This document shows positions 1 to 64,000 of a DNA stretch of 64,000 nucleotides, in pieces. The notes beneath the pieces were generated by a model that saw nothing but the letters and a program-made list of their open reading frames with translations, made no database searches and had not been told where the DNA came from. Made by a program: the position numbers and the translations under genes. The number at the start of each line of letters is the position of its first letter. The first letter of the stretch is position 1. This stretch comes from Tenericutes bacterium HGW-Tenericutes-2. GTDB taxonomy: Bacteria; Bacillota_I; Bacilli_A; Acholeplasmatales; Acholeplasmataceae. The stretch lies in assembly GCA_002839095.1 (NCBI GenBank), contig PGXL01000003.1, positions 1 to 64,000 on the forward strand, read 5' to 3'.

Positions 1-99
1 GAAATTAAAAGGCTTAACTCCGATTGAATATCGAAATCAAGCCTTAACTCAACTAAATATTTAATTATTTCCACTGTCTACTTGACAGGGGGCAGTTCA
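1..99 (+). mobile_element. Right end of an IS3-family insertion sequence (partial)
   Basis: Bases 2-64 encode the last 20 residues of a protein ending in LKGLTPIEYRNQAL plus a few residues. This is the typical C-terminus of the IS3/IS150-group transposase OrfB, where an LxPxEYR motif sits near the stop. Bases 88-99 read GGGGGCAGTTCA, the usual right terminal inverted repeat of this group (left ends start TGAACTGCCCCC). Together they place the element boundary at about base 99. The rest of the element lies upstream of the window, so intactness cannot be judged. Confidence 0.75.
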
Positions 100-215
100 T
101 TTTCTAGTCTTTTTATTATGAATTTCAGAATTTTAGATACTGTTTTTTTCTTCTTTAATGTGATAAAATCAGTAAGGAAATAAAAAGAGAGAACATAATA
201 ATATAGAGGTAAATA

Positions 216-740
216 ATGAATAATAATCAAATTGTTGGATTAGAGATAAGAGAAACCTCATTATCAGACTTGAATCATATCCTATTACTATGGAATAACG
301 GCGATGTGATGAAGTTTGTTGGTTATCCTAATGGATTAGGAATGAGTATAGAACGACTTCAAAAATGGTATCAATATTTAGAGTCAAATCGACCAAAAAT
401 CAATCACTATTCAATTTATGATCAAGAACTTGGGTATTGTGGAGAAACATTTTATTCCATTGATTCATATCAATATGCTTCACTAGATATTAAACTTTTT
501 TCAAAGGCTAGAGGTAAGGGCATTGCGAACAAAGCATTATCCTATGCTATAGAAGAAGCTTTTAAACATGGTGCTGAAAAAGTATGGGTGGATCCAAATC
601 CGAATAACTTAAGTGCAATCAAGCTCTATAAAAGGCTTGGATTTACTGAAAGTGTTATGCCTAAACATCTGATAGATAAGGAAGCACTTGATTCAGTGGA
701 ATTTCAACCAATTTATATGGAAAAACAAAAAAACATATAA
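216..740 (+). CDS. GNAT-family N-acetyltransferase
   Basis: A 174-residue acetyl-CoA-dependent acetyltransferase of unknown substrate. The GNAT acetyl-CoA loop is seen as ARGKGIANKAL (about residues 105-115), followed by a VDPNPNNLSAIKLYKRLGF motif, the typical N-x-x-A-x-x-L-Y-x-x-x-G-F end of the fold. The length suits a single-domain RimJ/RimL-like or general GNAT. An AGAGGT ribosome site lies about 6 bases before the ATG. It stands alone between the IS3 end and the pnuC leader. The substrate could be a protein N-terminus, an amine or an antibiotic; the sequence does not decide. Confidence 0.85.
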   Translation: MNNNQIVGLEIRETSLSDLNHILLLWNNGDVMKFVGYPNGLGMSIERLQKWYQYLESNRPKINHYSIYDQELGYCGETFYSIDSYQYASLDIKLFSKARGKGIANKALSYAIEEAFKHGAEKVWVDPNPNNLSAIKLYKRLGFTESVMPKHLIDKEALDSVEFQPIYMEKQKNI

Positions 741-756
741 ATTTTACTATATTGTT

Positions 757-866
757 GTATAATATAAATGCTTCCACCGGGAAGCGAAAATGCAATTTGC
801 ATTCTGAAACATATCGTTAGGTCTTAGAAGATATGTTTTGAGGGTGTATTTTTTTTTGGAGGATAT
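757..866 (+). promoter_or_regulatory. Promoter -10 and structured leader upstream of pnuC
   Basis: A TATAAT at 757-762 is followed by three successive hairpins. GCTTCC/GGAAGC (770-785) has a four-base loop, AATGCA/TGCATT lies at 789-803, and a longer AACATATC/GATATGTT stem spans about 808-837. A T-rich run (849-857) then leads directly into GGAGG. The density of pairing in about 100 bases before a vitamin-precursor transporter suggests a cis-regulatory RNA, possibly sensing NAD+ or a nicotinamide compound. I cannot match it to a known riboswitch consensus by eye. Confidence 0.45.
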
Positions 867-867
867 C

Positions 868-1566
868 ATGGGGATTATCAGTAGCTTTAAAAAACTAACT
901 AAATTTGAATTAAACCTTTGGATGATATCCATTTTATCCATTTTGTTATCCTTTATTGCTACACAGTCAAATATCTTGATATTAGCCTCTTCATTGGTGG
1001 GTGTTACAGGATTAATATTTTTAGCTAAAGGATTGCCAAGTGGACAGATATTAACAATCATTTTTGGTGTTCTCTATGCACTTGTATCCTATCAATATAG
1101 ATATTACGGTGAGATGATTACCTATTTAGGTATGACATTACCTAGTGCTATTGTTACATTCATTATCTGGATCAAGCATCCTTATGAGGAAGGTGAGCCA
1201 GAGGTGCGTGTATCAAGATTAACCAAAAAATCCATATATTTAATCATTATTATATCCATTATTCTAACCATTCTGTTTTACTTTATACTAAGATCTCTTG
1301 AAACACCCAATCTATTCTTTAGTACCATTTCGATTTACACAAGTATACTTGCATCATTATTCATGATCTTTAGAGTACCTTATTATGCAATAGCATACGC
1401 AGCAAATGATATCATACTCATTATCTTATGGATATTAGCATCCATTTCAAACATCAATTATTTTCCGATGGTAGTATGCTTTATTATTTTCTTAATCAAT
1501 GACCTATATGCTTTCAGAAATTGGAGTCTTGTTAAAAAAGTTCAGAACATAAATGATGTGATTTAA
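868..1566 (+). CDS. pnuC: PnuC-type nicotinamide riboside (vitamin precursor) transporter
   Basis: A 232-residue, highly hydrophobic protein with about seven membrane segments. The PnuC signature appears near residues 79-88 (YGEMITYLGM then TLPSAI), and a conserved aromatic C-terminus (NDLYAFRNW) follows. PnuC proteins are facilitators that take up nicotinamide riboside, which is then trapped by phosphorylation. Relatives PnuT and PnuX carry thiamine and riboflavin, so the exact substrate is open. The ATG at 868 is chosen because GGAGG sits 5 bases upstream; a TTG 30 bases earlier in frame has no ribosome site. It follows a structured leader that may regulate it. Confidence 0.85.
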   Translation: MGIISSFKKLTKFELNLWMISILSILLSFIATQSNILILASSLVGVTGLIFLAKGLPSGQILTIIFGVLYALVSYQYRYYGEMITYLGMTLPSAIVTFIIWIKHPYEEGEPEVRVSRLTKKSIYLIIIISIILTILFYFILRSLETPNLFFSTISIYTSILASLFMIFRVPYYAIAYAANDIILIILWILASISNINYFPMVVCFIIFLINDLYAFRNWSLVKKVQNINDVI

Positions 1567-1765
1567 ATCATATTTAAAGTAATTAGTATACAATTTTAAT
1601 TAAATAATATACACATGTATGAAGATAGATACAATAAAAGAATATAAATGATGATAAATGACATAATATGAAAATATGATATACAAAATGAAAATAAAAG
1701 AGTATACTGATGGTAGCTTGAATTAAAGAGTATTCTATCTTATTGAGGCGAAAAGGAGTTTTAAA

Positions 1766-2557
1766 ATGAATTTTTTAAGAAAAATTATTCAACCAAAAAT
1801 GATGATATTTGCACTATTAATCATATCAGTTTTATTTGTAACAGCATGTTCTACATCTCAAAGTACAACAGTAGAACCAATCGGAGTTGTAAAATCCGAC
1901 ACAGTTGTTATCGGCGGAGCACAAGATTTTGTTATACTTGCTGAATCTGGAGTATCAACCACAGCTGGTTCAGTAATCACAGGTGACATTGGAGTTTCAC
2001 CATCCGTTGCTACATACATTACGGGTTTTGGTCTTATCATGGATTCAACTGGAACATTTGCTACATCAAGCTTAGTTACAGGTAAAATCTATGCTGCTGA
2101 TTACACATCACCAACACTTACTACACTAACTACAGCAATCGCTGATATGCGTACAGCATATACGAATGCTGCTGGAAGAGCTGCAAACTACAATGAACTA
2201 TACAGCGGAGACCTAAGTGAAAAAACTTTGACTTCAGGAGTTTATAAGTTTGGAACATCAGTTCTAATCAATAAAGATCTTACACTCAGTGGTAGTTCAA
2301 CAGACGTTTGGATTTTCCAAATTGCTGGTGGCCTAACAATGGCTTCAGATATTAAGATTACACTAAAAGGTGGAGCACAAGTTAAAAACATTATTTGGCA
2401 AGTTGCTGACACAGTTGCTATTGGTTCAGGTTCAGATTTCGCAGGTATCGTACTTGCAATGACTGACATCTCCATGGGAACTAACTCATCAATTCGTGGA
2501 AGACTTTTTGCACAAACTGCAGTTAATCTGGATGCAACTACAGTAGTTAAACCATAA
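1766..2557 (+). CDS. DUF3494 ice-binding-like lipoprotein
   Basis: A 263-residue secreted lipoprotein. The signal peptide ends in the lipobox VTAC with Cys28 as the lipidated residue. The mature part begins with a motif typical of DUF3494 proteins (FVILAESGVSTT, then GDIGVSP) and has alternating small, Thr- and Ser-rich strands consistent with the discontinuous beta-solenoid of that family. Some DUF3494 members bind ice, while others act in adhesion or have unknown roles. GGAG lies 8 bases before the ATG. It forms its own unit with a strong terminator downstream. Whether it binds ice cannot be told from sequence; a surface-exposed, membrane-anchored location is the firm part. Confidence 0.8.
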   Translation: MNFLRKIIQPKMMIFALLIISVLFVTACSTSQSTTVEPIGVVKSDTVVIGGAQDFVILAESGVSTTAGSVITGDIGVSPSVATYITGFGLIMDSTGTFATSSLVTGKIYAADYTSPTLTTLTTAIADMRTAYTNAAGRAANYNELYSGDLSEKTLTSGVYKFGTSVLINKDLTLSGSSTDVWIFQIAGGLTMASDIKITLKGGAQVKNIIWQVADTVAIGSGSDFAGIVLAMTDISMGTNSSIRGRLFAQTAVNLDATTVVKP

Positions 2558-2586
2558 TTTAATCTTTCTTCATTATAAATACAAGC

Positions 2587-2630
2587 AAGGGTCGTATCCT
2601 AAATTAGGATATTGACCCTTTCTTTACTTA
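2587..2630 (+). terminator. Rho-independent terminator after the DUF3494 gene
   Basis: The AAGGGTC arm pairs with GACCCTT around an inner ATCCTAA/TTAGGAT stem. A T-rich tail follows. Confidence 0.85.
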
Positions 2631-2713
2631 AAAAGAGTATATCTAATAAGAGGTTCATATGTTATCATAAAACTATAATATAGAATGTAAAAAATATAGT
2701 AGGAGTAAAAAAA

Positions 2714-3223
2714 ATGATATTGCAATTCAAGGACAAAATGCCAATAGTAGATCCTACATCAATTGTCTTTCCTGGAGCAGTTGTTACTGGTGATGTAGTG
2801 ATTGGAAAGCATGTAGGTATTTGGTATAACTCAGTCATTAGAGGTGATATGGAGTATATTAAAATTGGTGACTATACAAACATTCAAGATGGAACAATCA
2901 TTCATACCAATAAGGGTATACCAACTCATATTGGAAATCATGTGACTATAGGTCATATGTCTATCATCCATGCTGCTACTATAGAAGATCATGCATTAAT
3001 AGGTATGGGTAGCATTATTTTGGATGGAGCTATCGTTAAATCACATGCTATAGTTGCTGCAGGAACTGTAGTTCCTCCTGGAAAAGTTGTAGAATCTAAG
3101 ACTTTAGTCATGGGAAACCCAATGAAATTTGTTAGAATGGTTACCGAAAAAGAAATTGAAGATATCAAAAAGAATAATGAATTCTATGTTCAATTAATCA
3201 ATGAATACAAAAATAACAAATAG
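2714..3223 (+). CDS. Gamma-carbonic-anhydrase-like hexapeptide-repeat protein
   Basis: A 169-residue left-handed beta-helix protein built from hexapeptide repeats, the length of the YrdA/PaaY-type gamma-carbonic anhydrase family. The three metal-binding histidines of that family are in the right places: His64 in TIIHTN, and His81 and His86 in IGHMSIIHA. A trimer with zinc or iron at the subunit interface is expected. Many bacterial members show weak or no carbonic anhydrase activity, so CO2 hydration is a family-based guess. AGGAG precedes the ATG by 9 bases. The gene is monocistronic by spacing. Confidence 0.85.
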   Translation: MILQFKDKMPIVDPTSIVFPGAVVTGDVVIGKHVGIWYNSVIRGDMEYIKIGDYTNIQDGTIIHTNKGIPTHIGNHVTIGHMSIIHAATIEDHALIGMGSIILDGAIVKSHAIVAAGTVVPPGKVVESKTLVMGNPMKFVRMVTEKEIEDIKKNNEFYVQLINEYKNNK

Positions 3224-3308
3224 AATCATTAAAAATTGATTAAAAAACTATAATTTTATAGTTATTATTACATGTTTTTACTATCTGAATGGATTCAACT
3301 GATTTATG

Positions 3309-3337
3309 TTGACAAAGCATATAGAATAAGGTAAACT
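3309..3337 (+). promoter_or_regulatory. Promoter of the ABC-F gene
   Basis: A TTGACA (3309-3314) and TAAACT (3332-3337) pair with an exact 17-base spacer. Transcription would start near 3344, leaving a leader of about 65 bases before the ABC-F start codon. Confidence 0.7.
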
Positions 3338-3350
3338 TATTAAGGCAAAT

Positions 3351-3413
3351 ATGGCAAGTATAGAAGTTATGATGCTATGCCATTTTTTATTTGTAAAGGG
3401 GTTTATATCATGA
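3351..3413 (+). CDS. Possible 20-codon upstream ORF overlapping the ABC-F start
   Basis: An ATG at 3351 opens a 20-codon frame (MASIEVMMLCHFLFVKGFIS) whose TGA overlaps the ABC-F ATG in an ATGA arrangement. Upstream peptides that stall ribosomes are an established way of inducing antibiotic-resistance ABC-F genes. The predicted transcription start lies only about 7 bases before this ATG, so it would be nearly leaderless, which weakens the case. It may be chance. Confidence 0.25.
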   Translation: MASIEVMMLCHFLFVKGFIS

Positions 3414-5026
3414 TTACTGTATCAAAACTAAGTTTAATATTTCCAGACAAAAAAATCTTTGAGGACGTCAATTTAAAATTCGTACCAGGTAACTGCTATG
3501 GAGTCATCGGAGCGAATGGTGCTGGAAAGACAACATTTTTAAAATTACTATCCGGAGAAAAAGAAGCAACCTCAGGTGATGTGATTATCGAAAAAAACAA
3601 AAGATTAGCGACACTTAAACAAAATCATAATGCTTATGATGCTTTTACTGCTATAGAAACTGTCATTATGGGTCATAAAGAATTATTTGAAATTATGAAG
3701 GCAAAAGAAGTTTTATATGCGAAAGAACAAATGACAGATAAAGAAGGCTATGAATTAGGCAATCTTGAATTTATGTTTGCTGAAATGAATGGTTGGGATG
3801 CAGAATCAGATGCAGAGAAATTATTAAACGGACTGAATGTTCCAATGAGTGATTTCTATAAAAAGATGAGTGATATTCTTCCTAAGAATAAGGTGAAGAT
3901 CTTACTTGCACAAGCATTATTTGGTAATCCTGACATTCTATTACTCGATGAACCAACGAATCACCTTGACTTTGAAGCAATTAATTGGCTTGAAAACTTT
4001 TTAATCAATTATGAAAATACAGTTATCACTGTATCCCATGACCGTCACTTTTTAAACAATGTGTGTACACATATGGTCGATATCGATTATTATCAAGCCA
4101 AGCTTTATGCAGGTAATTATGATTTCTGGATGGAATCATCGCAGCTAGTTCAAAAGCTAATGGCAGATAAAAACAAGAAAAAAGAAGAACGTATTCAAGA
4201 GTTAAAGACCTTTATTGCACGATTCAGTGCGAATCTATCAAAGTCTGCTCAAGCAACTTCAAGAAAAAAATCATTAGAAAAGATTCAGCTAGATGAAATT
4301 GTTCCTTCAAATAGAAAATATCCATTTATTGGCTTTGAAATCGATAAGCAATTAGGAAAAGATGTATTAGAAGTCAACAATCTAAGTGTGTCCATTGAAG
4401 GCGTTCAGTTATTTAAAAATGTATCATTTATTATCAATAGAGGAGACAAGGTTGCATTACTCGGTCAAAGTGATTTGGCTAAAACTGCATTACTTAAAGT
4501 TCTTGCTGGAGAACTAACTCCAGACACAGGAACAATCAAATGGGGTCAAACTGTTTCAAAATCCTATTTTCCAAGTGATAATGATTCCTATTTTGAAGGA
4601 AACGAACAAAATTTAATTGACTGGCTAAGACAATATTCAAAGGATCCAAATGAATCCTATATCAGAGGATTCTTAGGTCGTATGCTATTTAGTGGTGATC
4701 AACCTCTAAAACAAGTGAAATTCTTATCTGGTGGAGAAAAAATGCGTTGCATGTATTCTAAACTGATGCTATCACAGGCAAATACACTCATTATAGACTC
4801 TCCAACAACACACCTAGACCTAGAAGCGATTATATCTGTAAACAACGGCTTAGAGGAATATAAGGGCTCAATCATTATGGCATCTCATGACCACAAATTA
4901 CTTCAAACGGTTTGTAATAAGATTGTTGAGGTTGGTGAATTGGGATCATTTATGTATGAAGGCACGCTAGATGAGTTCATTGATAATAAAGATATCAAAC
5001 AAAAAATTCAAAGTTTATATAAGTAA
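3410..5026 (+). CDS. ABC-F ATPase, YbiT-like, with degenerate second ATP site
   Basis: A 538-residue soluble protein with two ABC nucleotide-binding domains joined by a charged linker (about residues 245-300). It closely resembles the YbiT group of ABC-F translation factors, which bind the ribosomal E site. Domain 1 has an intact Walker A (GANGAGKTT) and Walker B (LLLDEPTNHLD). Domain 2 keeps LSGGE, but its Walker A reads GQSDLAKTA (residues 352-360) and Walker B reads IIDSPTTHLD, with Ser464 in place of the catalytic glutamate. Domain 1 in turn lacks a good LSGGQ signature. The start at 3410 has AAAGGGG upstream; an ATG 33 bases earlier does not. It probably acts on ribosomes but with asymmetric or reduced ATP hydrolysis. 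Confidence 0.85.
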   Translation: MITVSKLSLIFPDKKIFEDVNLKFVPGNCYGVIGANGAGKTTFLKLLSGEKEATSGDVIIEKNKRLATLKQNHNAYDAFTAIETVIMGHKELFEIMKAKEVLYAKEQMTDKEGYELGNLEFMFAEMNGWDAESDAEKLLNGLNVPMSDFYKKMSDILPKNKVKILLAQALFGNPDILLLDEPTNHLDFEAINWLENFLINYENTVITVSHDRHFLNNVCTHMVDIDYYQAKLYAGNYDFWMESSQLVQKLMADKNKKKEERIQELKTFIARFSANLSKSAQATSRKKSLEKIQLDEIVPSNRKYPFIGFEIDKQLGKDVLEVNNLSVSIEGVQLFKNVSFIINRGDKVALLGQSDLAKTALLKVLAGELTPDTGTIKWGQTVSKSYFPSDNDSYFEGNEQNLIDWLRQYSKDPNESYIRGFLGRMLFSGDQPLKQVKFLSGGEKMRCMYSKLMLSQANTLIIDSPTTHLDLEAIISVNNGLEEYKGSIIMASHDHKLLQTVCNKIVEVGELGSFMYEGTLDEFIDNKDIKQKIQSLYK

Positions 5027-5042
5027 ATCATATTTAAAGAAT

Positions 5043-5088
5043 AAAGTTACGAATGATCATATGAAAAAATCATTTATAACTTTTAGAT
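5043..5088 (+). terminator. Weak terminator after the ABC-F gene
   Basis: An imperfect stem pairs AAAGTTA plus ATGAT with ATCAT plus TAACTTT around a CATATGAAAAA loop. Only four T follow. Confidence 0.4.
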
Positions 5089-5213
5089 AAAAACTTAGGT
5101 TCATGTGAAAAGAATTCAAGCCTTTCATTTTGTTCAAAAATCGTAATCATTTTCTATCACAATTCAATTGGATTATGCTACAATTCATATTGGTATGAAA
5201 GGAGATTACTTCT

Positions 5214-5321
5214 ATGCAAAACATGCAAAAAAACTATAAGGGTAAGCACTTAAAGAAAAATCAACTTAAAAAGGCTCAAATGAATGGTAAGAAGATTATT
5301 CGCAATAAAATAGCTAACTAA
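5214..5321 (+). CDS. Small, very basic 35-residue protein
   Basis: A frame of 35 codons with an excellent ribosome site (AAAGGAG, 8 bases before the ATG), flanked by its own terminator. The product is strongly cationic (about 12 Lys/Arg and no acidic residue) with a composition like a small nucleic-acid- or ribosome-binding peptide. I do not recognise a family. The good ribosome site, monocistronic layout and following terminator make it more likely real than chance. Confidence 0.6.
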   Translation: MQNMQKNYKGKHLKKNQLKKAQMNGKKIIRNKIAN

Positions 5322-5335
5322 AACTTATATAATAA

Positions 5336-5363
5336 GAAAGACACCATTGTCTTTTTTATTTTT
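5336..5363 (+). terminator. Rho-independent terminator after the small basic protein gene
   Basis: An AAAGAC/GTCTTT stem with a short loop is followed by a T-rich run. Confidence 0.7.
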
Positions 5364-5445
5364 TATAGAACAAAAAAATTTCTAAACAATATATACTAAA
5401 ATAAAGTAAAATATAATTAAGTCTCAAAGACAAAAGGAGAATATC

Positions 5446-5748
5446 ATGGATAAAAATATGAAAAATACTGCAAAGATTATCTACTTTTCACAAGCTTATG
5501 CAACTTTCATTATTTACTTAGTCATTATTATATTGTTAGCACTGACTAAAGCTACTAGCTTTGGTTATGAAACCATCTTAATCACCTTCTTAATTCCTTC
5601 TGCATTTTCTCTGTTTTTCTCTACACAAATCATTAAAAAAAGCCTAGAAAATGACTTGGATGTAAAGGCCACCATTGTTAAACTTACATTTGCACACATA
5701 CCCACTCTTTTTGGTTTAATTGCTGCAATCATTCTTATCAGTTTATAG
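5446..5748 (+). CDS. Hypothetical membrane protein, about three membrane segments
   Basis: A 100-residue protein with hydrophobic segments at about residues 15-35, 42-60 and 78-99, and a charged stretch (KKSLENDLDVKATIVK) between the second and third. I do not recognise a family. The ribosome site AAAGGAG lies 9 bases before the ATG. It stands alone between the small basic protein gene and the guanylate-kinase-like gene. A role at the membrane is all that can be said. Confidence 0.7.
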   Translation: MDKNMKNTAKIIYFSQAYATFIIYLVIIILLALTKATSFGYETILITFLIPSAFSLFFSTQIIKKSLENDLDVKATIVKLTFAHIPTLFGLIAAIILISL

Positions 5749-5799
5749 CGTAAAAATAAGAGTAATCTGTGTTATAATTTTCTTTGAGGACGTGAAAAA

Positions 5800-6339
5800 A
5801 TGATTGTTTTAGTCGGAGCAAGCGCGAGTGGAAAAACAGAACTCGCAAAGATTTTATATCAAAAATACAATTATCATAAGGTAGTTACCACAACAACAAG
5901 ATTACCTAGAACAGGTGAAAAAAATAATGTGGATTATCACTTTTTAACTTTAGAACAGTTTAAAGCAATAGAATTGAAAAACGGCTTTATTGAGGTATCT
6001 TCATACAATAATCATTGGTATGGTATTCAAAAAAAAGATGTTGATATTCAAGGTGTTGTTATCGTTGAGCCCAATGGTGCGAATGCATTAGTTGATAAAA
6101 TTGGTAGAGATGCATATGTTATTTATGTTGAAGCGAGTGAGAAGACAAGAATGAATCGTATGCTAAAAAGAGGAGATCAGTTGTCTAAGGTTCACGAACG
6201 GATTCGTTTTGATCAGAATGTATTCGTCATTGAACATTTCAAAAAGATTGATTTAAGACTTTCTAATGAAACAGAAACACTTGAAAATCTTGCTCAAATT
6301 ATAGATATTCAATATCAAGCATACAATAAAAAATTATAG
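5800..6339 (+). CDS. Guanylate-kinase-like protein
   Basis: A 179-residue P-loop kinase of the guanylate kinase fold. The ATP loop GASASGKT is at residues 6-13. The TTTTRLPRTGE and NNVDYHF segments match the GMP-binding region of guanylate kinases (T-R-x-P-R-x-G-E, D-Y-x-F). The end is slightly shorter than that of housekeeping Gmk (about 200 residues), and the lid is less conserved. It may be the housekeeping enzyme or a Gmk-like paralogue; no other candidate lies in the window. GAGG precedes the ATG and a TATAAT lies at 5774-5779. Confidence 0.7.
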   Translation: MIVLVGASASGKTELAKILYQKYNYHKVVTTTTRLPRTGEKNNVDYHFLTLEQFKAIELKNGFIEVSSYNNHWYGIQKKDVDIQGVVIVEPNGANALVDKIGRDAYVIYVEASEKTRMNRMLKRGDQLSKVHERIRFDQNVFVIEHFKKIDLRLSNETETLENLAQIIDIQYQAYNKKL

Positions 6340-6355
6340 ATTGTATAATCCTAAA

Positions 6356-6386
6356 GAAAAAGCCTAAGCTTAGGCTATTTTTTTAT
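6356..6386. terminator. Bidirectional terminator between convergent genes
   Basis: The perfect palindrome AGCCTAAGCTTAGGCT (6361-6376) has A-runs on one side and T-runs on the other. It serves both the guanylate-kinase-like gene and the convergent GNAT gene, whose stop codon it overlaps. Confidence 0.8.
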
Positions 6387-6899
6387 GTGCTTTGCTAATG
6401 ATGCTAGTCCCTCATGCTGTGCTCTAAAGATATTCCATTCCTTTAGATGATTCGCACCTAGGCTTTTATAGAATTCAATAGAAGGTTGGTTCCAATCCAA
6501 GCACCACCAGTCTAAGCGACTACAATTTCTTTCGACTGCGATATTTGCAAGGCAAGATAACATCATTTTTCCGTATCCTAAGCCTCTTTTATCTTCATTT
6601 ACATATAGATCCTCTAGGAAAAGATTCGCTTTGCCTAAAAAGGTTGAATAGTTATGATAAAAAAGTGCAAAGCATACAGGAACTCCATTTTCTTCACCGA
6701 TAATCACTTCAGCTCTTTTATCATCAAATAGTGATTGGATTAATTTATCCTCGGTTGCTGTTACTTGATTTTCCATATGTTCATAAATAGCTAATCTAGT
6801 GATAAACTCTAAAATCAGCTTTGCATCGCTTTTTTCTGCATATCGAATAACGAAGCCTTGAATAGGTGTTTGAATTGAGTTCACGACATTCACATCCAA
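6375..6899 (-). CDS. SSAT-like GNAT acetyltransferase (diamine or thialysine type)
   Basis: A 174-residue acetyltransferase on the minus strand. The C-terminal half closely follows the spermidine/spermine or thialysine acetyltransferase subgroup: FLEDLYVNEDKRGLGYGKMM, then SRLDWWCLDWNQPSIEFYKSLGA. The WWxLDWN segment is characteristic of that group, whose members acetylate polyamines or thialysine with acetyl-CoA. The start is uncertain because no clear ribosome site precedes the ATG at 6899. It is transcribed opposite to its neighbours and is probably monocistronic. Confidence 0.8.
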   Translation of the reverse strand: MDVNVVNSIQTPIQGFVIRYAEKSDAKLILEFITRLAIYEHMENQVTATEDKLIQSLFDDKRAEVIIGEENGVPVCFALFYHNYSTFLGKANLFLEDLYVNEDKRGLGYGKMMLSCLANIAVERNCSRLDWWCLDWNQPSIEFYKSLGANHLKEWNIFRAQHEGLASLAKHIKK

Positions 6900-7106
6900 T
6901 CTATATTTATATAAAAAATTATATCATGGAAATTAACTCATTAGGTAGAATTGCGTTATATACAATGTATCATAATTATGTTAAAATACTATCAATGTGA
7001 AAATGCATTACAATGGAAGTGTTTATTTGAAGTCACATATAGACCAAAGGATATATCTGTTGTGGTAAAATGTATTTAAATAATTCCATTAAAGGAGAAG
7101 TAACAA

Positions 7107-8300
7107 ATGATTATCAAACCTTCAATACGTTCGAATTTTTTCACCAATTGCCATCCATACGGATGTAGACAAAACGTATTCAATCAAATTCAAGAAGCTA
7201 AAGCCTTTGACAAGTTCGAAGGACCTAAAAACGCATTAATTATTGGTGGCTCATCAGGCTATGGACTTGCATCTAGAATTGCATTAGCATTCGGTGCTGG
7301 CTCAAACACACTCAATGTTTCATTTGAATCTGCACCAAAAGCAAAAAAGACTGGTACATCTGGTTGGTGGAATAATATCTATTTCCAAGAACTAGCTAAG
7401 GAAACCAATCATATTCACAAGGATTTTATCGGTGATGCATTCAGTAAGGAAATGAAAGAAAATGTGATGGAATATGCGAAAAAGCATTTAGGTAAATTTG
7501 ATTTAGTCATATATTCACTTGCGTCAGGTGGAAGATTGAATTATGAAACCAATGAAATTATCAAATCACACATCAAAACCATCGGTGAAGATGCTAAGGG
7601 AAAAACAATTGATATTCTAGATTTAGAAGTCAAAGAACTCGTAGTTACCTCAGCAACGGAACAAGAAGTTAAGGATACAGTCTATGTAATGGGTGGTTCA
7701 GATTGGCATGACTGGATTGACATACTTGATCAAAACGATTTATTAAATCCTGAAGCTAAAACTATTTCATACACCTATGTCGGTGGCCCAACAACAGAAA
7801 AAATTTATCGTGGTGGTACTGTTGGTAAAGCGAAAGAAGACTTAGAGCGTCACGCAGTCTTAATGAATGAATTGATGAAAAAGAAATATAATGGCGAAGC
7901 GTTAATCTCATCAAGTAAAGCAGTAGCGACTAAAGCAAGCGTCTATATTCCTTCAATGACCAACTACATTTCATGCTTATATGATGTCATGGTTAGAAAA
8001 GGCGTGCACGAATCCATATTAGAGCATAAATATAGATTATTCAAGGATATGATTTATGGCGATAAACGTATTGTTGATAGTCAAAACCGTATCAGAGTTG
8101 ACCATCTAGAGATGGAAGAGCATATTCAAAAAGAGACTGTTCATATGATGGAAACTATTTCTAATGAAGATCTACTTCAATTGAATGGTACAAAGCTTTT
8201 CTTAAGAGATATTTATCAAATCAATGGATTTGAATTTGATAATATCAACTATGATGATGATGTAGATATTGATCATTTAGCAGAACTACAACCAGAATAA
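7107..8300 (+). CDS. fabV: Enoyl-ACP/trans-2-enoyl-CoA reductase FabV
   Basis: A 397-residue NADH-dependent enoyl reductase that does the last step of fatty-acid elongation (or reduces crotonyl-CoA in the TER subgroup). The full FabV length is present, with the Rossmann motif GGSSGYGLASRIA near residue 47 and the extended Tyr-(x8)-Lys active site as Tyr234 and Lys243 in YRGGTVGKAK. GGAG lies upstream of the ATG, and a strong terminator follows. The fab operon at 29-38 kb has no enoyl reductase, so this gene probably completes that pathway from a separate transcript. FabV is insensitive to triclosan in several species. Confidence 0.93.
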   Translation: MIIKPSIRSNFFTNCHPYGCRQNVFNQIQEAKAFDKFEGPKNALIIGGSSGYGLASRIALAFGAGSNTLNVSFESAPKAKKTGTSGWWNNIYFQELAKETNHIHKDFIGDAFSKEMKENVMEYAKKHLGKFDLVIYSLASGGRLNYETNEIIKSHIKTIGEDAKGKTIDILDLEVKELVVTSATEQEVKDTVYVMGGSDWHDWIDILDQNDLLNPEAKTISYTYVGGPTTEKIYRGGTVGKAKEDLERHAVLMNELMKKKYNGEALISSSKAVATKASVYIPSMTNYISCLYDVMVRKGVHESILEHKYRLFKDMIYGDKRIVDSQNRIRVDHLEMEEHIQKETVHMMETISNEDLLQLNGTKLFLRDIYQINGFEFDNINYDDDVDIDHLAELQPE

Positions 8301-8316
8301 ATTATGTAATAACCTG

Positions 8317-8352
8317 AAAACAAGACCTTATCACTCGGTTTTGTTTTTTTTA
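8317..8352 (+). terminator. Rho-independent terminator after fabV
   Basis: An 11-base-pair stem (AAAACAAGACC with GGTTTTGTTTT) around a nine-base loop is followed by a T run. Confidence 0.85.
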
Positions 8353-8617
8353 TTAATCTTCTAGATTAACTATTAAATAGTTTACTTAATTGATTATTTG
8401 AAACAAATCATGAAAATAAATGAAAGAAATATGCAAAATATGTTGAACATCAAAGTAAAAGTAGTAAGATAATAGTAATTACTTTTTTAAAGTAAGACCA
8501 AAGCCTAAGAATTTGATTTTTATAATAACAAAAAAATGCACTGTGAATGTTTAGCAGTGGGAAAAATAAAAAGTGTAGTTGACGAATACTACAAAAATAA
8601 AAAAAAGGAGAATTGTA
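8353..8617 (+). other. Gene-free stretch with possible promoter and operators
   Basis: Together with the fabV terminator this makes a gap of about 317 bases without a long gene. Visible elements are ATTTG-AAA-CAAAT dyad symmetry (8396-8408), a weak promoter (TTGAAC 8443-8448 with GATAAT 8468-8473, spacer 19), a TTACTTT/AAAGTAA hairpin (about 8478-8495), and a CACTG/CAGTG hairpin (about 8540-8557). The last two would lie in the leader of the 8618 small ORF. No known RNA family is recognised. Confidence 0.35.
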
Positions 8618-8716
8618 ATGACGACAGAAAGAAAATGCATTAAAGATTTATTGGATTCAAATAGCAAAGTTTCAAAAGCATACCATTCTAAAGTTTGCAA
8701 AGAGGATATCTCATGA
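8618..8716 (+). CDS. 32-residue small ORF translationally coupled to the next gene
   Basis: A frame of 32 codons (starting MTTERKCIKDLLDSN) with a good AAGGAG ribosome site 7 bases before its ATG. Its TGA overlaps the ATG of the downstream flavoprotein gene in an ATGA overlap. That gene has only a modest GAGG of its own inside this frame, so coupled translation is likely. The peptide has two cysteines and no membrane segment. It could be a regulatory leader or a small partner protein; I recognise no family. Confidence 0.55.
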   Translation: MTTERKCIKDLLDSNSKVSKAYHSKVCKEDIS

Positions 8717-10164
8717 GTGAGCAAAGAATCCCAAGAATTATCCAAGGTGGAATGGGAGTTGGAATTTCAAGTTGGAGATTAGCAAGAACAGTTTCCATGG
8801 AAGGTGAGCTTGGTGTTATTTCAGGAACTGCAGTTGCATTAACATTGGCAAGAAAAATTATGGAACGAGTTGATGAAGAAGATGTGAATCGTGCATTAGA
8901 TGCATTCCCATTTCCAAAAATGGTTGAACGTATTCGTGCTAAATATGCACCATCAACGGATGAACAATTTAATAAAGACCGCTTTAAAGGAGTTCCGATG
9001 CCTACAATCGAATATTCTAAGGACTTATTAGAACTCACAGTTGTAGCATGCTTTGTAGAGGTTTATATGGCGAAATATGGACATGACGGTTTAGTTGGGA
9101 TGAATTTATTAGAAAAAATAGTAACTCCAACATTATCTTCACTTTATGGTGCACTTTTGGCTGGTGTAGATTATATATTAATGGGTGCAGGTATACCAAT
9201 TCGAATTCCTCAAGTACTTGATGAGCTTTCACAAAATAAAGATTCAAGTCTACCAGTGAAGGTAGCTGATGATGAAACAGGAGAAATCGTTTATTCAAGA
9301 TTTTCTCCAACAGCTTTTGCTGAAGGTGAAAATCTACCTAAGCTTAAGAGACCTAAGTTTTTAGCAATTGTGAGCTCAGCTCCACTTGCTCTTCATTTGC
9401 ACCGTTCACAATATGGTAGTCCAGATGGTTTTGTTGTTGAAATGCCTATTGCTGGTGGGCACAACGCACCACCAAGAGGAAAAATGCAGCTCAATGAAAA
9501 TGGAGAACCAATTTACGGAATACGCGATGAAGTCGATTTCCAAGCAATTCAAAATATAGGATTACCTTTCTATCTTGCAGGTGGATATGGTTCTCGTGAA
9601 CAATATGTCATGGCAACAAACCTAGGTGCTTCAGGGATTCAGGTTGGTACAGCCTTTGCATTCTGTGAAGAATCCGGCATGGAAAAATCACTTAAGCAAC
9701 GCATTATTGAAGCAGTTAAAAAGGGTTTAGGAAGAGTAAGAACTGACCCCTTAGCTTCACCAACAGGATTTCCCTTTAAGGTTGTTGAAATTGAAGGTAC
9801 AAACGGTATTCATGAAACAGCAGAAAAAAGACAAAGAATTTGTGACCTAGGGTACCTTAGAGAAGCTTATCGTAAGGAAAATGGTAACATCGGTTACAGA
9901 TGTCCTTCAGAACCTGTAGATGACTATGTGAAAAAAGGTGGAAAAATTGAAGAAACTGTTGGCAGAAGATGTCTTTGTAATGGACTTGTTTCAACGTTAG
10001 GATTAGGTCAAAAAAGAAGAAATGGAACAGAAGAAATTCCTATCGTAACAGCAGGAGATGATCTGAAATTCGTCCTACGTTTTCTTAAACCTGGACAGCT
10101 TAGTTATACAGCAAAAGATGTATTAAACATACTTTTAGGTAAAGATTTGAAGACAACGACCTAA
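8713..10164 (+). CDS. Nitronate monooxygenase-family flavoprotein, long form
   Basis: A 483-residue FMN-dependent TIM-barrel protein of the nitronate monooxygenase/FabK superfamily. The N-terminal RIIQGGMGVGIS, central GGHNAPP and LAGGYGSREQ motifs line the FMN site; the GGHN histidine is the usual catalytic base. It is about 120-150 residues longer than the classic enzymes, with a conserved C-terminal region rich in cysteine (GYRCPSEP, GRRCLCNG). Long forms of this type are commonly labelled nitronate monooxygenase without proof. FabK-type enoyl reductases share the fold, so an enoyl-reductase role is a weaker alternative. The start at 8713 is coupled to the 8618 small ORF. Confidence 0.75.
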   Translation: MSEQRIPRIIQGGMGVGISSWRLARTVSMEGELGVISGTAVALTLARKIMERVDEEDVNRALDAFPFPKMVERIRAKYAPSTDEQFNKDRFKGVPMPTIEYSKDLLELTVVACFVEVYMAKYGHDGLVGMNLLEKIVTPTLSSLYGALLAGVDYILMGAGIPIRIPQVLDELSQNKDSSLPVKVADDETGEIVYSRFSPTAFAEGENLPKLKRPKFLAIVSSAPLALHLHRSQYGSPDGFVVEMPIAGGHNAPPRGKMQLNENGEPIYGIRDEVDFQAIQNIGLPFYLAGGYGSREQYVMATNLGASGIQVGTAFAFCEESGMEKSLKQRIIEAVKKGLGRVRTDPLASPTGFPFKVVEIEGTNGIHETAEKRQRICDLGYLREAYRKENGNIGYRCPSEPVDDYVKKGGKIEETVGRRCLCNGLVSTLGLGQKRRNGTEEIPIVTAGDDLKFVLRFLKPGQLSYTAKDVLNILLGKDLKTTT

Positions 10165-10309
10165 ATCTATCAAATTTTCTTTATTAAAACGTAATATTTA
10201 TGTAATAAATTATTTAAGTATCTTATGTTATAATACAAATGGATTCATATCGAGTACATTAAATCATATCAAGCTTATAAGTAAAATATGAAGAAATGGA
10301 TGTGATGAA

Positions 10310-11230
10310 GTGAGTAATAGATATTTTAATTTAGCAACAGAAGAACTTAAAAAGAAATATGATATAGATATCATTTTTGATGTTATTCTAGGAAGAAAAG
10401 ATCGTGTCCTTCTCTATGGTGATATATCTGATAAAAATCACATTGAAATGAAGGTTATCTCTGGGACTTTAGAATATATTGGTCTACCAAACGGTCAATC
10501 GTTCATACTCTCAGAATTGTTGAATCATATTGATCTAACCAATAAGTACGCTGAGTTGTCAGGGAAGGGAAAATATCTTGACTATGTATATAGTGAACTC
10601 TTCAGTTTTCATAAAGAAATCGATGTAACTTTTCCAGTATTTATTGAGAAGAAGCGTAAATGGTTAAGATTTAATAATTTTCCTGTTGAGAAAAATAAGA
10701 ATGTGGTTACCTTCTTTGTTACAGATGTAACGGAGTTACTCGATAAAGAGGAGAAGTTATATGAAAAAACTCACAAAGATGCGCTAACAAATTTATATAA
10801 TAAATACTCCCTTGATTATCATTATGGTCAACGCTATCAATTGCCAAATTTCCATGCGATATATTTAGACTTAGATAATTTTAAAATCATGAATGATACA
10901 TATGGGCATGCAAGTGGAAATGAATTTCTAAGAAAGTTCTCTATAATATTAAAAACACATGAAACTGAAAAGAATAAATTTTACCGTATCGGTGGCGACG
11001 AATTTGTTGGATTGCTGTTCGAATCTGAAGAAAAAATAAGAGATATTACAAAAAACATTCTAGAGGAAACACGAAAAATCCAAATTCCTAATTGTGATAA
11101 AAATGTCACGGTATCCATTGGAATTATTCAAGCAACCAAAAGAGAAGACGTGATTCGTAAGGCTGATGATGTATTATACAAAGTGAAAGCGAATGGAAAA
11201 GATAATTACTTATATGAAATTGAAGTTTAA
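10310..11230 (+). CDS. Diguanylate cyclase with N-terminal PAS-like domain
   Basis: A 306-residue soluble protein. Residues about 1-145 look like a PAS-type sensor region ending in FFVTDVTEL. The GGDEF domain follows (KDALTNLYNK about 157-166), with an intact active-site loop RIGGDEF (GGDEF at 228-232). This predicts synthesis of c-di-GMP from two GTP. The product-inhibition I-site (RxxD before the loop) is absent. The start is a GTG at 10310 with only a weak ribosome site. A shared bidirectional terminator ends it. A second GGDEF protein lies at 54 kb. Confidence 0.88.
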   Translation: MSNRYFNLATEELKKKYDIDIIFDVILGRKDRVLLYGDISDKNHIEMKVISGTLEYIGLPNGQSFILSELLNHIDLTNKYAELSGKGKYLDYVYSELFSFHKEIDVTFPVFIEKKRKWLRFNNFPVEKNKNVVTFFVTDVTELLDKEEKLYEKTHKDALTNLYNKYSLDYHYGQRYQLPNFHAIYLDLDNFKIMNDTYGHASGNEFLRKFSIILKTHETEKNKFYRIGGDEFVGLLFESEEKIRDITKNILEETRKIQIPNCDKNVTVSIGIIQATKREDVIRKADDVLYKVKANGKDNYLYEIEV

Positions 11231-11242
11231 AAAAAACTTATA

Positions 11243-11280
11243 AAAAAGCAATGCCACAAACTGGCATTGCTCTTTTTTTA
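11243..11280. terminator. Bidirectional terminator
   Basis: A ten-base stem AGCAATGCCA/TGGCATTGCT is flanked by A and T runs. It serves the diguanylate cyclase gene and the convergent metallochaperone gene. Confidence 0.88.
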
Positions 11281-11499
11281 CAATTCTTTAGATTTAACTG
11301 CTTTGTATCCAAGTCTTGCAACTTGATCAACAATTAATTTATCATTGACTGCATTCTCATCGTAGGTAATGAATACTTTGCTGCTACCTAATTCAACATT
11401 TACCTCTGAAACACCTTTTGTTTTCTTGAGAATATTATTTATTCCCATCGAGCAGCTAACGCAATGCATCCCGATAACATCATACTCTGCTTTTTTCAT
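11278..11499 (-). CDS. CopZ-like heavy-metal-associated (HMA) protein
   Basis: A 73-residue single HMA domain, the usual size of copper chaperones such as CopZ. The metal loop is GMHCVSC, with Cys13 and Cys16 binding Cu(I) or a similar soft metal. The start at 11499 is chosen because GGAGG lies 8 bases upstream; a longer frame from 11565 lacks this. No copper ATPase or CsoR/CopY regulator adjoins it in the window. Mercury or zinc transfer is a less likely alternative. Confidence 0.85.
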   Translation of the reverse strand: MKKAEYDVIGMHCVSCSMGINNILKKTKGVSEVNVELGSSKVFITYDENAVNDKLIVDQVARLGYKAVKSKEL

Positions 11500-11648
11500 A
11501 TATATACCTCCAGGTTCTTTTTTATTTATCACCTCTATAACACATCTTTTTACAAAAAAAGTCAAATTATATGACTTAATTTTAGTAATTTGATGATGTT
11601 AATCAAGTATCTCATATATAATAAAAGTAAGGCGTTTTGGAGGACTAC

Positions 11649-12875
11649 ATGAGAAAATCTATTTATCTTATTATTTTCTTCTTTTTTATTCAAGGAATCA
11701 TACACAACATAGGACATCCTGTTACTCCAGCGTTCGTTAGAGGGCTAGAAATACCAGATTACATGTTTGGTGTTTTTTTTGCTGCTATGAGTCTTGGATT
11801 AATGATTGGTTCTCCACTTTGGGGTATATTATCTGACCAAGGAAGAAGAAAATTATATATTGCATTAGGTTTATCTATTTATAGCATTGGACAATTCTTT
11901 TTTGCATACAGTGGTGATGCTTTATGGATGGTAGTTTTTCGATTGATTGCGGGATTTGGAGTTGGTAGTGCACTAACTATTTTCACATCTCAAATTATCG
12001 AACAATCAGAATTTAAAGATAGAGCCAAGCATTTAGCCTTTGCTGCAGCGTCCTCAACACTTGGTGCTTCCTTAGGATATTATATCGGTGGATTTATCTC
12101 TACAAATCCGACAATGGTAAATTTATTAGGAACATCTGACTTAAGAATGATCTTTATAATTCAGGTTATATCTAATATTTTATACACTTTACTGATTGTA
12201 ATACTCTTAAAAAAAGAAAAAAATGTTATTTCAACTATGAAGAAACCATCTATGATAGCAGGATTAAAGGAAATTACTAAGATTGATAAATCATTACTGA
12301 TTTTCCTTATATCGCTAACTTTTATGACGATTGGAAGTATAAACGTTTCGAAATATTTAGATGTCTATTTTGATGAATTAAACTATAATCCTCAACAGCT
12401 AGGAACATTTGTGATGGCTACAGGAGTTGTCTCCTTAATTTCAAGTATATTCTTAGTACCTTATTTTGCAAAAGTTAAAAAGCAATTAAAGCTCATTGGT
12501 ATAATACACCTCATTTGTGCAGCAATTATTTTTTATTCCTTTAGAGCGAGTAACTTCTTATTGATTATGTATACAATCTTTATGATTTATGTAGTTCTAA
12601 AAACGATTTATCAACCTCTAGAGCAAAGTTATATTGCAAATCAAGCTACCAATAATAAATATGGTAGTATCATGGGGCTAAGACAGTCATTTGTTTCATT
12701 CGGAATGGTGTTGGGACCCTTATTAGGTGGTTACCTATTTAATATTCACCCACTTGTGTTATTTGATTTTAGTGCAATATCCTTTATCATTGGTGTACTG
12801 CTACTCATATGGGTGTTTGCACTTGAGCAAAAAAAGAAGCTAGAAAAAGATGTGAATCAAGGTGTTTTATTATAA
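11649..12875 (+). CDS. MFS transporter, 12 membrane segments
   Basis: A 408-residue major facilitator. The loop between segments 2 and 3 carries motif A as GILSDQGRRK, and the first half has the R-x-x-x-G-x-G motif B region (RLIAGFGVGSA) typical of drug:H+ antiporters such as TetA or MdtG-like exporters. The substrate is unknown. GGAGG lies 6 bases before the ATG at 11649, and TATAAT lies at 11617-11622. The GDPD gene follows after 27 bases and may be co-transcribed. Confidence 0.85.
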   Translation: MRKSIYLIIFFFFIQGIIHNIGHPVTPAFVRGLEIPDYMFGVFFAAMSLGLMIGSPLWGILSDQGRRKLYIALGLSIYSIGQFFFAYSGDALWMVVFRLIAGFGVGSALTIFTSQIIEQSEFKDRAKHLAFAAASSTLGASLGYYIGGFISTNPTMVNLLGTSDLRMIFIIQVISNILYTLLIVILLKKEKNVISTMKKPSMIAGLKEITKIDKSLLIFLISLTFMTIGSINVSKYLDVYFDELNYNPQQLGTFVMATGVVSLISSIFLVPYFAKVKKQLKLIGIIHLICAAIIFYSFRASNFLLIMYTIFMIYVVLKTIYQPLEQSYIANQATNNKYGSIMGLRQSFVSFGMVLGPLLGGYLFNIHPLVLFDFSAISFIIGVLLLIWVFALEQKKKLEKDVNQGVLL

Positions 12876-12902
12876 ATTGAAAGGTTAATAAGGACAGTTT
12901 AG

Positions 12903-13937
12903 ATGAGAAGAATAGGACCTGTAAAAAGAGCACTCATTGTTTTATTATTCATATATTTAATATTTGTATTTTTACCTAAACCAGATAATGCGAATGGAGA
13001 TAATCCATTAAGAATAGAAGCTAATGAGAGACCTTTTTTGATTGCTCATGGTGGTGGAAATCATGAATTTCCAGATAATACGCTAGAAGCTTTTTATCAC
13101 GCTTATTCTATTGATTCCAATGTAATGATGGAAACGGATGTGAGCTTAACTAAGGATGGTGTAATTATCCTGTCACACGATACGACTCTTGATCGCAAGA
13201 CAACCTTAACCAATGCTTTAATCATTGAAACCAATTATAGTGATTTAGTATCTAATGAAATAGATTTTAGCTATCATAATGATGTTGTTCCTAACTCTAA
13301 CGGATTTAATGTATCAGGTATTTTAAAGCCCTATAAAAATTATATGGGTGAATCTGTAACACCACTAGATATTACTTATCCAATGGGTGTTGCTCCTAGA
13401 CACAATCAAAAATTTCTAGTTACATCCCTAGAGGACTTAATTAAGGCATTCCCAAATAACTATCTGAATGTTGAGATCAAGCAATATGACGAAGTAGGGC
13501 TTGAAGCATTAGATAAAGTTTTGGAATTAATGGCTTTATTAGATGAGGAGTATAAAACTTTTGATAGAATTGTTTTAGCATCCTTTCATGAAGAAATCTT
13601 CCAAAAAATGCTTCAGTATAAAAAAACAGATTATCCAGAATTGAAAGTTTCTCCAGAAACCAATTCAGTCATCAAGTTTTATGCACTCCAACTTACTGGA
13701 CTTAGTTTTTTCTATAGAGATCAAGTGCATGTGCTTCAGCTACCAACTGTCCAATATGGATTAAGTCTTTCAACAAAGAGACTCATTCGCAATGCACATA
13801 AGAATAATATAGCAGTTCATTATTGGACCATTGATGATCCGGACGAGATGAGACGTTTAATTGAAAATGGAGCAGATGGTATCATGACCAATAGACCTTC
13901 TGTATTAAAGGAAGTATTAGACGAAATGTATCCTTAA
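12903..13937 (+). CDS. Membrane-anchored glycerophosphodiester phosphodiesterase
   Basis: A 344-residue protein with one N-terminal membrane segment (residues about 8-25), then a GDPD TIM-barrel domain. Active-site motifs are visible: IAHGGGNHEFPDNT (catalytic His, with the usual Arg replaced by Gly in HGGG), METDVSLTKDG, SHDTTLDR (second His) and VEIKQ. The family hydrolyses glycerophosphodiesters to glycerol-3-phosphate and an alcohol. The anchor suggests action at the outer membrane face on lipid head groups or teichoic-acid-like polymers. The HGGG variant of the HRG motif is worth noting. It follows the MFS gene closely. Confidence 0.87.
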   Translation: MRRIGPVKRALIVLLFIYLIFVFLPKPDNANGDNPLRIEANERPFLIAHGGGNHEFPDNTLEAFYHAYSIDSNVMMETDVSLTKDGVIILSHDTTLDRKTTLTNALIIETNYSDLVSNEIDFSYHNDVVPNSNGFNVSGILKPYKNYMGESVTPLDITYPMGVAPRHNQKFLVTSLEDLIKAFPNNYLNVEIKQYDEVGLEALDKVLELMALLDEEYKTFDRIVLASFHEEIFQKMLQYKKTDYPELKVSPETNSVIKFYALQLTGLSFFYRDQVHVLQLPTVQYGLSLSTKRLIRNAHKNNIAVHYWTIDDPDEMRRLIENGADGIMTNRPSVLKEVLDEMYP

Positions 13938-13966
13938 AAGGTGAGTAAATCTCACTTTTTTTTATT
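13936..13966 (+). terminator. Terminator after the GDPD gene
   Basis: A GTGAG/CTCAC stem with flanking A/T extension and a T run. Confidence 0.75.
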
Positions 13967-14024
13967 TAAAACAACTTACTTTATAGGAATTATGATAAGA
14001 TACATTTAATTAGGGGGTGATTCG

Positions 14025-14732
14025 ATGAAAAAATATATAATCTTTTTATTTATATTTTTATCTTTATTTATAGTATCAGCTTGCAAAACTGAAACTAATT
14101 TTTCATCTCGTCCTGTTGGTTATGGACTTGTGGATTCTGATCATGTAGCCAGTTTATCTTTCGATTATATGAGTGTAAGACCAAATAATCCAAACTCATT
14201 TATGTTTAATGTTTATGCCTTACCGCACAAATGGGCACAGGTAAAGGTAGATGATGAGTTTGATATCAATAATCCAAATATTGAAAAGCTTGTTGATGGT
14301 TATTTAGTTAGATATTTTGCTAAATATATCATGGTTGATAATGAAATGTATACGCTTGTCGTAGATTCATCAACAAATCCAAAGGGTGTTAGCTATCAAA
14401 ATAGTGAAGGTATTGATATCATTGATTTAATGATTGATGAAGAAGCTGCGAAAATCTATATTGAAGCAGTAGAAGCTAACAATGTCTATATCGTTACTGA
14501 AGAACGTCTTTTATATGATCATTATCAAAGTATTTTAATTATTGATGAGAGTTCACATCCTATCGTTGTTAGTAGAAGAGGACTCCAAGTATCCTATGTT
14601 GGCGAAAATGATACTATGCCTGAATTTTGGCAAAACTTCAGAGGATATGATCGTGAATTAACCAACCAATTATTTGATAGAGCATTAGCAAAGGCATTTG
14701 ATGCAGAGTACAAAACTCAAGAGTATAAATAA
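14025..14732 (+). CDS. Hypothetical lipoprotein
   Basis: A 235-residue secreted lipoprotein: a basic start, a hydrophobic core and lipobox VSAC with Cys20 lipidated. The mature part is rich in Asp, Tyr and Asn and shows no family I recognise. The ribosome site GGGGG lies 7 bases before the ATG. It has its own terminator, so it is probably monocistronic. It should sit on the outer face of the membrane. Confidence 0.75.
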   Translation: MKKYIIFLFIFLSLFIVSACKTETNFSSRPVGYGLVDSDHVASLSFDYMSVRPNNPNSFMFNVYALPHKWAQVKVDDEFDINNPNIEKLVDGYLVRYFAKYIMVDNEMYTLVVDSSTNPKGVSYQNSEGIDIIDLMIDEEAAKIYIEAVEANNVYIVTEERLLYDHYQSILIIDESSHPIVVSRRGLQVSYVGENDTMPEFWQNFRGYDRELTNQLFDRALAKAFDAEYKTQEYK

Positions 14733-14757
14733 AATCGAAGGAACTTCGTTTATAATG

Positions 14758-14790
14758 TAAAAAAGCATGAAAAAAATCATGCTTTTTTTG
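14758..14790 (+). terminator. Terminator after the lipoprotein gene
   Basis: AAAAGCATGA and TCATGCTTTT form a stem with an A-rich loop and a T7 tail. Confidence 0.85.
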
Positions 14791-14801
14791 TATTCTTTAC
14801 C

Positions 14802-14830
14802 TTGATATAAAAGCGCTTTCATGTTACAAT
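14802..14830 (+). promoter_or_regulatory. Serine-operon promoter with cre-like box in the spacer
   Basis: TTGATA (14802-14807) and TACAAT (14825-14830) are separated by exactly 17 bases. The spacer holds TAAAAGCGCTTTCA (14808-14821), one base off the palindromic CcpA/cre sequence TGAAAGCGCTTTCA. A repressor bound here would block RNA polymerase directly. About 170 bases of untranslated leader follow before the DUF1015 start. Confidence 0.7.
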
Positions 14831-15002
14831 GAGTTTAGTCAAGCTACACACGTTTCTTATCAAATTTTTTCAGTATGAAAACCATATTCAATCACATAAA
14901 AAAGGGAAACCGATATCAATATGCGATTCACAAAAAATTTCCAACCAATTGAATCAATTAAAATTACATAAAGCTCTAGGAAAGGAAAAGGGAGTTATTT
15001 TT

Positions 15003-16253
15003 ATGCCGCTAAATGACAAACAAAAACCAATTCATTTACCCGAAATGCTACTACCGAAAAGGTCGATCGATCTTTCAAAATGGGCAGTAGTGGCTTGTGA
15101 CCAATTCACAAGTCAACCTTCATACTGGAAGGAACTCAAGCGCTATATCGATGATGCGCCATCAACCTACAACATGATATTACCTGAGGTCTATCTAGAA
15201 CAGATGGATGAAAAAATGATTGAAAAGATCAATCAAACGATGAATGAGTATATTGCAAGTGACGTTTTAGAGTCTATTGGTGAATCAATGATGCTTATTG
15301 AACGATCAACAGATTTAACTAATAAACGTTTAGGTTTGATCCTAGCAATTGATTTAGAAAATTATGATTACAGTGAACATTCAAAGCCATTAATCCGTAC
15401 CACCGAGAAAACCATTATTGAACGCATTCCACCTCGTGTTAAAATTAGAAAGAATGCTCCACTTGAGCTTTCACATGTTATGCTATTAATGAACGATTCG
15501 AAGCAACATATTATTGAAAAGCTCTATGAAAAAAGAGATACCTTCATAAAGAAATACGATTTCGTACTCAATATGATGGGGGGACATCTCAGAGGCTATC
15601 AAATCACGGATTGTGACGAAATAATTAAGGACTTCTATAATCTTATTGAAGATCCAAATGATCCAATGCTATTTGTTGTAGGAGATGGCAATCATAGTCT
15701 TGCAACAGCTAAGGCGCATTGGGAAGAAGTGAAAAAGAGCTTAACAGCTAAGGAGCAAGACAATCATCCTGCAAGATTTGCTATGGTTGAAGTTGTAAAT
15801 ATTTATGATCCAGGTCTTCATTTTGAAGGCATACACCGTGTTTTATTTAATGCAGACAAAAGCTTTTTGATTGATATGTTTCATGCAGTTGATAAAGAAA
15901 AGGATACATGGGTCTATACCAATGAAATTGGTCAGCAGCAGTTTTTTATTCCAAGAAATACCGCAGATGCCTATGAACAGATTCAATCATTCATAGACGA
16001 TTATTTGAGTAAGCATAAGGAAACAACCATTGACTACATTCATGGAGATGATGAACTGATAGAGGTTTGCAACAGTCATCCAGGCAGTATCGGCATTAAA
16101 ATGCCTACGATAGAAAAGAAGGATTTATTCCCATTTATTCAAACTGGCAAGGTATTACCTAGAAAATCATTTTCTATGGGATGTGCAACAGCCAAACGTT
16201 ATTATTTAGAAAGCCGATGGATTAAAAAAGAAAATACAAAGGGAGGAAAATAA
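15003..16253 (+). CDS. DUF1015 family protein of the serine operon
   Basis: A 416-residue protein matching the usual DUF1015 length. Conserved segments include WAVVACDQFTSQPSYW near the start, GGHLRGY and GDGNHSLATAKAHWE. The biochemical function is unknown. The family is often found next to serA and serC, as here: serC begins 3 bases after its stop. The ATG at 15003 is supported by AAGGGAG 8 bases upstream; an in-frame ATG at 14829 lies inside the promoter -10 and cannot be used from that promoter. No serB phosphatase gene is nearby, so a link to the phosphoserine step is a reasonable but untested idea. Confidence 0.85.
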   Translation: MPLNDKQKPIHLPEMLLPKRSIDLSKWAVVACDQFTSQPSYWKELKRYIDDAPSTYNMILPEVYLEQMDEKMIEKINQTMNEYIASDVLESIGESMMLIERSTDLTNKRLGLILAIDLENYDYSEHSKPLIRTTEKTIIERIPPRVKIRKNAPLELSHVMLLMNDSKQHIIEKLYEKRDTFIKKYDFVLNMMGGHLRGYQITDCDEIIKDFYNLIEDPNDPMLFVVGDGNHSLATAKAHWEEVKKSLTAKEQDNHPARFAMVEVVNIYDPGLHFEGIHRVLFNADKSFLIDMFHAVDKEKDTWVYTNEIGQQQFFIPRNTADAYEQIQSFIDDYLSKHKETTIDYIHGDDELIEVCNSHPGSIGIKMPTIEKKDLFPFIQTGKVLPRKSFSMGCATAKRYYLESRWIKKENTKGGK

Positions 16254-16255
16254 GA

Positions 16256-17341
16256 ATGAAAAGAATTTATAATTTCTCAGCAGGGCCAGCAATATTACCA
16301 GAGGATGTATTAAAGGAAGCAGCAGCAGAGATGCTTGATTATCAAGATAGTGGAATGTCAGTGATGGAAATGAGCCACCGCTCAAAAACATATCAAACCA
16401 TTATTGATGATGCTGAAAGTGATCTAAGAAAGCTTTTAAACATTCCACAAAACTATAAGGTTCTATTTTTGCAAGGTGGAGCAACAACACAGTTTGCAAT
16501 GATTCCAATGAATTTAATGAAAAATAAATCAGCAGACTATATCGTCTCAGGTCATTGGGCAAAAAAAGCAGCTGAAGAAGCTCAAAAATATGGAAAAGTC
16601 AATATCATCGCATCATCAGAGGATAAGATGTTTTCCTATATTCCAGATGTCTCAAACTTAAATGTGACTCCAGATGCTGATTATGTCTTCATGTGTGATA
16701 ATAACACAATCTATGGAACTAAATATTATGAGCTTCCAAACACTAAGGGTAAGGTTTTAGTATCAGATGCTTCCTCTTGTTTCCTATCGGAACCAATTGA
16801 TGTGACAAAATACGGCATCATTTTTGCAGGAGCACAAAAAAATGTAGGACCTGCTGGAACAGTTATCGTCATCATTAGAGAAGACTTAATTACAAAAGAT
16901 TTAGAAAATTATGTACCTATTATGCTAAGATATGATATTCATGCAGAAAATCAATCGATGTATAATACACCTCCTACCTATGGTATTTACCTATGTGGTA
17001 AAGTATTCAAGTGGCTTCTAAATTTAGGTGGTCTTGAAGCAATCCATAAGATTAATGTTAAAAAGGCTAATCTAATCTATGATTATCTTGACCAAAGTCA
17101 AATGTTTTTTGGAACTGTTGAAAAGAAATCAAGATCCTTAATGAATGTCTGCTTTAAATCAACATCACCAGAGCTTGATGACAAGTTCATCAAGGAAGCG
17201 AAGGCACTAGGATTTGATAATCTAAAGGGTCACCGATCAGTTGGTGGTATGCGTGCATCCATCTACAATGCAATGCCAGTTGAAGGTGTTGCTGCACTTG
17301 TTGAATTTATGAAGGAATTTGAAAAGAGAAATAGGGGTTAA
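16256..17341 (+). CDS. serC: Phosphoserine aminotransferase SerC
   Basis: A 361-residue PLP-dependent aminotransferase converting 3-phosphohydroxypyruvate and glutamate to phosphoserine and 2-oxoglutarate. The N-terminal FSAGPAILPE and LQGGATTQF motifs are typical of SerC, and the PLP lysine is Lys195 in AGAQKNVGPAG. The length equals the family norm. It lies between DUF1015 (3-base gap) and serA (2-base gap), with GGAGG before its ATG, so the three are one transcript. It may also act in PLP synthesis on the PdxB product, but no pdx genes are in view. Confidence 0.96.
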   Translation: MKRIYNFSAGPAILPEDVLKEAAAEMLDYQDSGMSVMEMSHRSKTYQTIIDDAESDLRKLLNIPQNYKVLFLQGGATTQFAMIPMNLMKNKSADYIVSGHWAKKAAEEAQKYGKVNIIASSEDKMFSYIPDVSNLNVTPDADYVFMCDNNTIYGTKYYELPNTKGKVLVSDASSCFLSEPIDVTKYGIIFAGAQKNVGPAGTVIVIIREDLITKDLENYVPIMLRYDIHAENQSMYNTPPTYGIYLCGKVFKWLLNLGGLEAIHKINVKKANLIYDYLDQSQMFFGTVEKKSRSLMNVCFKSTSPELDDKFIKEAKALGFDNLKGHRSVGGMRASIYNAMPVEGVAALVEFMKEFEKRNRG

Positions 17342-17343
17342 TC

Positions 17344-18498
17344 ATGAAGAAAATACATTGTTTAAACCCAATTTCAAATGTTGGGTTAAGAGAACTTCCA
17401 GAAAACTATCAAGTTCATTCTGATATCAATCAAGCAGATGCAGTTTTGGTGAGAAGTGCAGCTATGCATGAAACCATATTAAATGAAAGCGTCTTAGCAG
17501 TTGCTAGAGCAGGTGCAGGTGTTAATAATATTCCTCTTGATGATTATGCGAAAAAAGGTGTTGTCGTATTTAATACACCTGGAGCAAACGCAAATGCAGT
17601 TAAGGAGCTTGTGATCGCAGGAATGCTTTTAGCAAGTAGAGATATTAAAGGTGGAATGAACTGGGTTGATTCAAACCAAAATGATCCTGAAATCGCAAAA
17701 CAGGTTGAAAAAGCAAAAGGTCAATTTGGTGGAACAGAAATATTTAATAAAACAATTGGGATCTTCGGTCTTGGAGCTGTTGGAGTACTACTTGCAAATG
17801 CATGTCATGCACTTGGTATGAAGGTCTTTGCAGTGACTAAGGATTTAGAATATTTAAAGGAAGTAAAATTGCCAGAGGATTTAGTGATTCTTGATACAAA
17901 CGAAGAACTATTCTCAAAATGTGATTTTATTAGCTTAAATCTGCCATTAATTCCAGAAACCAAACATATGATCAATAAAACTGCATTTGATCAAATGAAG
18001 GATGGAGTAATCATCCTAAACTTTGCACGTGATGGTTTAGTGAATGATCAAGATTTAATGGATGCAATTCAATCTAAAAAGGTTAGAAAATATGTAACCG
18101 ATTTTCCAAATGAAGTGACTGCTAAAATGGAAGGTGTAATATCTATTCCTCATTTAGGAGCATCGACTGAAGAAGCAGAAGAAAATTGCGCAGTAATGGC
18201 AATCCATCAAGTCGTTGATTATTTAGAAAATGGAAATATAAAAAACTCAGTGAATTATCCAAATATTCAAGTAGGTAAAAAGAAATCTAAAACAAGAGTA
18301 TCTATTTTATATGATGCAGCAATCAATTTACATGAAAAACTTCATCCATATTTTTCAAAGAAGGAAGTTGTTCAATGTATTGATAGAAAAAATAATAAAT
18401 ATGGCTGCACAATTGTCGATATGAACGATGATATGAGTAATGAGCTACTTGAAACCATTCGAAAAATTCAAGGTGTAATAAAAATTAGAGTAATATAA
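17344..18498 (+). CDS. serA: D-3-phosphoglycerate dehydrogenase SerA
   Basis: A 384-residue NAD-dependent dehydrogenase for the first step of serine synthesis. The substrate loop RSAAMHE precedes the Rossmann motif GLGAVG (142-147). Catalytic Arg, Glu and His positions follow in LNFARDG, DFPNE and PHLGAST. The C-terminal 70 residues resemble one regulatory ACT domain, and no intervening ASB domain is present, so this is the short SerA type. It is the last gene of the operon and ends at a strong hairpin terminator. Confidence 0.93.
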   Translation: MKKIHCLNPISNVGLRELPENYQVHSDINQADAVLVRSAAMHETILNESVLAVARAGAGVNNIPLDDYAKKGVVVFNTPGANANAVKELVIAGMLLASRDIKGGMNWVDSNQNDPEIAKQVEKAKGQFGGTEIFNKTIGIFGLGAVGVLLANACHALGMKVFAVTKDLEYLKEVKLPEDLVILDTNEELFSKCDFISLNLPLIPETKHMINKTAFDQMKDGVIILNFARDGLVNDQDLMDAIQSKKVRKYVTDFPNEVTAKMEGVISIPHLGASTEEAEENCAVMAIHQVVDYLENGNIKNSVNYPNIQVGKKKSKTRVSILYDAAINLHEKLHPYFSKKEVVQCIDRKNNKYGCTIVDMNDDMSNELLETIRKIQGVIKIRVI

Positions 18499-18503
18499 TC
18501 AAC

Positions 18504-18543
18504 TGGCCACGATTCTGCTTCTCTAAAATCGTGGCCATTTTTA
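18504..18543 (+). terminator. Terminator of the serine operon
   Basis: An 11-base-pair GC-rich stem (TGGCCACGATT/AATCGTGGCCA) is followed by T5. Confidence 0.92.
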
Positions 18544-18569
18544 CGAAATAGAGAAAAATATTGTATAAT
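18541..18569 (+). promoter_or_regulatory. Promoter of the 18.6 kb membrane protein gene
   Basis: TTACGA (18541-18546) and TATAAT (18564-18569) are spaced 17 bases apart. Confidence 0.5.
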
Positions 18570-18599
18570 ATATTTGAGTTATTAGTTTAGGGGGTATCT

Positions 18600-18926
18600 A
18601 TGCATACCAATTTCCTCCCAAAAACTAAATATGGCATATTATCTACGATGCTGATTGGTGTCTGTATTCTTTATTTGATGCTCATTGCTTTTCTGGATGA
18701 GTATTATATTAATCTAGATTTTCTAGTCAAATGGTTCTATATTTCACTATCCATATTAATTGGAGTAGGATGGCTATCCTCATTTATCGGAACGATGCTA
18801 GGTTTATATACAATCTTATTCAAAAGAGAGTTTACACTGATTCACTTTATGTGTATGTTTATCGGTATTTCATTTACTATTGTCGGAATCAAAGAATTAT
18901 TCTTTAATTTTAATACATATTTCTAA
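18600..18926 (+). CDS. Hypothetical three-segment membrane protein
   Basis: A 108-residue protein with hydrophobic segments at about residues 12-32, 44-75 and 83-101. I do not recognise a family. GGGGG lies 5 bases before the ATG. The degV-family gene follows after 21 bases, so the two are probably co-transcribed. Confidence 0.7.
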   Translation: MHTNFLPKTKYGILSTMLIGVCILYLMLIAFLDEYYINLDFLVKWFYISLSILIGVGWLSSFIGTMLGLYTILFKREFTLIHFMCMFIGISFTIVGIKELFFNFNTYF

Positions 18927-18947
18927 ACAAAAAATGGAGGGTTTATC

Positions 18948-19811
18948 ATGATTTTTGTCACAGATTCTTGTTCAGATTTAACCAATGATTTCGTAGAAAA
19001 AATGCATTTAAAAATAGTACCATTATCCGTTGAAATTGAAGGGAAAACATACCTTCATTATCCAGATGAAAGAGAATTAAAAATAAAAGATTTCTATCAA
19101 ATGCTTAGAGATAAAAAAATTGCTAAAACATCCTTAGTGAATGTAGGAACCTTTTTAGATTTCTTCGAACCCTATGCAAAATCTGGTGAAGAAGTGCTTT
19201 ATATCGCATTTTCATCAGCACTGAGTGGAACCTATCAATCCTCAGTCATCGCATCAAATGAATTAAAGGAAAAGTATCCCAATTCAAATATTCATGTCGT
19301 TGATACACTTGCTGCATCGATGGGTCAAGGTTTACTCGTATGGTATGCAGATCAGCTTAGAAAAGAAGGAAAGTCAATCGTTGAGATAAAAAATTGGATT
19401 AACGAGAATAAACTCAATCTTTGTCATCTATTTACTGTTGATGATTTAGGCACACTCAAGCGTGGTGGACGTTTAAGTGATACACAGGCCTTTCTTGGCT
19501 CATTATTAAAGATTAAACCAATTTTACATGTATCAGATGAAGGTAAGCTTGTTCCACTCAAAAAAGCACGTGGAAGAGATTTCTCATTGGAATCCATGGT
19601 TGAATTGATGAATGATAAAATTATAGAGCCTAAGAAACAAACAATCTTCATTTCACATGGTGATTGTGAGGAAGAAGCGAAAAAGGTTGGAGCATTAATC
19701 TATGAAAAATATCAAGTGAAGGATATCATTTATAGCACAATTGGACCAGTCATTGGAGCACACTCAGGACCTGGAACAATTGCAGTATTCTTTATGGGAA
19801 ATAAACGATAA
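18948..19811 (+). CDS. DegV-family fatty-acid-binding protein (FakB-like)
   Basis: A 287-residue DegV protein. The family binds a single fatty acid and, as FakB, presents it to the kinase FakA for phosphorylation, so that exogenous fatty acids enter phospholipid synthesis. Typical motifs are VTDSCSDL at the N-terminus, SSALSGTYQS, LKRGGRLS and the C-terminal GPVIGAHSGPGT. GGAGG lies 8 bases before the ATG. FakA is not in the window. With the fab operon at 29 kb, the cell seems able both to make and to take up fatty acids. Confidence 0.93.
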   Translation: MIFVTDSCSDLTNDFVEKMHLKIVPLSVEIEGKTYLHYPDERELKIKDFYQMLRDKKIAKTSLVNVGTFLDFFEPYAKSGEEVLYIAFSSALSGTYQSSVIASNELKEKYPNSNIHVVDTLAASMGQGLLVWYADQLRKEGKSIVEIKNWINENKLNLCHLFTVDDLGTLKRGGRLSDTQAFLGSLLKIKPILHVSDEGKLVPLKKARGRDFSLESMVELMNDKIIEPKKQTIFISHGDCEEEAKKVGALIYEKYQVKDIIYSTIGPVIGAHSGPGTIAVFFMGNKR

Positions 19812-19812
19812 T

Positions 19813-19842
19813 AAAAAAAAAGGACTCAGTCCTTTTTATTTT
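19813..19842. terminator. Bidirectional terminator
   Basis: AAAAGGACT-C-AGTCCTTTT is flanked by A and T runs. It serves the DegV gene and the convergent GH105 gene. Confidence 0.82.
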
Positions 19843-20971
19843 TATCTACCTTCATAACTTCAGTGTATGCCATAATAAGTGGTCCAACACCCTTCGCATC
19901 ATTTTCAACGACTGGCTCTGAAATGTAATATTCAAAGGTGCCATCTCGTCTTGTATTATGCTCTGGTCCGAGACCAGCAACTAAGCAAATGCCTCCAAGG
20001 TTCAAATCTCCATTTTTTTCTGATAGATAGGTTTTGGTTATTCCATTAAAAATATCTAATCCTACCTTTTCATAGGCATGATCTAATAATTTTAATCTTG
20101 CTCCCTTAAGGATAGCATAGCTAACTAATGCACTACCAGAGGCTTCTAGGTAATTTCCTTGCTTGGATTGAAGGTTAACGACTTGATAGAAAAGCTTAGA
20201 TTTTTGATCCTGGTAGGTTAATAAACCATCAATAATTTCCTTTAGTAGAGGTGAAAAGAATTCCTTTTTAGCTAAGTCATCATCCATGTAGCTAGCAACA
20301 TCAACGATAGCTACTACAAACCAACCAATCGCTCTTAGCCAAAAGTTCTTGGATAAGCCTGTTTTTGGATCTGCCCAGAAAATAGATTTGGTTGAATCAT
20401 AGCCATGATAATAAAGCTTTTTATCTTCGTCAAACATTAATTTTCTTACATTTTTGAACTGATTGATGATATCATCATAATTTTGATGATTATTGAATGT
20501 CGTTTCATATCTCGTATAAAAGGGTTGAGCCATAAATAAGCCATCTAGCCAAACTTGATTTGGGTAGATTTTTTTATGCCAAAAATTACCATCCTTAGTC
20601 CTTGGTTGTGTCTTTATATGTGTGTAGGTATATTCAATCGCCTTTAGATATTTTTTATTATGAGTGATTTGATATAAGTCAAAAAGGATGCGACTTTCAC
20701 AAATATCATCCACATTAAAATGGTTGATATCATAACCTCGAATCGTACCATCATCAAATACATAATAGTCGATAAAATTTAAAACAAAATTGATATATTT
20801 TGAATCATTGGTTTCCTTGTAAAGTTCAATTAATGAGGTCATCATACAGCCATCAATATAGTTCCAATGTGGTGTTTTCCCAGCCTTGATGGATTCGATA
20901 TTCCAAATGGGTAGCTCTGGTGTGGATTCGTTGATTAGTTTCTCTATAAAGCGGTCAATTAGTAAATGCAT
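19826..20971 (-). CDS. GH105-like unsaturated rhamnogalacturonyl hydrolase
   Basis: A 381-residue protein of the glycoside hydrolase 105/88 (alpha/alpha)6-barrel type, like YteR/YesR. These enzymes remove the unsaturated uronic acid from pectin (rhamnogalacturonan) fragments made by lyases. The acidic positions in NVDDICESRIL and NQVWLDGLFM correspond to the two conserved aspartates of the family. There is no signal peptide, so it would act in the cytoplasm. The start at 20971 is chosen for a GGAGG 8 bases upstream; an in-frame ATG at 21004 has none. No transporter or lyase adjoins it. A cre-like box lies upstream. Confidence 0.82.
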   Translation of the reverse strand: MHLLIDRFIEKLINESTPELPIWNIESIKAGKTPHWNYIDGCMMTSLIELYKETNDSKYINFVLNFIDYYVFDDGTIRGYDINHFNVDDICESRILFDLYQITHNKKYLKAIEYTYTHIKTQPRTKDGNFWHKKIYPNQVWLDGLFMAQPFYTRYETTFNNHQNYDDIINQFKNVRKLMFDEDKKLYYHGYDSTKSIFWADPKTGLSKNFWLRAIGWFVVAIVDVASYMDDDLAKKEFFSPLLKEIIDGLLTYQDQKSKLFYQVVNLQSKQGNYLEASGSALVSYAILKGARLKLLDHAYEKVGLDIFNGITKTYLSEKNGDLNLGGICLVAGLGPEHNTRRDGTFEYYISEPVVENDAKGVGPLIMAYTEVMKVDKNKKD

Positions 20972-21110
20972 AGATAAATCCTCCTGTCCAAAATGATTAT
21001 ACATGAAAAGATTCTTATATTCAATCTTAACTCAAGAGGACAAGTCTTTTTTCAGGATTTATTGATTAGACTTAAATCCCAATAGTTCATAAACTTGTAA
21101 ATCTAAACAA

Positions 21111-21125
21111 TGCACACGTTTTCAA
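21111..21125 (-). promoter_or_regulatory. cre-like box upstream of the GH105 gene
   Basis: On the minus strand it reads TTGAAAACGTGTGCA, matching the CcpA consensus WTGNAARCGNWWWCA except at two W positions. It lies about 140 bases before the GH105 start. It could equally serve the divergent AhpD-like gene on the + strand. Confidence 0.4.
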
Positions 21126-21202
21126 TTAAAATACACTTTAAGTGATGAGCGTGCAAGGAAATTAAAACCACCCTAAATGGTAAAATAAATTGAGGTGCTA
21201 AG

Positions 21203-21796
21203 ATGAGTAAATACGAAAAAAGAAAATATAATGTGTTCGAACATATTCCAATAGTTTATCGTGCAGCTTTAGGCTTTTTAACATTAAAAAGCTTGAAAAA
21301 GAAGAAGGCAATGAACTTTAAGCTTAAGGAAAGAATAATGCTAGCAGTAACAGAGGTTAACGGTTGTGTGCTTTGTTCATATGTGCATACGAAATTAGCC
21401 TTAAATGGTGGTATGACAGATTTAGAGATCAAAGAGCTTTTAGCAGGTGATTTAGAAAATGTTCCTGCTGAGGAAAGTATCGCAGTTTTATTTGCTAAGG
21501 ATTATGCTTTCAATAAAGAAACAGTAGACCCAGAGTTCTATCAAAAACTGATTGAAAAATATGGAAAATATAAAGCAAAAGCTATATTATCTGCATGCGA
21601 AGTGATTACGATGACAAATTCAATGGGGATCTCATTAGGGTTGCTAAAGGAAACATTGACATTCAAACATGTAAGAAAGAGCAATATTTTAAATGAGATA
21701 CTCATTCCATTACTCACAATGATTTTATATCCAATTTTCTTAATTTTAGGATTGTTTATTCTACCATTTAGATTACACAAACTAAAAAAGAGCTAA
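21203..21796 (+). CDS. AhpD/carboxymuconolactone-decarboxylase-like protein with membrane tail
   Basis: A 197-residue protein. Residues about 45-140 form an AhpD-type domain with the redox motif E-x3-C-x2-C-x3-H (Glu51, Cys55, Cys58, His62). AhpD proteins use the cysteine pair as a thiol-disulphide peroxidase relay. Residues about 165-190 form one hydrophobic segment followed by basic residues, so unlike classic AhpD it is probably tail-anchored with the catalytic part in the cytoplasm. GAGG lies 9 bases before the ATG. The electron donor is unknown. Confidence 0.8.
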   Translation: MSKYEKRKYNVFEHIPIVYRAALGFLTLKSLKKKKAMNFKLKERIMLAVTEVNGCVLCSYVHTKLALNGGMTDLEIKELLAGDLENVPAEESIAVLFAKDYAFNKETVDPEFYQKLIEKYGKYKAKAILSACEVITMTNSMGISLGLLKETLTFKHVRKSNILNEILIPLLTMILYPIFLILGLFILPFRLHKLKKS

Positions 21797-21802
21797 AAAA
21801 GA

Positions 21803-21830
21803 GACTTCCAAATTGATGGAAGTCTTTATT
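21803..21830. terminator. Bidirectional terminator
   Basis: GACTTCCA/TGGAAGTC with a six-base loop lies between two convergent genes and has A/T flanks. Confidence 0.82.
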
Positions 21831-23429
21831 TTAATAGGATGCTATTGTACCGTCTGCTCTTTTTTCTGTACCACCAGTGTAAACTCCTGTAATCGGATTT
21901 CTTAATATAATTTGTCCTCTACCAAATGTTCCTCTATTTGGTTCTACGACAATTTCATGACCTTTTTTAATCAATCCGTGAATAATTTTTTGTGGAATCT
22001 CTGGTTCAACTAATATTTTTTTACCTTCAGTCCATTGCCATCTTGGAGCATCCAATGCTTCTTGAGGATCTAAACCGAAATCTAGCATATTCATAATCAC
22101 CTGCAAGTGACCCTGTGGCTGCATAAAGCCACCCATGACACCAAACGGTCCTATCGCTTCTCGACCCTTTGTTAAAAAGCCAGGGATAATCGTATGAAAT
22201 GGTTTCTTATTTGGAGCAAGTGCATTGACTGAAGATGGATTTAATGAGAAATTATGACCTCTATTGTGTAGTGCTATTCCTGTATGTGGAACTACAAGTC
22301 CAGATCCAAACCCCATATAATTACTCTGAATCATTGAGACCATATTACCATCTTCATCGGCAGTTGCAAGATATACAGTTCCACTACCGATTGGTTTACC
22401 ACATTGAGGAATCATCGCATCCTTAGTGATTTCCTTAGCTCTTTTCCAAGCATATGTTTTAGATAACAAGGATTGAAGAGAAGTCTTCATATGTTTAATA
22501 TCGCCGATGTATTCAAATCCATCAGCAAACGCTAGCTTAAGTGCTTCAATTTGATTATGATAGGTAGATATTAATTCTTTTTCCTTGAATTCAAAGTTTT
22601 CGACAATATTTAAAGCCATTAAAGAAACGATACCCTGTCCATTTGGTGGAATTTCCCAAACGTTATATCCACGATAAGAAGTAGAAATAGGCTCTACCCA
22701 TTCAGGCTTAAAGTTTTCCAAGTCTGATTTTCTAATATAACCATCATATTTTTTTGAATAGGCATCGATTTCATCAGCAATTCTACCTCGATAAAAGGAT
22801 TGACCAATGGTTTCACCGATTTCCTCTAGAGTATATGCATGATCCTTTAAGGTCCAAATGTCTCCAGCCTTTGGTATAGATAAATCCTTAGTGAATGTAT
22901 CAAACCAATATTGAAACATTTCGTGCTTGAATTGTTTTTGATAGATTTGGTTTGCTGCCTTCCAATAGTAAGCTACTGTTTTTGAAACAGCAAATCCATT
23001 TCTTGCATAATCAATTGCTGGCTTTAAGCAATCCTTTAAGGACAATTTTCCGAATTTTCTAGACATTTCAGCCCATCCAGCAACTGCTCCTGGAACTGTG
23101 ATTGGAATGAAGCCATATTTAGGTATTTCCTTAACGCCTTTTTTCTTTAATTCTGATAAAGATAGTAAACTTGGAGCATGTCCACTTGAATTAAGTCCAT
23201 GTAGCTTGTGATTATGCCAGATTAATGCGAAATTATCTCCACCAATACCGTTTGATGTAGGCTCAGTTACGGTTAAACATGCAGCAACTGCAATTGCAGC
23301 ATCGATTGCATTACCACCCTTTTTTAGAATATCTAGGCCTGCTTGAGCAGCCTGTGGCTCAGAGGTAGCTACCATTCCGTGCTTTGCATAGATTACATTA
23401 CGTATTGATGAATAGTTTTGTTTTTCCAT
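21831..23429 (-). CDS. Gamma-glutamyltransferase-family protein (YwrD-like)
   Basis: A 532-residue Ntn-hydrolase that should cleave itself before the catalytic threonine. That residue is Thr351 in GSGTVYLATADEDGN, at the usual start of the small subunit. Other family marks are GGNAIDAAIA near residue 38 and GIGGDNF near 62. There is no signal peptide, so like Bacillus YwrD it should be cytoplasmic. It may break down glutathione or gamma-glutamyl peptides, or be a related acylase. GAAGGA precedes the ATG. It is probably monocistronic. Confidence 0.9.
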   Translation of the reverse strand: MEKQNYSSIRNVIYAKHGMVATSEPQAAQAGLDILKKGGNAIDAAIAVAACLTVTEPTSNGIGGDNFALIWHNHKLHGLNSSGHAPSLLSLSELKKKGVKEIPKYGFIPITVPGAVAGWAEMSRKFGKLSLKDCLKPAIDYARNGFAVSKTVAYYWKAANQIYQKQFKHEMFQYWFDTFTKDLSIPKAGDIWTLKDHAYTLEEIGETIGQSFYRGRIADEIDAYSKKYDGYIRKSDLENFKPEWVEPISTSYRGYNVWEIPPNGQGIVSLMALNIVENFEFKEKELISTYHNQIEALKLAFADGFEYIGDIKHMKTSLQSLLSKTYAWKRAKEITKDAMIPQCGKPIGSGTVYLATADEDGNMVSMIQSNYMGFGSGLVVPHTGIALHNRGHNFSLNPSSVNALAPNKKPFHTIIPGFLTKGREAIGPFGVMGGFMQPQGHLQVIMNMLDFGLDPQEALDAPRWQWTEGKKILVEPEIPQKIIHGLIKKGHEIVVEPNRGTFGRGQIILRNPITGVYTGGTEKRADGTIASY

Positions 23430-23509
23430 AGGTACACATCCTTCGAAGTCTTTAACATTATTTTACCACTTACTTTACTATTTATAGAAAATTTATTAAA
23501 GAGCATGAA

Positions 23510-23785
23510 TTACTTCTTATTTTTTCTACTTGCCTGAATTGCGATAACAATTAGTCCGATGATGATCGAAGCGAATATAGATAGGATACCAAATAGCATA
23601 TAAATGACATCAAGAAATCCTCCACCTGTTTCTACTGTTTGAGAGAGCATTATCAAGACCAATCCAAAGATTAAAAAGAGTAATGAGGGTATAAAATGTT
23701 TCTTGTTTTTCTTAATTAAATAATAAAATAAATATAAAGCAAGTAGCGAACCAAAAATTAATAATAAAATCATTAGCCAATCCAT
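23510..23785 (-). CDS. Small membrane protein, three segments
   Basis: A 91-residue hydrophobic protein with segments at about residues 3-22, 31-48 and 58-83 and a basic C-terminus (QASRKNKK). It loosely resembles YesK-type proteins of Bacillus, but I would not name it on this. The ATG at 23785 is preferred because GGAGG lies 8 bases upstream; that GGAGG falls inside the first codons of a start 15 bases earlier. Its function is unknown. Confidence 0.65.
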   Translation of the reverse strand: MDWLMILLLIFGSLLALYLFYYLIKKNKKHFIPSLLFLIFGLVLIMLSQTVETGGGFLDVIYMLFGILSIFASIIIGLIVIAIQASRKNKK

Positions 23786-23933
23786 ATCATAAACCTCCAT
23801 TTTACTATGATTATAGTTCTTTTACTTTGAAAGTCAAATAAAATAGAGTAAAATAGTTTTATGTTAATAAAGATAGTACAATCACCTATTCTTATTTGTA
23901 CATGATATAATTATCATGATGAAAGAGGTTTTT

Positions 23934-24551
23934 ATGAAGGAGATTAAATATCATAGCCTTTCAAATGAAGTGAAGTATCTAATTCATAAGGATGCTAGAC
24001 TTGAAAAATTATTCAAAATGAAGGAAGAAATTATTGTAAATATCAATGAGAATTATTTTGAATCGCTTGCTGGAGTCATTGTTGCTCAACAATTATCCTC
24101 AAAAGTCGCTTCAGTTATCTACAATAGATTATCTAATCTCTTAAAGGGAAACATCACTCCAGAGTATATTAAAAATGCAGATGAGGTTGAACTTAGAGGA
24201 ATTGGATTATCCTATCAAAAAATAAAATACTTAAAATCTTTAGCAGACTGCGTACTAACAAAGGAAGTTGATTTATCCGATTTAAATCATCTATCTGACA
24301 AAGATATCATTGAGATGCTAGTCAAAATCAAGGGTATTGGTATATGGAGTGCACAAATGTTTTTAATGTTTTCACTTGGTAGAGAAGATGTATTCTCTGT
24401 ATTAGATTTAGGATTAAGAAATGCATTGAAAAAGCTTTATGAATTACCCAATTTAACAAATCAAGAAATAGAAGAAATGAGTTTAAACTGGAGTCCTTAC
24501 CGCTCTATAGTGTCACATTTCTTGTGGCATGCTTGGGATAGTCAAATTTAA
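23934..24551 (+). CDS. AlkA-type DNA-3-methyladenine glycosylase
   Basis: A 205-residue HhH-GPD base-excision glycosylase removing alkylated purines from DNA. The helix-hairpin-helix is seen in VKIKGIGIWSAQMFLMF, followed at the expected distance by the catalytic aspartate in VFSVLDLGLRNAL. The N-terminal QQLSSKVA motif also fits. It lacks the N-terminal domain of E. coli AlkA, as many Gram-positive forms do. AAAGAGG lies 5 bases before the ATG at 23934. It heads a long operon with pentose-phosphate genes, a grouping with no obvious functional reason. Confidence 0.88.
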   Translation: MKEIKYHSLSNEVKYLIHKDARLEKLFKMKEEIIVNINENYFESLAGVIVAQQLSSKVASVIYNRLSNLLKGNITPEYIKNADEVELRGIGLSYQKIKYLKSLADCVLTKEVDLSDLNHLSDKDIIEMLVKIKGIGIWSAQMFLMFSLGREDVFSVLDLGLRNALKKLYELPNLTNQEIEEMSLNWSPYRSIVSHFLWHAWDSQI

Positions 24552-24570
24552 ATATTTAAGGAGAGAAAAA

Positions 24571-25467
24571 ATGAAAATTAAACTTATCGGCCTTGGAAAA
24601 ATGGGCACCAATATTGCACTCAATTTAAAGGATCACGGACATGAAGTTTTAGGATATGATGTAAATGAAAAAGCTAGACATGAATTTGAATTAAATGCAT
24701 TAAATTCAGTTGATAATTTATCTGCTCTATTCAAAAGAGATCAAAATGAAAGATTAGTTGTCCTACTCTTTATCCCAAATCAAGTGGTTGATAACGTACT
24801 TGAACAGTTAATCCCTCATCTAGTACCAAATGATATTATTGTCGATGCTGGGAATTCCAATTTCAATGTTTCAATTAAAAGATTTCATATGCTAAAGGGC
24901 AAAGGAATAGATTTTGTCGACTTAGGAACCAGTGGTGGTACCTATGGAGCGAGACATGGAGCATGTTTAATGGCAGGTGGCGATAGAGAAGTTGTAAATT
25001 ATTTAGAACCTCTCTTTTTAGATATATCAGTCAAGGACGGATATTCCTATGTTGGAAGACCTGGATCTGGGCACTTCGTGAAGATGGTACATAATGGAAT
25101 TGAATATGGGATGATGCAAGCAATCGGTGAAGGCTTTGATTTATTAGAGGCTTCTCCATTTGAACTTGATTATGAAAGCATTGCTAAGATGTGGAACCAT
25201 GGTTCAATCATCGAATCAGCTTTAATTGGATATATTCATAGCGCATTTTCAAAGGATGCTAAGCTTTCAGCTATTCAAGGAAGAGTAGATGATTCTGGTG
25301 AAGGTATGTGGATGATTGAGGAAGCATTGAAATATAAGGTCTCTCTTCCAGTTATTACCCAAGCACTTTATGCAAGATATAAATCAAGAGATGAAAATCT
25401 CTTTGGAGAAAAGGTCGTCGCAGCGATGAGAAAGGAATTCGGTGGACACGCCGTATACAAAAAATAA
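24571..25467 (+). CDS. 6-phosphogluconate dehydrogenase, short (about 300-residue) type
   Basis: A 298-residue oxidative decarboxylase giving ribulose-5-phosphate. It has the NAD(P) motif GLGKMG at residues 7-12, DAGNSNF, GTSGGTYGARHG and the catalytic KMVHNGIEYG. The short type (YqeC/GndL-like) lacks the long C-terminal helical domain of E. coli Gnd and is often NAD-specific. In this copy GHEVLGYDVN places Asp after strand 2, which favours NAD over NADP. It starts 19 bases after alkA and overlaps zwf by one base (TAATG), so the two oxidative pentose-phosphate steps are coupled. A full-length paralogue lies at 59.3 kb. Confidence 0.92.
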   Translation: MKIKLIGLGKMGTNIALNLKDHGHEVLGYDVNEKARHEFELNALNSVDNLSALFKRDQNERLVVLLFIPNQVVDNVLEQLIPHLVPNDIIVDAGNSNFNVSIKRFHMLKGKGIDFVDLGTSGGTYGARHGACLMAGGDREVVNYLEPLFLDISVKDGYSYVGRPGSGHFVKMVHNGIEYGMMQAIGEGFDLLEASPFELDYESIAKMWNHGSIIESALIGYIHSAFSKDAKLSAIQGRVDDSGEGMWMIEEALKYKVSLPVITQALYARYKSRDENLFGEKVVAAMRKEFGGHAVYKK

Positions 25468-26831
25468 TGAAAGATCTGATTATAACAATTTTTGGAGCAA
25501 CAGGTGATTTAACGTCAAGGAAATTACTGCCTGCACTAGCAAAACTATATAAAAGAAAAAAAATATCTGAAAAAATGATGATTGTAGCGCTTGGTAGAAG
25601 AGCATATGATACCAATAGCTATCTTGAATATATGAAGGAATCATCGACATCTAAGCTAGACATCAAAACACTAGAAAAGATTGTTGAGTACCATCAAATA
25701 GAAATAACGAATCTAGAGGACTATAAAAATCTAGTCTTAAAAATAAGTAGTCATAAGCATGAACAAACTAGAGAATTGTTCTATCTTGCCATCGGACCTG
25801 AGCTGTTTCCAATCGTATCTAGAAACATCAATGAATCTGGATTAGTTAAAATGGGTGAAGTCAATCAATCAATTATTTTTGAAAAACCATTTGGTCATGA
25901 TTTAGAAAGTGCGAAGCAAATCAATGAAATGCTTTGGAACTATTTTGATGAAAAACAAATTTACCGTATCGATCATTACCTGGGTAAAGAAATGATTCAA
26001 AATATCATGATGGTTAGATTTGCGAATCGTATTTTTGAAGAGATTTGGCATAATCGCTCGATTAAAAGTGTCAAAATCATCGCGAAGGAAACAGATGGAA
26101 TATTAGGTCGTGCTGGCTATTATGATACATCTGGTGCCTTAAAGGATATGGTACAATCTCATTTACTTCAAATGCTATCGATGATTGCAATGGAAGTTCC
26201 AATGAGCTATCATTCTGATGATGTAAAGGATGAAAAAGTAAAGGTTTTAAAGCATCTTTCCTTTGAAAAGGATTCACTTTTATTTGCCCAATATGATGGA
26301 TATCTTGATGAAAAAAATATAAGTCCTGAATCAAAAACGGAGACCTTCGTCTTTTTAAAGGCATTTGTGAATACACCAAGATTCAAGGGTGTACCCTTTT
26401 ACTTAATGACAGGTAAAAAGCTAGATCAAAAGGAATCCTTAATTATTATCGAATTTGAAGAAACAAGCGAACAAAGAAAATGGAATCTTCCATTATCAAC
26501 CAATAAGCTTTATATCAAAATTGCACCACTCGATGGCGTAGGTTTAATTCTTAATAGTAAGGTTCCAGGATTAAGAGATGATGTCGAAACTGTTGAATTA
26601 GAATACTGTATCGCATGTCATGCCGTAGGCAATATGTCAGAAGCCTATGAAAAGCTACTTTTAGAAGTCACAGAGCACCATAAATCATTATTTACAAGAT
26701 GGGATGAAATTGAATTATCATGGCATTTTATTGATCAAATCAAAAAATACCAAAAAGATCCAATTTTATATAAGAATTATGAGGATTTAAAGCCAATCAT
26801 CCTAGAGATGACGAAAGAGGAAATGAAATGA
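25467..26831 (+). CDS. zwf: Glucose-6-phosphate dehydrogenase
   Basis: A 454-residue dehydrogenase making 6-phosphogluconolactone from glucose-6-phosphate. Visible motifs are GATGDLTSRKLLPAL (coenzyme loop), EKPFGHDLESA and the active-site RIDHYLGKE. It is slightly short of the usual 480-490 residues. Its start codon overlaps the stop of the short 6-phosphogluconate dehydrogenase, and its end overlaps the next gene by 4 bases. No 6-phosphogluconolactonase gene is seen in the operon. Confidence 0.95.
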   Translation: MKDLIITIFGATGDLTSRKLLPALAKLYKRKKISEKMMIVALGRRAYDTNSYLEYMKESSTSKLDIKTLEKIVEYHQIEITNLEDYKNLVLKISSHKHEQTRELFYLAIGPELFPIVSRNINESGLVKMGEVNQSIIFEKPFGHDLESAKQINEMLWNYFDEKQIYRIDHYLGKEMIQNIMMVRFANRIFEEIWHNRSIKSVKIIAKETDGILGRAGYYDTSGALKDMVQSHLLQMLSMIAMEVPMSYHSDDVKDEKVKVLKHLSFEKDSLLFAQYDGYLDEKNISPESKTETFVFLKAFVNTPRFKGVPFYLMTGKKLDQKESLIIIEFEETSEQRKWNLPLSTNKLYIKIAPLDGVGLILNSKVPGLRDDVETVELEYCIACHAVGNMSEAYEKLLLEVTEHHKSLFTRWDEIELSWHFIDQIKKYQKDPILYKNYEDLKPIILEMTKEEMK

Positions 26832-27475
26832 AAATTTATGATGTATCGATGACGATTTCTAAGGATATTCAAGTTTATAAAAACAAAGAAGAAAAGAAAC
26901 CAACATTTGAAATCGTTTCAGATTTTGACTATGCTTCTGCACGAGAAACCAAAATGAACTTTAATTTACACACAGGTACACACATGGATTTCCCACTACA
27001 TATGTTACCAAATGGTGCTAATTCAAGCTCTCTTGATTTAGATAGACTTATAACCATGGTTAAAGTCTATGATATGACGCATTTAAAATCCTATATCGAT
27101 GCAGATGATTTAAGAAGCCTTGATATTAAGAAAAATGACTTTGTTTTATTTAAAACTAGAAATTCCTTTGAGGAAACCTTTGACTTTGACTTTGTTTTTA
27201 TCAATGAATCTGCAAGTGAATATCTTGCTGAATTAAAGGTGTCAGGAATCGGTGTTGATGGTTTAGGTGTGGAAAGAGACCAAGAAGGTCATCCTACACA
27301 TAAAAACTTATTTAAAGCAGATATCATTATTATTGAAGGTTTGAGATTAAAGGAAATAGAAGAAGGAAAATATATGATGTATGCATTACCTATCAAAATA
27401 GAAGAAATGGATGCACTTCCATTATCAGTTATATTAGTTGAGGATCCATATGATACGCAAAGCATCACTAAGTGA
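26828..27475 (+). CDS. Cyclase-family metal hydrolase (kynurenine-formamidase-like)
   Basis: A 215-residue protein of the cyclase family (PF04199). The metal-binding signature HTGTHMDFPLH is clear, with His48, His52, Asp54 and His58. Family members hydrolyse N-formylkynurenine or act on cyclic amides and lactones using zinc or manganese. It overlaps zwf by 4 bases (ATGA). No tryptophan-degrading gene adjoins it, so kynurenine formamidase is not well supported. A role as the missing lactonase is possible but is only inference. Confidence 0.82.
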   Translation: MKIYDVSMTISKDIQVYKNKEEKKPTFEIVSDFDYASARETKMNFNLHTGTHMDFPLHMLPNGANSSSLDLDRLITMVKVYDMTHLKSYIDADDLRSLDIKKNDFVLFKTRNSFEETFDFDFVFINESASEYLAELKVSGIGVDGLGVERDQEGHPTHKNLFKADIIIIEGLRLKEIEEGKYMMYALPIKIEEMDALPLSVILVEDPYDTQSITK

Positions 27476-27959
27476 TTTAGATCAAATTTGGCAATTAAGA
27501 GAAGAAACCAAGGCTCTACTTAAAGAGCGTGGTATTGATCAGTGGCAGCATACCAATCCCTCCATTGAAACCTTTAAAAACGATATTCATTTAGGTGAGT
27601 TTTATGTTTATGAAGAAAACAATGCGATTTTAGGTATGATTGCTATTCGATCAGGAATTGAAAGAACTTATAATGTGATTTATGATGGAAACTGGGGCTA
27701 TGATTCGCCTTATTTAACAATTCATAGACTTGCAGTAAAAAGAGGTCATCTTGGTAGTGATATCGCAAAAAAATTATTAACATTTGCTGATCAATTGGCT
27801 ATCCATACAGGGATTAACTATATAAGAATTGACACCTATTACACCAATAAATATGCAATCCGATTATTTGAGTCATTTGGATACATCTTAAGAGGTTGGA
27901 TATGGCTTGAACCTGGTGAAGGAGATTTAAAGAGACTTGCATTCGATAAAAAGATATAG
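27450..27959 (+). CDS. GNAT-family N-acetyltransferase
   Basis: A 169-residue acetyltransferase. The N-terminal IRKASLSDLDQIWQLREE and central IHRLAVKRGHLGSDIAKKLL match the GNAT fold, and TYYTNKYAIRLFESFGY is the usual C-terminal part. The ATG at 27450 lies inside the end of the cyclase gene (26-base overlap) after a TGAGGA site. The substrate is unknown. Confidence 0.83.
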   Translation: MIRKASLSDLDQIWQLREETKALLKERGIDQWQHTNPSIETFKNDIHLGEFYVYEENNAILGMIAIRSGIERTYNVIYDGNWGYDSPYLTIHRLAVKRGHLGSDIAKKLLTFADQLAIHTGINYIRIDTYYTNKYAIRLFESFGYILRGWIWLEPGEGDLKRLAFDKKI

Positions 27960-27968
27960 GAGGCACTT

Positions 27969-28892
27969 ATGAAGATTTGGTTTGACACATGGACACTGAA
28001 GGAAAAGCATTATCAAGAACTATTCGAAAAGTACCCAGAACATCAATTTTCTACGATTTTAGATGAATCCTATGATGCTGATATCATCATTGCTATGCCT
28101 GGCTTTATAACAAAGGAAAATCTGGATCAATTTAAAAAGTTGAAATGGATTCAATTGTTAACAGCTGGCTATAATACAATAGATTTAACTTATTTGAAGG
28201 AAAGAAAGATTTTATTAACCTATGCGAAGGATGTTTTTAGTATCCAAATCGCAGAGGATGTCTTTTCAAAAATACTATATTTTAATAGAAATCTTGGTGT
28301 TTATCACGAGCAATTAAAAACTGGTGCATGGAAGCACACACCAGTGAAGCATGAAATATGTCATTCTACAATTGGTATTATTGGTGCAGGATCGATTGGC
28401 ACAGAGATAGCGATCAGAATGAAGGCATTTGATGCGAAGGTGATTGGATACCGCAGGTCAAAATTTATGAGTGAGCATTATGATGTGATGTATCATGATC
28501 GAGCTGGACTAGAGAAATTATTAAAAACCAGTGACTACGTGATTGTCTCTATACCACTTAATAAGGATACACATCATTTCATTGGAAAAAAGGAATTCAG
28601 TTTGATGAAGCCTACAGCGTTATTCATCAATGTTGCTAGAGGAGAAGTTGTAGATCAAGAGGCTTTAATTGAAGCTCTAAAGAATCATGAGATTCGTGGT
28701 GCTGGACTAGATGTGACAACTCCAGAACCTTTGCCAGAAGATGATCCACTATGGAAGGCTCCTCATATTTTTATTACTCCACATAATTCTTCAGCAAGTC
28801 CCTATGTCCATCAAAGATTGATGGACGAAGTAAGCGACACACTATATCGTTACTTTAATCATTTAGAATTAGACAATATTGTTAAACTTTAA
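27969..28892 (+). CDS. D-2-hydroxyacid dehydrogenase family protein
   Basis: A 307-residue NAD(P)-dependent dehydrogenase. The Rossmann motif is GIIGAGSIGTEIA at about residues 136-148. The catalytic set is present: Arg in FINVARGEVVD, Glu in TTPEPLPEDDPLW and His in FITPHNSS. This resembles glyoxylate/hydroxypyruvate reductases and D-lactate dehydrogenases; the substrate is not decided. AGGAGG lies 6 bases before the ATG. It is the last gene of the operon, with a terminator 2 bases after its stop. Confidence 0.87.
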   Translation: MKIWFDTWTLKEKHYQELFEKYPEHQFSTILDESYDADIIIAMPGFITKENLDQFKKLKWIQLLTAGYNTIDLTYLKERKILLTYAKDVFSIQIAEDVFSKILYFNRNLGVYHEQLKTGAWKHTPVKHEICHSTIGIIGAGSIGTEIAIRMKAFDAKVIGYRRSKFMSEHYDVMYHDRAGLEKLLKTSDYVIVSIPLNKDTHHFIGKKEFSLMKPTALFINVARGEVVDQEALIEALKNHEIRGAGLDVTTPEPLPEDDPLWKAPHIFITPHNSSASPYVHQRLMDEVSDTLYRYFNHLELDNIVKL

Positions 28893-28893
28893 G

Positions 28894-28921
28894 ACCTATG
28901 AGAAACTCATAGGTTTTTTAT
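28894..28921 (+). terminator. Terminator of the alkA-zwf operon
   Basis: A perfect nine-base stem ACCTATGAG/CTCATAGGT with an AAA loop and a T6 tail. Confidence 0.93.
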
Positions 28922-28927
28922 TTATCT

Positions 28928-28944
28928 ATGTAAACCGCTTACAT
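28928..28944 (+). promoter_or_regulatory. Candidate operator upstream of the acc-fab promoter
   Basis: ATGTAA-ACCGC-TTACAT is a perfect six-base inverted repeat lying 11 bases before the -35 box. It resembles a cre box with one extra central base, or an operator for a fatty-acid regulator. The binding protein is unknown. Confidence 0.45.
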
Positions 28945-28955
28945 TCCTAAAAATG

Positions 28956-28983
28956 TTGACTTCGTGTAAATATATGATAGAAT
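28956..28983 (+). promoter_or_regulatory. Promoter of the acc-fab-bio operon
   Basis: TTGACT (28956-28961) and TAGAAT (28978-28983) are spaced 16 bases apart. Transcription would start near 28990, about 255 bases before accB. Confidence 0.7.
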
Positions 28984-28989
28984 AAACAC

Positions 28990-29244
28990 AGGCGTATTCT
29001 TTGAATTTCAAAACATTTGAGGTTCAACTGAAGGGAGTGGTGCTTTGACAAAAGGGATAGGTATTCAATAGATTGAAATTAGAAGTACTGAATTATGAAA
29101 CATATTTCAATTGAGAATGGTTATCTGAATTAAACATCTTAAATACTATCGTGTATGAACAACTTAGTCATGCTACAAAAGATAGATTTTCGGTGACGAT
29201 AAAAAGTTTTAAAAAATACAAATGAAAAGTGAAACGGTAAATAT
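28990..29244 (+). other. Long untranslated leader of the acc-fab operon
   Basis: This holds no substantial ORF. A GGGAG at 29034-29038 precedes a TTG at 29045 that would start an eight-codon peptide, ending at 29071. TTTCAA/TTGAAA-type complementary segments recur (29007, 29073, 29106), so alternative pairings are possible. I recognise no known riboswitch. A leader this long in a genome with tight spacing suggests post-initiation control. Confidence 0.35.
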
Positions 29245-29697
29245 ATGACAATTAAAGAAATACAAAGTATCATCAAGGATTTTGAGAGTTCATCCTTGAT
29301 GTCTCTTGAACTTGAAATGGATACTTTTAAATTAAGACTCTCCAAAAATAAAACGAATGAAGTTATTGTGAAGGAAGATCAAAAAGAAGACAACAAACCA
29401 CAGCAAACACATGCATCAACTACCCCTAAGGTAGAACTAAATAACAATCATACAATGATCAAATCACCACTCGTAGGTACCTTTTATGCTGCATCTACAC
29501 CGACTGGAAAACCATTTGTTGAAGTCGGATCGCATGTTAAAAAAGGACAAGTCGTGTGCATTATTGAAGCTATGAAAATTATGAACGAAATCACATCTCC
29601 TTACGAGGGTATCGTAAAAGAGGTTTTTGTGCGTAATGGCGATGTCGTCGGCTTTAATCATGGACTGATACGAATCGGTGATGCCAATGAAAAATAA
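29245..29697 (+). CDS. accB: Biotin carboxyl carrier protein of acetyl-CoA carboxylase
   Basis: A 150-residue carrier: an N-terminal helical region, a flexible Thr/Pro/Gln-rich linker (about 40-70) and a C-terminal biotinyl domain. The biotin-accepting lysine is Lys111 in IIEAMKIMNE. AccB moves carboxybiotin from AccC to the AccDA transferase for malonyl-CoA synthesis. It is the first gene of the operon and overlaps accC by 11 bases. The ribosome site is poor, which fits regulated initiation. BirA at 37 kb would attach the biotin. Confidence 0.96.
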   Translation: MTIKEIQSIIKDFESSSLMSLELEMDTFKLRLSKNKTNEVIVKEDQKEDNKPQQTHASTTPKVELNNNHTMIKSPLVGTFYAASTPTGKPFVEVGSHVKKGQVVCIIEAMKIMNEITSPYEGIVKEVFVRNGDVVGFNHGLIRIGDANEK

Positions 29698-31051
29698 AAT
29701 CTTAATTGCTAACCGTGGTGAGATCGCGGTTCGTGTGATTCGTGCTGCAAAGGAATTAGGCATCGAGACCGTTGCTGTTTATTCGACTGCAGATGAAAAT
29801 AGTTTACATGTGAAGCTTGCTGATGAAGCAATTTGCATTGGTGGAAATCAGAGTAAGGAAAGCTATTTAAACATGAATAGCGTTTTATCTGCTGCCATTT
29901 CTACTGGATGCAATGCAATTCATCCTGGTTATGGTTTTTTATCTGAGAACAGCCAATTTGTTGAAATGGTTGAACGCTGTAATATTTCTTTTATTGGGCC
30001 AAGCTCAAAAACGATTGCGATGATTGGTGATAAATCATCTGCAAGAGAAATTGCCAAAAATAATGGTGTACCCATTGTTGAAGGTAGTGATGGAATTATC
30101 GAAAATGCTCAAGAGGGCTTAAAAATAGCTAAAAAAATCGGATACCCTGTCATGATTAAGGCATCGAGTGGTGGCGGTGGCCGTGGAATCAGTATTGTTC
30201 GCTCAGATGAAGAATTCCTGGGTGCTTTTGAACGTACATCGATGGAGGCTGAAATTAGTTTTGGTGATAAATCTCTATATATTGAAAAATTTATCGAGTC
30301 ACCAAGACATATCGAAATTCAAATTATTGCAGATACAAAGGGTAATGTCGTTCATCTTTTTGAAAGAGATTGCTCGATGCAAAGAAGAAATCAAAAAATG
30401 ATTGAAGAAACGCCTTCTCCAATTCTAAATGAAATATTAAGAAGAAAAATAGGTGCTGCTGCGATTAAGCTCGCAAAAGCGATTCAATATGTAAATGCAG
30501 GGACTATGGAATTCTTAGTTGATCCTAAAGGGAATTTTTATTTTATTGAGATGAACACAAGAATTCAAGTTGAGCATCCAATTACAGAAGCAATCACAGG
30601 TGTTGACTTAGTCAAGGAACAAATTAAGATTGCTTATGGTAAGGAACTCTCCTTCAAGCAAAGAGATATTAAAATCAATGGTCATGCCATTGAATGTAGA
30701 ATCAATGCTGAAAATGCAATGAAGGGATTTATACCTACTCCAGGTAAAATCACGAATATCTTATTCCCAGGTGGAATTGGTATTCGAATTGACACACATA
30801 TTTATCCAGGCTATGAGGTTCCACCATTTTATGATTCCATGCTTGCTAAATTGATTGTCCACGCTCCAACAAGAAGAGAAGCAATCAAAAAAATGCGTGT
30901 AGCTTTAGAACAATTTGTCGTTGAAGGTATTTCAACAAATATTGAATACCAATATTTAATTATGCATAATCCAGACTTCATCAAGGGTCAATACGATACA
31001 GGATTTATCGCTCGCTTCAACACACTCGTGGAGGCGCAAAATCGTGAATGA
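29687..31051 (+). CDS. accC: Biotin carboxylase subunit of acetyl-CoA carboxylase
   Basis: A 454-residue ATP-grasp enzyme that carboxylates AccB-bound biotin with bicarbonate and ATP. Motifs include KILIANRGEIAVRVIRAA at the N-terminus, the glycine-rich loop KASSGGGGRG, and FLVDPKGNFYFIEMNTRIQV in the active site. The length is standard. The ATG at 29687 lies inside the accB end. It overlaps accD by 8 bases. Confidence 0.97.
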   Translation: MKNKILIANRGEIAVRVIRAAKELGIETVAVYSTADENSLHVKLADEAICIGGNQSKESYLNMNSVLSAAISTGCNAIHPGYGFLSENSQFVEMVERCNISFIGPSSKTIAMIGDKSSAREIAKNNGVPIVEGSDGIIENAQEGLKIAKKIGYPVMIKASSGGGGRGISIVRSDEEFLGAFERTSMEAEISFGDKSLYIEKFIESPRHIEIQIIADTKGNVVHLFERDCSMQRRNQKMIEETPSPILNEILRRKIGAAAIKLAKAIQYVNAGTMEFLVDPKGNFYFIEMNTRIQVEHPITEAITGVDLVKEQIKIAYGKELSFKQRDIKINGHAIECRINAENAMKGFIPTPGKITNILFPGGIGIRIDTHIYPGYEVPPFYDSMLAKLIVHAPTRREAIKKMRVALEQFVVEGISTNIEYQYLIMHNPDFIKGQYDTGFIARFNTLVEAQNRE

Positions 31052-31919
31052 TTTCTTAAATGAGAGAAAAAATAAATTAGAAGACTTCAAGAAAAATGTC
31101 AGAAAGAAAAAGACAACATATGAACCAATCGATATTCCGGATGGTCTTTTTGTCAAGTGCGACCAATGTGGAGCAGCTATTTATGAAAAAAATCTTGAAC
31201 TCAATCATTTAATATGTCCTTATTGTGAATTTCATTTCAGAATGGGAGCTCATAAAAGATTAGATGTGACGATTGATCACGGTAGCTTTATTGAAATCAA
31301 CGAGCAAATTACATCAACAAACCCACTGGGTATGCCTGATTATTCAGAAAAAATGAAAATTGGGAAAAAGCTTTCCAAAATGAATGAAGCTTTTTTAAGT
31401 GGAACAGCAACAATCGTTGGTATTCCAGTAGCAATTGGTGTCTTAGACAGCAATTTCATGATGGGTTCAATGGGTAGTGCAGTTGGCGAAAAGGTTACTA
31501 GACTCATTGAGCATGCGACTAAGCATAAGCTGCCATTAATCATTTTTTCAGCATCAGGTGGAGCACGTATGCAAGAGGGTATTTTATCTTTAATGCAAAT
31601 GGCGAAAACCAGTGCAGCACTTCATTATTTCGATCAAGAGGGATTACTTTACATTAGCGTGATGACAAACCCAACAACTGGTGGGGTTGCAGCAAGCTTT
31701 GCATCGTTAGGTGATATTAATATTGCTGAAAAATCCTCACTTATAGGCTTTGCCGGCGCAAGAGTCATTAAACAGACGATTCGCCAGGACTTGCCAGAAG
31801 GCTTTCAAACCGACCAATTTCAATTAGAGCATGGTCAGGTTGATTTAGTCATCCACCGCAAGGACATGAGAAAAACGTTATATAAACTATTACAATTACA
31901 TACAGGAAGAAGGGATTAG
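31044..31919 (+). CDS. accD: Acetyl-CoA carboxylase carboxyltransferase beta subunit
   Basis: A 291-residue subunit that, with AccA, transfers the carboxyl group to acetyl-CoA. An N-terminal four-cysteine zinc finger is present (CDQCGA, then CPYCEFHF). The crotonase-fold core follows with SASGGARMQEG and NPTTGGVAASFA. Translation starts at a GTG (31044) with GGAGG 9 bases upstream, inside the end of accC. Confidence 0.96.
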   Translation: MNDFLNERKNKLEDFKKNVRKKKTTYEPIDIPDGLFVKCDQCGAAIYEKNLELNHLICPYCEFHFRMGAHKRLDVTIDHGSFIEINEQITSTNPLGMPDYSEKMKIGKKLSKMNEAFLSGTATIVGIPVAIGVLDSNFMMGSMGSAVGEKVTRLIEHATKHKLPLIIFSASGGARMQEGILSLMQMAKTSAALHYFDQEGLLYISVMTNPTTGGVAASFASLGDINIAEKSSLIGFAGARVIKQTIRQDLPEGFQTDQFQLEHGQVDLVIHRKDMRKTLYKLLQLHTGRRD

Positions 31920-31920
31920 C

Positions 31921-32757
31921 ATGAGCGAAAATAAAGCATGGGATAAAGTCAAGCTCGCTCGTCATCCTAAAAGACCGACAAGCAGTTATGTAATTAAAGA
32001 ATTATTTCCAGATTTTATTGAATTACATGGAGATAGAGGATTTGCTGATGATCAGTCAATCATCGGAGGCATCGGAACGCTCAATGGTATTCCAATGACT
32101 GTGATTGCTGAAGAAAAAGGCGGGACCACTGAAGAAAAAATTAAGCATAATTTTGGAATGCCACATCCTGAGGGATATCGCAAGGCTATTCGCTTAATGA
32201 AACAAGCAGAAAAGTTTAAACGTCCAATTTTATGTATTATCGATACCCCAGGTGCATACCCAGGTATTGGTGCTGAAGAACGTGGTCAAGCCCAAGCAAT
32301 AGCCTATAATTTAAAGGCGATGATGGGTTTAAAAACTCAAGTTATTATTCTAGTATTAAGTGAGGGTGGCTCTGGTGGAGCACTCGCTATTGGTGTTGGT
32401 GATTATGTTATGATGTTTGAAAACAGTATTTATGCAATACTTTCGCCAGAAGGATTCGCATCGATCATTTATAAAGATTCAACGAAAGCAGATCATGCTG
32501 CAAGTTTAATGAAATTAACTGCAGAGGATCTACTCCATTTTAATGTGATAGATACTATCATCAAAGAAGGTGAAGGGTTGCATGTCAATCCTGACTTTGG
32601 TATTCAAGAACTCAAAAAAGAATTATCAAAAACTATGAAGAAACTTACCTCTCTTTCAACTACTAAACTTTTAAATAATCGTTATAACAAATTTAGAAAG
32701 ATGGGTGTGTTTGTCGAACAAGGAGAAAAAAATGAAAATGAATCAACCAATGATTAA
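31921..32757 (+). CDS. accA: Acetyl-CoA carboxylase carboxyltransferase alpha subunit
   Basis: A 278-residue partner of AccD. The core motifs ELHGDRGFADDQ, IDTPGAYPGIGAEERGQ and LSEGGSGGALAIG are intact. It is shorter than E. coli AccA (about 319) because the N-terminal extension is reduced, as in many Gram-positive forms. It starts one base after the accD stop. The last 26 bases overlap fabH. Confidence 0.95.
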   Translation: MSENKAWDKVKLARHPKRPTSSYVIKELFPDFIELHGDRGFADDQSIIGGIGTLNGIPMTVIAEEKGGTTEEKIKHNFGMPHPEGYRKAIRLMKQAEKFKRPILCIIDTPGAYPGIGAEERGQAQAIAYNLKAMMGLKTQVIILVLSEGGSGGALAIGVGDYVMMFENSIYAILSPEGFASIIYKDSTKADHAASLMKLTAEDLLHFNVIDTIIKEGEGLHVNPDFGIQELKKELSKTMKKLTSLSTTKLLNNRYNKFRKMGVFVEQGEKNENESTND

Positions 32758-33670
32758 GGTTGTATCCAGTGGAAAATACGTACCGTCTACATTAATAACC
32801 AATGAAGATTTAGAAAAGCTTGTTGAAACATCCGATGAATGGATAGTTACAAGAACAGGCATTAAAACTAGACATAGAGCAGTGGATGAACTAACGAGTG
32901 ATATGGCTGTCAAGGCCGCACAAAATGCGATAAATAGAGTCAATTACGATGTATCAAAAATAGATTTAATTATAATGGCAACGATTACTGGTGATCAAAT
33001 GACACCATCAACAGCCAATTTTATACAAGCAAAGCTTGGATTGAACCATGAAGTGATGAGCTTTGATATCAATGCAGCATGTACAGGTTTTGTTTATGGA
33101 CTTGAGGTTGCTGCATCTCTTTTACAATCTGGTAGATTTAGAGCAGCTTTAGTCATCGGTGGTGAAACGCTAACCAATATAGTTGATTATACAGATCGTA
33201 ACACCTGCGTGCTTTTTGGTGACGGTGCAGGAGCAATGATTATTGAACCATCTCAAGTCGAACGCAATAAAGCCTATTTTTTCAATGCAGCAAGAGGAGA
33301 CACCAACAACACATTAACTGTTGTTAGCAAGATCAAAATGGATGGAAAAAAGGTTTATCAGTTTGCTGTTGATGCAATGCAACAGGCAATTCATAAGGTT
33401 TTAGAGGATGCGGGTTTGCAAATCGAAGACATTGATATGGTCATCCCACATCAAGCAAACGAGAGAATTATTCAATCAGTTTCTAAATCTATGAGTATTC
33501 CTATGGAGAAATTTATGTTAAACTTAAGTGAGTATGGTAATACATCTGCAGCGAGTATTCCAATCACAATTTCTGAGTATTTCGATCAAAATGAAACAAA
33601 GAATAAGAAAATTCTTCTTGTTGGATTTGGTGGCGGATTTACTTGGGGTAGTGCAATTTTGCAGCTGTAA
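32732..33670 (+). CDS. fabH: 3-oxoacyl-ACP synthase III
   Basis: A 312-residue condensing enzyme that starts fatty-acid chains from acyl-CoA and malonyl-ACP. The catalytic triad is visible: Cys117 in NAACTGF, His240 in PHQANER and Asn270 in EYGNTSAAS. The ATG at 32732 follows AAGGAG within the end of accA, so translation is coupled. The length is near the family norm (about 317-325). Its primer preference cannot be read from sequence. Confidence 0.95.
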   Translation: MKMNQPMIKVVSSGKYVPSTLITNEDLEKLVETSDEWIVTRTGIKTRHRAVDELTSDMAVKAAQNAINRVNYDVSKIDLIIMATITGDQMTPSTANFIQAKLGLNHEVMSFDINAACTGFVYGLEVAASLLQSGRFRAALVIGGETLTNIVDYTDRNTCVLFGDGAGAMIIEPSQVERNKAYFFNAARGDTNNTLTVVSKIKMDGKKVYQFAVDAMQQAIHKVLEDAGLQIEDIDMVIPHQANERIIQSVSKSMSIPMEKFMLNLSEYGNTSAASIPITISEYFDQNETKNKKILLVGFGGGFTWGSAILQL

Positions 33671-33704
33671 TCAAAGATTAAAATAAGAAATGGAAGTAAA
33701 AAAA

Positions 33705-34649
33705 ATGCATAAATTAGCTTTAGTCTTTGCAGGACAGGGTAGTCAGTATCAAAAAATGGGACTTGATTATATAGAGGCAAATCCTAAATTTTTAGAAAAA
33801 GAGTTGACTGCAAATAAAATCTTAGGCTTTGATATCAGAGAGGTTCTAGAATCTGATGATGGTAGAATCAATGATACGAAATATGCACAGCCGCTTATTT
33901 TATTTTCATCCATCCTAGCCTTTGAAACATTTAAAACACTAAAAATTGTACCAGATGCAGTTTTAGGATTTAGCTTAGGCGAGTATTCTGCACTTTACGC
34001 AACCAATATTTTTGGTTTTGAGGACATGATGAAAATCATTTTAAAGCGTTCACAGCTCATGCAGGAATGTGCATTAAAAAAGCCAGGTAAAATGGCTGCT
34101 ATTCTAGGACTATCGAAGGATGTTGTTGATGATATTTGCAAGGTTGCTTCCCGTGATGGAGTCGTGATTTCTGCAAATTATAACTCACCAATCCAAATTG
34201 TGATTAGTGGAGAAAATCGTGCAGTTATTAGAGCAATGGAGCTTGCAAAGGAAATGGGTGCGAAGCGTGTAGTAGAACTCAATGTGAGTGGAGCATTTCA
34301 TTCACCACTGATGAGTGAAGCGGCAGAAGCTTTCTACCAATTCATTAGAATGATTCCCTATCAGGAGCCAACTTATCCAATTTATATGAATACAACAGCA
34401 CTTCCACTCGAATCCAACAATCTTTACCACGAAATGAAGCGTCAAATCGAGTCCCCTGTCTATTTCGAGCAATCAATCAAGCATATGATTGAAAATGGAA
34501 TCACTCATTTTATCGAAATTGGACCTGGCAAGGTTTTATCAGGACTCATTAAAAAAATAGATATCAATTGTGAGGTCATAAACTTAGATAAGTATGATGA
34601 TTTCATCAATTTGAAGGGATGGTTAACTGAACATGGATTTACAAAATAA
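33705..34649 (+). CDS. fabD: Malonyl-CoA:ACP transacylase
   Basis: A 314-residue acyltransferase loading malonyl groups on ACP. It has GQGSQ near the N-terminus, the catalytic serine in GFSLGEYSAL, and a catalytic histidine in SGAFHSPLM. The ATG at 33705 is preferred because GGAAG lies 8 bases upstream; an in-frame ATG at 33690 is possible. The 3' end overlaps fabG by 17 bases. Confidence 0.95.
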   Translation: MHKLALVFAGQGSQYQKMGLDYIEANPKFLEKELTANKILGFDIREVLESDDGRINDTKYAQPLILFSSILAFETFKTLKIVPDAVLGFSLGEYSALYATNIFGFEDMMKIILKRSQLMQECALKKPGKMAAILGLSKDVVDDICKVASRDGVVISANYNSPIQIVISGENRAVIRAMELAKEMGAKRVVELNVSGAFHSPLMSEAAEAFYQFIRMIPYQEPTYPIYMNTTALPLESNNLYHEMKRQIESPVYFEQSIKHMIENGITHFIEIGPGKVLSGLIKKIDINCEVINLDKYDDFINLKGWLTEHGFTK

Positions 34650-35376
34650 AGTTGCTATTGTAACAGGTGGTGCAGCAGGAATAGGTAGATATATTTCCTT
34701 AGAGCTTGCAAAAAGAGGTGCTAAGGTTGTCTTAAACTACAACAGAAGTGCTGAGGCTGCAGAAAGCCTAGTCAAGGAAATTGAAGCCTTTGGTGGAGAA
34801 GCCTATGCTGTTCAAGCAGACATTTCAAAGTTTCTTGATGCAGAAAGACTTGTACAAGAGGCTGTCGCTAAATATGGAACATTAAATATTTTAGTCAATA
34901 ATGCTGGAATTACTGATGACGCACTTATTCTTAGAATGTCTGAAGAACAATTTGATCGTGTCATTAACACGAATTTAAAGGGTGTTTGGAACGTAACAAA
35001 GCATGCTGCGAAAACATTACTCAAATCCGGATACGGAAGAATTATCAATATTTCTAGTGTCTCTGGAGTGATGGGAAATACAGGACAAACCAATTATAGT
35101 GCCGCTAAGGCAGGAGTTATTGGCTTAACAAAAGCACTTGCTCGTGAGTTTGCAGGACGTGGTGTGACAGTGAATGCAGTTGCACCAGGATTTATAGAAA
35201 CAGAAATGACAAAGAAATTATCCAAAGAGGTTACCGACGCTTGGAGTCAACAGATTCCACTCAAAAGATTTGGTCAATCCACTGAGGTTGCTTATGCAGT
35301 TGCATTTTTAGCAAGTGAAGAAGCAAGTTATATAACAGGCCATACCCTTGAGGTAGATGGCGGATTGGTAATGTAG
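34633..35376 (+). CDS. fabG: 3-oxoacyl-ACP reductase
   Basis: A 247-residue NADPH-dependent short-chain dehydrogenase reducing 3-oxoacyl-ACP. It has TGGAAGIGRYIS at the coenzyme site, NNAGIT, and the Ser-Tyr-Lys set in ISSVSG and NYSAAKAG. The end VDGGLVM is typical of FabG. It starts within fabD and is followed by fabF after 8 bases. Confidence 0.95.
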   Translation: MDLQNKVAIVTGGAAGIGRYISLELAKRGAKVVLNYNRSAEAAESLVKEIEAFGGEAYAVQADISKFLDAERLVQEAVAKYGTLNILVNNAGITDDALILRMSEEQFDRVINTNLKGVWNVTKHAAKTLLKSGYGRIINISSVSGVMGNTGQTNYSAAKAGVIGLTKALAREFAGRGVTVNAVAPGFIETEMTKKLSKEVTDAWSQQIPLKRFGQSTEVAYAVAFLASEEASYITGHTLEVDGGLVM

Positions 35377-35384
35377 GTGAAGAT

Positions 35385-36623
35385 ATGAAAAGAAGAGTTG
35401 TCGTAACAGGTATGGGTTTATTATCCCCAGTAGGAAATACAGTCGAAGAATCATTTAATAATTTAGTCGCTGGTAAAAACGGGGTTGATTTTATTACGCT
35501 TCATGATGCAACTGACTGGAAGGTTAAAATAGCTGGTGAAATTAAAAATTTAAATTTAGAAGATTATTTAGATAAAAAAGAGATTAAAAGAGCAGACCGT
35601 GTAACAAACATCGCAATGGTTGCTACACAAGAGGCTGTTGCTCAAGCTAATTTTATGAATCATACCTATAATCCTTTTAGAGTTGGAACATTTGTAGGAA
35701 GTGGAATTGGTGGCTTGAACACAATCTTTGATGAAACCAAGGTTTCTGTTTTACGTGGACAAGATAGAATATCCCCATTTTTCATTCCAAATTCGATTAT
35801 AAACTTAATTGGAGCTAGAATTGGTATCAAGTATCAAGCAAAGGGTGCAAACATGCCTCAGGTCACTGCTTGCTCTGCAGCAACGAATTCGATTGGTGAA
35901 GCTTTTAGAAATATTAGAGATGGCTATTTAGATGCAGCAATTACTGGTGGATCAGAAGCTCCAATCAATGAGCTTGGAGTTGGCGGATTTTCAAGTCTAA
36001 AAGCCTTAAATTTCTCAAACGACCCAGAAATCGCTTCTGTTCCTTTCGATACGAGAAGAACAGGATTTGTTATGGCTGAGGCTGCGGGGATCTTAATCCT
36101 CGAAGAATATGAAGCTGCAAAGAAGAGAAATGCACCGATTATCGCTGAAATGGTTGGCTATGGAACAACATCAGATGCATTCCATATGACTGCTCCAGAT
36201 GATGAAGCAAATGGAATTACTGAATGTATTCGTTTAGCCCTAGAAGATGCGCAGATAAAACCTGATCAATTAGGATATATTAATGCACATGGAACATCTA
36301 CTGTTTTAAATGATAAGCTAGAAACCTTAGGTATTAAGAAGGCATTAGGTGCTGCTGCATATAAGGTCAACATTAGCTCGACAAAATCGATGACAGGTCA
36401 TGCCTTAGGTGCTGCAGGAGCTATTGAAACAATTGCAGTCATCAAAGCACTAGAAACAGGAAAAATACCTCCAACAATCCATTTAAACTCTCCAGATCCA
36501 GAATGTGATTTAAACTATACTCCAAATGTCATGGTTGAACGTGATTTTGAGTATGGCATGAACATCAACATTGGCTTTGGTGGACAAAATGCAGCAATTA
36601 TATTCAAGAAGGTGAAATCATGA
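35385..36623 (+). CDS. fabF: 3-oxoacyl-ACP synthase II
   Basis: A 412-residue elongating condensing enzyme. The Cys-His-His triad is present in TACSAATNS, NAHGTST and TGHALGAAG. The length is standard. It ends with TGA overlapping the fabZ ATG by 4 bases. It should perform all elongation rounds, since no fabB is present. Confidence 0.96.
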   Translation: MKRRVVVTGMGLLSPVGNTVEESFNNLVAGKNGVDFITLHDATDWKVKIAGEIKNLNLEDYLDKKEIKRADRVTNIAMVATQEAVAQANFMNHTYNPFRVGTFVGSGIGGLNTIFDETKVSVLRGQDRISPFFIPNSIINLIGARIGIKYQAKGANMPQVTACSAATNSIGEAFRNIRDGYLDAAITGGSEAPINELGVGGFSSLKALNFSNDPEIASVPFDTRRTGFVMAEAAGILILEEYEAAKKRNAPIIAEMVGYGTTSDAFHMTAPDDEANGITECIRLALEDAQIKPDQLGYINAHGTSTVLNDKLETLGIKKALGAAAYKVNISSTKSMTGHALGAAGAIETIAVIKALETGKIPPTIHLNSPDPECDLNYTPNVMVERDFEYGMNINIGFGGQNAAIIFKKVKS

Positions 36624-37048
36624 ATCTAAATCAAGAACAAATCAAAAGTATTATTCCCCATCGCGATCCATTTTTATTTCTAGATGAAATTAGAGATCTT
36701 GAAGTATTAAAAAAGGGTGTAGGGATTAAATATGTGAAGGCTGATGACTATTTTTTCAAGGGTCACTTTCCTGAAAAACCAGTGATGCCTGGAGTACTGA
36801 TTATTGAATCACTTGCACAAGTAGGTGCAGTCATTTTATTATCACATCCTGATTATGAAGGTAGAATCGTATATTTTACTGGGATAGCAAATGCTAAGTT
36901 TAGAAGAAGTGTACTACCCGGTGATACATTAGAGCTTCATTGTGAGCTTACAAAAATTAGAAGAGGATTTGGCTTTGGTTTAGCAAAGGCATATGTTGGT
37001 GGAGAACTTGCATGTGAGGCTGAAATATCATTTGCTATTGGTCAATAA
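36620..37048 (+). CDS. fabZ: 3-hydroxyacyl-ACP dehydratase
   Basis: A 142-residue hot-dog-fold dehydratase making trans-2-enoyl-ACP. The catalytic His lies in GHFPEKPVMPGV, and the Glu in LIIESLAQ. It overlaps fabF by 4 bases and abuts birA with no gap. Its product must be reduced by an enoyl reductase encoded elsewhere, probably FabV at 7.1 kb. Confidence 0.96.
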   Translation: MNLNQEQIKSIIPHRDPFLFLDEIRDLEVLKKGVGIKYVKADDYFFKGHFPEKPVMPGVLIIESLAQVGAVILLSHPDYEGRIVYFTGIANAKFRRSVLPGDTLELHCELTKIRRGFGFGLAKAYVGGELACEAEISFAIGQ

Positions 37049-37576
37049 ATGATTTCTTATACATTGCTTGAATTTGATACTTTAAATTCAACGAGTGATT
37101 TTCTAAAGGAGAATCACTCATATTTTCCACATATGACAATGATTCGGGCAAATTATCAATCCAAGGGAAGAGGTCAATTTGACCGCACTTGGACGTCAAA
37201 TAAAAACGAAAATATTATGTTTTCTATTTTACTTAAGGAAATTGATGTGAAGCGGGTTGGAAATGTTAAGCTTTGGATTCTAGAATCCTTAATCACCTTC
37301 ATCAATTCAAATGGTATTAATTGCTATTTCAAGGAACCAAATGATATTTATGTTGAGGATCAAAAGCTTTGTGGCATTTTAATTGAGACTCAAACCTCAA
37401 AGGATATCTATGATTACGTAGTAGTTGGTATTGGTATCAATATTAATCAAGAAAATTTTGATAACCTACCTGCAACATCATTTAAGAATATTTTAAAGTC
37501 TAAACAAGACTTGAAAAAGCTATTTGCTAAGCTTGTTAATATATTAATCAAGGATTATGAAAGATATCATATATGA
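37049..37576 (+). CDS. birA: Biotin-protein ligase, minimal catalytic form
   Basis: A 175-residue ligase that activates biotin to biotinyl-AMP and attaches it to AccB. The biotin loop GRGQFDRTW and the region KEPNDIYVEDQKLCGILIE are clear, though the usual KWPND has Glu for Trp. There is no N-terminal helix-turn-helix, so it cannot repress genes as E. coli BirA does. The C-terminal SH3-like domain of about 50 residues is also missing, which makes it unusually short. It starts directly after the fabZ stop and overlaps bioY by 4 bases. Confidence 0.88.
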   Translation: MISYTLLEFDTLNSTSDFLKENHSYFPHMTMIRANYQSKGRGQFDRTWTSNKNENIMFSILLKEIDVKRVGNVKLWILESLITFINSNGINCYFKEPNDIYVEDQKLCGILIETQTSKDIYDYVVVGIGININQENFDNLPATSFKNILKSKQDLKKLFAKLVNILIKDYERYHI

Positions 37577-38100
37577 AACTTAAACAGGTAACAAGAATTT
37601 CACTATTTTCTGCAATGATTGCAGTCAGTGTGTATTTGATACCACCTATTTATGTCCCTTTAATTAATGTATCATTTACACTACAAACACTATTTATTAT
37701 ATTAATTGGATTTTTACTGACACCGCTAGAAGCATTTCTATCGGTTTTTATCTATGTTCTAGTAGGTGCATTAGGATTTCCAGTTTTTAGTGGCTATCGC
37801 GGAGGATTATCCACTTTATTTGGCCCAACTGGTGGATTTATTCTCATGTTTCCGATTATAAGTTTACTCATTTCAATATTAAAATCAAAGGAGAAAAAGC
37901 ATTTCTTTAATTTAGTGATGGGATTTGTTATCGGAGTAGTTCTACTCTATTTGGTTGCTAATCTCTGGCTTTCCTATTTTCTTTCAATTAACTATTTTAC
38001 TTCATTATCAGGACTACTGATTTTCATACCATTTGATATGTTAAAGCTCATTCTAGCTTATTTGATATATCTAAGATTGCCAAAAGAAATTTTTAGCTAA
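37573..38100 (+). CDS. bioY: Biotin ECF transporter S-component BioY
   Basis: A 175-residue membrane protein with about six segments. The BioY signature is clear: VSFTLQTLFIILIGFLLTP, then FPVFSGYRGGLSTLFGPTGG. BioY binds biotin and works with the shared EcfT and EcfA ATPases encoded elsewhere. It is the last gene of the acc-fab operon, joining biotin uptake and attachment to the biotin-dependent carboxylase. No biotin synthesis gene is in the window. Confidence 0.94.
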   Translation: MKLKQVTRISLFSAMIAVSVYLIPPIYVPLINVSFTLQTLFIILIGFLLTPLEAFLSVFIYVLVGALGFPVFSGYRGGLSTLFGPTGGFILMFPIISLLISILKSKEKKHFFNLVMGFVIGVVLLYLVANLWLSYFLSINYFTSLSGLLIFIPFDMLKLILAYLIYLRLPKEIFS

Positions 38101-38161
38101 TTATATTTTTTTAGTTGTTATGTTATAATATTTCCAATAACGCGCGAAATGGGGATTTCAT

Positions 38162-39055
38162 ATGTCAAAAAAATACCAAAGTATGATTGTATTGGGCATT
38201 TTATATCTATTTTCTATTCTTATTGGAGTACTTGTTTTTCTAAATCTAGAGTCATTATCTTTGATTTTAAGATTACTTATAGCTGATTTAGCAGCTACTT
38301 TAGTCGTTTGGATTTTTTCTCTTGTTATTAAAAATGCAAGCGCATATGATCCCTATTGGAGTGTTATTCCACCAGTGATCTTAATTCTTTTATTCTTTCA
38401 TCTTGGGCTTTCCTCATCCTTTCCTATTTATTTAATGATTGCTGGTTTGTCTGTATGGAGCTTAAGATTAACCTATAATTGGGCAAAAAATTGGAATGGA
38501 TTTAAGGAACAAGACTGGAGATACACAATTATGTATCAGAGGTCACCTAAGCTATTTTTCTTAACCAATTTATTTGGAATTCAAATATTTCCAACATTGA
38601 TTGTCTTTATTCAATTAATTGGTGCAGTCTATTTCATGAGTGCTCCATCCTTAACCATTTTTACTTGGATAGGCTTTACCACCATGGTATCAGCTGCAAT
38701 CATTCAATTTGTCGCGGATGGTCAAATGAGACAGTTTAAGGAAAGAACTAAAGGCCAAAAGCTCTGTATCGAGGAAGGTCTATGGAAATATTCGAGACAT
38801 CCAAATTATTTTGGAGAAGTCATGGTTTGGTGGGGCTTATATGTTATATACTTTGGAAGCGTAATGAAGCTAGATTTACTGATTCTAGCACCTATAGCAA
38901 TGACATCACTCTTTTTGTTCATCAGCATTCCATGGATGGAAAAAAAGATTATTCAAACAAGACCTGAATATATGGATTATCAAAAAAGAGTATCAAAGCT
39001 CATTCCATTCTTTAGAAAAGAAGAAAATAATCATAAGATTCATGAAAATGCTTGA
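38162..39055 (+). CDS. DUF1295 family membrane protein
   Basis: A 297-residue protein with about seven membrane segments and the DUF1295/steroid-5-alpha-reductase-like signature LWKYSRHPNYFGEVMVWWG. This region is shared with isoprenylcysteine methyltransferases and NAD(P)H-dependent sterol reductases. The substrate is unknown. GGGG precedes the ATG and a TATAAT lies at 38124-38129. Its stop codon overlaps the -35 box of the next promoter. Confidence 0.85.
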   Translation: MSKKYQSMIVLGILYLFSILIGVLVFLNLESLSLILRLLIADLAATLVVWIFSLVIKNASAYDPYWSVIPPVILILLFFHLGLSSSFPIYLMIAGLSVWSLRLTYNWAKNWNGFKEQDWRYTIMYQRSPKLFFLTNLFGIQIFPTLIVFIQLIGAVYFMSAPSLTIFTWIGFTTMVSAAIIQFVADGQMRQFKERTKGQKLCIEEGLWKYSRHPNYFGEVMVWWGLYVIYFGSVMKLDLLILAPIAMTSLFLFISIPWMEKKIIQTRPEYMDYQKRVSKLIPFFRKEENNHKIHENA

Positions 39056-39079
39056 CAATCGCTAGAATCTTCGTATAAT
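39052..39079 (+). promoter_or_regulatory. Consensus promoter of the fluoride-riboswitch unit
   Basis: Perfect TTGACA (39052-39057) and TATAAT (39074-39079) with a 16-base spacer. It overlaps the end of the DUF1295 gene. Confidence 0.88.
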
Positions 39080-39084
39080 CAAAC

Positions 39085-39176
39085 GTGGGAATGAACGTCT
39101 CCCGAAGTCATAATGACTTAAACCGCAAACAAGCTGATGACTTCTACAACATTTTTTGTTGTAGGAGTCTTTTTCA
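39085..39176 (+). promoter_or_regulatory. crcB-motif (fluoride) riboswitch with overlapping terminator
   Basis: The RNA starts with a GGGA/TCCC stem (39087-39090 with 39100-39103) closing an ATGAACGTC loop. An optional AAGTCAT/ATGACTT hairpin follows (39105-39119). Then come AAACCGC (39120-39126) and GCTGATGACTTCTAC (39133-39147), the highly conserved 3' part of the crcB motif. Loop bases GAA and GTC can pair with GACTTC (39139-39144), forming the known pseudoknot. The same 3' segment begins a terminator: GACTTCTACAACA with TGTTGTAGGAGTC (39157-39169), then T5. Fluoride binding would hold the pseudoknot and prevent termination, an on-switch. Confidence 0.85.
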
Positions 39177-39187
39177 TAGGAGGAATT

Positions 39188-40369
39188 ATGCTACTTTCAG
39201 CCGCTTTAATAATTTTAACAAGTCTTATCCTATCTCAAATCCTAATTAAATTAAAGCTTCCAGGAATCATTGGAATGCTTTTATCAGGTATTATATTAGG
39301 TCCATTTGTCTTAAATTTGATTGATCCAAGTATTCTAAATCTTTCTACCGATCTAAGACAGGTTGCTTTAATTGTCATACTTGTTCGTGCAGGTTTATCA
39401 CTGGATTTAGAGGATTTAAAAAAGGTTGGTAGACCAGCGATACTCATGGCTTTTATTCCTGCAACGATAGAACTATTGGCAATAACCTTTTTAGCACCCA
39501 TATTCTTTGGAATTTCATATTTAGAGGCTTTAATTTTAGGTGCTATCGTAGCTGCAGTATCACCAGCAGTTGTCGTTCCTAGAATGATTAAGCTAATGGA
39601 ATCCAAATATGGTACTGAAAAGAAAGTGCCTCAATTGATACTAGCAGGAGCTTCGATTGATGATGTTTTTGTTATTGTTTTATTTGCATCTTTTATTCAA
39701 GCCTATCAGACCAGCACGTTTAGTATATTGAATATATTACTCGTCCCTGTTTCTATTCTTCTAGGTATTTTATTGGGAATTCTTTCTGGAATAATTCTCA
39801 TTTGGTTATTTAAGATATTTCATATAAGAGATACTCTAAAGGTATTAATACTATTTTCAGCTGCTTTTCTCTTTCTCGTAATCGAACATGAATTATCATC
39901 ATTCATTCCAATTTCTGGGTTAGTTGCAGTAATAACACTAGGTGGAACCATTTTAAAGAAATATGAAATTCTTGCAAAAAGACTTGTAGGTAAATTTGAA
40001 AAGATATGGGTTATTGCTGAAATCATGCTATTTGTTTTAGTAGGAGCAGCAGTAGATATCACAGTTTTAGTCAATGTTGGACTCCTTTCCATCCTACTGA
40101 TTATGATTGCCTTAGTATTTAGAATGATTGGTGTTTGGATTGCACTTATTAAAACAAACTTCAACAAAAAAGAAAAACTGTTTATTGCGATATCCTATAC
40201 ACCAAAGGCAACTGTACAAGCAGCGATAGGAGCTATTCCACTCTCACTCGGTATTGCAAGCGGAAATTTAATCCTAACGATTGCAGTACTCGCTATCATC
40301 ATCACAGCTCCAATTGGAGCGATCCTTATGGATAAAACCTATAAAAAACTATTAGTTCTAGAGAAATAA
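39188..40369 (+). CDS. CPA-type cation/proton antiporter under fluoride-riboswitch control
   Basis: A 393-residue protein with about 12 membrane segments of the cation:proton antiporter superfamily (NhaP/KefB-like). Visible motifs include LPGIIGMLLSGIILGP in segment 2 and AGASIDDVFVIVLF with the paired acidic residues of the ion site. The ATG at 39188 is chosen for AGGAGG 5 bases upstream; a longer frame from 39137 runs through the riboswitch terminator and is not real. CPA antiporters are an established class of gene found behind fluoride riboswitches, so this protein probably relieves fluoride stress by exporting F- or by countering its ionic effects. Confidence 0.85.
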   Translation: MLLSAALIILTSLILSQILIKLKLPGIIGMLLSGIILGPFVLNLIDPSILNLSTDLRQVALIVILVRAGLSLDLEDLKKVGRPAILMAFIPATIELLAITFLAPIFFGISYLEALILGAIVAAVSPAVVVPRMIKLMESKYGTEKKVPQLILAGASIDDVFVIVLFASFIQAYQTSTFSILNILLVPVSILLGILLGILSGIILIWLFKIFHIRDTLKVLILFSAAFLFLVIEHELSSFIPISGLVAVITLGGTILKKYEILAKRLVGKFEKIWVIAEIMLFVLVGAAVDITVLVNVGLLSILLIMIALVFRMIGVWIALIKTNFNKKEKLFIAISYTPKATVQAAIGAIPLSLGIASGNLILTIAVLAIIITAPIGAILMDKTYKKLLVLEK

Positions 40370-40384
40370 CTTCAAATTATGAAC

Positions 40385-40421
40385 AAAAAAGAGTACAATA
40401 TGTATATGGTATTCTTTTTTT
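40385..40421 (+). terminator. Terminator after the antiporter gene
   Basis: AAAAGAGTAC pairs with GTATTCTTTT, using G-T wobbles, across a 12-base loop. T7 follows. Confidence 0.6.
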
Positions 40422-40506
40422 GAATACATTGTTGGATTTAGATGATAGAATATGTAAGGTGTTTTCATTCTTTTTCAAATAAAGATACAGGCACAAGGAG
40501 ATTTTT

Positions 40507-40923
40507 ATGAAGAGAAATAAGTTTATTATCATCGGTTCTGGTCGTTTAGGTGCGAATATTGCCACAAAAATGTCAGAGCTTGGGGAAGATGTGATCATTA
40601 TTGATGCGACTGAAGATTCGTTTAGAAAACTACAAGAATCATTTTCAGGATATCAAGTCGTTGGTGATGCAACAGATTTATCTGTTTTAGAAAATTCATA
40701 TATCAAGCATGCGAAAGCAGTAGTAATTACTACGGATAGTGATAATGTGAATATTTTTCTTTCCCATATTTGCTATTATGTTTATAATGTTCCAAGAATT
40801 TTCGTACGTTTAGCAGATACCGACAAAGGTCGTTTATTAGAAGGCACCTATATTAAAGCTATATATCCTTTCACATTGTCATTAAATGAATTTATGAATT
40901 TAAGCGAAGTGGAGGAGGAATAA
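40507..40923 (+). CDS. TrkA-N (RCK) domain protein, short potassium-channel regulator
   Basis: A 138-residue single RCK N-lobe. The nucleotide-binding loop IIGSGRLGANIA is intact, and Asp of IIDAT ends strand 2, fitting NAD(H) or ATP binding. The TrkA-C domain is absent. AAGGAG precedes the ATG. It is followed after one base by a second, full TrkA and then by TrkH, so the three form one potassium-uptake operon. Confidence 0.85.
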   Translation: MKRNKFIIIGSGRLGANIATKMSELGEDVIIIDATEDSFRKLQESFSGYQVVGDATDLSVLENSYIKHAKAVVITTDSDNVNIFLSHICYYVYNVPRIFVRLADTDKGRLLEGTYIKAIYPFTLSLNEFMNLSEVEEE

Positions 40924-40924
40924 G

Positions 40925-41587
40925 ATGAAAATAGTTATTACTGGCGGAAAGCATGAAGCTGACTTTATTGTAAAAATGCTCCAAGAGGAACATCATCATT
41001 TAATCGTAATCAATCAAGATAGAGATTTTGCTGAATACATTAGCTCTCATAACGATATTCCTGTATTTCCAGGAGACCCCACCAAGGCATACACTTTATC
41101 TGATGCTGAAGCACATAATGCTGATGTACTACTTGCTTTATCAGATAGCGATACGGATAACTACATTACTTGTATCACAGGTAAAAAATTATTCAATATT
41201 AAAAAAACCGTTTCTAAAGTTAGAAACCCAAAAAATGTAGAATTATTTAAAAAATTAGGTGTTGATTCTGTTATTTCTTCAACATATTTGCTAGCTCAAA
41301 CGATAATAAATGAGTCTTCAATCGAAAACATGATTAAAACACTTTCTATAGAAGATGAAAAAATTGTGATGATTGAATTAGGTGTTGAAGCTGATTTTGC
41401 ATTAGTGAATAAGCGCATTATGGATATTCACTTTCCTAAAAACATTAACATTAGCTGTATCTTTAGAGATCCACACGTTATTATTCCTAACGGGAATACA
41501 GTGATTAAAGCTTTAGATAAGCTAATTATTATCTCTACTCCAAGCGAGCAAGATGAAATTATTGAATACATTCGAAAGAAAAAATAA
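40925..41587 (+). CDS. trkA: TrkA-family potassium uptake regulator with altered nucleotide loop
   Basis: A 220-residue RCK protein with N- and C-lobes (TrkA-N about 1-130, TrkA-C about 135-220, ending IIISTPSEQDEIIEYI). The glycine loop is degenerate: ITGGKHEADFI in place of GxGxxG, so it may not bind a nucleotide itself and may depend on the 138-residue neighbour. GGAGG lies at the end of the upstream gene. TrkH starts 2 bases after its stop. Confidence 0.83.
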   Translation: MKIVITGGKHEADFIVKMLQEEHHHLIVINQDRDFAEYISSHNDIPVFPGDPTKAYTLSDAEAHNADVLLALSDSDTDNYITCITGKKLFNIKKTVSKVRNPKNVELFKKLGVDSVISSTYLLAQTIINESSIENMIKTLSIEDEKIVMIELGVEADFALVNKRIMDIHFPKNINISCIFRDPHVIIPNGNTVIKALDKLIIISTPSEQDEIIEYIRKKK

Positions 41588-41589
41588 AT

Positions 41590-43083
41590 ATGAACAAAAA
41601 AATAGTTTCTGGATATCCATTGATTATCAATTATCTTGGCATATTTGCAATACTCATCGGATTTATTAATTTGATACCATTGATATTGATTCCATTTCGA
41701 ATGGAAGATATTAGTGATGCGTACCTTTTTCTATACCCTGGGATTATTAGTATCTTGGTTGGTTTTATTGTTGTACTTTTATTTAAGGGAAGAGAAAAAG
41801 GGAAACTCGAAAGAAACCAGGATGCTATTTTGGTTGTTAACATCTGGATTATGGCAATCTTGATTTCTGCAATGCCGTTTGTGTTAACTGGTGATTATAC
41901 ATTTACCCAAGCTGTATTTGAAGCTACTAGTGGATATTCAACAACTGGCTTAACTGTAGTAGATGTTTCAGTCGCCCCCAAGGCATTATTACTCTTTAGA
42001 AGCCTTTTGCAATTCTTTGGAGGTATTGGATTAGTTTTAGTCTTAACATCTGCTATATCTGATAAGTTTGGAATGAGATTATATAGTGCAGAAGGTCATA
42101 GTGATAAGCTGATGCCTAATTTAATTCGATCTGGACGAATGATTCTTTCTATTTATGTAGGTTATATCACAATAGGTATTATTCTATATATGATATTTGG
42201 TATGCCATTTTTTGATGCGCTTAATCATGCAATTTGCGCTGTAGCAACAGGAGGCTTTTCAACTCAATCACAAAGCATTGGTTATTATAATAGTGTCCCT
42301 ATTGAAATGATCACGATGGTACTAATGCTTCTTGGAGGAACTAACTTCTTTGTTCACTTAATGCTGTTAAGAGGAAAAATGAAGAATGTATTTGGTCATG
42401 TTGAAATTAAACTATTAGGCATCTTAATGTTAATTGGATTACCACTATTTACTATAAACCTATTATCTGTATACAATGGGAATATTCTTCACTCATTACG
42501 TATTGGGACATTCCAATTCATTTCTGCAGTATCAGGAACTGGTTACCAAACTGTTCCATCATTTGTAGGTGTTATGACACCAAGTCTTTTCTTCTTTGGC
42601 CTAATCATCTTAATGGTGCTTGGAGCTGGAATGGGTTCAACAGCTGGTGGTATGAAACAATACCGTGTTGCACTTGCTTTTAAGAGTATGTATTGGAATA
42701 TTAAGGAACAACTATCCCATAAGAAAACAATAAGAACTCATTTTATCAATAAAATAGGATCTAAAACAGTTGTTGATCGGGAGGATATTATATTTAACCA
42801 TTCCTTCTTAATGATTTATTTAGTTGTTTTGGTAACAGGAACCTTGATTATATCAAGTTTTGGTCACTCATTAGAAAACTCACTATTTGAATTTGCATCT
42901 GCATTGGGAACAGTTGGATTATCAGTAGGTATTACTGGATATAATGCACATCCAATGATCTTATGGACCTCAACAATCGGAATGTTTTTGGGTAGACTTG
43001 AATTCTATGTCATCTTTATAGCAATTGCTAAAATATATATTGATATAACTAAGAAGAAGGATAAAGAGAAAAAGATTAGCTGA
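41590..43083 (+). CDS. trkH: TrkH-family potassium transporter
   Basis: A 497-residue membrane protein with four channel-like repeats. Selectivity-loop glycines are seen in ATSGYSTTGLTV, AVATGGFSTQSQSIG, VSGTGYQTV and SALGTVGLSVGITG. An LGAGMGSTAGGMKQYR motif lies in the middle, as in TrkH/KtrB. It should take up K+ gated by the two RCK proteins encoded just upstream. Its stop overlaps a terminator hairpin. Confidence 0.94.
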   Translation: MNKKIVSGYPLIINYLGIFAILIGFINLIPLILIPFRMEDISDAYLFLYPGIISILVGFIVVLLFKGREKGKLERNQDAILVVNIWIMAILISAMPFVLTGDYTFTQAVFEATSGYSTTGLTVVDVSVAPKALLLFRSLLQFFGGIGLVLVLTSAISDKFGMRLYSAEGHSDKLMPNLIRSGRMILSIYVGYITIGIILYMIFGMPFFDALNHAICAVATGGFSTQSQSIGYYNSVPIEMITMVLMLLGGTNFFVHLMLLRGKMKNVFGHVEIKLLGILMLIGLPLFTINLLSVYNGNILHSLRIGTFQFISAVSGTGYQTVPSFVGVMTPSLFFFGLIILMVLGAGMGSTAGGMKQYRVALAFKSMYWNIKEQLSHKKTIRTHFINKIGSKTVVDREDIIFNHSFLMIYLVVLVTGTLIISSFGHSLENSLFEFASALGTVGLSVGITGYNAHPMILWTSTIGMFLGRLEFYVIFIAIAKIYIDITKKKDKEKKIS

Positions 43084-43108
43084 AATCATTTGATTTCGGC
43101 TTTTTTAT
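43079..43108 (+). terminator. Terminator of the trk operon
   Basis: GCTGAAATCA/TGATTTCGGC with a TT loop and a T6 tail. It overlaps the trkH stop codon. Confidence 0.9.
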
Positions 43109-43112
43109 TGAA

Positions 43113-43141
43113 TTGATATTTCGTAGCATTGAATGTGATAA
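43113..43141 (+). promoter_or_regulatory. Possible promoter of the LytTR gene
   Basis: TTGATA (43113-43118) and TGATAA (43136-43141) are spaced 17 bases apart. The -10 is imperfect. Confidence 0.4.
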
Positions 43142-43245
43142 AATAGAAGTAATCATGCAAGATATCGCTCATATTTGCATCTTGTCCTTGAAGCCTTTTT
43201 TTATAAAGGAAGTCGTACTATACTGTAGATGGGAGGAACTCCTGG

Positions 43246-43770
43246 ATGTTAAAAATCATTTGGAATAGAGATGATTTCGAAAAAATACAATCGAAGTTAT
43301 CTAAAGATTATCATCTGTTTGTTACTGATGATCCAAATGAGGTACCAGAAAATAAAGTAGGAATTATTGTTGATGAGAGTAATATAGATACAATCAAACC
43401 CATCCTAGAAATGATGGCAAGACAGAAATCCCAGATTATGCTTCAAACTGTTTCAGGATGGATGCAGGTACACACAGAAGAAATCACCTATCTTGAGTCC
43501 TTTGGGGACGAAATCTATATGCACAGACATCAAGATTCATCAGAGGTCATCAAACAACCACTTTATCAATTAGAAGAATTGCTCAAGCCCCATCACTTTG
43601 CAAGAGTTGGAAAATCTTTTATAGTCAATATTACAAAAATTCGCTATATTAGAACGACATTTAATGCAAAGTTGGATTTAGAGCTTATCGACGGTACTCA
43701 CCTTGAGGTTTCACGTTCCTTCGTCAAAGATTTCAAGAATGCTTTAGGCATTCAAAAAAAGGAGGATTAG
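43246..43770 (+). CDS. LytTR-family DNA-binding regulator
   Basis: A 174-residue protein. Residues about 70-170 form a LytTR DNA-binding domain: ITYLESFGDEIYMHR, FARVGKSFIVNITKIRYI and LELIDGTHLEVSRSFVKDF. The first 60 residues are short for a receiver domain and lack its aspartates, so it is not a classic response regulator. The start ATG follows GGAGG by 9 bases, and that GGAG can fold back on CTCC (43232-43242). It sits directly before the beta-propeller gene with a one-base gap, and probably controls it. Confidence 0.87.
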   Translation: MLKIIWNRDDFEKIQSKLSKDYHLFVTDDPNEVPENKVGIIVDESNIDTIKPILEMMARQKSQIMLQTVSGWMQVHTEEITYLESFGDEIYMHRHQDSSEVIKQPLYQLEELLKPHHFARVGKSFIVNITKIRYIRTTFNAKLDLELIDGTHLEVSRSFVKDFKNALGIQKKED

Positions 43771-43771
43771 T

Positions 43772-45814
43772 ATGACCTTTATCGGATGGTTAATCTTATC
43801 GTTATTATCAATTTTAGGTATCTTTTTCGGTATTCAATTAGTCAAAGATATTATTTGGAATAAAAAGCTTGGAAAATATCATGAATCGAGTGGCATCAAA
43901 TTGCCGAGGGTACCGAAAATCTATTGGTTGAAAAGATCATATGGGTTTGTTTTAACGTCTATGTTTGTTGCAGCCACTGTCTTTTCAGGAGCATTTAACA
44001 CACCGACGATGTTAGGTGATAAAGTGCTTTTAAATGCTAGACCAGTTGGTAGTGAATCGACCATTAGAAGCTTACTTCAAAGTCAGCAAAGTAATTCATT
44101 TTGGGATTTCTTTGTTGGTGGTGATCGATTTGGAACTGATAATATGGTTCCTGAAGCAAATCAGGCTGATGGTGCAACTCAAAAGGATTTCATTGGAACC
44201 AATGTTCAAGTCGAAGGTGTTGATGAAGCAGATATCGTTAAAACTGATGGTAACACAATCTATTATGCAGCTAGATATCAAAATGTAGTTAGAGTTTTAA
44301 CAGTCAATGACAATGGACTCGTCACTCAAAATGGTGATTTAGACTTAGGCAAACTCTATACAGACTCACTTTATTTAACTGATACGAAGCTTGTTGTTAT
44401 AGGTTATATCTATGATTATAGACCTTATCAATATATTGATGGATCAGGTGTCTACGATTATATGTATACTGCATTCACTGGTGCTATTAGAGTTTATAAT
44501 AAAGAGACACTTGAACTTGAATATACACTAGAGACTGATTCAAATTTCTATGAGCACAGACTTATTGATAATTCATTATTCCTAATTTCAAATAAATCGT
44601 TATACACAGAAGAATTAAGACCAATGTTTAGAAAAACAGAAGATGGGGTAACAGTCACCAATTATCTAGGCTATAATGATATTTATTACTTTGATGGTGT
44701 ACCTATTCACGGGATGACAGTTTTAACAGGATTCAACATTGAAACCTTTGAAACGACATCACAAGCATTTCTAGGTAGTGTATCTGAAATTTACGCTTCC
44801 TTAGAATCACTATATACTGTTCAAACCTATTACACCTATTCATTTGGCCAATACAACACGAAATCTCAAATTATTAAATACAATTTAGATGTTGAAAACT
44901 CAACAGTTACTTATGCAGGTCAAAAAGTATTATCCGGATATGTTAGCGATCAGTATTGGATGGATGAATATAACGGATATTTTAGAGTCGTAACAAGCTC
45001 TTGGAGTCCAATTCATAACGAACTTCATATTCTAAAGGAAAATAGTTCGACTGATGAGCTTGATATTGTAGGTTCAATCACTGAAGGCTTAGGATTAGAA
45101 AACGAAACAGTAAAATCAGTAAGATTTAGTGGAAATAGAGGCTTTGTTGTCACATTTGAACAAACAGACCCTCTCTATACAATTGATTTAGAAAACCCAT
45201 ATAATCCACAAATCATTTCCATTGAAAAGGAACCGGGATTCTCTACATATCTTCATGTTTGGAATGATGAAAAAACAAATTTAATTGGCTTTGGATTTAA
45301 TGCGGATTCCAATGGCTGGGTGAATGGACTTAGACTTTCAGCATTTATGATTAGTGGAACAACAGAACTAAAGAGTGAATCTGATGCAGTAGATTCCTAT
45401 ATCCTAAGTGCAGTGGATGAAGATTCTATTTACTCCTATTCATATTCTGAGGCTTCCTATAATCCAAAGGCTATGATTGTATCTCCAAAGCATAATATCA
45501 TTGCATTCCCTGTGATGAGCTGGAAATATGATAGATCCTGGAATTATACTTATGTAAGTCAATTCTTAGTTTTCTATATCAATTTTGATGCAGCAGATCC
45601 TAATGATATCATTAGTGATCCAATCGTAATCAGTCAAGATGAATTTAACTATTATTCAGGTATTGACCGCGGAGTCTATATTGATGTATTTGGCAATAAT
45701 AAAGGTGTCATTTACACACTTTCTTATAGTCAGATGGTCAGCTATGATCTAGCAACCAACGAGATATTAGAAAGCATCCTATTTGAAGTCAATTTAGATG
45801 GTGAAAATAAATAA
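43772..45814 (+). CDS. Membrane-anchored beta-propeller domain protein
   Basis: A 680-residue protein with two N-terminal hydrophobic segments (about 3-24 and 53-71), then a large extracellular domain. The stretch VQVEGVDEADIVKTDGNTIYY marks the secreted beta-propeller family PF09826, whose biological role is unknown. Tyr, Ser and Asp are abundant, as expected for an exposed beta domain. GGAGG precedes the ATG. It is co-transcribed with the LytTR regulator, which suggests a surface function switched by a signal. Confidence 0.85.
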   Translation: MTFIGWLILSLLSILGIFFGIQLVKDIIWNKKLGKYHESSGIKLPRVPKIYWLKRSYGFVLTSMFVAATVFSGAFNTPTMLGDKVLLNARPVGSESTIRSLLQSQQSNSFWDFFVGGDRFGTDNMVPEANQADGATQKDFIGTNVQVEGVDEADIVKTDGNTIYYAARYQNVVRVLTVNDNGLVTQNGDLDLGKLYTDSLYLTDTKLVVIGYIYDYRPYQYIDGSGVYDYMYTAFTGAIRVYNKETLELEYTLETDSNFYEHRLIDNSLFLISNKSLYTEELRPMFRKTEDGVTVTNYLGYNDIYYFDGVPIHGMTVLTGFNIETFETTSQAFLGSVSEIYASLESLYTVQTYYTYSFGQYNTKSQIIKYNLDVENSTVTYAGQKVLSGYVSDQYWMDEYNGYFRVVTSSWSPIHNELHILKENSSTDELDIVGSITEGLGLENETVKSVRFSGNRGFVVTFEQTDPLYTIDLENPYNPQIISIEKEPGFSTYLHVWNDEKTNLIGFGFNADSNGWVNGLRLSAFMISGTTELKSESDAVDSYILSAVDEDSIYSYSYSEASYNPKAMIVSPKHNIIAFPVMSWKYDRSWNYTYVSQFLVFYINFDAADPNDIISDPIVISQDEFNYYSGIDRGVYIDVFGNNKGVIYTLSYSQMVSYDLATNEILESILFEVNLDGENK

Positions 45815-45835
45815 CCATTCAAACTGAAAAAGCCG

Positions 45836-45856
45836 ATTTGGCTTTTTCTTTTTTAT
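45836..45856 (+). terminator. Terminator after the beta-propeller gene
   Basis: GAAAAAGCC/GGCTTTTTC hairpin with a four-base loop and a T-rich tail. Confidence 0.85.
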
Positions 45857-45932
45857 AGATCCTTATGATATAATAAATCGTGCAAATGAAATCAATCATC
45901 AAATATAAAGCAGTTCAAGAAAAGAGAAAAGT

Positions 45933-47363
45933 ATGAAAAAAATCAGTGTCATCCTTATATCTATCCTTATGTTACTCATACTGTCATCCTGTGACTATGT
46001 AGTTATACCTAAAGATCCAATTCCACTTCCAGAGGCTAAGGTCATTGGTTTTGATCGTCTTTTTAACGATGAGATTGAAAAAACCGTTAAAATTGTCATT
46101 TCACAAAGTGAATGGAATAATTTAGATAGCAAAATGAAGGCTTATTATAATCAGTACGGAAATTATCGAACTGATTTTTATGCGAAGGCTAATATGGTTT
46201 ATTCTGATAGTGAGGGTGAGTTTGAAATTACTGATGTTGGATTTAGAACGAGAGGAAATCTCTCTAGAGTCAGAATCCAAAACGATGATGGTTCACTTAA
46301 TCTTTCTCATTTTAAGGTCAAGTTTAATGCAGACTTTAATCCAAAAAACGATAAAAGAAAAGTGTTCGAGGTTGAAGAGCTTGATATGAAATTTAACCGC
46401 AATGGAGATGCTACCTATTTAACTGAGAAGTATTCCATGGATTTATTCAATCAAATGGGTGTTTTCGCGGCGCATACAACCTTAGCCAAGTTTTATATTC
46501 AAATAGGTAACACAACACATTTTTATGGTATTTATACGATATTTGAGCCAATCGATAAGGATTTCATTCAAAGAAGACTTGATAAATTAGAATCCAATGG
46601 TAATCTATATAAATCGTTATGGCAGCAATTTGGTCCTGCAAACCTAGGAATAAACTATCCGCAAAACGCGATAGGAATCAAGGATGAATCGTTAAATTAT
46701 CGACCAGCTTATGATTTGAAGACTAATAAAAAAATCAATGTTCATACTGAATTAATCAATTTCATCTATGAAATCAATCAAAGAACAGGATCAAATTTCA
46801 AAAACTATATAGAGGCGAATTTTGATGTATCTATGTTTTTAAAGTATTTAGCAGTTGGTGTTTTACTTGGTAATCCAGATGATTATAGAGCAATGGGAAA
46901 TAACTATTATCTTTATCATAACAATATTGAAAACAAATGGATGATGATTCCTTATGATTATGATCATGGCTTAGCTCAAGGATGGGATGGCTCTCAAGTC
47001 TTTTCCAATTGGACAGTTGGTGCTGATATCTATCAGTGGGGAAACCTAAATAAAGCAATATTAAACGTGGATGAGTATCCACATCCATTGGTTGATAAAA
47101 TTCTTAAGTTTGAGGAATATCAATTAGAATATGAAGGATATTTAAGAGAGTTGATTAATCCAGACAATCATTTATTCTCATTTGAAGCATTTAGCGCTTT
47201 ATATGAAGTGCAAAAGGCACTTTATAATGAGGATGTTGATAACGCGAAGATGAATCTTAAGTTTGGTTTAAGAAATATAGAATGGTATTTTGAAGCGAAG
47301 ATAAATGACATAGCAAATCAACTCGATTACTATGAATCAAACCCTGGTTTAAGAGGAACATAA
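45933..47363 (+). CDS. CotH-kinase-family lipoprotein
   Basis: A 476-residue secreted lipoprotein with lipobox LSSC (Cys20). The CotH fold is clear: RTRGNLSR, FNRNGDATYLTEKYSMDLF, YGIYTIFEPIDKDFI, GNPDDY and MIPYDYDHGLAQGW. In Bacillus, CotH is an atypical protein kinase phosphorylating spore-coat proteins; the DYDHG aspartate is in the metal-binding position. Outside spore formers such proteins are exported and their targets are unknown. ATP supply outside the cell is a puzzle for the kinase model. It stands alone, with a terminator right after the stop. Confidence 0.85.
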   Translation: MKKISVILISILMLLILSSCDYVVIPKDPIPLPEAKVIGFDRLFNDEIEKTVKIVISQSEWNNLDSKMKAYYNQYGNYRTDFYAKANMVYSDSEGEFEITDVGFRTRGNLSRVRIQNDDGSLNLSHFKVKFNADFNPKNDKRKVFEVEELDMKFNRNGDATYLTEKYSMDLFNQMGVFAAHTTLAKFYIQIGNTTHFYGIYTIFEPIDKDFIQRRLDKLESNGNLYKSLWQQFGPANLGINYPQNAIGIKDESLNYRPAYDLKTNKKINVHTELINFIYEINQRTGSNFKNYIEANFDVSMFLKYLAVGVLLGNPDDYRAMGNNYYLYHNNIENKWMMIPYDYDHGLAQGWDGSQVFSNWTVGADIYQWGNLNKAILNVDEYPHPLVDKILKFEEYQLEYEGYLRELINPDNHLFSFEAFSALYEVQKALYNEDVDNAKMNLKFGLRNIEWYFEAKINDIANQLDYYESNPGLRGT

Positions 47364-47386
47364 AAGACCATTTGGTCTTTTTTCTT
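47363..47386 (+). terminator. Terminator after the CotH-like gene
   Basis: A perfect AAAGACCA/TGGTCTTT stem with a TT loop and T-rich tail. Confidence 0.88.
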
Positions 47387-47468
47387 AGATATTTTAGAAA
47401 AAATGTAATCAGTAAATCATATATAAAAAATGAAAACACTTTCTTGATTTTTTGAAGTTCAAAGTATC

Positions 47469-47497
47469 TCGACATTCACTCGTTTTTGTGGTAAACT
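47469..47497 (+). promoter_or_regulatory. Promoter of the ferredoxin-NADP reductase gene
   Basis: TCGACA (47469-47474) and TAAACT (47492-47497) with an exact 17-base spacer. Confidence 0.5.
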
Positions 47498-47531
47498 CAT
47501 ATCACCATCAAAGAAAGAATAGGTGTTATTT

Positions 47532-48482
47532 ATGATCTACGATTTAGTTATCATTGGTGCAGGTCCAGCTGGTTTATACGCAGCGACATGTGCAGCAATG
47601 AATAAAATAAAAGCAGTAATTATTGAATCATCCTCAGAATATGGCGGACAGCTTACCCTATATAGAGAAAAAACGATTTATGATATGCCAGGATTTGCGA
47701 GAATTAATGCAAATGACTTAGCAAACAATCTTTTTGAGCAATATAAGGAATACGAAAATGAAGTGCCGCTCCATATGAATACTCAAGCTACTGGGGTAGA
47801 AGAGCATGATGATCATTATGTCCTTCACACCAACCAAGGCTTATTTATTACAAAGACTATTTTACTCGCTAATGGTGGTGGAATGTTTTCCCCTAAAAAG
47901 CTTGAAATAACTGAAGCAGAATCAATGGATAACATTTTTTACTTTGTAAAGGATACTTCCCAATTCAAGGGTAAAGATGTCATTGTTTTAGGTGGCGGAG
48001 ACTCAGCAGTTGACTGGGCACTCACATTAGTCGATATCGCAAAAAGTGTAACTCTCATTCATCGCAGACACGATTTTAGAGCACATCAACACAACGTTGA
48101 TGATGCTAGAAAGAGATTAAATGTGATGACTCCTTTTGTTGCTAAAGATGTCATTGGAGTGGAAAGTGCAAAGGCACTCATCGTTGAAAATATAGAAACC
48201 AAGGAGCTTGTTACCATTCAAACAGATGCTATCTTGGTGTTTTATGGAGTTAGTCCTGTAAAATCTAAAATGGATCAATGGGCAGTTGATGTTAAAGATA
48301 ACTCGATTTTGGTATCGCCAAATATGCAAACCTCTAGAAAAGGTATTTATGCAGTTGGAAATAGTGTGTTTTATGAAGGTAAGCTTAGAATGATTGTCAC
48401 AGCATTAGGAGAAGCAGCAACTGCAATTGGTGCAATCACTAAGTTTTTCTATCCTGAAAAGACTTTAACCTATAAACATTAA
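47532..48482 (+). CDS. Ferredoxin-NADP reductase, thioredoxin-reductase-like (YumC) type
   Basis: A 316-residue FAD enzyme. FAD binding is by IIGAGPAGLYAAT at the N-terminus, and NADPH binding by VLGGGDSAVDWAL about residue 155. It resembles thioredoxin reductase but lacks the redox CxxC pair, which defines the type-2 ferredoxin/flavodoxin-NADP reductases such as YumC. It would exchange electrons between NADPH and ferredoxin or flavodoxin. The ATG at 47532 follows an AGGTG site. It fits with NfnAB at 51.5 kb in ferredoxin metabolism. Confidence 0.9.
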   Translation: MIYDLVIIGAGPAGLYAATCAAMNKIKAVIIESSSEYGGQLTLYREKTIYDMPGFARINANDLANNLFEQYKEYENEVPLHMNTQATGVEEHDDHYVLHTNQGLFITKTILLANGGGMFSPKKLEITEAESMDNIFYFVKDTSQFKGKDVIVLGGGDSAVDWALTLVDIAKSVTLIHRRHDFRAHQHNVDDARKRLNVMTPFVAKDVIGVESAKALIVENIETKELVTIQTDAILVFYGVSPVKSKMDQWAVDVKDNSILVSPNMQTSRKGIYAVGNSVFYEGKLRMIVTALGEAATAIGAITKFFYPEKTLTYKH

Positions 48483-48537
48483 TCACTTTATACCTATATA
48501 TGTTTCATGATAAAATGTGGATAGTGGAGGTTTAATC

Positions 48538-48915
48538 ATGGATGATTTAGTATTTAAAAAGATGAGAGTGAAACCTGGTACACCAGGAGTTTATTTATAT
48601 GCACCAAAAGAATATCAAGAGATGGTTCAAAATCAGGATTTTGTTGACTTCAATAGTCAAATGAACCCTAAATTCATTCATCTTTTCGTTGAATCAAAAA
48701 AAGAGTATGAGATTAGAATCCAAGAAGCATTATCTATCATGGATGATGATGCGAGATTGTGGATTTCCTATAAAAAATCGAATAATAAAGTAAAATATGA
48801 TATCAATCGCGATTCTTTTTTTATCTTTGCAAAAAAGGATGGATTAATCCCTAATGCTAATATTAGTTTAGATGAAGAATGGTCTTGCGTCGGATTTAAA
48901 AAATCATTAGAATAA
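48538..48915 (+). CDS. DUF3052-like hypothetical protein
   Basis: A 125-residue protein. The C-terminal part (ARLWISYKKSNNKVKYDINRD, then SLDEEWSCVGFK) resembles DUF3052 proteins, where a similar pattern of a Trp-x-Ser-Tyr-x-Lys, an Asn-Arg-Asp and an Asp-Glu-x-Trp-Ser stretch is conserved. The function is unknown. GGAGG lies 7 bases before the ATG at 48538. It is soluble and has no signal. Confidence 0.65.
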   Translation: MDDLVFKKMRVKPGTPGVYLYAPKEYQEMVQNQDFVDFNSQMNPKFIHLFVESKKEYEIRIQEALSIMDDDARLWISYKKSNNKVKYDINRDSFFIFAKKDGLIPNANISLDEEWSCVGFKKSLE

Positions 48916-48918
48916 ACC

Positions 48919-48946
48919 TTGTATTATAGATTCTTAATGTTATAAT
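48919..48946 (+). promoter_or_regulatory. Promoter of the UPF0316 gene
   Basis: TTGTAT (48919-48924) and TATAAT (48941-48946) are spaced 16 bases apart. Confidence 0.55.
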
Positions 48947-48963
48947 ATATGAGGTGATGAAAC

Positions 48964-49527
48964 ATGTTTGAATCGATATGGAATTTTTTAACATCGGTAC
49001 CTCTTTGGGAACTAGCATTAATCTTTTTTTCTAAGATTATTGAAGTTGCTATTGGTACGATGCGCATCATTTTAATCAGCAAGGGATATAAAAAACCAGG
49101 AAGCATTTTAGCCTTCTTTGAGGTTCTTTTATGGATATTTGTTGCATCAACCGTCATCATGGGTATGACCAATGCACCACTTAAAGGAATTATCTATGCA
49201 TTAGGCTTTGCAATTGGTGTTTATATAGGCTCAATCATTGAAAATAAGGTTGCAGTAGGTAAGATTTTAATTCATGTCATCTCAAGTAAAGAAACCTCTG
49301 AAGATATTATTAAGGTATTAAGACAGTCAGGTCATGGTGTCACAAGCCTAGATGCTCATGGTAAGGATTCTGATCGTGTAGTTTTAATGATCTTTGCAAA
49401 TAGAAAGAACAAGCAAACCATTATTGATTTAATCGAAAGCATTAATAGTAAAGCTGTAATCGTTGCTAATGAAGTCTCTATTGTCTCAGGTGGATATGTA
49501 AGTCCTTGGAGAAAAATAGCAAAGTAA
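48964..49527 (+). CDS. UPF0316/DUF2179-type membrane protein (YebE-like)
   Basis: A 187-residue protein with three N-terminal membrane segments (about 14-35, 42-66, 70-90) and a cytoplasmic C-terminal domain (about 95-175) of the DUF2179 type. The segment KIIEVAIGTMRIILISKGYKK is characteristic of UPF0316. DUF2179 domains in relatives may sense or transport ligands, but no function is established. AGGTGATG precedes the ATG. Confidence 0.85.
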   Translation: MFESIWNFLTSVPLWELALIFFSKIIEVAIGTMRIILISKGYKKPGSILAFFEVLLWIFVASTVIMGMTNAPLKGIIYALGFAIGVYIGSIIENKVAVGKILIHVISSKETSEDIIKVLRQSGHGVTSLDAHGKDSDRVVLMIFANRKNKQTIIDLIESINSKAVIVANEVSIVSGGYVSPWRKIAK

Positions 49528-49535
49528 TATAATCA

Positions 49536-49564
49536 TTGATTATATGATTAAAAGTATGTATAAT
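49536..49564 (+). promoter_or_regulatory. tRNA promoter
   Basis: TTGATT (49536-49541) and TATAAT (49559-49564) with a 17-base spacer, 11 bases before the tRNA. Confidence 0.75.
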
Positions 49565-49575
49565 AGAAATTGGTC

Positions 49576-49650
49576 GGAGTTATAGCTCAGCGGGAGAGCA
49601 CTTCCTTGACGTGGAAGGGGTCGTAGGTTCAATCCCTACTAACTTCACCA
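49576..49650 (+). tRNA. tRNA-Val (anticodon GAC)
   Basis: A 75-base cloverleaf. The acceptor GGAGTTA pairs with TAACTTC (one G-T pair). The D-arm is GCTC/GAGC, and the anticodon stem is CTTCC/GGAAG around loop TTGACGT, with anticodon GAC at 49608-49610. The T-arm is GTAGG/CCTAC with TTCAATC. The CCA end is encoded. It reads valine codons GUC and GUU. It has its own promoter and terminator. Confidence 0.95.
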
Positions 49651-49666
49651 TCTATATAAAATCCAG

Positions 49667-49697
49667 TTCAATACGACCCTGTATTGAATTTTTTATT
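49667..49697 (+). terminator. Terminator after tRNA-Val
   Basis: TTCAATAC/GTATTGAA with a six-base loop and a T6 run. Confidence 0.9.
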
Positions 49698-49733
49698 AAA
49701 AAGAAAAAAACTTCATACCGAGGAGTTGAACTA

Positions 49734-50081
49734 ATGATAAATAAAGAAATAGAATATAAAGATGATCGCTATGTAATCACATCTATAGAAGGTAAAGAAA
49801 TGATGGATCATGATGATTCCATTGTTTTATTGGATGTTAGAACCAAAGAGGAATTCTTGAATGATCATATTGAAAACTCAGTCTTAATCCCTGTAACAGA
49901 AATATTTGAATCCATATTGACATTATGTCCTGACAAAAACTTAACTTATCTCATCTATTGCAGAAGTGGTGTTAGAAGCGTTTATGCAAGACAAGTGATG
50001 AAGCATTTAGGCTACCAACATGTCTTTGACATGGGTGGAATTATCGACTGGCCATATCCAACAATATCTGCTTTAGAATAA
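49734..50081 (+). CDS. Single-domain rhodanese-like protein
   Basis: A 115-residue sulfurtransferase domain. The catalytic cysteine is Cys76 in the loop YCRSGVRS, and LDVRTKEEF is the usual CH2A-type motif. Such proteins carry persulfide sulfur to acceptors or detoxify cyanide. The start at 49734 follows GAGGAG by 7 bases. A terminator lies directly after the stop, so it is monocistronic. Confidence 0.9.
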   Translation: MINKEIEYKDDRYVITSIEGKEMMDHDDSIVLLDVRTKEEFLNDHIENSVLIPVTEIFESILTLCPDKNLTYLIYCRSGVRSVYARQVMKHLGYQHVFDMGGIIDWPYPTISALE

Positions 50082-50082
50082 G

Positions 50083-50108
50083 AGGTTACTACTAACCTTT
50101 TTCTTTTT
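50083..50108 (+). terminator. Terminator after the rhodanese gene
   Basis: AGGTTA/TAACCT with a four-base loop and T5. Confidence 0.82.
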
Positions 50109-50113
50109 ATCAT

Positions 50114-50142
50114 TTGTAGCTTTTAGGTTTGAAGGGTATAAT
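50114..50142 (+). promoter_or_regulatory. Promoter of the sugar O-acetyltransferase gene
   Basis: TTGTAG (50114-50119) and TATAAT (50137-50142) with a 17-base spacer. Confidence 0.65.
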
Positions 50143-50171
50143 ATAACTATAAATCAAAGGAAGGTGAGACC

Positions 50172-50780
50172 ATGAGTGAAAAAAACAAAATGCTTGATGG
50201 CAAACTTTATCTTGCAGATGACATCGAACTCAAACAAATGTCACTAGAAGCGAAAAGAGTAATGCATGAGTTTAATAAGACAACAGAATATGATCGTGCA
50301 TATCGAAAGGATTTAATTAAATCTATTTTTAAATCGACTGGTAACAATTTTAAAATTCAACCACCCATCTATATAGACTATGGAAAGCATATATCAATTG
50401 GTGAAAACTTTTATGCGAATCATGATTGTATCTTCCTGGATGTCAATGAAATTGAGATCAAGGATAACGTCATGTTTGGACCAAGAGTTTCTGTCTATAC
50501 AGCAGGACATCCAATTGATGCAAATGTAAGAAGAACTCAGCTTGAGTTTGGATTAAAGGTCACGATTGGAAATGATGTTTGGGTTGGTGGGAATGTTGTG
50601 ATCAATCCTGGAGTAACCATTGGAGATCGTGCTGTGATTGGTTCTGGTTCTGTAGTTACAAAAGATATACCTAGTGATGTGGTTGCTGCAGGAAATCCCT
50701 GCAAGGTCATTAGAAAGATAACAGATGAGGACAAAAACATCTGGGAAGAAAAACAAAAGGAATATCAAAATTCAAAATAG
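50172..50780 (+). CDS. Maltose/galactoside-type O-acetyltransferase
   Basis: A 202-residue hexapeptide-repeat transferase of the Maa/LacA group, acetylating a sugar hydroxyl with acetyl-CoA. The N-terminal helical part (MLDGKLYLADDIEL, then TTEYDRAYRKDLIKSIF) matches the Maa domain. The catalytic histidine is in TAGHPID, and the left-handed helix follows with NDVWVGGNVVINPGVTIG. The usual trimer is expected. The DUF2161-like gene follows after 9 bases. Confidence 0.9.
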   Translation: MSEKNKMLDGKLYLADDIELKQMSLEAKRVMHEFNKTTEYDRAYRKDLIKSIFKSTGNNFKIQPPIYIDYGKHISIGENFYANHDCIFLDVNEIEIKDNVMFGPRVSVYTAGHPIDANVRRTQLEFGLKVTIGNDVWVGGNVVINPGVTIGDRAVIGSGSVVTKDIPSDVVAAGNPCKVIRKITDEDKNIWEEKQKEYQNSK

Positions 50781-50789
50781 AGGTTAGTC

Positions 50790-51452
50790 ATGCTAGAGAC
50801 AGAACTTTTTCAACCTGTTAAGGAGTTTCTCGAAAATCAAGGATATCAAGTCAAGGGTGAAATCGGTGCAATCGATTGTTTCGCGATGAAAAAAGAGGAA
50901 TCGATTGCGGTTGAATTAAAGACATCAATTACCTTAAAATTAATTTATCAAGCAATAGAGAGACAAAAAGTTGCTGACTTTGTCTATATCGCAATTCCTA
51001 AAAGTGCGATGAAGAGTCATCAAAGCCAAACCAAGTCATTTTTATTGCTTCTTAGAAGGCTTTCTATTGGACTTCTTGTTATATCAAGTCAAGGTATAGA
51101 AGTGCTTCTAGAGGCAAAAGACTATGATTTAAGCCTAAGTAAAAGCAGAAATAAGCAGGCAAAGTATAAATTGCTAAGTGAGTTTAAAAATAGAAAAAAT
51201 AATGAAAATATAGGTGGAATGAAGGGAAAAAAGCTTACCTTTTATAAGGAACAAGCACTAGAAATACTTCAAATCATTTATAATCATCCAGGAATATCAC
51301 CAAAGGAAATTAAAGTTTTATCCAATAATCCAAAAGTTGCATCTATTCTCCAAAAAAACTATTATGGATGGTTTCAAAGAATTGATAGGGGTAGCTATAC
51401 CTTATCTGATAAAGGATTATTAGCAATCAAAACTGAAAGTCAAAACTTTTAG
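50790..51452 (+). CDS. DUF2161-like PD-(D/E)XK-fold protein
   Basis: A 220-residue protein. The first 110 residues look like a nuclease-fold core: acidic Asp in GAIDCFAM and Glu-x-Lys in IAVELKTS, the D...ExK pattern of PD-(D/E)XK proteins. The C-terminal 80 residues (ALEILQIIYNHPGISPKEIK to YTLSDKGLLAI) look like a winged helix. This arrangement fits DUF2161. The function is unknown; DNA binding or cleavage is a guess from the fold. It is probably co-transcribed with the acetyltransferase. Confidence 0.72.
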   Translation: MLETELFQPVKEFLENQGYQVKGEIGAIDCFAMKKEESIAVELKTSITLKLIYQAIERQKVADFVYIAIPKSAMKSHQSQTKSFLLLLRRLSIGLLVISSQGIEVLLEAKDYDLSLSKSRNKQAKYKLLSEFKNRKNNENIGGMKGKKLTFYKEQALEILQIIYNHPGISPKEIKVLSNNPKVASILQKNYYGWFQRIDRGSYTLSDKGLLAIKTESQNF

Positions 51453-51540
51453 TTTTTTTTATTTTTGTAATCAAAAAAAGCTTATTTTGAGAGCCCTTTG
51501 CATGATATAATAAAGGTATAAACACGATGGGAGAATATAC

Positions 51541-52383
51541 ATGTTTCTAATAACAGATAAGCAAAACTTAACTCCAACAGTATCACTACTTAAAATTAAA
51601 GCTCCTGATGTCACAAGACATGCAAAACCTGGTCAATTTGTGATGCTGCGCGTTGAAGAAAATGGTGAAAGAATTCCTTTAACCATAGCAGAGGCTAATC
51701 AAACTGATGGAACAATCTCAGTTATTTTTCAGGTTGTTGGAGCTACTACTAAAAAGTTAAGTTTATTAAAAAAAGATGACTATTTATTAGATTTTGCTGG
51801 CCCTATGGGAAAGCCAGCAAAGCTTGATGGTTTAAAAAAGGTATGTGTGATTGGTGGAGGTGTTGGATGTGCGATTGCTTATCCGATAGCTAAAGCATTA
51901 TTTGATAAAAATACGATTGTTCATACAATTATTGGTTTTAGAACAAAGGATTTAGTATTTCTTGAAAATGAATTTAAACAAATTAGTGAAAAATCCTTTT
52001 TAGTCACTGATGATGGTTCATATCAAAATCAAGGTCGGGTCACTGATATCCTAAAAGATTTGCTTGAAAAGAAAGAAACCTATGATGAAGTGTACGCGAT
52101 TGGACCACTTCCAATGATGAAATATGTAAGTGAACTTACAAAAAAATATCAAATCAAAACTATCGTTTCAATGAATCCTGTGATGGTGGATGGTACTGGT
52201 ATGTGCGGTGGTTGTCGAGTATCAGTTGGTAATGAGATGAAGTTTGCTTGTGTAGATGGACCTGAGTTTGATGGGCACTTAGTCAATTTTGATGAAGCAA
52301 TCATGCGTAATAAAATGTATGAATCCTTTGAATCTAAAAAATACCAAGAGGTATGCAATACTTTAAAGGAGGAATCTAAATGA
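51541..52383 (+). CDS. nfnA: NfnA: NADH-dependent ferredoxin:NADP+ oxidoreductase subunit alpha
   Basis: A 280-residue FAD/NAD-binding subunit with a C-terminal [2Fe-2S] site. FAD is held by the PGQFVMLRV region, and NAD by VIGGGVGCAIAYPIAKAL. Iron-sulfur cysteines are in GTGMCGGCRVSVG and KFACVDGPEFDGHLVNF. The family also includes dihydroorotate dehydrogenase electron-transfer subunits, but coupling to the next gene identifies NfnA. It overlaps nfnB by 4 bases (ATGA). Confidence 0.92.
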   Translation: MFLITDKQNLTPTVSLLKIKAPDVTRHAKPGQFVMLRVEENGERIPLTIAEANQTDGTISVIFQVVGATTKKLSLLKKDDYLLDFAGPMGKPAKLDGLKKVCVIGGGVGCAIAYPIAKALFDKNTIVHTIIGFRTKDLVFLENEFKQISEKSFLVTDDGSYQNQGRVTDILKDLLEKKETYDEVYAIGPLPMMKYVSELTKKYQIKTIVSMNPVMVDGTGMCGGCRVSVGNEMKFACVDGPEFDGHLVNFDEAIMRNKMYESFESKKYQEVCNTLKEESK

Positions 52384-53768
52384 TCAATTTGTCTAAAGAG
52401 AAGAATGTAATGCCTGTTTTAGATCCTCAGTTAAGAATTCAAACATTTGATGAAGTTGCATTAGGCTATACACTTGAGCAAGCTCAAGATGAAGCGAAGA
52501 GATGCTTAGATTGTAAGCATAAACCTTGTGTCAATGGATGTCCTGTAGGTATTGATATTCCTAGATTTATCCAAAAAGTTATTGAAGGAGACATCGAAGA
52601 AGCCTATCAAATCATTTCAGAATCAAGTTTACTTCCTTCTGTATGCGGAAGAGTATGTCCACAAGAAACACAATGTGAAGCACTTTGTGTTAGAGTAAAT
52701 AAAGGTGAATCTGTAGCAATTGGTAATCTTGAACGATTTGTTGCTGATTACCATTACGAGCATCAAAAAATAGAATCTACGAAAATTATTCCTAATCAAA
52801 TCAAGATAGCTGTGATCGGATCAGGACCAGCGGGACTATCTGCAGCAAACGATCTATCAAAAATGGGTTACAGTGTTGATATATTTGAAGCACTTCATAC
52901 ACCAGGTGGAGTACTTACCTATGGTATACCTGCATTTAGACTACCAAAAGATATTGTTCAAAGAGAAGTTGATATGTTAAAGTCTCAAGGTGTTCAAATA
53001 CACACCAATGTCATTATCGGTCAAACGATTTATATCGATGAATTATTCGAAAATGGATATAAAGCTGTCTTTCTAGGAACTGGAGCAGGTCTACCAAAGT
53101 TTTTAGGTATACCAGGTGAAATGCTTAATGGCGTTTATTCAGCAAATGAATTTTTAACAAGAATAAACCTAATGAAGGCATATGAAAAAATAAGCGAAAC
53201 ACCAATACAGCTTGCAAAAAGAGTTGCAGTTATTGGTGGAGGTAATGTCGCGCTCGATGCAGCAAGAGCAGCTAAGCGCTTAGGTGCAGAAACAGTCTAT
53301 ATCATTTATAGAAGATCAATGAAGGAGCTTCCAGCTAGATTAGAAGAAGTACATCATGCAATTGAGGAAGGCATCATCTTTAAAATGCAAATGAATGCCA
53401 AGGAAATCATTGGAAATGAATTTGGATTTGTTGGAAAGATTCGTTGTGTGGATATGATTTTAGGTGAACCAGATGAATCTGGTAGAGCAAGACCCATTGA
53501 AGATATCAACTCAAATCACATCATCGAAGTCGACTCAGTTATTATGGCAATTGGTACTACTCCTAATCCATTAATCATTCAATCAAATCCTGATTTAAAT
53601 GCCACAAGACAAGGATGTATCATCACTTTAGGCGATAGTGGAGAAACATCAAAAGAAATGGTTTATGCGGGTGGAGATGTCGTTACTGGGTCAGCAACTG
53701 TAATTCTAGCAATGGGTGCTGGGAAAAAAGCAGCCATGGCTATTGATCAAAAAATAAGAAGTTTGTGA
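52380..53768 (+). CDS. nfnB: NfnB: NADH-dependent ferredoxin:NADP+ oxidoreductase subunit beta
   Basis: A 462-residue GltD-like subunit. Two [4Fe-4S] clusters are bound by CLDCKHKPCVNGCPVG and CGRVCPQETQCEALC. FAD binding is by VIGSGPAGLSAANDLS and NADPH binding by VIGGGNVALDAARAAKRLGA. With NfnA it bifurcates electrons between NADPH, ferredoxin and NAD in anaerobes. It could be mistaken for glutamate synthase small subunit, but no large subunit is nearby. TGA stop. Confidence 0.92.
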   Translation: MINLSKEKNVMPVLDPQLRIQTFDEVALGYTLEQAQDEAKRCLDCKHKPCVNGCPVGIDIPRFIQKVIEGDIEEAYQIISESSLLPSVCGRVCPQETQCEALCVRVNKGESVAIGNLERFVADYHYEHQKIESTKIIPNQIKIAVIGSGPAGLSAANDLSKMGYSVDIFEALHTPGGVLTYGIPAFRLPKDIVQREVDMLKSQGVQIHTNVIIGQTIYIDELFENGYKAVFLGTGAGLPKFLGIPGEMLNGVYSANEFLTRINLMKAYEKISETPIQLAKRVAVIGGGNVALDAARAAKRLGAETVYIIYRRSMKELPARLEEVHHAIEEGIIFKMQMNAKEIIGNEFGFVGKIRCVDMILGEPDESGRARPIEDINSNHIIEVDSVIMAIGTTPNPLIIQSNPDLNATRQGCIITLGDSGETSKEMVYAGGDVVTGSATVILAMGAGKKAAMAIDQKIRSL

Positions 53769-53782
53769 TATAAAATACTGAT

Positions 53783-53818
53783 ACAAGATAAAGGTAATTT
53801 TTATCTTGTTTTTTTTAT
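53783..53818 (+). terminator. Terminator of the nfn operon
   Basis: ACAAGATAAA/TTTATCTTGT with a short loop and T8. Confidence 0.9.
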
Positions 53819-53988
53819 TGGTAAAAACAGCAATTGAATGAAATTTTACACATTGGTAGTATAAATCTAATATATAACTTAAAATATTCTTAAGAAGTTC
53901 TTACGTTGATTTTTTTATTTTTCGAAGTGTTATAATAACATGGTATAGGGTCAGGTACAGCTTTTTTAGTTTTAGGAGGTTTTTCAAT

Positions 53989-56460
53989 TTGAAGCGTTTT
54001 TCTAGAATACAACTTATAACTACACTCGTATTTTTGGTAGTATTTCTATCGTTTTTTGGTATTTTATATGCCTATTCATCCAAAACTATATCGGATAAGC
54101 AATACAATGAACTTATGCTTGAGCGTAGTTACATGAAAATAGAAATCGAAAATTTCTTTATGGACACATCACATGTTGTGGAAACCGTTGGTTCTTATAT
54201 TAAAACGAATGGTGATGTAGAACTTCTCAACTATTTAATTGAAGTTGATTCTGATAGTGAAGAAATGTTTTCAATATATTACTTATCTAAGGATAATGAA
54301 ATGACTAACTCAAGCGGTTATACCCCACCACCTTCAATCGATTTTAGAAGTCGTATTTGGTATACAGGTGCACTAGCTACAAATGAAGTTGCATTTTCAC
54401 CAGTATTTTTAAATGTCACAGAAGATAAAATGATTGTGACGATCTCAAAGGCTATTTATGATGAAAATGATGAATTACTTGGGGTAATTGCCTCTGATAT
54501 CGACATCATTACAATACAGGACTTTGTCAAAAATAAAAAAATAGGAAATACAGGCTATGCATTTCTCATCGATAAGAATGGACACATTATTGCACATCCC
54601 AACCTAAATATTTCAACACTTCAACTTATATCAATAGATGAGGTAGATATCAACTTAGATGATTTAGATGGAACAGGTTATCAATCAAATTATATTCTTA
54701 ATGATACAAAGGGTATCATCGCGTTCAGTAAATTTATTAATGATTCGTATCAACTATATTTATTCATACCGAATCAAGAATACAATGCTTCAACTATCTT
54801 GTTATTTACTATATTTTCCGTGCTATCTGTGATTATCCTTTCAATTGGAACGACCTTTATTTTTTTGAATCAAAAATATATTTTTAATCCTTTTAATTTT
54901 CTTGTTCGTGATATCAATAAAATAGATATCAATAAGGATTTAGATTATCGAGTCTCTACAGAAAATAAAAAAGGATTTACAGAAATTCGAAATGTTTTGA
55001 ATCATTCACTAGAAACAACTAAACATTATTTTGATTTAAATGAACAAGCACATCGTGAGTTGTTATATGAGAATCAACGTGTCATGCTACTTATTGATTC
55101 AACTGCTGACATTATCTTTGAAATAAATAAAGAGAAGAGATTTGTTTCTGTTTATGGAAAAGGTATTCAAAAGATAAAGCATACACCAGATCAATACATT
55201 GGAAAAAATGTATTAGATGCTTTTGGTGAAGAAGCTAAGCATAAAGATATAGCCTATGATAAGGCTCTTCGCGGTGAAGCAAACATTTATGACTGGCAAA
55301 TTGAAGTGGATGGAGAAATGCTATATTTTGAATCCTCTATATCACCAATTTATGATGAAAACGAACAAGTTGTAGGTGCGGTAGGTATTTCAAGAGATAT
55401 TACTGAGCCAAAAAAGAGACAGGATGAAATTGACTTTATCAATTGTCATGATTATTTAACAGGTCTCTATAATCGAAGATACTATGCAGAAATGCTTAAA
55501 AAATATGATGAAAAAAAATATTACCCCTTAGGTGTGATGAATTTTGATTTAAATGGTCTAAAAATCTTAAATGATGCATATGGACATCTTTATGGAGATA
55601 CAGCACTTCGACAAGTCGGTGAGGTCTTATTAAGTTCATTTGGAGAGCAAGATATTGTTGCAAGAATTGGTGGAGATGAGTTTGCTGCAATCATTCCTAA
55701 CACTTCAAAAGAAGAAATCGATAAAATCAAAAATAAAATCCGTCATGAGATTAGTTTAATCACAGTTGAAAATATCCATCTTTCGATGGCGATTGGCTTT
55801 GAATTAAAATACGATGAACAATCTAATATTCAAGATATCATTAAATTTGCTGAAAACAAGATGTATCGAAGTAAGCTATCAGAGGGTATGAGCGTAAGAA
55901 ATAATGCAATCCGCGCAATCCACAAGACATTAACAGAAAAATATAAGGAAGAAAGAGTTCATTCAGAAAGAGTAAGTGCTTTATGTAAGGCTTTAGGAAT
56001 GAAACTTGGTATCAAGAATGAAGATTTAAACGAGCTTGTGATGGCAGGTATGTATCACGACATTGGGAAAATTTCAATTCCTGATGCAATTCTAGATAAG
56101 CCATCAGGATTAACTAAAGAAGAATATGACATTATGAAAACACATACTGAATCAGGATATCAAATATTGAAGGCTGCTGATGATTACTCCAATCTTGCTG
56201 AATATGCTTTATCTCATCATGAAAGATGGGATGGAAAAGGATATCCAAGAGGACTTAAAGAAACAGAAATCCCTTTATATGCAAGAATTATATGCATATG
56301 TGACTCCTTTGAGGCGATGACGACAGATCGTCCTTATAAAAAGAAGTTAGAGAAGATGCAAGCGGTTGCTGAAATCATTAAATGTAGTGGTTCTCAATTC
56401 GATCCAAGACTTGCAAAAGTGTTTGTAACAGATGTACTCAAGGCAAAATGGGTTGAATAA
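53989..56460 (+). CDS. dCache-PAS-GGDEF-HD-GYP c-di-GMP sensor protein
   Basis: An 823-residue membrane protein. Segment 1 (about 9-29) and segment 2 (about 267-292) flank an extracellular dCache-like ligand domain. A PAS domain follows (about 365-480), then GGDEF with intact RIGGDEF near residue 560, then HD-GYP with HDIGK near 690 and HHERWDGKGYPRG. It can therefore both make and break c-di-GMP in principle. No RxxD I-site precedes the GGDEF loop (GEQD instead). Translation starts at a TTG with AGGAGG 9 bases upstream. The ligand is unknown; dCache domains commonly sense amino acids or organic acids. Confidence 0.9.
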   Translation: MKRFSRIQLITTLVFLVVFLSFFGILYAYSSKTISDKQYNELMLERSYMKIEIENFFMDTSHVVETVGSYIKTNGDVELLNYLIEVDSDSEEMFSIYYLSKDNEMTNSSGYTPPPSIDFRSRIWYTGALATNEVAFSPVFLNVTEDKMIVTISKAIYDENDELLGVIASDIDIITIQDFVKNKKIGNTGYAFLIDKNGHIIAHPNLNISTLQLISIDEVDINLDDLDGTGYQSNYILNDTKGIIAFSKFINDSYQLYLFIPNQEYNASTILLFTIFSVLSVIILSIGTTFIFLNQKYIFNPFNFLVRDINKIDINKDLDYRVSTENKKGFTEIRNVLNHSLETTKHYFDLNEQAHRELLYENQRVMLLIDSTADIIFEINKEKRFVSVYGKGIQKIKHTPDQYIGKNVLDAFGEEAKHKDIAYDKALRGEANIYDWQIEVDGEMLYFESSISPIYDENEQVVGAVGISRDITEPKKRQDEIDFINCHDYLTGLYNRRYYAEMLKKYDEKKYYPLGVMNFDLNGLKILNDAYGHLYGDTALRQVGEVLLSSFGEQDIVARIGGDEFAAIIPNTSKEEIDKIKNKIRHEISLITVENIHLSMAIGFELKYDEQSNIQDIIKFAENKMYRSKLSEGMSVRNNAIRAIHKTLTEKYKEERVHSERVSALCKALGMKLGIKNEDLNELVMAGMYHDIGKISIPDAILDKPSGLTKEEYDIMKTHTESGYQILKAADDYSNLAEYALSHHERWDGKGYPRGLKETEIPLYARIICICDSFEAMTTDRPYKKKLEKMQAVAEIIKCSGSQFDPRLAKVFVTDVLKAKWVE

Positions 56461-56477
56461 TCAAATATTAAGATAAG

Positions 56478-56506
56478 AATGCATGCTCTAAAGTATGCAT
56501 TTTTCT
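56478..56506 (+). terminator. Terminator after the GGDEF/HD-GYP gene
   Basis: AATGCAT/ATGCATT with a short loop and T5. Confidence 0.82.
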
Positions 56507-56542
56507 TTATTTTAAACAATGAATATTGATGAATTATAGGCC

Positions 56543-56613
56543 ATGGAAGCGTTGACACTTTCTTATATCTTATGATATAATAGTATATGCGGACACAGTC
56601 TATATATGCGGAC
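56543..56613 (+). promoter_or_regulatory. Uronate-operon promoter with cre box and direct repeats
   Basis: TTGACA (56552-56557) and TATAAT (56576-56581) have an 18-base spacer. ATGGAAGCGTTGACA (56543-56557) matches the CcpA/cre consensus at all but one W position and covers the -35 box, so CcpA would block transcription. Just after the -10 box, TATATGCGGAC occurs twice (56584-56594 and 56603-56613), 19 bases apart, a plausible operator for a specific uronate regulator. Confidence 0.75.
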
Positions 56614-56634
56614 GGTTTGGGAGGTCCAAGTATC

Positions 56635-56673
56635 GTGAAGAAAAAGCAAAATAGTATCATCAAAATCAATTGA
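56635..56673 (+). CDS. Possible 12-codon leader peptide of the uronate operon
   Basis: A GTG at 56635, 10 bases after GGGAGG, opens MKKKQNSIIKIN and stops at 56673. It lies in the leader between the promoter and uxaE. It may be a chance frame. Confidence 0.2.
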   Translation: MKKKQNSIIKIN

Positions 56674-56727
56674 GGTAGTTAATTTTTTTATCATGCCACA
56701 ATATCAATAATTCATAGGAGGATTTAC

Positions 56728-58212
56728 ATGTCTAATATTATCCGTTTTATTAAGGAGTTACCTTCAGTAACCAATGCAAAGGAATATGGTGTTTACCCGT
56801 TATCAGTTAACCATTTTGGGCATCTACATGTCTTTATGATTCATGAAGGTGATCAAGATTTTCTAATCGCAACCGGCATCGGTTCTAGCCAATTTGAAGG
56901 TGAACTTTTTCAAGAGGGAGAATTTAGTTATGTTAAAGCTCCTTTAATCCATCATAATGCAAATACATTAAGAGATCTATTTCCGTTTACAAAACCAATT
57001 CCAGTACTAAATAAATTAAGAAGCTTTGGTCTAGGTGATCGTTTAGGGATTGCTACTGAAGGACATATAAGAGTATTTAAGGAGTATGATGCATATCCAA
57101 TATTTGCTCAACAATCCATTCGTGAGCTAGCACTTACAAATAGAACATATAAGGATGTTTTGGATGCTGCATCTTTTTCTGTCTTTAGAGATGGCTATAA
57201 GGATGGCTTTGGTGCAGATGGAGATCATCTAAAGAAAGCCTCTGAAGTTGAGATGGCATTAAATCTTGGATTTTCTATGATTACACTGGATTGCAGTGAA
57301 TTCATCAGAAACGATGTTACAGATATGACTAAGGATCAAGTCAATCATGCATGCAAGCTAGATGATGAAATTAAAAATCGTTATTTAAAACATGATTTTG
57401 AAGTTGAAGGCATGAAGATTAGCTTTGATGAAGAAGAATTAAAAAGAAATGTATTAGTTTATGGAAAAGCAATTGATTTTGCTGTTCAAATTTATCAAGA
57501 TTATTTTGCAGATGACAAAACAGATGCGAATTTTGAAATCTCAATTGATGAAACTGCAACACCTACAACACCGACTCAGCACTATTTTGTAGCCAATGAG
57601 CTTACAAGAAGAGGAGTTAAGCTCGATACAATGGCACCACGCTTTTGTGGTGAATTCCAAAAAGGTGTCGACTATATTGGAGATATTAAGCAATTTGAAG
57701 TAGAATTAAAGATACATGCTGCAATTGCTAGACATTATGGTTATAAGCTTAGCATTCATTCTGGATCTGACAAATTTTCAATTTTCCAATTGGTCGGAAA
57801 ATACACAAGAGGTCATTTCCACGTCAAGACAGCTGGTACAAACTGGTTAGAAGCGATGCGTGCAGTTGCTGCAACGGACCCTAAGCTTTACCGTGAAATT
57901 CACAAATATGCACTATCCATGTTTGAAGAAGCGAAAAAGTTCTATCATGTAACTACTGATTTAACAAAGATTGCAAATGTAGACACATTAACAGATGATG
58001 AGCTAGTAGACCTATTTAAGCAAAATGATGCTAGACAATTAATTCATATTACCTATGGATTTATACTAAACGCTAAGAACCAAGATGATTCCTTCCGCTT
58101 TAAAACAAAGCTTTACGATTTATGGAGAGAAAAACGTGAGGTTTATGCAGATATGCTTTATCAACACATTGGAAGACATTTAGAGCTTTTATATAGCGGC
58201 TTTGAAAAATAA
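56728..58212 (+). CDS. uxaE: Tagaturonate epimerase UxaE
   Basis: A 494-residue protein resembling tagaturonate epimerase UxaE, first known from Thermotoga, which converts D-tagaturonate to D-fructuronate. The match is by overall pattern and length: the GDRLGIATEGHIR segment, FSVFRDGYKDGFGADGDHLK, and TAGTNWLEAMRAVA near the C-terminus. Several His, Glu and Asp positions could bind a divalent metal. It is the first gene of the operon (AGGAGG 7 bases before the ATG). An upstream isomerase (UxaC) making tagaturonate from galacturonate is not in the window. Confidence 0.82.
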   Translation: MSNIIRFIKELPSVTNAKEYGVYPLSVNHFGHLHVFMIHEGDQDFLIATGIGSSQFEGELFQEGEFSYVKAPLIHHNANTLRDLFPFTKPIPVLNKLRSFGLGDRLGIATEGHIRVFKEYDAYPIFAQQSIRELALTNRTYKDVLDAASFSVFRDGYKDGFGADGDHLKKASEVEMALNLGFSMITLDCSEFIRNDVTDMTKDQVNHACKLDDEIKNRYLKHDFEVEGMKISFDEEELKRNVLVYGKAIDFAVQIYQDYFADDKTDANFEISIDETATPTTPTQHYFVANELTRRGVKLDTMAPRFCGEFQKGVDYIGDIKQFEVELKIHAAIARHYGYKLSIHSGSDKFSIFQLVGKYTRGHFHVKTAGTNWLEAMRAVAATDPKLYREIHKYALSMFEEAKKFYHVTTDLTKIANVDTLTDDELVDLFKQNDARQLIHITYGFILNAKNQDDSFRFKTKLYDLWREKREVYADMLYQHIGRHLELLYSGFEK

Positions 58213-58228
58213 TTAAGGGAGAAAAAAC

Positions 58229-59302
58229 ATGAAATTTAGAGAAAACTTTAAGTATGCAATTGTTTGTCCAACTTCAATGGGAGTAAGAATTACTCCAGTA
58301 GACCGTCAACCAGTTCATTTAAGCAATATGTTTCATATGCAAGCAACAAGTGCTGAGTCTAACGTCCTAAGCATTTCTTCTGCACTAGGCTTACCAGCAA
58401 AGGTCTTGACAACTTTTGTTAAGGAAAGTCCAATTGCTCAATTGATTAAAAACGATTTAAAGCGTCGTCATATTGATTATGAAGGAGTAGAAGTTCCCCA
58501 AGGAGGACCATGGGGCTATCGTCATCAATTTAATATTGCAGATAGTGGCTATGGAATGAGAGGACCTCGTGTTCAAAATGATCGTGCAGGCGAAGTCGGA
58601 AGAACATTAAACCTAAAGGACTTCGATTTAAAAAGAATTTTCGATACTGAAGGTGTTCAATTATTACACCTATCAGGATTAATTGCTGCTTTATCTCCTG
58701 AAACAGGATTATTTTGCTTAGAGCTTGCGAGACACGCTAAAAAATATGGAACGAAAATTTCATTTGACTTAAATCATAGAGCATCCTTCTGGAAGAATAG
58801 AGAAGCTGAATTATCAGCAATCTTCAAGGAAATTGCATCTGTATCTGATATCTTAATAGGTAACGAAGAAGACTTTCAGCTTGCTTTAGGTATTCATGGT
58901 CCTGAAGCTGGAGGAAAAAATATCGGTGACAACATCGAAAACTTTAAAGAATTAATCAACAATGTAAAAAAAGAATTTCCTAACGCAACTACCTATGCAA
59001 CAACACTACGTCAAGTCATCAGTGCAAACGAACATCATTGGGGAGCAATCCTTTTAGATGGTAATGATTGGACAGTGATTGAACCAAGACCAATTCCAGT
59101 GCTTGATCGTATTGGTGGTGGAGATGGTTTTGTTGGCGGTTTACTCTATGGATTCCTAAAGGGATTTCCATCTGAAAAATGTGCTCAATTTGGTTGGGCT
59201 TCTGGAGCGTTCGTTACAACGTTACTTGATGATTTTGGTCAACCAGCTGACGAAGAAATGATTTGGAGCATATGGGAAGGCAATGCAAGAGTAAAACGTT
59301 AA
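58229..59302 (+). CDS. PfkB-family sugar kinase of the uronate operon
   Basis: A 357-residue ribokinase-family kinase. The C-terminal signature DRIGGGDGFVGG gives the catalytic base Asp299, and SFDLNHRASFWKNR with GNEEDF are typical of 2-keto-3-deoxygluconate (KDG) kinases. By similarity alone KdgK is the likely label. Context argues otherwise: no mannonate dehydratase or KDPG aldolase is present, while gluconate-forming and 6-phosphogluconate-using genes are. Gluconate kinase is therefore a serious alternative. AGGGAG precedes the ATG. Confidence 0.82.
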   Translation: MKFRENFKYAIVCPTSMGVRITPVDRQPVHLSNMFHMQATSAESNVLSISSALGLPAKVLTTFVKESPIAQLIKNDLKRRHIDYEGVEVPQGGPWGYRHQFNIADSGYGMRGPRVQNDRAGEVGRTLNLKDFDLKRIFDTEGVQLLHLSGLIAALSPETGLFCLELARHAKKYGTKISFDLNHRASFWKNREAELSAIFKEIASVSDILIGNEEDFQLALGIHGPEAGGKNIGDNIENFKELINNVKKEFPNATTYATTLRQVISANEHHWGAILLDGNDWTVIEPRPIPVLDRIGGGDGFVGGLLYGFLKGFPSEKCAQFGWASGAFVTTLLDDFGQPADEEMIWSIWEGNARVKR

Positions 59303-59332
59303 AATATATAGAGTAGGAGTGTGACATAGAAA

Positions 59333-60784
59333 ATGAAAAAAGCAGATATAGGAATGATTGGACTTGCCGTTATGGGTGAGAATCTTGTAATGAATATGGA
59401 GTCCAAGGGCTTTACGGTTGCTGCATTTGATATTGATACCAAACGAGTCAAGGATTTTGAAACTGGACGTGCAAAGGGTAAAAACATCGTTACAGCATAT
59501 ACATTAAAGGATTTCGTAGAAAAAATAGAAAAACCACGTAAAGTTATGATGATGATTCGTGCTGGATCACCTGTTGATAGTGTAATTGAACAATTGATTC
59601 CACTACTTGATCAAGGAGATGTCATTATTGATGGTGGAAACTCAAATTATCCAGATTCAATTAGAAGAACAAAATATGTTGAAGATAAGGGATTACTCTT
59701 TATTGGTACCGGTGTTTCTGGTGGCGAAGAAGGAGCACTTTTAGGACCAGCAATTATGCCAGGTGGTTCACCAAAGGCTTGGCCTTTAGTTAAACCTATT
59801 CTTCAAGCAATTTCTGCAACAGCAAGTGATGGAATCAAATGCTGTGAATGGATTGGTGAAAATGGTGCAGGTCATTTCGTTAAAATGGTTCATAACGGCA
59901 TTGAATATGGTGATATTCAGCTAATTACTGAAGCCTATCACTTAATGAGAGATTTACTACATATGACTGCAGATGAAATGCATGAAGTCTTTAAGGCATG
60001 GAACCTTACAGAACTTGATAGTTACTTAATTCAAATCACTTCAGAAATTCTTGGATTTAAGGATACTGATGGTAGTCCTTTAGTAGATAAAATATTAGAT
60101 ACAGCAGGACAAAAGGGGACTGGTAAATGGACAGCAACTACCTCTCTTGATGAAGGTGTACCTTTAACCTTAATTACTGAAGCAGTATATGCAAGATTTA
60201 TTTCTTCAATGAAGGAAGAAAGATTGATTGCTAGCAAAGTTTATCCAAGAAAGAATGAGCAATTTGTTGGTGATAAGAAACAATTTATAGAAGATATTCG
60301 TAAGGCACTCTATGCTGCTAAGATTATTAGCTATACCCAAGGGTATAACTTAATGAAAGCTGCTGCTAAAACTTACAAATGGAACTTAAATTATGGATCA
60401 ATAGCAATGATTTGGAGAGAAGGATGTATTATCCGTTCTCAATTCTTAAATAAAATTAAGGATGCCTATGAGAAAAATCCTAATTTAGAAAATATGCTAC
60501 TTGATGGATACTTTGAAAATACAATGAAAACCTTAACCGATAGCTGGAGAAAAGTTGTTGCTACATCAGTTATGCATGCAATTCCAGCTCCAGCAATGAG
60601 TGCAGCATTATCCTATTTTGATGGATATACATGTGCATCTCTTCCAGCAAATCTATTACAGGCACAAAGAGATTTCTTTGGTGCTCACACATATGAAAGA
60701 ACAGACAAGCCACGTGGTGAGTTTTTCCACACCAATTGGACAGGTCGCGGCGGAGATACTTCGTCAACAACATATAATGGCTAA
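59333..60784 (+). CDS. gnd: 6-phosphogluconate dehydrogenase, full-length type
   Basis: A 483-residue homologue of E. coli Gnd and Bacillus GndA, with the complete C-terminal helical domain. Motifs are GLAVMGENLVMNM, DGGNSNYPDS, GVSGGEEGALLGPAIMPGG and the catalytic KMVHNGIEYGD. It oxidises and decarboxylates 6-phosphogluconate to ribulose-5-phosphate. It lies between the sugar kinase and the SDR gene with gaps of 20-30 bases. The window also has a short paralogue beside zwf, so the two copies serve different routes. Confidence 0.94.
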   Translation: MKKADIGMIGLAVMGENLVMNMESKGFTVAAFDIDTKRVKDFETGRAKGKNIVTAYTLKDFVEKIEKPRKVMMMIRAGSPVDSVIEQLIPLLDQGDVIIDGGNSNYPDSIRRTKYVEDKGLLFIGTGVSGGEEGALLGPAIMPGGSPKAWPLVKPILQAISATASDGIKCCEWIGENGAGHFVKMVHNGIEYGDIQLITEAYHLMRDLLHMTADEMHEVFKAWNLTELDSYLIQITSEILGFKDTDGSPLVDKILDTAGQKGTGKWTATTSLDEGVPLTLITEAVYARFISSMKEERLIASKVYPRKNEQFVGDKKQFIEDIRKALYAAKIISYTQGYNLMKAAAKTYKWNLNYGSIAMIWREGCIIRSQFLNKIKDAYEKNPNLENMLLDGYFENTMKTLTDSWRKVVATSVMHAIPAPAMSAALSYFDGYTCASLPANLLQAQRDFFGAHTYERTDKPRGEFFHTNWTGRGGDTSSTTYNG

Positions 60785-60804
60785 TGCCATAGGAGGTTTT
60801 ATAT

Positions 60805-61656
60805 ATGAAATTACCATTTAAGCCAGATTTCAATGGCAAGGTAGTCGTTATCACTGGTGGTGCTGGAGTACTCGGAAGTGATTTTGCAAAGGCGATTGCA
60901 CAGTGTGGCGCTAAGGTAGCAATTCTTGATTTACATGAAGATAAAGCAAAAGAAGTAGCAAATGAAATTGTAAAAGAAGGATTTATTGCTATAGGAGTTA
61001 AAGCGAATGTTTTAGAAAGAGCATCACTTGAACAAGCACATGATGAAGTGGTCAGACAATTAGGCACTTGTGATATTTTAATTAACGGTGCTGGTGGAAA
61101 TCATCCAAAGGCTACAACTTCTGATGAGTTTTTTGATCAAGGAAAAATGGGTAGTGATGGACATAAGAGCTTTTTCGATTTAGATCTAGATTCATTTAAT
61201 TTTGTATTTGGTCTAAATTTTACAGGAACTCTGCTTCCTACTCAAATATTTGCTAAAGACATGATTGATAAAAAAGGATCTGTTATTTTAAATGTGAGCT
61301 CAATGAACGCATTTACTCCATTAACTAAGATTCCTGCATATAGTGCAGCTAAGGCAGCAGTATCAAACTTCACACAATGGTTAGCTGTTTATTTTGCTAA
61401 GAGCAATATTCGTGTCAACGCGATTGCTCCTGGATTCTTTTCAACTCAACAAAATGCTGCATTACTATTTAATGCTGATGGAACACCAACACCTAGAACA
61501 GGTAAGATCTTAAACAATACACCAATGGGACGCTTTGGTGAAGCTCATGAGCTGATTGGAACACTACTATGGCTTTTAGATAACGAATCCTCTGGATTTG
61601 TTACAGGAGTCGTTGTTCCTGTAGATGGTGGATTCTCTGCTTACTCAGGAGTATAG
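60805..61656 (+). CDS. uxuB: SDR-type D-mannonate oxidoreductase (fructuronate reductase)
   Basis: A 283-residue short-chain dehydrogenase with GGAGVLGSDFA at the NAD site and Tyr-x3-Lys as AYSAAKAAV, after NVSSMN. It closely resembles Bacillus YjmF (UxuB), an SDR unlike the long-chain E. coli UxuB, that reduces D-fructuronate to D-mannonate. The insert with GNHPKAT near residue 95 is typical of that subgroup. AGGAGG lies 9 bases before the ATG. It would take the product of UxaE. Confidence 0.85.
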   Translation: MKLPFKPDFNGKVVVITGGAGVLGSDFAKAIAQCGAKVAILDLHEDKAKEVANEIVKEGFIAIGVKANVLERASLEQAHDEVVRQLGTCDILINGAGGNHPKATTSDEFFDQGKMGSDGHKSFFDLDLDSFNFVFGLNFTGTLLPTQIFAKDMIDKKGSVILNVSSMNAFTPLTKIPAYSAAKAAVSNFTQWLAVYFAKSNIRVNAIAPGFFSTQQNAALLFNADGTPTPRTGKILNNTPMGRFGEAHELIGTLLWLLDNESSGFVTGVVVPVDGGFSAYSGV

Positions 61657-61665
61657 GAGGATTAA

Positions 61666-62934
61666 ATGAAAGAAATTTATCTAACGGAAACAAAGCCTGA
61701 AGGATTATCATTAGAAGAAATTAAAAAAGCTATTAAGGATTCTCTTGAGGGTAAAAAATATAAGAAAGTACTTTTAGTACCTCCAGATTTTACTAGATTT
61801 TATTCAAACGCTGGAGTGATTACCAATACCTATTATCATTTATTAAAGGATACAGCAGTCGTTGATATTCTTCCTGCACTTGGAACGCATGTTGCGATGA
61901 CAAAAGAAGAATGTGAAGAGATGTTTGGTGATATTCCATTCGAGAAATTCATTTACCATAATTGGAGAAATGATGTCGTTAAAATTGGTGAGGCACCAAA
62001 AGAATTTTTACTTGATATTTCTGAGGGTCTATGGGATGAACCAGTTAACTTTGAAATCAATAAGTTAATTATGGATGAATCCTATGATTTAATCATATCG
62101 ATTGGTCAAATCATACCTCATGAAGTAGTAGGTATAGCTAACCATTCAAAGAATCTATTTGTCGGCTGTGGTGGAAAAGATATTATTAACTCCTCGCATA
62201 TGCTAGGTGCTGTTTACGGAATGGAACGCATGATGGGTAAGGATCATACACCCGTGCGTAAGGTCTTAGATTACGGTATGGAGCACTTTTTAAACAATCG
62301 CCCTATTATGTTTGTCTTAACTGTAACAACAGCTCCAGGAGGAAATACACTGACTCACGGACTTTATATAGGAAGTTCTAGAAAAGGATTTGAGCTTGGT
62401 ATTGTCAAGGCACAAGAAAAGAACCTAATCTTTTTAGATCGCGGTATTAAAAAATGTGTTGTCTATTTAGAGCCAAAGGAATTTAAGAGTACTTGGCTTG
62501 GTAATAAAGCGGTTTACCGTACACGCATGGCAATTGAAGATGGTGGTGAATTATTAATTTTAGCACCTGGCATCAATAAGTTCGGTGAAGATCCATATAA
62601 CGATGAGTTGATTAGAAAATATGGATATCAGGGTAGACTAAAAGTACTTGAAATGTTTAAGCATGATGAAATATTAAAGAAGAATATGAGTATTTCAGCA
62701 CATCTAATTCATGGTTCATCTGATGGAAGATTCTCAGTAACCTATGCAGTAAAAAATATAACACAAAAAGAGGTTGAAGGTGTTTATTTCAATGCTGCAG
62801 ATTATGATCAGATGGCAAAAAGGTATAACCCTGAAAAGCTTAAGGCTGGATGGAATATCATGCCTGATGGTGAAGAAATATTTTACATTCCAAATCCTGC
62901 ATTAGGACTTTGGATCGATAAAAATAGATTTTAA
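61666..62934 (+). CDS. LarA-family nickel-pincer racemase/epimerase (candidate mannonate-gluconate epimerase)
   Basis: A 422-residue LarA-superfamily protein. The catalytic pattern of lactate racemase is retained: His75 in ALGTHVAMT, His152 in PHEVVG, Lys171 in GCGGKD (the expected cofactor-linked lysine) and His178. LarA uses a nickel-pincer nucleotide and hydride transfer to invert 2-hydroxyacids. LarB, LarC and LarE, which make the cofactor, are not in the window. Position after the mannonate-forming SDR and with gnd suggests C2 epimerisation of D-mannonate to D-gluconate. Lactate racemization is unlikely in this operon. GGAGG lies 6 bases before the ATG. Confidence 0.82.
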   Translation: MKEIYLTETKPEGLSLEEIKKAIKDSLEGKKYKKVLLVPPDFTRFYSNAGVITNTYYHLLKDTAVVDILPALGTHVAMTKEECEEMFGDIPFEKFIYHNWRNDVVKIGEAPKEFLLDISEGLWDEPVNFEINKLIMDESYDLIISIGQIIPHEVVGIANHSKNLFVGCGGKDIINSSHMLGAVYGMERMMGKDHTPVRKVLDYGMEHFLNNRPIMFVLTVTTAPGGNTLTHGLYIGSSRKGFELGIVKAQEKNLIFLDRGIKKCVVYLEPKEFKSTWLGNKAVYRTRMAIEDGGELLILAPGINKFGEDPYNDELIRKYGYQGRLKVLEMFKHDEILKKNMSISAHLIHGSSDGRFSVTYAVKNITQKEVEGVYFNAADYDQMAKRYNPEKLKAGWNIMPDGEEIFYIPNPALGLWIDKNRF

Positions 62935-62947
62935 ATTGCATGTTGAA

Positions 62948-62986
62948 AAGCATTCGCTTTCAAAAAAGCGAGTGCTTATATTTTGT
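62948..62986 (+). terminator. Terminator of the uronate operon
   Basis: AAGCATTCGCTTT pairs with AAAGCGAGTGCTT. The following T-tract is weak, so read-through into the ECF gene is possible. Confidence 0.65.
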
Positions 62987-63019
62987 AAAACAAAAAGAAA
63001 GAGATGGCAACATTTGACT

Positions 63020-63562
63020 ATGAAAGAATCACAAAATAGAAAAGAAATCAGACATATGATTTTAGCAAGTTTCTTTATTGCATTAGGAATTGTTTTACCC
63101 TTTATCACCGGAAATATTCAAATACTTGGATCCAGATTTTTACCAATGCATATTCCAGTTCTTTTTGCAGGCATCATTCTAGGCTGGAAATATGGTTTGC
63201 TTGTTGGTATTATAACCCCTTTACTACGCGCAATAACTATAGGTATGCCACCATTATTTCCTGTAGCACTTGTGATGGCTTTTGAGCTTGGAACCTATGG
63301 TTTACTCATTGGATTATTTTATAAATTACTACCAAAAAAGGTTGTCTACGTGTTCTTATCTTTGATACTTTCGATGATAGGTGGTAGAATGATATGGGGA
63401 CTTGCTGCATTTTTAATCTATCCGCTTGCAGGTTTCAACTTCAATTTTCAAATCTTTTTAGCTGGAGCATTTATCAATGCCGTCCCTGGAATTATCCTGC
63501 AGCTTATACTAATCCCAACATTATTTATTGGGCTAAAAAAGGCTGACATTATTACTGAGTAA
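63020..63562 (+). CDS. ECF transporter S-component
   Basis: A 180-residue membrane protein with about six segments, the size of an energy-coupling-factor substrate-binding subunit. LPMHIPVLFAGIILGWKYG and ITPLLRAITIGMPPLFPVALVMAFEL are the signatures of this group, similar to S-components for pantothenate and related vitamins. The substrate is not decided. The start at 63020 lacks a strong ribosome site. A P-loop kinase starts 10 bases downstream, which suggests uptake followed by phosphorylation. Confidence 0.83.
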   Translation: MKESQNRKEIRHMILASFFIALGIVLPFITGNIQILGSRFLPMHIPVLFAGIILGWKYGLLVGIITPLLRAITIGMPPLFPVALVMAFELGTYGLLIGLFYKLLPKKVVYVFLSLILSMIGGRMIWGLAAFLIYPLAGFNFNFQIFLAGAFINAVPGIILQLILIPTLFIGLKKADIITE

Positions 63563-63572
63563 GGAGTAAATA

Positions 63573-64000
63573 ATGATTAAAGAAAATGATAAAAACCAAT
63601 TCTTTCAAATTGAAGAAGGGTTTTCTTTGGATAGTCTATATATAGGTTCAATTCAGACCATCAATCATTTTTTAGTCATCGTTGAACTTAAGAATAGTGG
63701 ATCCTATTGGATATCTAGTAATACAATAGAAAAACTTGTCAGTATTTTAGATAAGGAGTATAAACCAAAGAAAAAAACAAATTATTTATTGACGTCATAC
63801 TTCATTATGAAAAGGGATTTAGTTGGTAAACTCTTTGTATTAAGTGCGATTGATACACTACTGATGAAAGAGAATAAGGTAAATATTGCTATTGATGGTA
63901 ATGCTTCATCAGGAAAAACTACATTTAGTAAGCAGCTTGAGCAATTTTATGACTGCAATGTATTTCATATGGATAATTACTTTCAAAAGCCTAAAGTGAA
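63573..64000 (+). CDS. Uridine-kinase-like P-loop kinase (cut by window end)
   Basis: At least 142 residues of a protein that continues past the window. AAGGAG lies 5 bases before the ATG. The first 105 residues are unlike a plain uridine kinase and may be an added domain. The P-loop GNASSGKTT follows strand VNIAID, and HMDNYFQ is the conserved acceptor-side motif of uridine kinases and phosphoribulokinases. It is coupled to the ECF S-component gene. The phosphorylated substrate may be the imported vitamin or a nucleoside. Confidence 0.75.
   Translation, partial: MIKENDKNQFFQIEEGFSLDSLYIGSIQTINHFLVIVELKNSGSYWISSNTIEKLVSILDKEYKPKKKTNYLLTSYFIMKRDLVGKLFVLSAIDTLLMKENKVNIAIDGNASSGKTTFSKQLEQFYDCNVFHMDNYFQKPKV

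Follow-up and report, generated by a model that had tools for sequence, protein, structure and literature searches.

The window, that is, the whole stretch of 64,000 nucleotides that was analysed, lies on contig 38 of a 2.3-Mb genome of a wall-less bacterium related to Acholeplasmataceae such as Peloplasma aerotolerans. From position 39052 onward, a promoter, an RNA aptamer, an intrinsic terminator, and an antiporter gene follow one another on the forward strand, with the following elements.

39052..39079, + strand: sigma-70-type promoter, TTGACA-16-TATAAT, matching 12 of 12 consensus positions
39087..39103, + strand: P1 hairpin, GGGA/TCCC (arms 39087-39090 and 39100-39103), with a pseudoknot loop
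39093-39099, + strand: 5' pseudoknot strand, GAA(C)GTC, with C39096 bulged
39104..39119, + strand: P2 hairpin in the interval between P1 and the core (stem 39105-39110 with 39114-39119), pairing conserved
39120-39126, + strand: aptamer core AAACCGC, aligned to RF01734
within the core at 39120..39147, + strand: minimal P3 (GC/GC) with loop 39127-39132, from the RF01734 alignment
39133-39147, + strand: core segment GCTGATGACTTCTAC, from the RF01734 alignment
39139..39144, + strand: 3' pseudoknot strand GACTTC, which is also the start of the terminator 5' arm
39139..39174, + strand: intrinsic terminator serving as expression platform, with a 13-pair stem (39139-39169) and a U-run (39170-39174), -19.1 kcal/mol
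39178..39183, + strand: ribosome-binding site AGGAGG
39188..40369, + strand: NHA2/SLC9B-like cation:proton antiporter of 393 aa (ATG at 39188, stop at 40369), assigned by PF00999 and similarity to NHA2
40385..40421, + strand: A/U-rich hairpin with a U-run, a probable terminator 3' of the antiporter gene, read from the sequence

The first-pass annotation had described a consensus promoter, crcB-motif cores with a GGGA/TCCC stem and a pseudoknot-capable loop, and a 3' pseudoknot strand that doubles as the first part of the terminator stem. The promoter and the shared strand are present as it had placed them, and the aptamer elements, likewise in place, align to RF01734. An in-frame ATG at 39137 is an unlikely start for the antiporter, as it sits inside the aptamer. 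The DUF1295 gene that precedes the promoter ends within it, its stop codon overlapping the -35 box (39052-39055). A hairpin resembling the one 3' of the antiporter gene is also found in locus L040 and is not evident in L067.

The aptamer occupies positions 39087 to 39147, and the covariance match to the Rfam Fluoride family (RF01734) spans 39078 to 39153 with a score of 33.1 bits (E=5.6e-8 on 151 bases, 2.0e-7 genome-wide), 0.9 bit below the gathering score of 34 bits. The covariance search that the annotation had put forward as a check thus returned a low genome-wide E value together with a score just under the family threshold, a shortfall that we attribute to a 14-base P2 insertion and a shortened P3, both unexpected by the RF01734 model. 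The next-best match in the genome reaches only 15.6 bits, and the genome-wide covariance search gave no credible second fluoride riboswitch. P1 and the AUG, AACCGC, GCUGAUGAC, and CUAC core positions agree with the RF01734 consensus in the alignment, and the pseudoknot pairing between the P1 loop and the 3' strand is present as six pairs plus one bulged nucleotide. Like the RF01734 riboswitches of Bacillus cereus crcB and Thermotoga petrophila, the RNA combines P1 and its pseudoknot loop with AACCGC and CUGAUGAC...CUAC cores and with an overlapping intrinsic terminator, an arrangement for which an ON switch is expected. It differs from the Rfam consensus in that a P2 hairpin separates P1 from the core and P3 has two pairs, and from the B. 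cereus RNA in its pseudoknot, where a pyrimidine is bulged and position 1 is C-G rather than the U.G wobble of B. cereus.

The aptamer is present in all 20 genomes searched from this Acholeplasmataceae genus, with an architecture common to all, and scores above the RF01734 cut-off in 16 of them; each copy precedes the same antiporter where the contig extends far enough. Counterparts of the promoter are found in 19 of the 20 members and a terminator overlapping the 3' strand in all 20, and the loci retrieved share the gene order fabG-fabF-fabZ-birA-(bioY)-DUF1295-[riboswitch]-antiporter-trkA-trkA-trkH-lytTR. Chance is excluded as an explanation for this conservation. A relic RNA, or a variant with a ligand other than fluoride, is very improbable: the score slightly below the cut-off, the bulged pseudoknot, and the tiny P3 would suit such a reading, but the AUG, AACCGC, GCUGAUGAC, and CUAC core positions fit the consensus, 19 to 20 of the 20 relatives retain the promoter, the P2 pairing, and the terminator, and canonical high-scoring aptamers in Clostridia precede the same gene. 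Taken with the fixed linkage, the synteny, and the covariation, the covariance score supports a putative fluoride riboswitch whose terminator overlaps the aptamer and which precedes a CPA antiporter. Two further matches were set aside. In L051 (3609-3905), two identical aptamers flank a run of N and most likely represent an assembly artefact rather than a tandem riboswitch, and a weak second RF01734 match in L028, a relative, overlaps a long open reading frame and was treated as chance.

In published fluoride riboswitch models the stems are numbered P1 and P3, a scheme that can accommodate an optional P2. The annotation had noticed the extra hairpin between P1 and the core; the hairpin is real, and it is not peculiar to the locus, since it covaries in 74 aptamers. 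Its four outer pairs are standard in 78 of 80 cases among the 20 genus members, compared with a mean of 61.6 and a maximum of 71 over 2000 shuffles of the 3' arms, and in the 74 distinct aptamers, nearly all of them antiporter-linked, 257 of 282 pairs are standard (permuted mean 159, maximum 184). When the register is shifted by one base, the pairing drops to chance level. Because the pairing exceeds all permutations, P2 is taken as a genuine structural element of the antiporter-linked subgroup; it occurs in almost every antiporter-linked copy examined from Bacillota, is missing from the 64-position Rfam consensus, and is not present in the Nitrospirota copy L065. The P2 5' arm GAAGUCAU (39104-39111) is also complementary, at all 8 bases, to the P3/pseudoknot strand AUGACUUC (39137-39144), and the minimum free energy fold of the isolated aptamer, computed without pseudoknots, is this GAAGUCAU/AUGACUUC decoy and not the aptamer fold. 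Five to six of the decoy bases are kept in close relatives only and three to five in most genus members; such poor conservation of the complementarity led us to reject the decoy as a conserved third state, although the pairing may lower switching in this species.

The bulged C in the pseudoknot (C39096), which the annotation had also noted, is indeed present; it is neither a local peculiarity nor noise, since GAA-Y-GUC with a bulged C or U pairs with GACUUC in 19 of the 20 genus members, the remaining one having a C.C mismatch. Position 1 of the pseudoknot is C-G in the genus and U.G without a bulge in most other antiporter-linked aptamers, and on this comparison the bulged pseudoknot is a clade-specific trait. 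In the B. cereus RNA, a 2024 study found switching to depend on the position-1 wobble, with a C-G pair in its place giving readthrough nearly always (PMC11077080). Among 73 classified antiporter-linked aptamers, an internal defect (a bulge, a mismatch, or a wobble at position 4) accompanies a Watson-Crick position 1 in 34 of 36 cases and any other position 1 in 15 of 37 (Fisher p=7e-7, kinship ignored); with the genus removed, the counts are 14 of 16 and 15 of 37 (p=0.002, kinship again ignored). From this association we infer that the bulge stands in for the wobble as the weak point of the pseudoknot, and the data provide a natural test of the published position-1 requirement (PMC11077080).

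The downstream gene had been annotated as a CPA antiporter, an assignment that holds and can be narrowed to the NHA2/SLC9B-like type. The 393-aa product matches PF00999 (Na_H_Exchanger) with 163 bits against a cut-off of 26.2 and has no NCBIfam equivalog match above cut-off. Its nearest solved relative by sequence is NHA2/SLC9B2 (E=2.1e-41, about 30% identity), which is also the best Foldseek match (E=2.9e-16, TM 0.79) of the AlphaFold model (AF2, pLDDT 84.5). Residues E95, D158/D159, R312, and K340 of the antiporter correspond to E214, D277/D278, R431, and K459 of NHA2, respectively; E95, R312, and K340 are invariant in 34 homologues and D158/D159 are kept in at least 90%. The protein thus shares with NHA2 (PDB 7b4l, 7p1i) the DD motif, the residues of the E214-R431 bridge, the PKATVQAAIG motif, and the CPA fold. 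The E214-R431 salt bridge has been described as specific to NHA2, which is electroneutral (PMC8850199), and exchange of one cation for one H+, likewise electroneutral, is therefore predicted by analogy for the antiporter. NHA2 has 14 transmembrane helices (TM), of which TM -1 is an extra N-terminal helix holding E107 (PMC8850199). In the alignment, residue 23 of the antiporter falls on NHA2 residue 141, which places the start of the protein near NHA2 residue 119, past TM -1; because this helix is missing, we term it NHA2-like and not NHA2. Unlike NHA2, an animal protein, it is bacterial and lies under a putative fluoride riboswitch.

A fluoride riboswitch ahead of an Na+/H+ antiporter is already known and has been listed since 2012 (PMC11139923); as that review relays Baker et al. 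2012, Na+/H+ antiporters rank directly behind exporters among the gene classes associated with the riboswitch. The gene association at our locus is the same as that in Baker et al. 2012, as relayed there, but here the antiporter is of the NHA2/SLC9B-like subfamily and is fixed in a genus with no recognisable Fluc or CLC. The annotation's description of a known but little-studied class agrees with the literature: the association is published, our literature search found no functional paper on a CPA antiporter with a fluoride riboswitch, and in the literature found the riboswitch-linked antiporter is uncharacterised. What is new, on the strength of sequence comparison, is the NHA2-type identity, the absence of recognisable known exporters, and the apparent exchange of wobble for bulge.

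Across the order, 55 of 57 aptamers sit 30 to 89 bases 5' of this antiporter. The other two (L121:301-375 and L122:3000-3073) have no antiporter downstream, and the one in L122 precedes an ORF resembling an HD-domain protein. The antiporter loci retrieved from Clostridia and Nitrospirota carry an aptamer above cut-off wherever the upstream DNA is long enough. The association has exceptions: of the orthologues from other orders of the phylum, 10 of 19 have a riboswitch above cut-off, and eight close orthologues within the order (L113-L120) show no detectable fluoride riboswitch in searches up to E=0.5 and are therefore constitutive or controlled by other means.

CLC-F and Fluc exporters are common clients of fluoride riboswitches, as the antiporter is, but they are unrelated to it as protein families, and neither is found above cut-off in the genus. 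In a survey with Fluc (PF02537) and CLC (PF00654) profiles, which an exporter of a new family would escape and which covered several incomplete drafts, each profile was above cut-off in 0 of 20 genus genomes; Fluc was above cut-off in 0 of 113 genomes of the order, and CLC of any type in 19 of 113. Sixteen unrelated genomes with a riboswitch-linked antiporter have Fluc in none and CLC of any type in eight. In a sample of 392 genomes from the phylum, the antiporter occurs in 80, Fluc above cut-off in 11, and both in 1; with about 2 expected, this overlap is suggestive and not significant, and antagonism between antiporter and Fluc was not retained. Since no known fluoride exporter is recognisable in the genus, the antiporter is probably its main fluoride-tolerance device, and it appears to be the sole recognisable fluoride defence there. 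As it is also the sole riboswitch client, the usual confounder is gone and the role of the antiporter in tolerance is cleanly testable.

Taken together, we consider it quite probable that the RNA is a fluoride-responsive transcriptional ON riboswitch driving an NHA2-like antiporter, which would be the main tolerance device and would likely act by cation/proton exchange. Weighing against this reading are the score 0.9 bit short of the cut-off, the decoy that displaces the aptamer fold in the pseudoknot-free energy calculation, and the antiporter orthologues, inside and outside the order, for which no riboswitch above cut-off was found. RNA polymerase would start at about 39086, so that the transcript begins at or just before P1. 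When fluoride is lacking, the 3' arm of the nascent terminator (about 39157-39169) would capture GACUUCUAC from the pseudoknot, the terminator would form, and the antiporter gene would stay untranscribed. Mg2+-bound fluoride would instead hold the pseudoknot (39093-39099 with 39139-39144), block the lower half of the terminator, and allow the gene to be read; ON switching through mutual exclusion of aptamer and terminator is a published mechanism (PMC13273304).

The benefit of such an antiporter is not self-evident: Na+ leaving in exchange for incoming H+ would add to the acid load. HF that enters the cell dissociates there, so that the build-up of F- scales with the pH gradient. By moving H+ in and cations out, the antiporter could lessen the pH gradient that traps F-, upon which HF would leave; in the alternative direction, Na+-driven expulsion of acid could restore the pH after HF entry. 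It is possible, though we think it doubtful, that fluoride induces several adjustments, of which the antiporter is one, serving pH homeostasis only, and that export proper falls to an unrecognised protein encoded elsewhere. Riboswitch-linked Na+/H+ antiporters are placed under pH homeostasis in a review (PMC11139923), but the genome's next RF01734 match, at 15.6 bits, leaves no second fluoride riboswitch, and the genus lacks Fluc and CLC above cut-off.

Improbable, in our estimate, is that the NHA2-like protein itself exports fluoride (for instance by coupling F- or HF to the movement of H+ or a cation). Its position as the only riboswitch-controlled gene in a genus with no Fluc or CLC above cut-off would fit direct export, as would the lack of Fluc in the 16 unrelated genomes and the single co-occurrence in the phylum sample; however, conservation of the cation-binding DD site and the NHA2 salt bridge is what a cation exchanger would show, the scarcity of genomes with both Fluc and antiporter is not significant, and half of those 16 genomes have some CLC. 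Equally improbable is the combined proposal that this subfamily alone is the resistance transporter moving F- in these wall-less bacteria and many other Bacillota, with a bulged pyrimidine replacing the U.G wobble in the clade. If true, the antiporters would form a third fluoride exporter family beside Fluc and CLC-F, and the bulge would be a built-in weak point letting the terminator open the pseudoknot.

Immediately 3' of the antiporter in the genus (40507-43080 in the window), two separate TrkA proteins and TrkH make up a K+ uptake set beside the antiporter. The TrkA proteins are of 138 aa (N domain only) and 220 aa (N and C domains), and the 138-aa protein is 82 to 97% identical across the genus.
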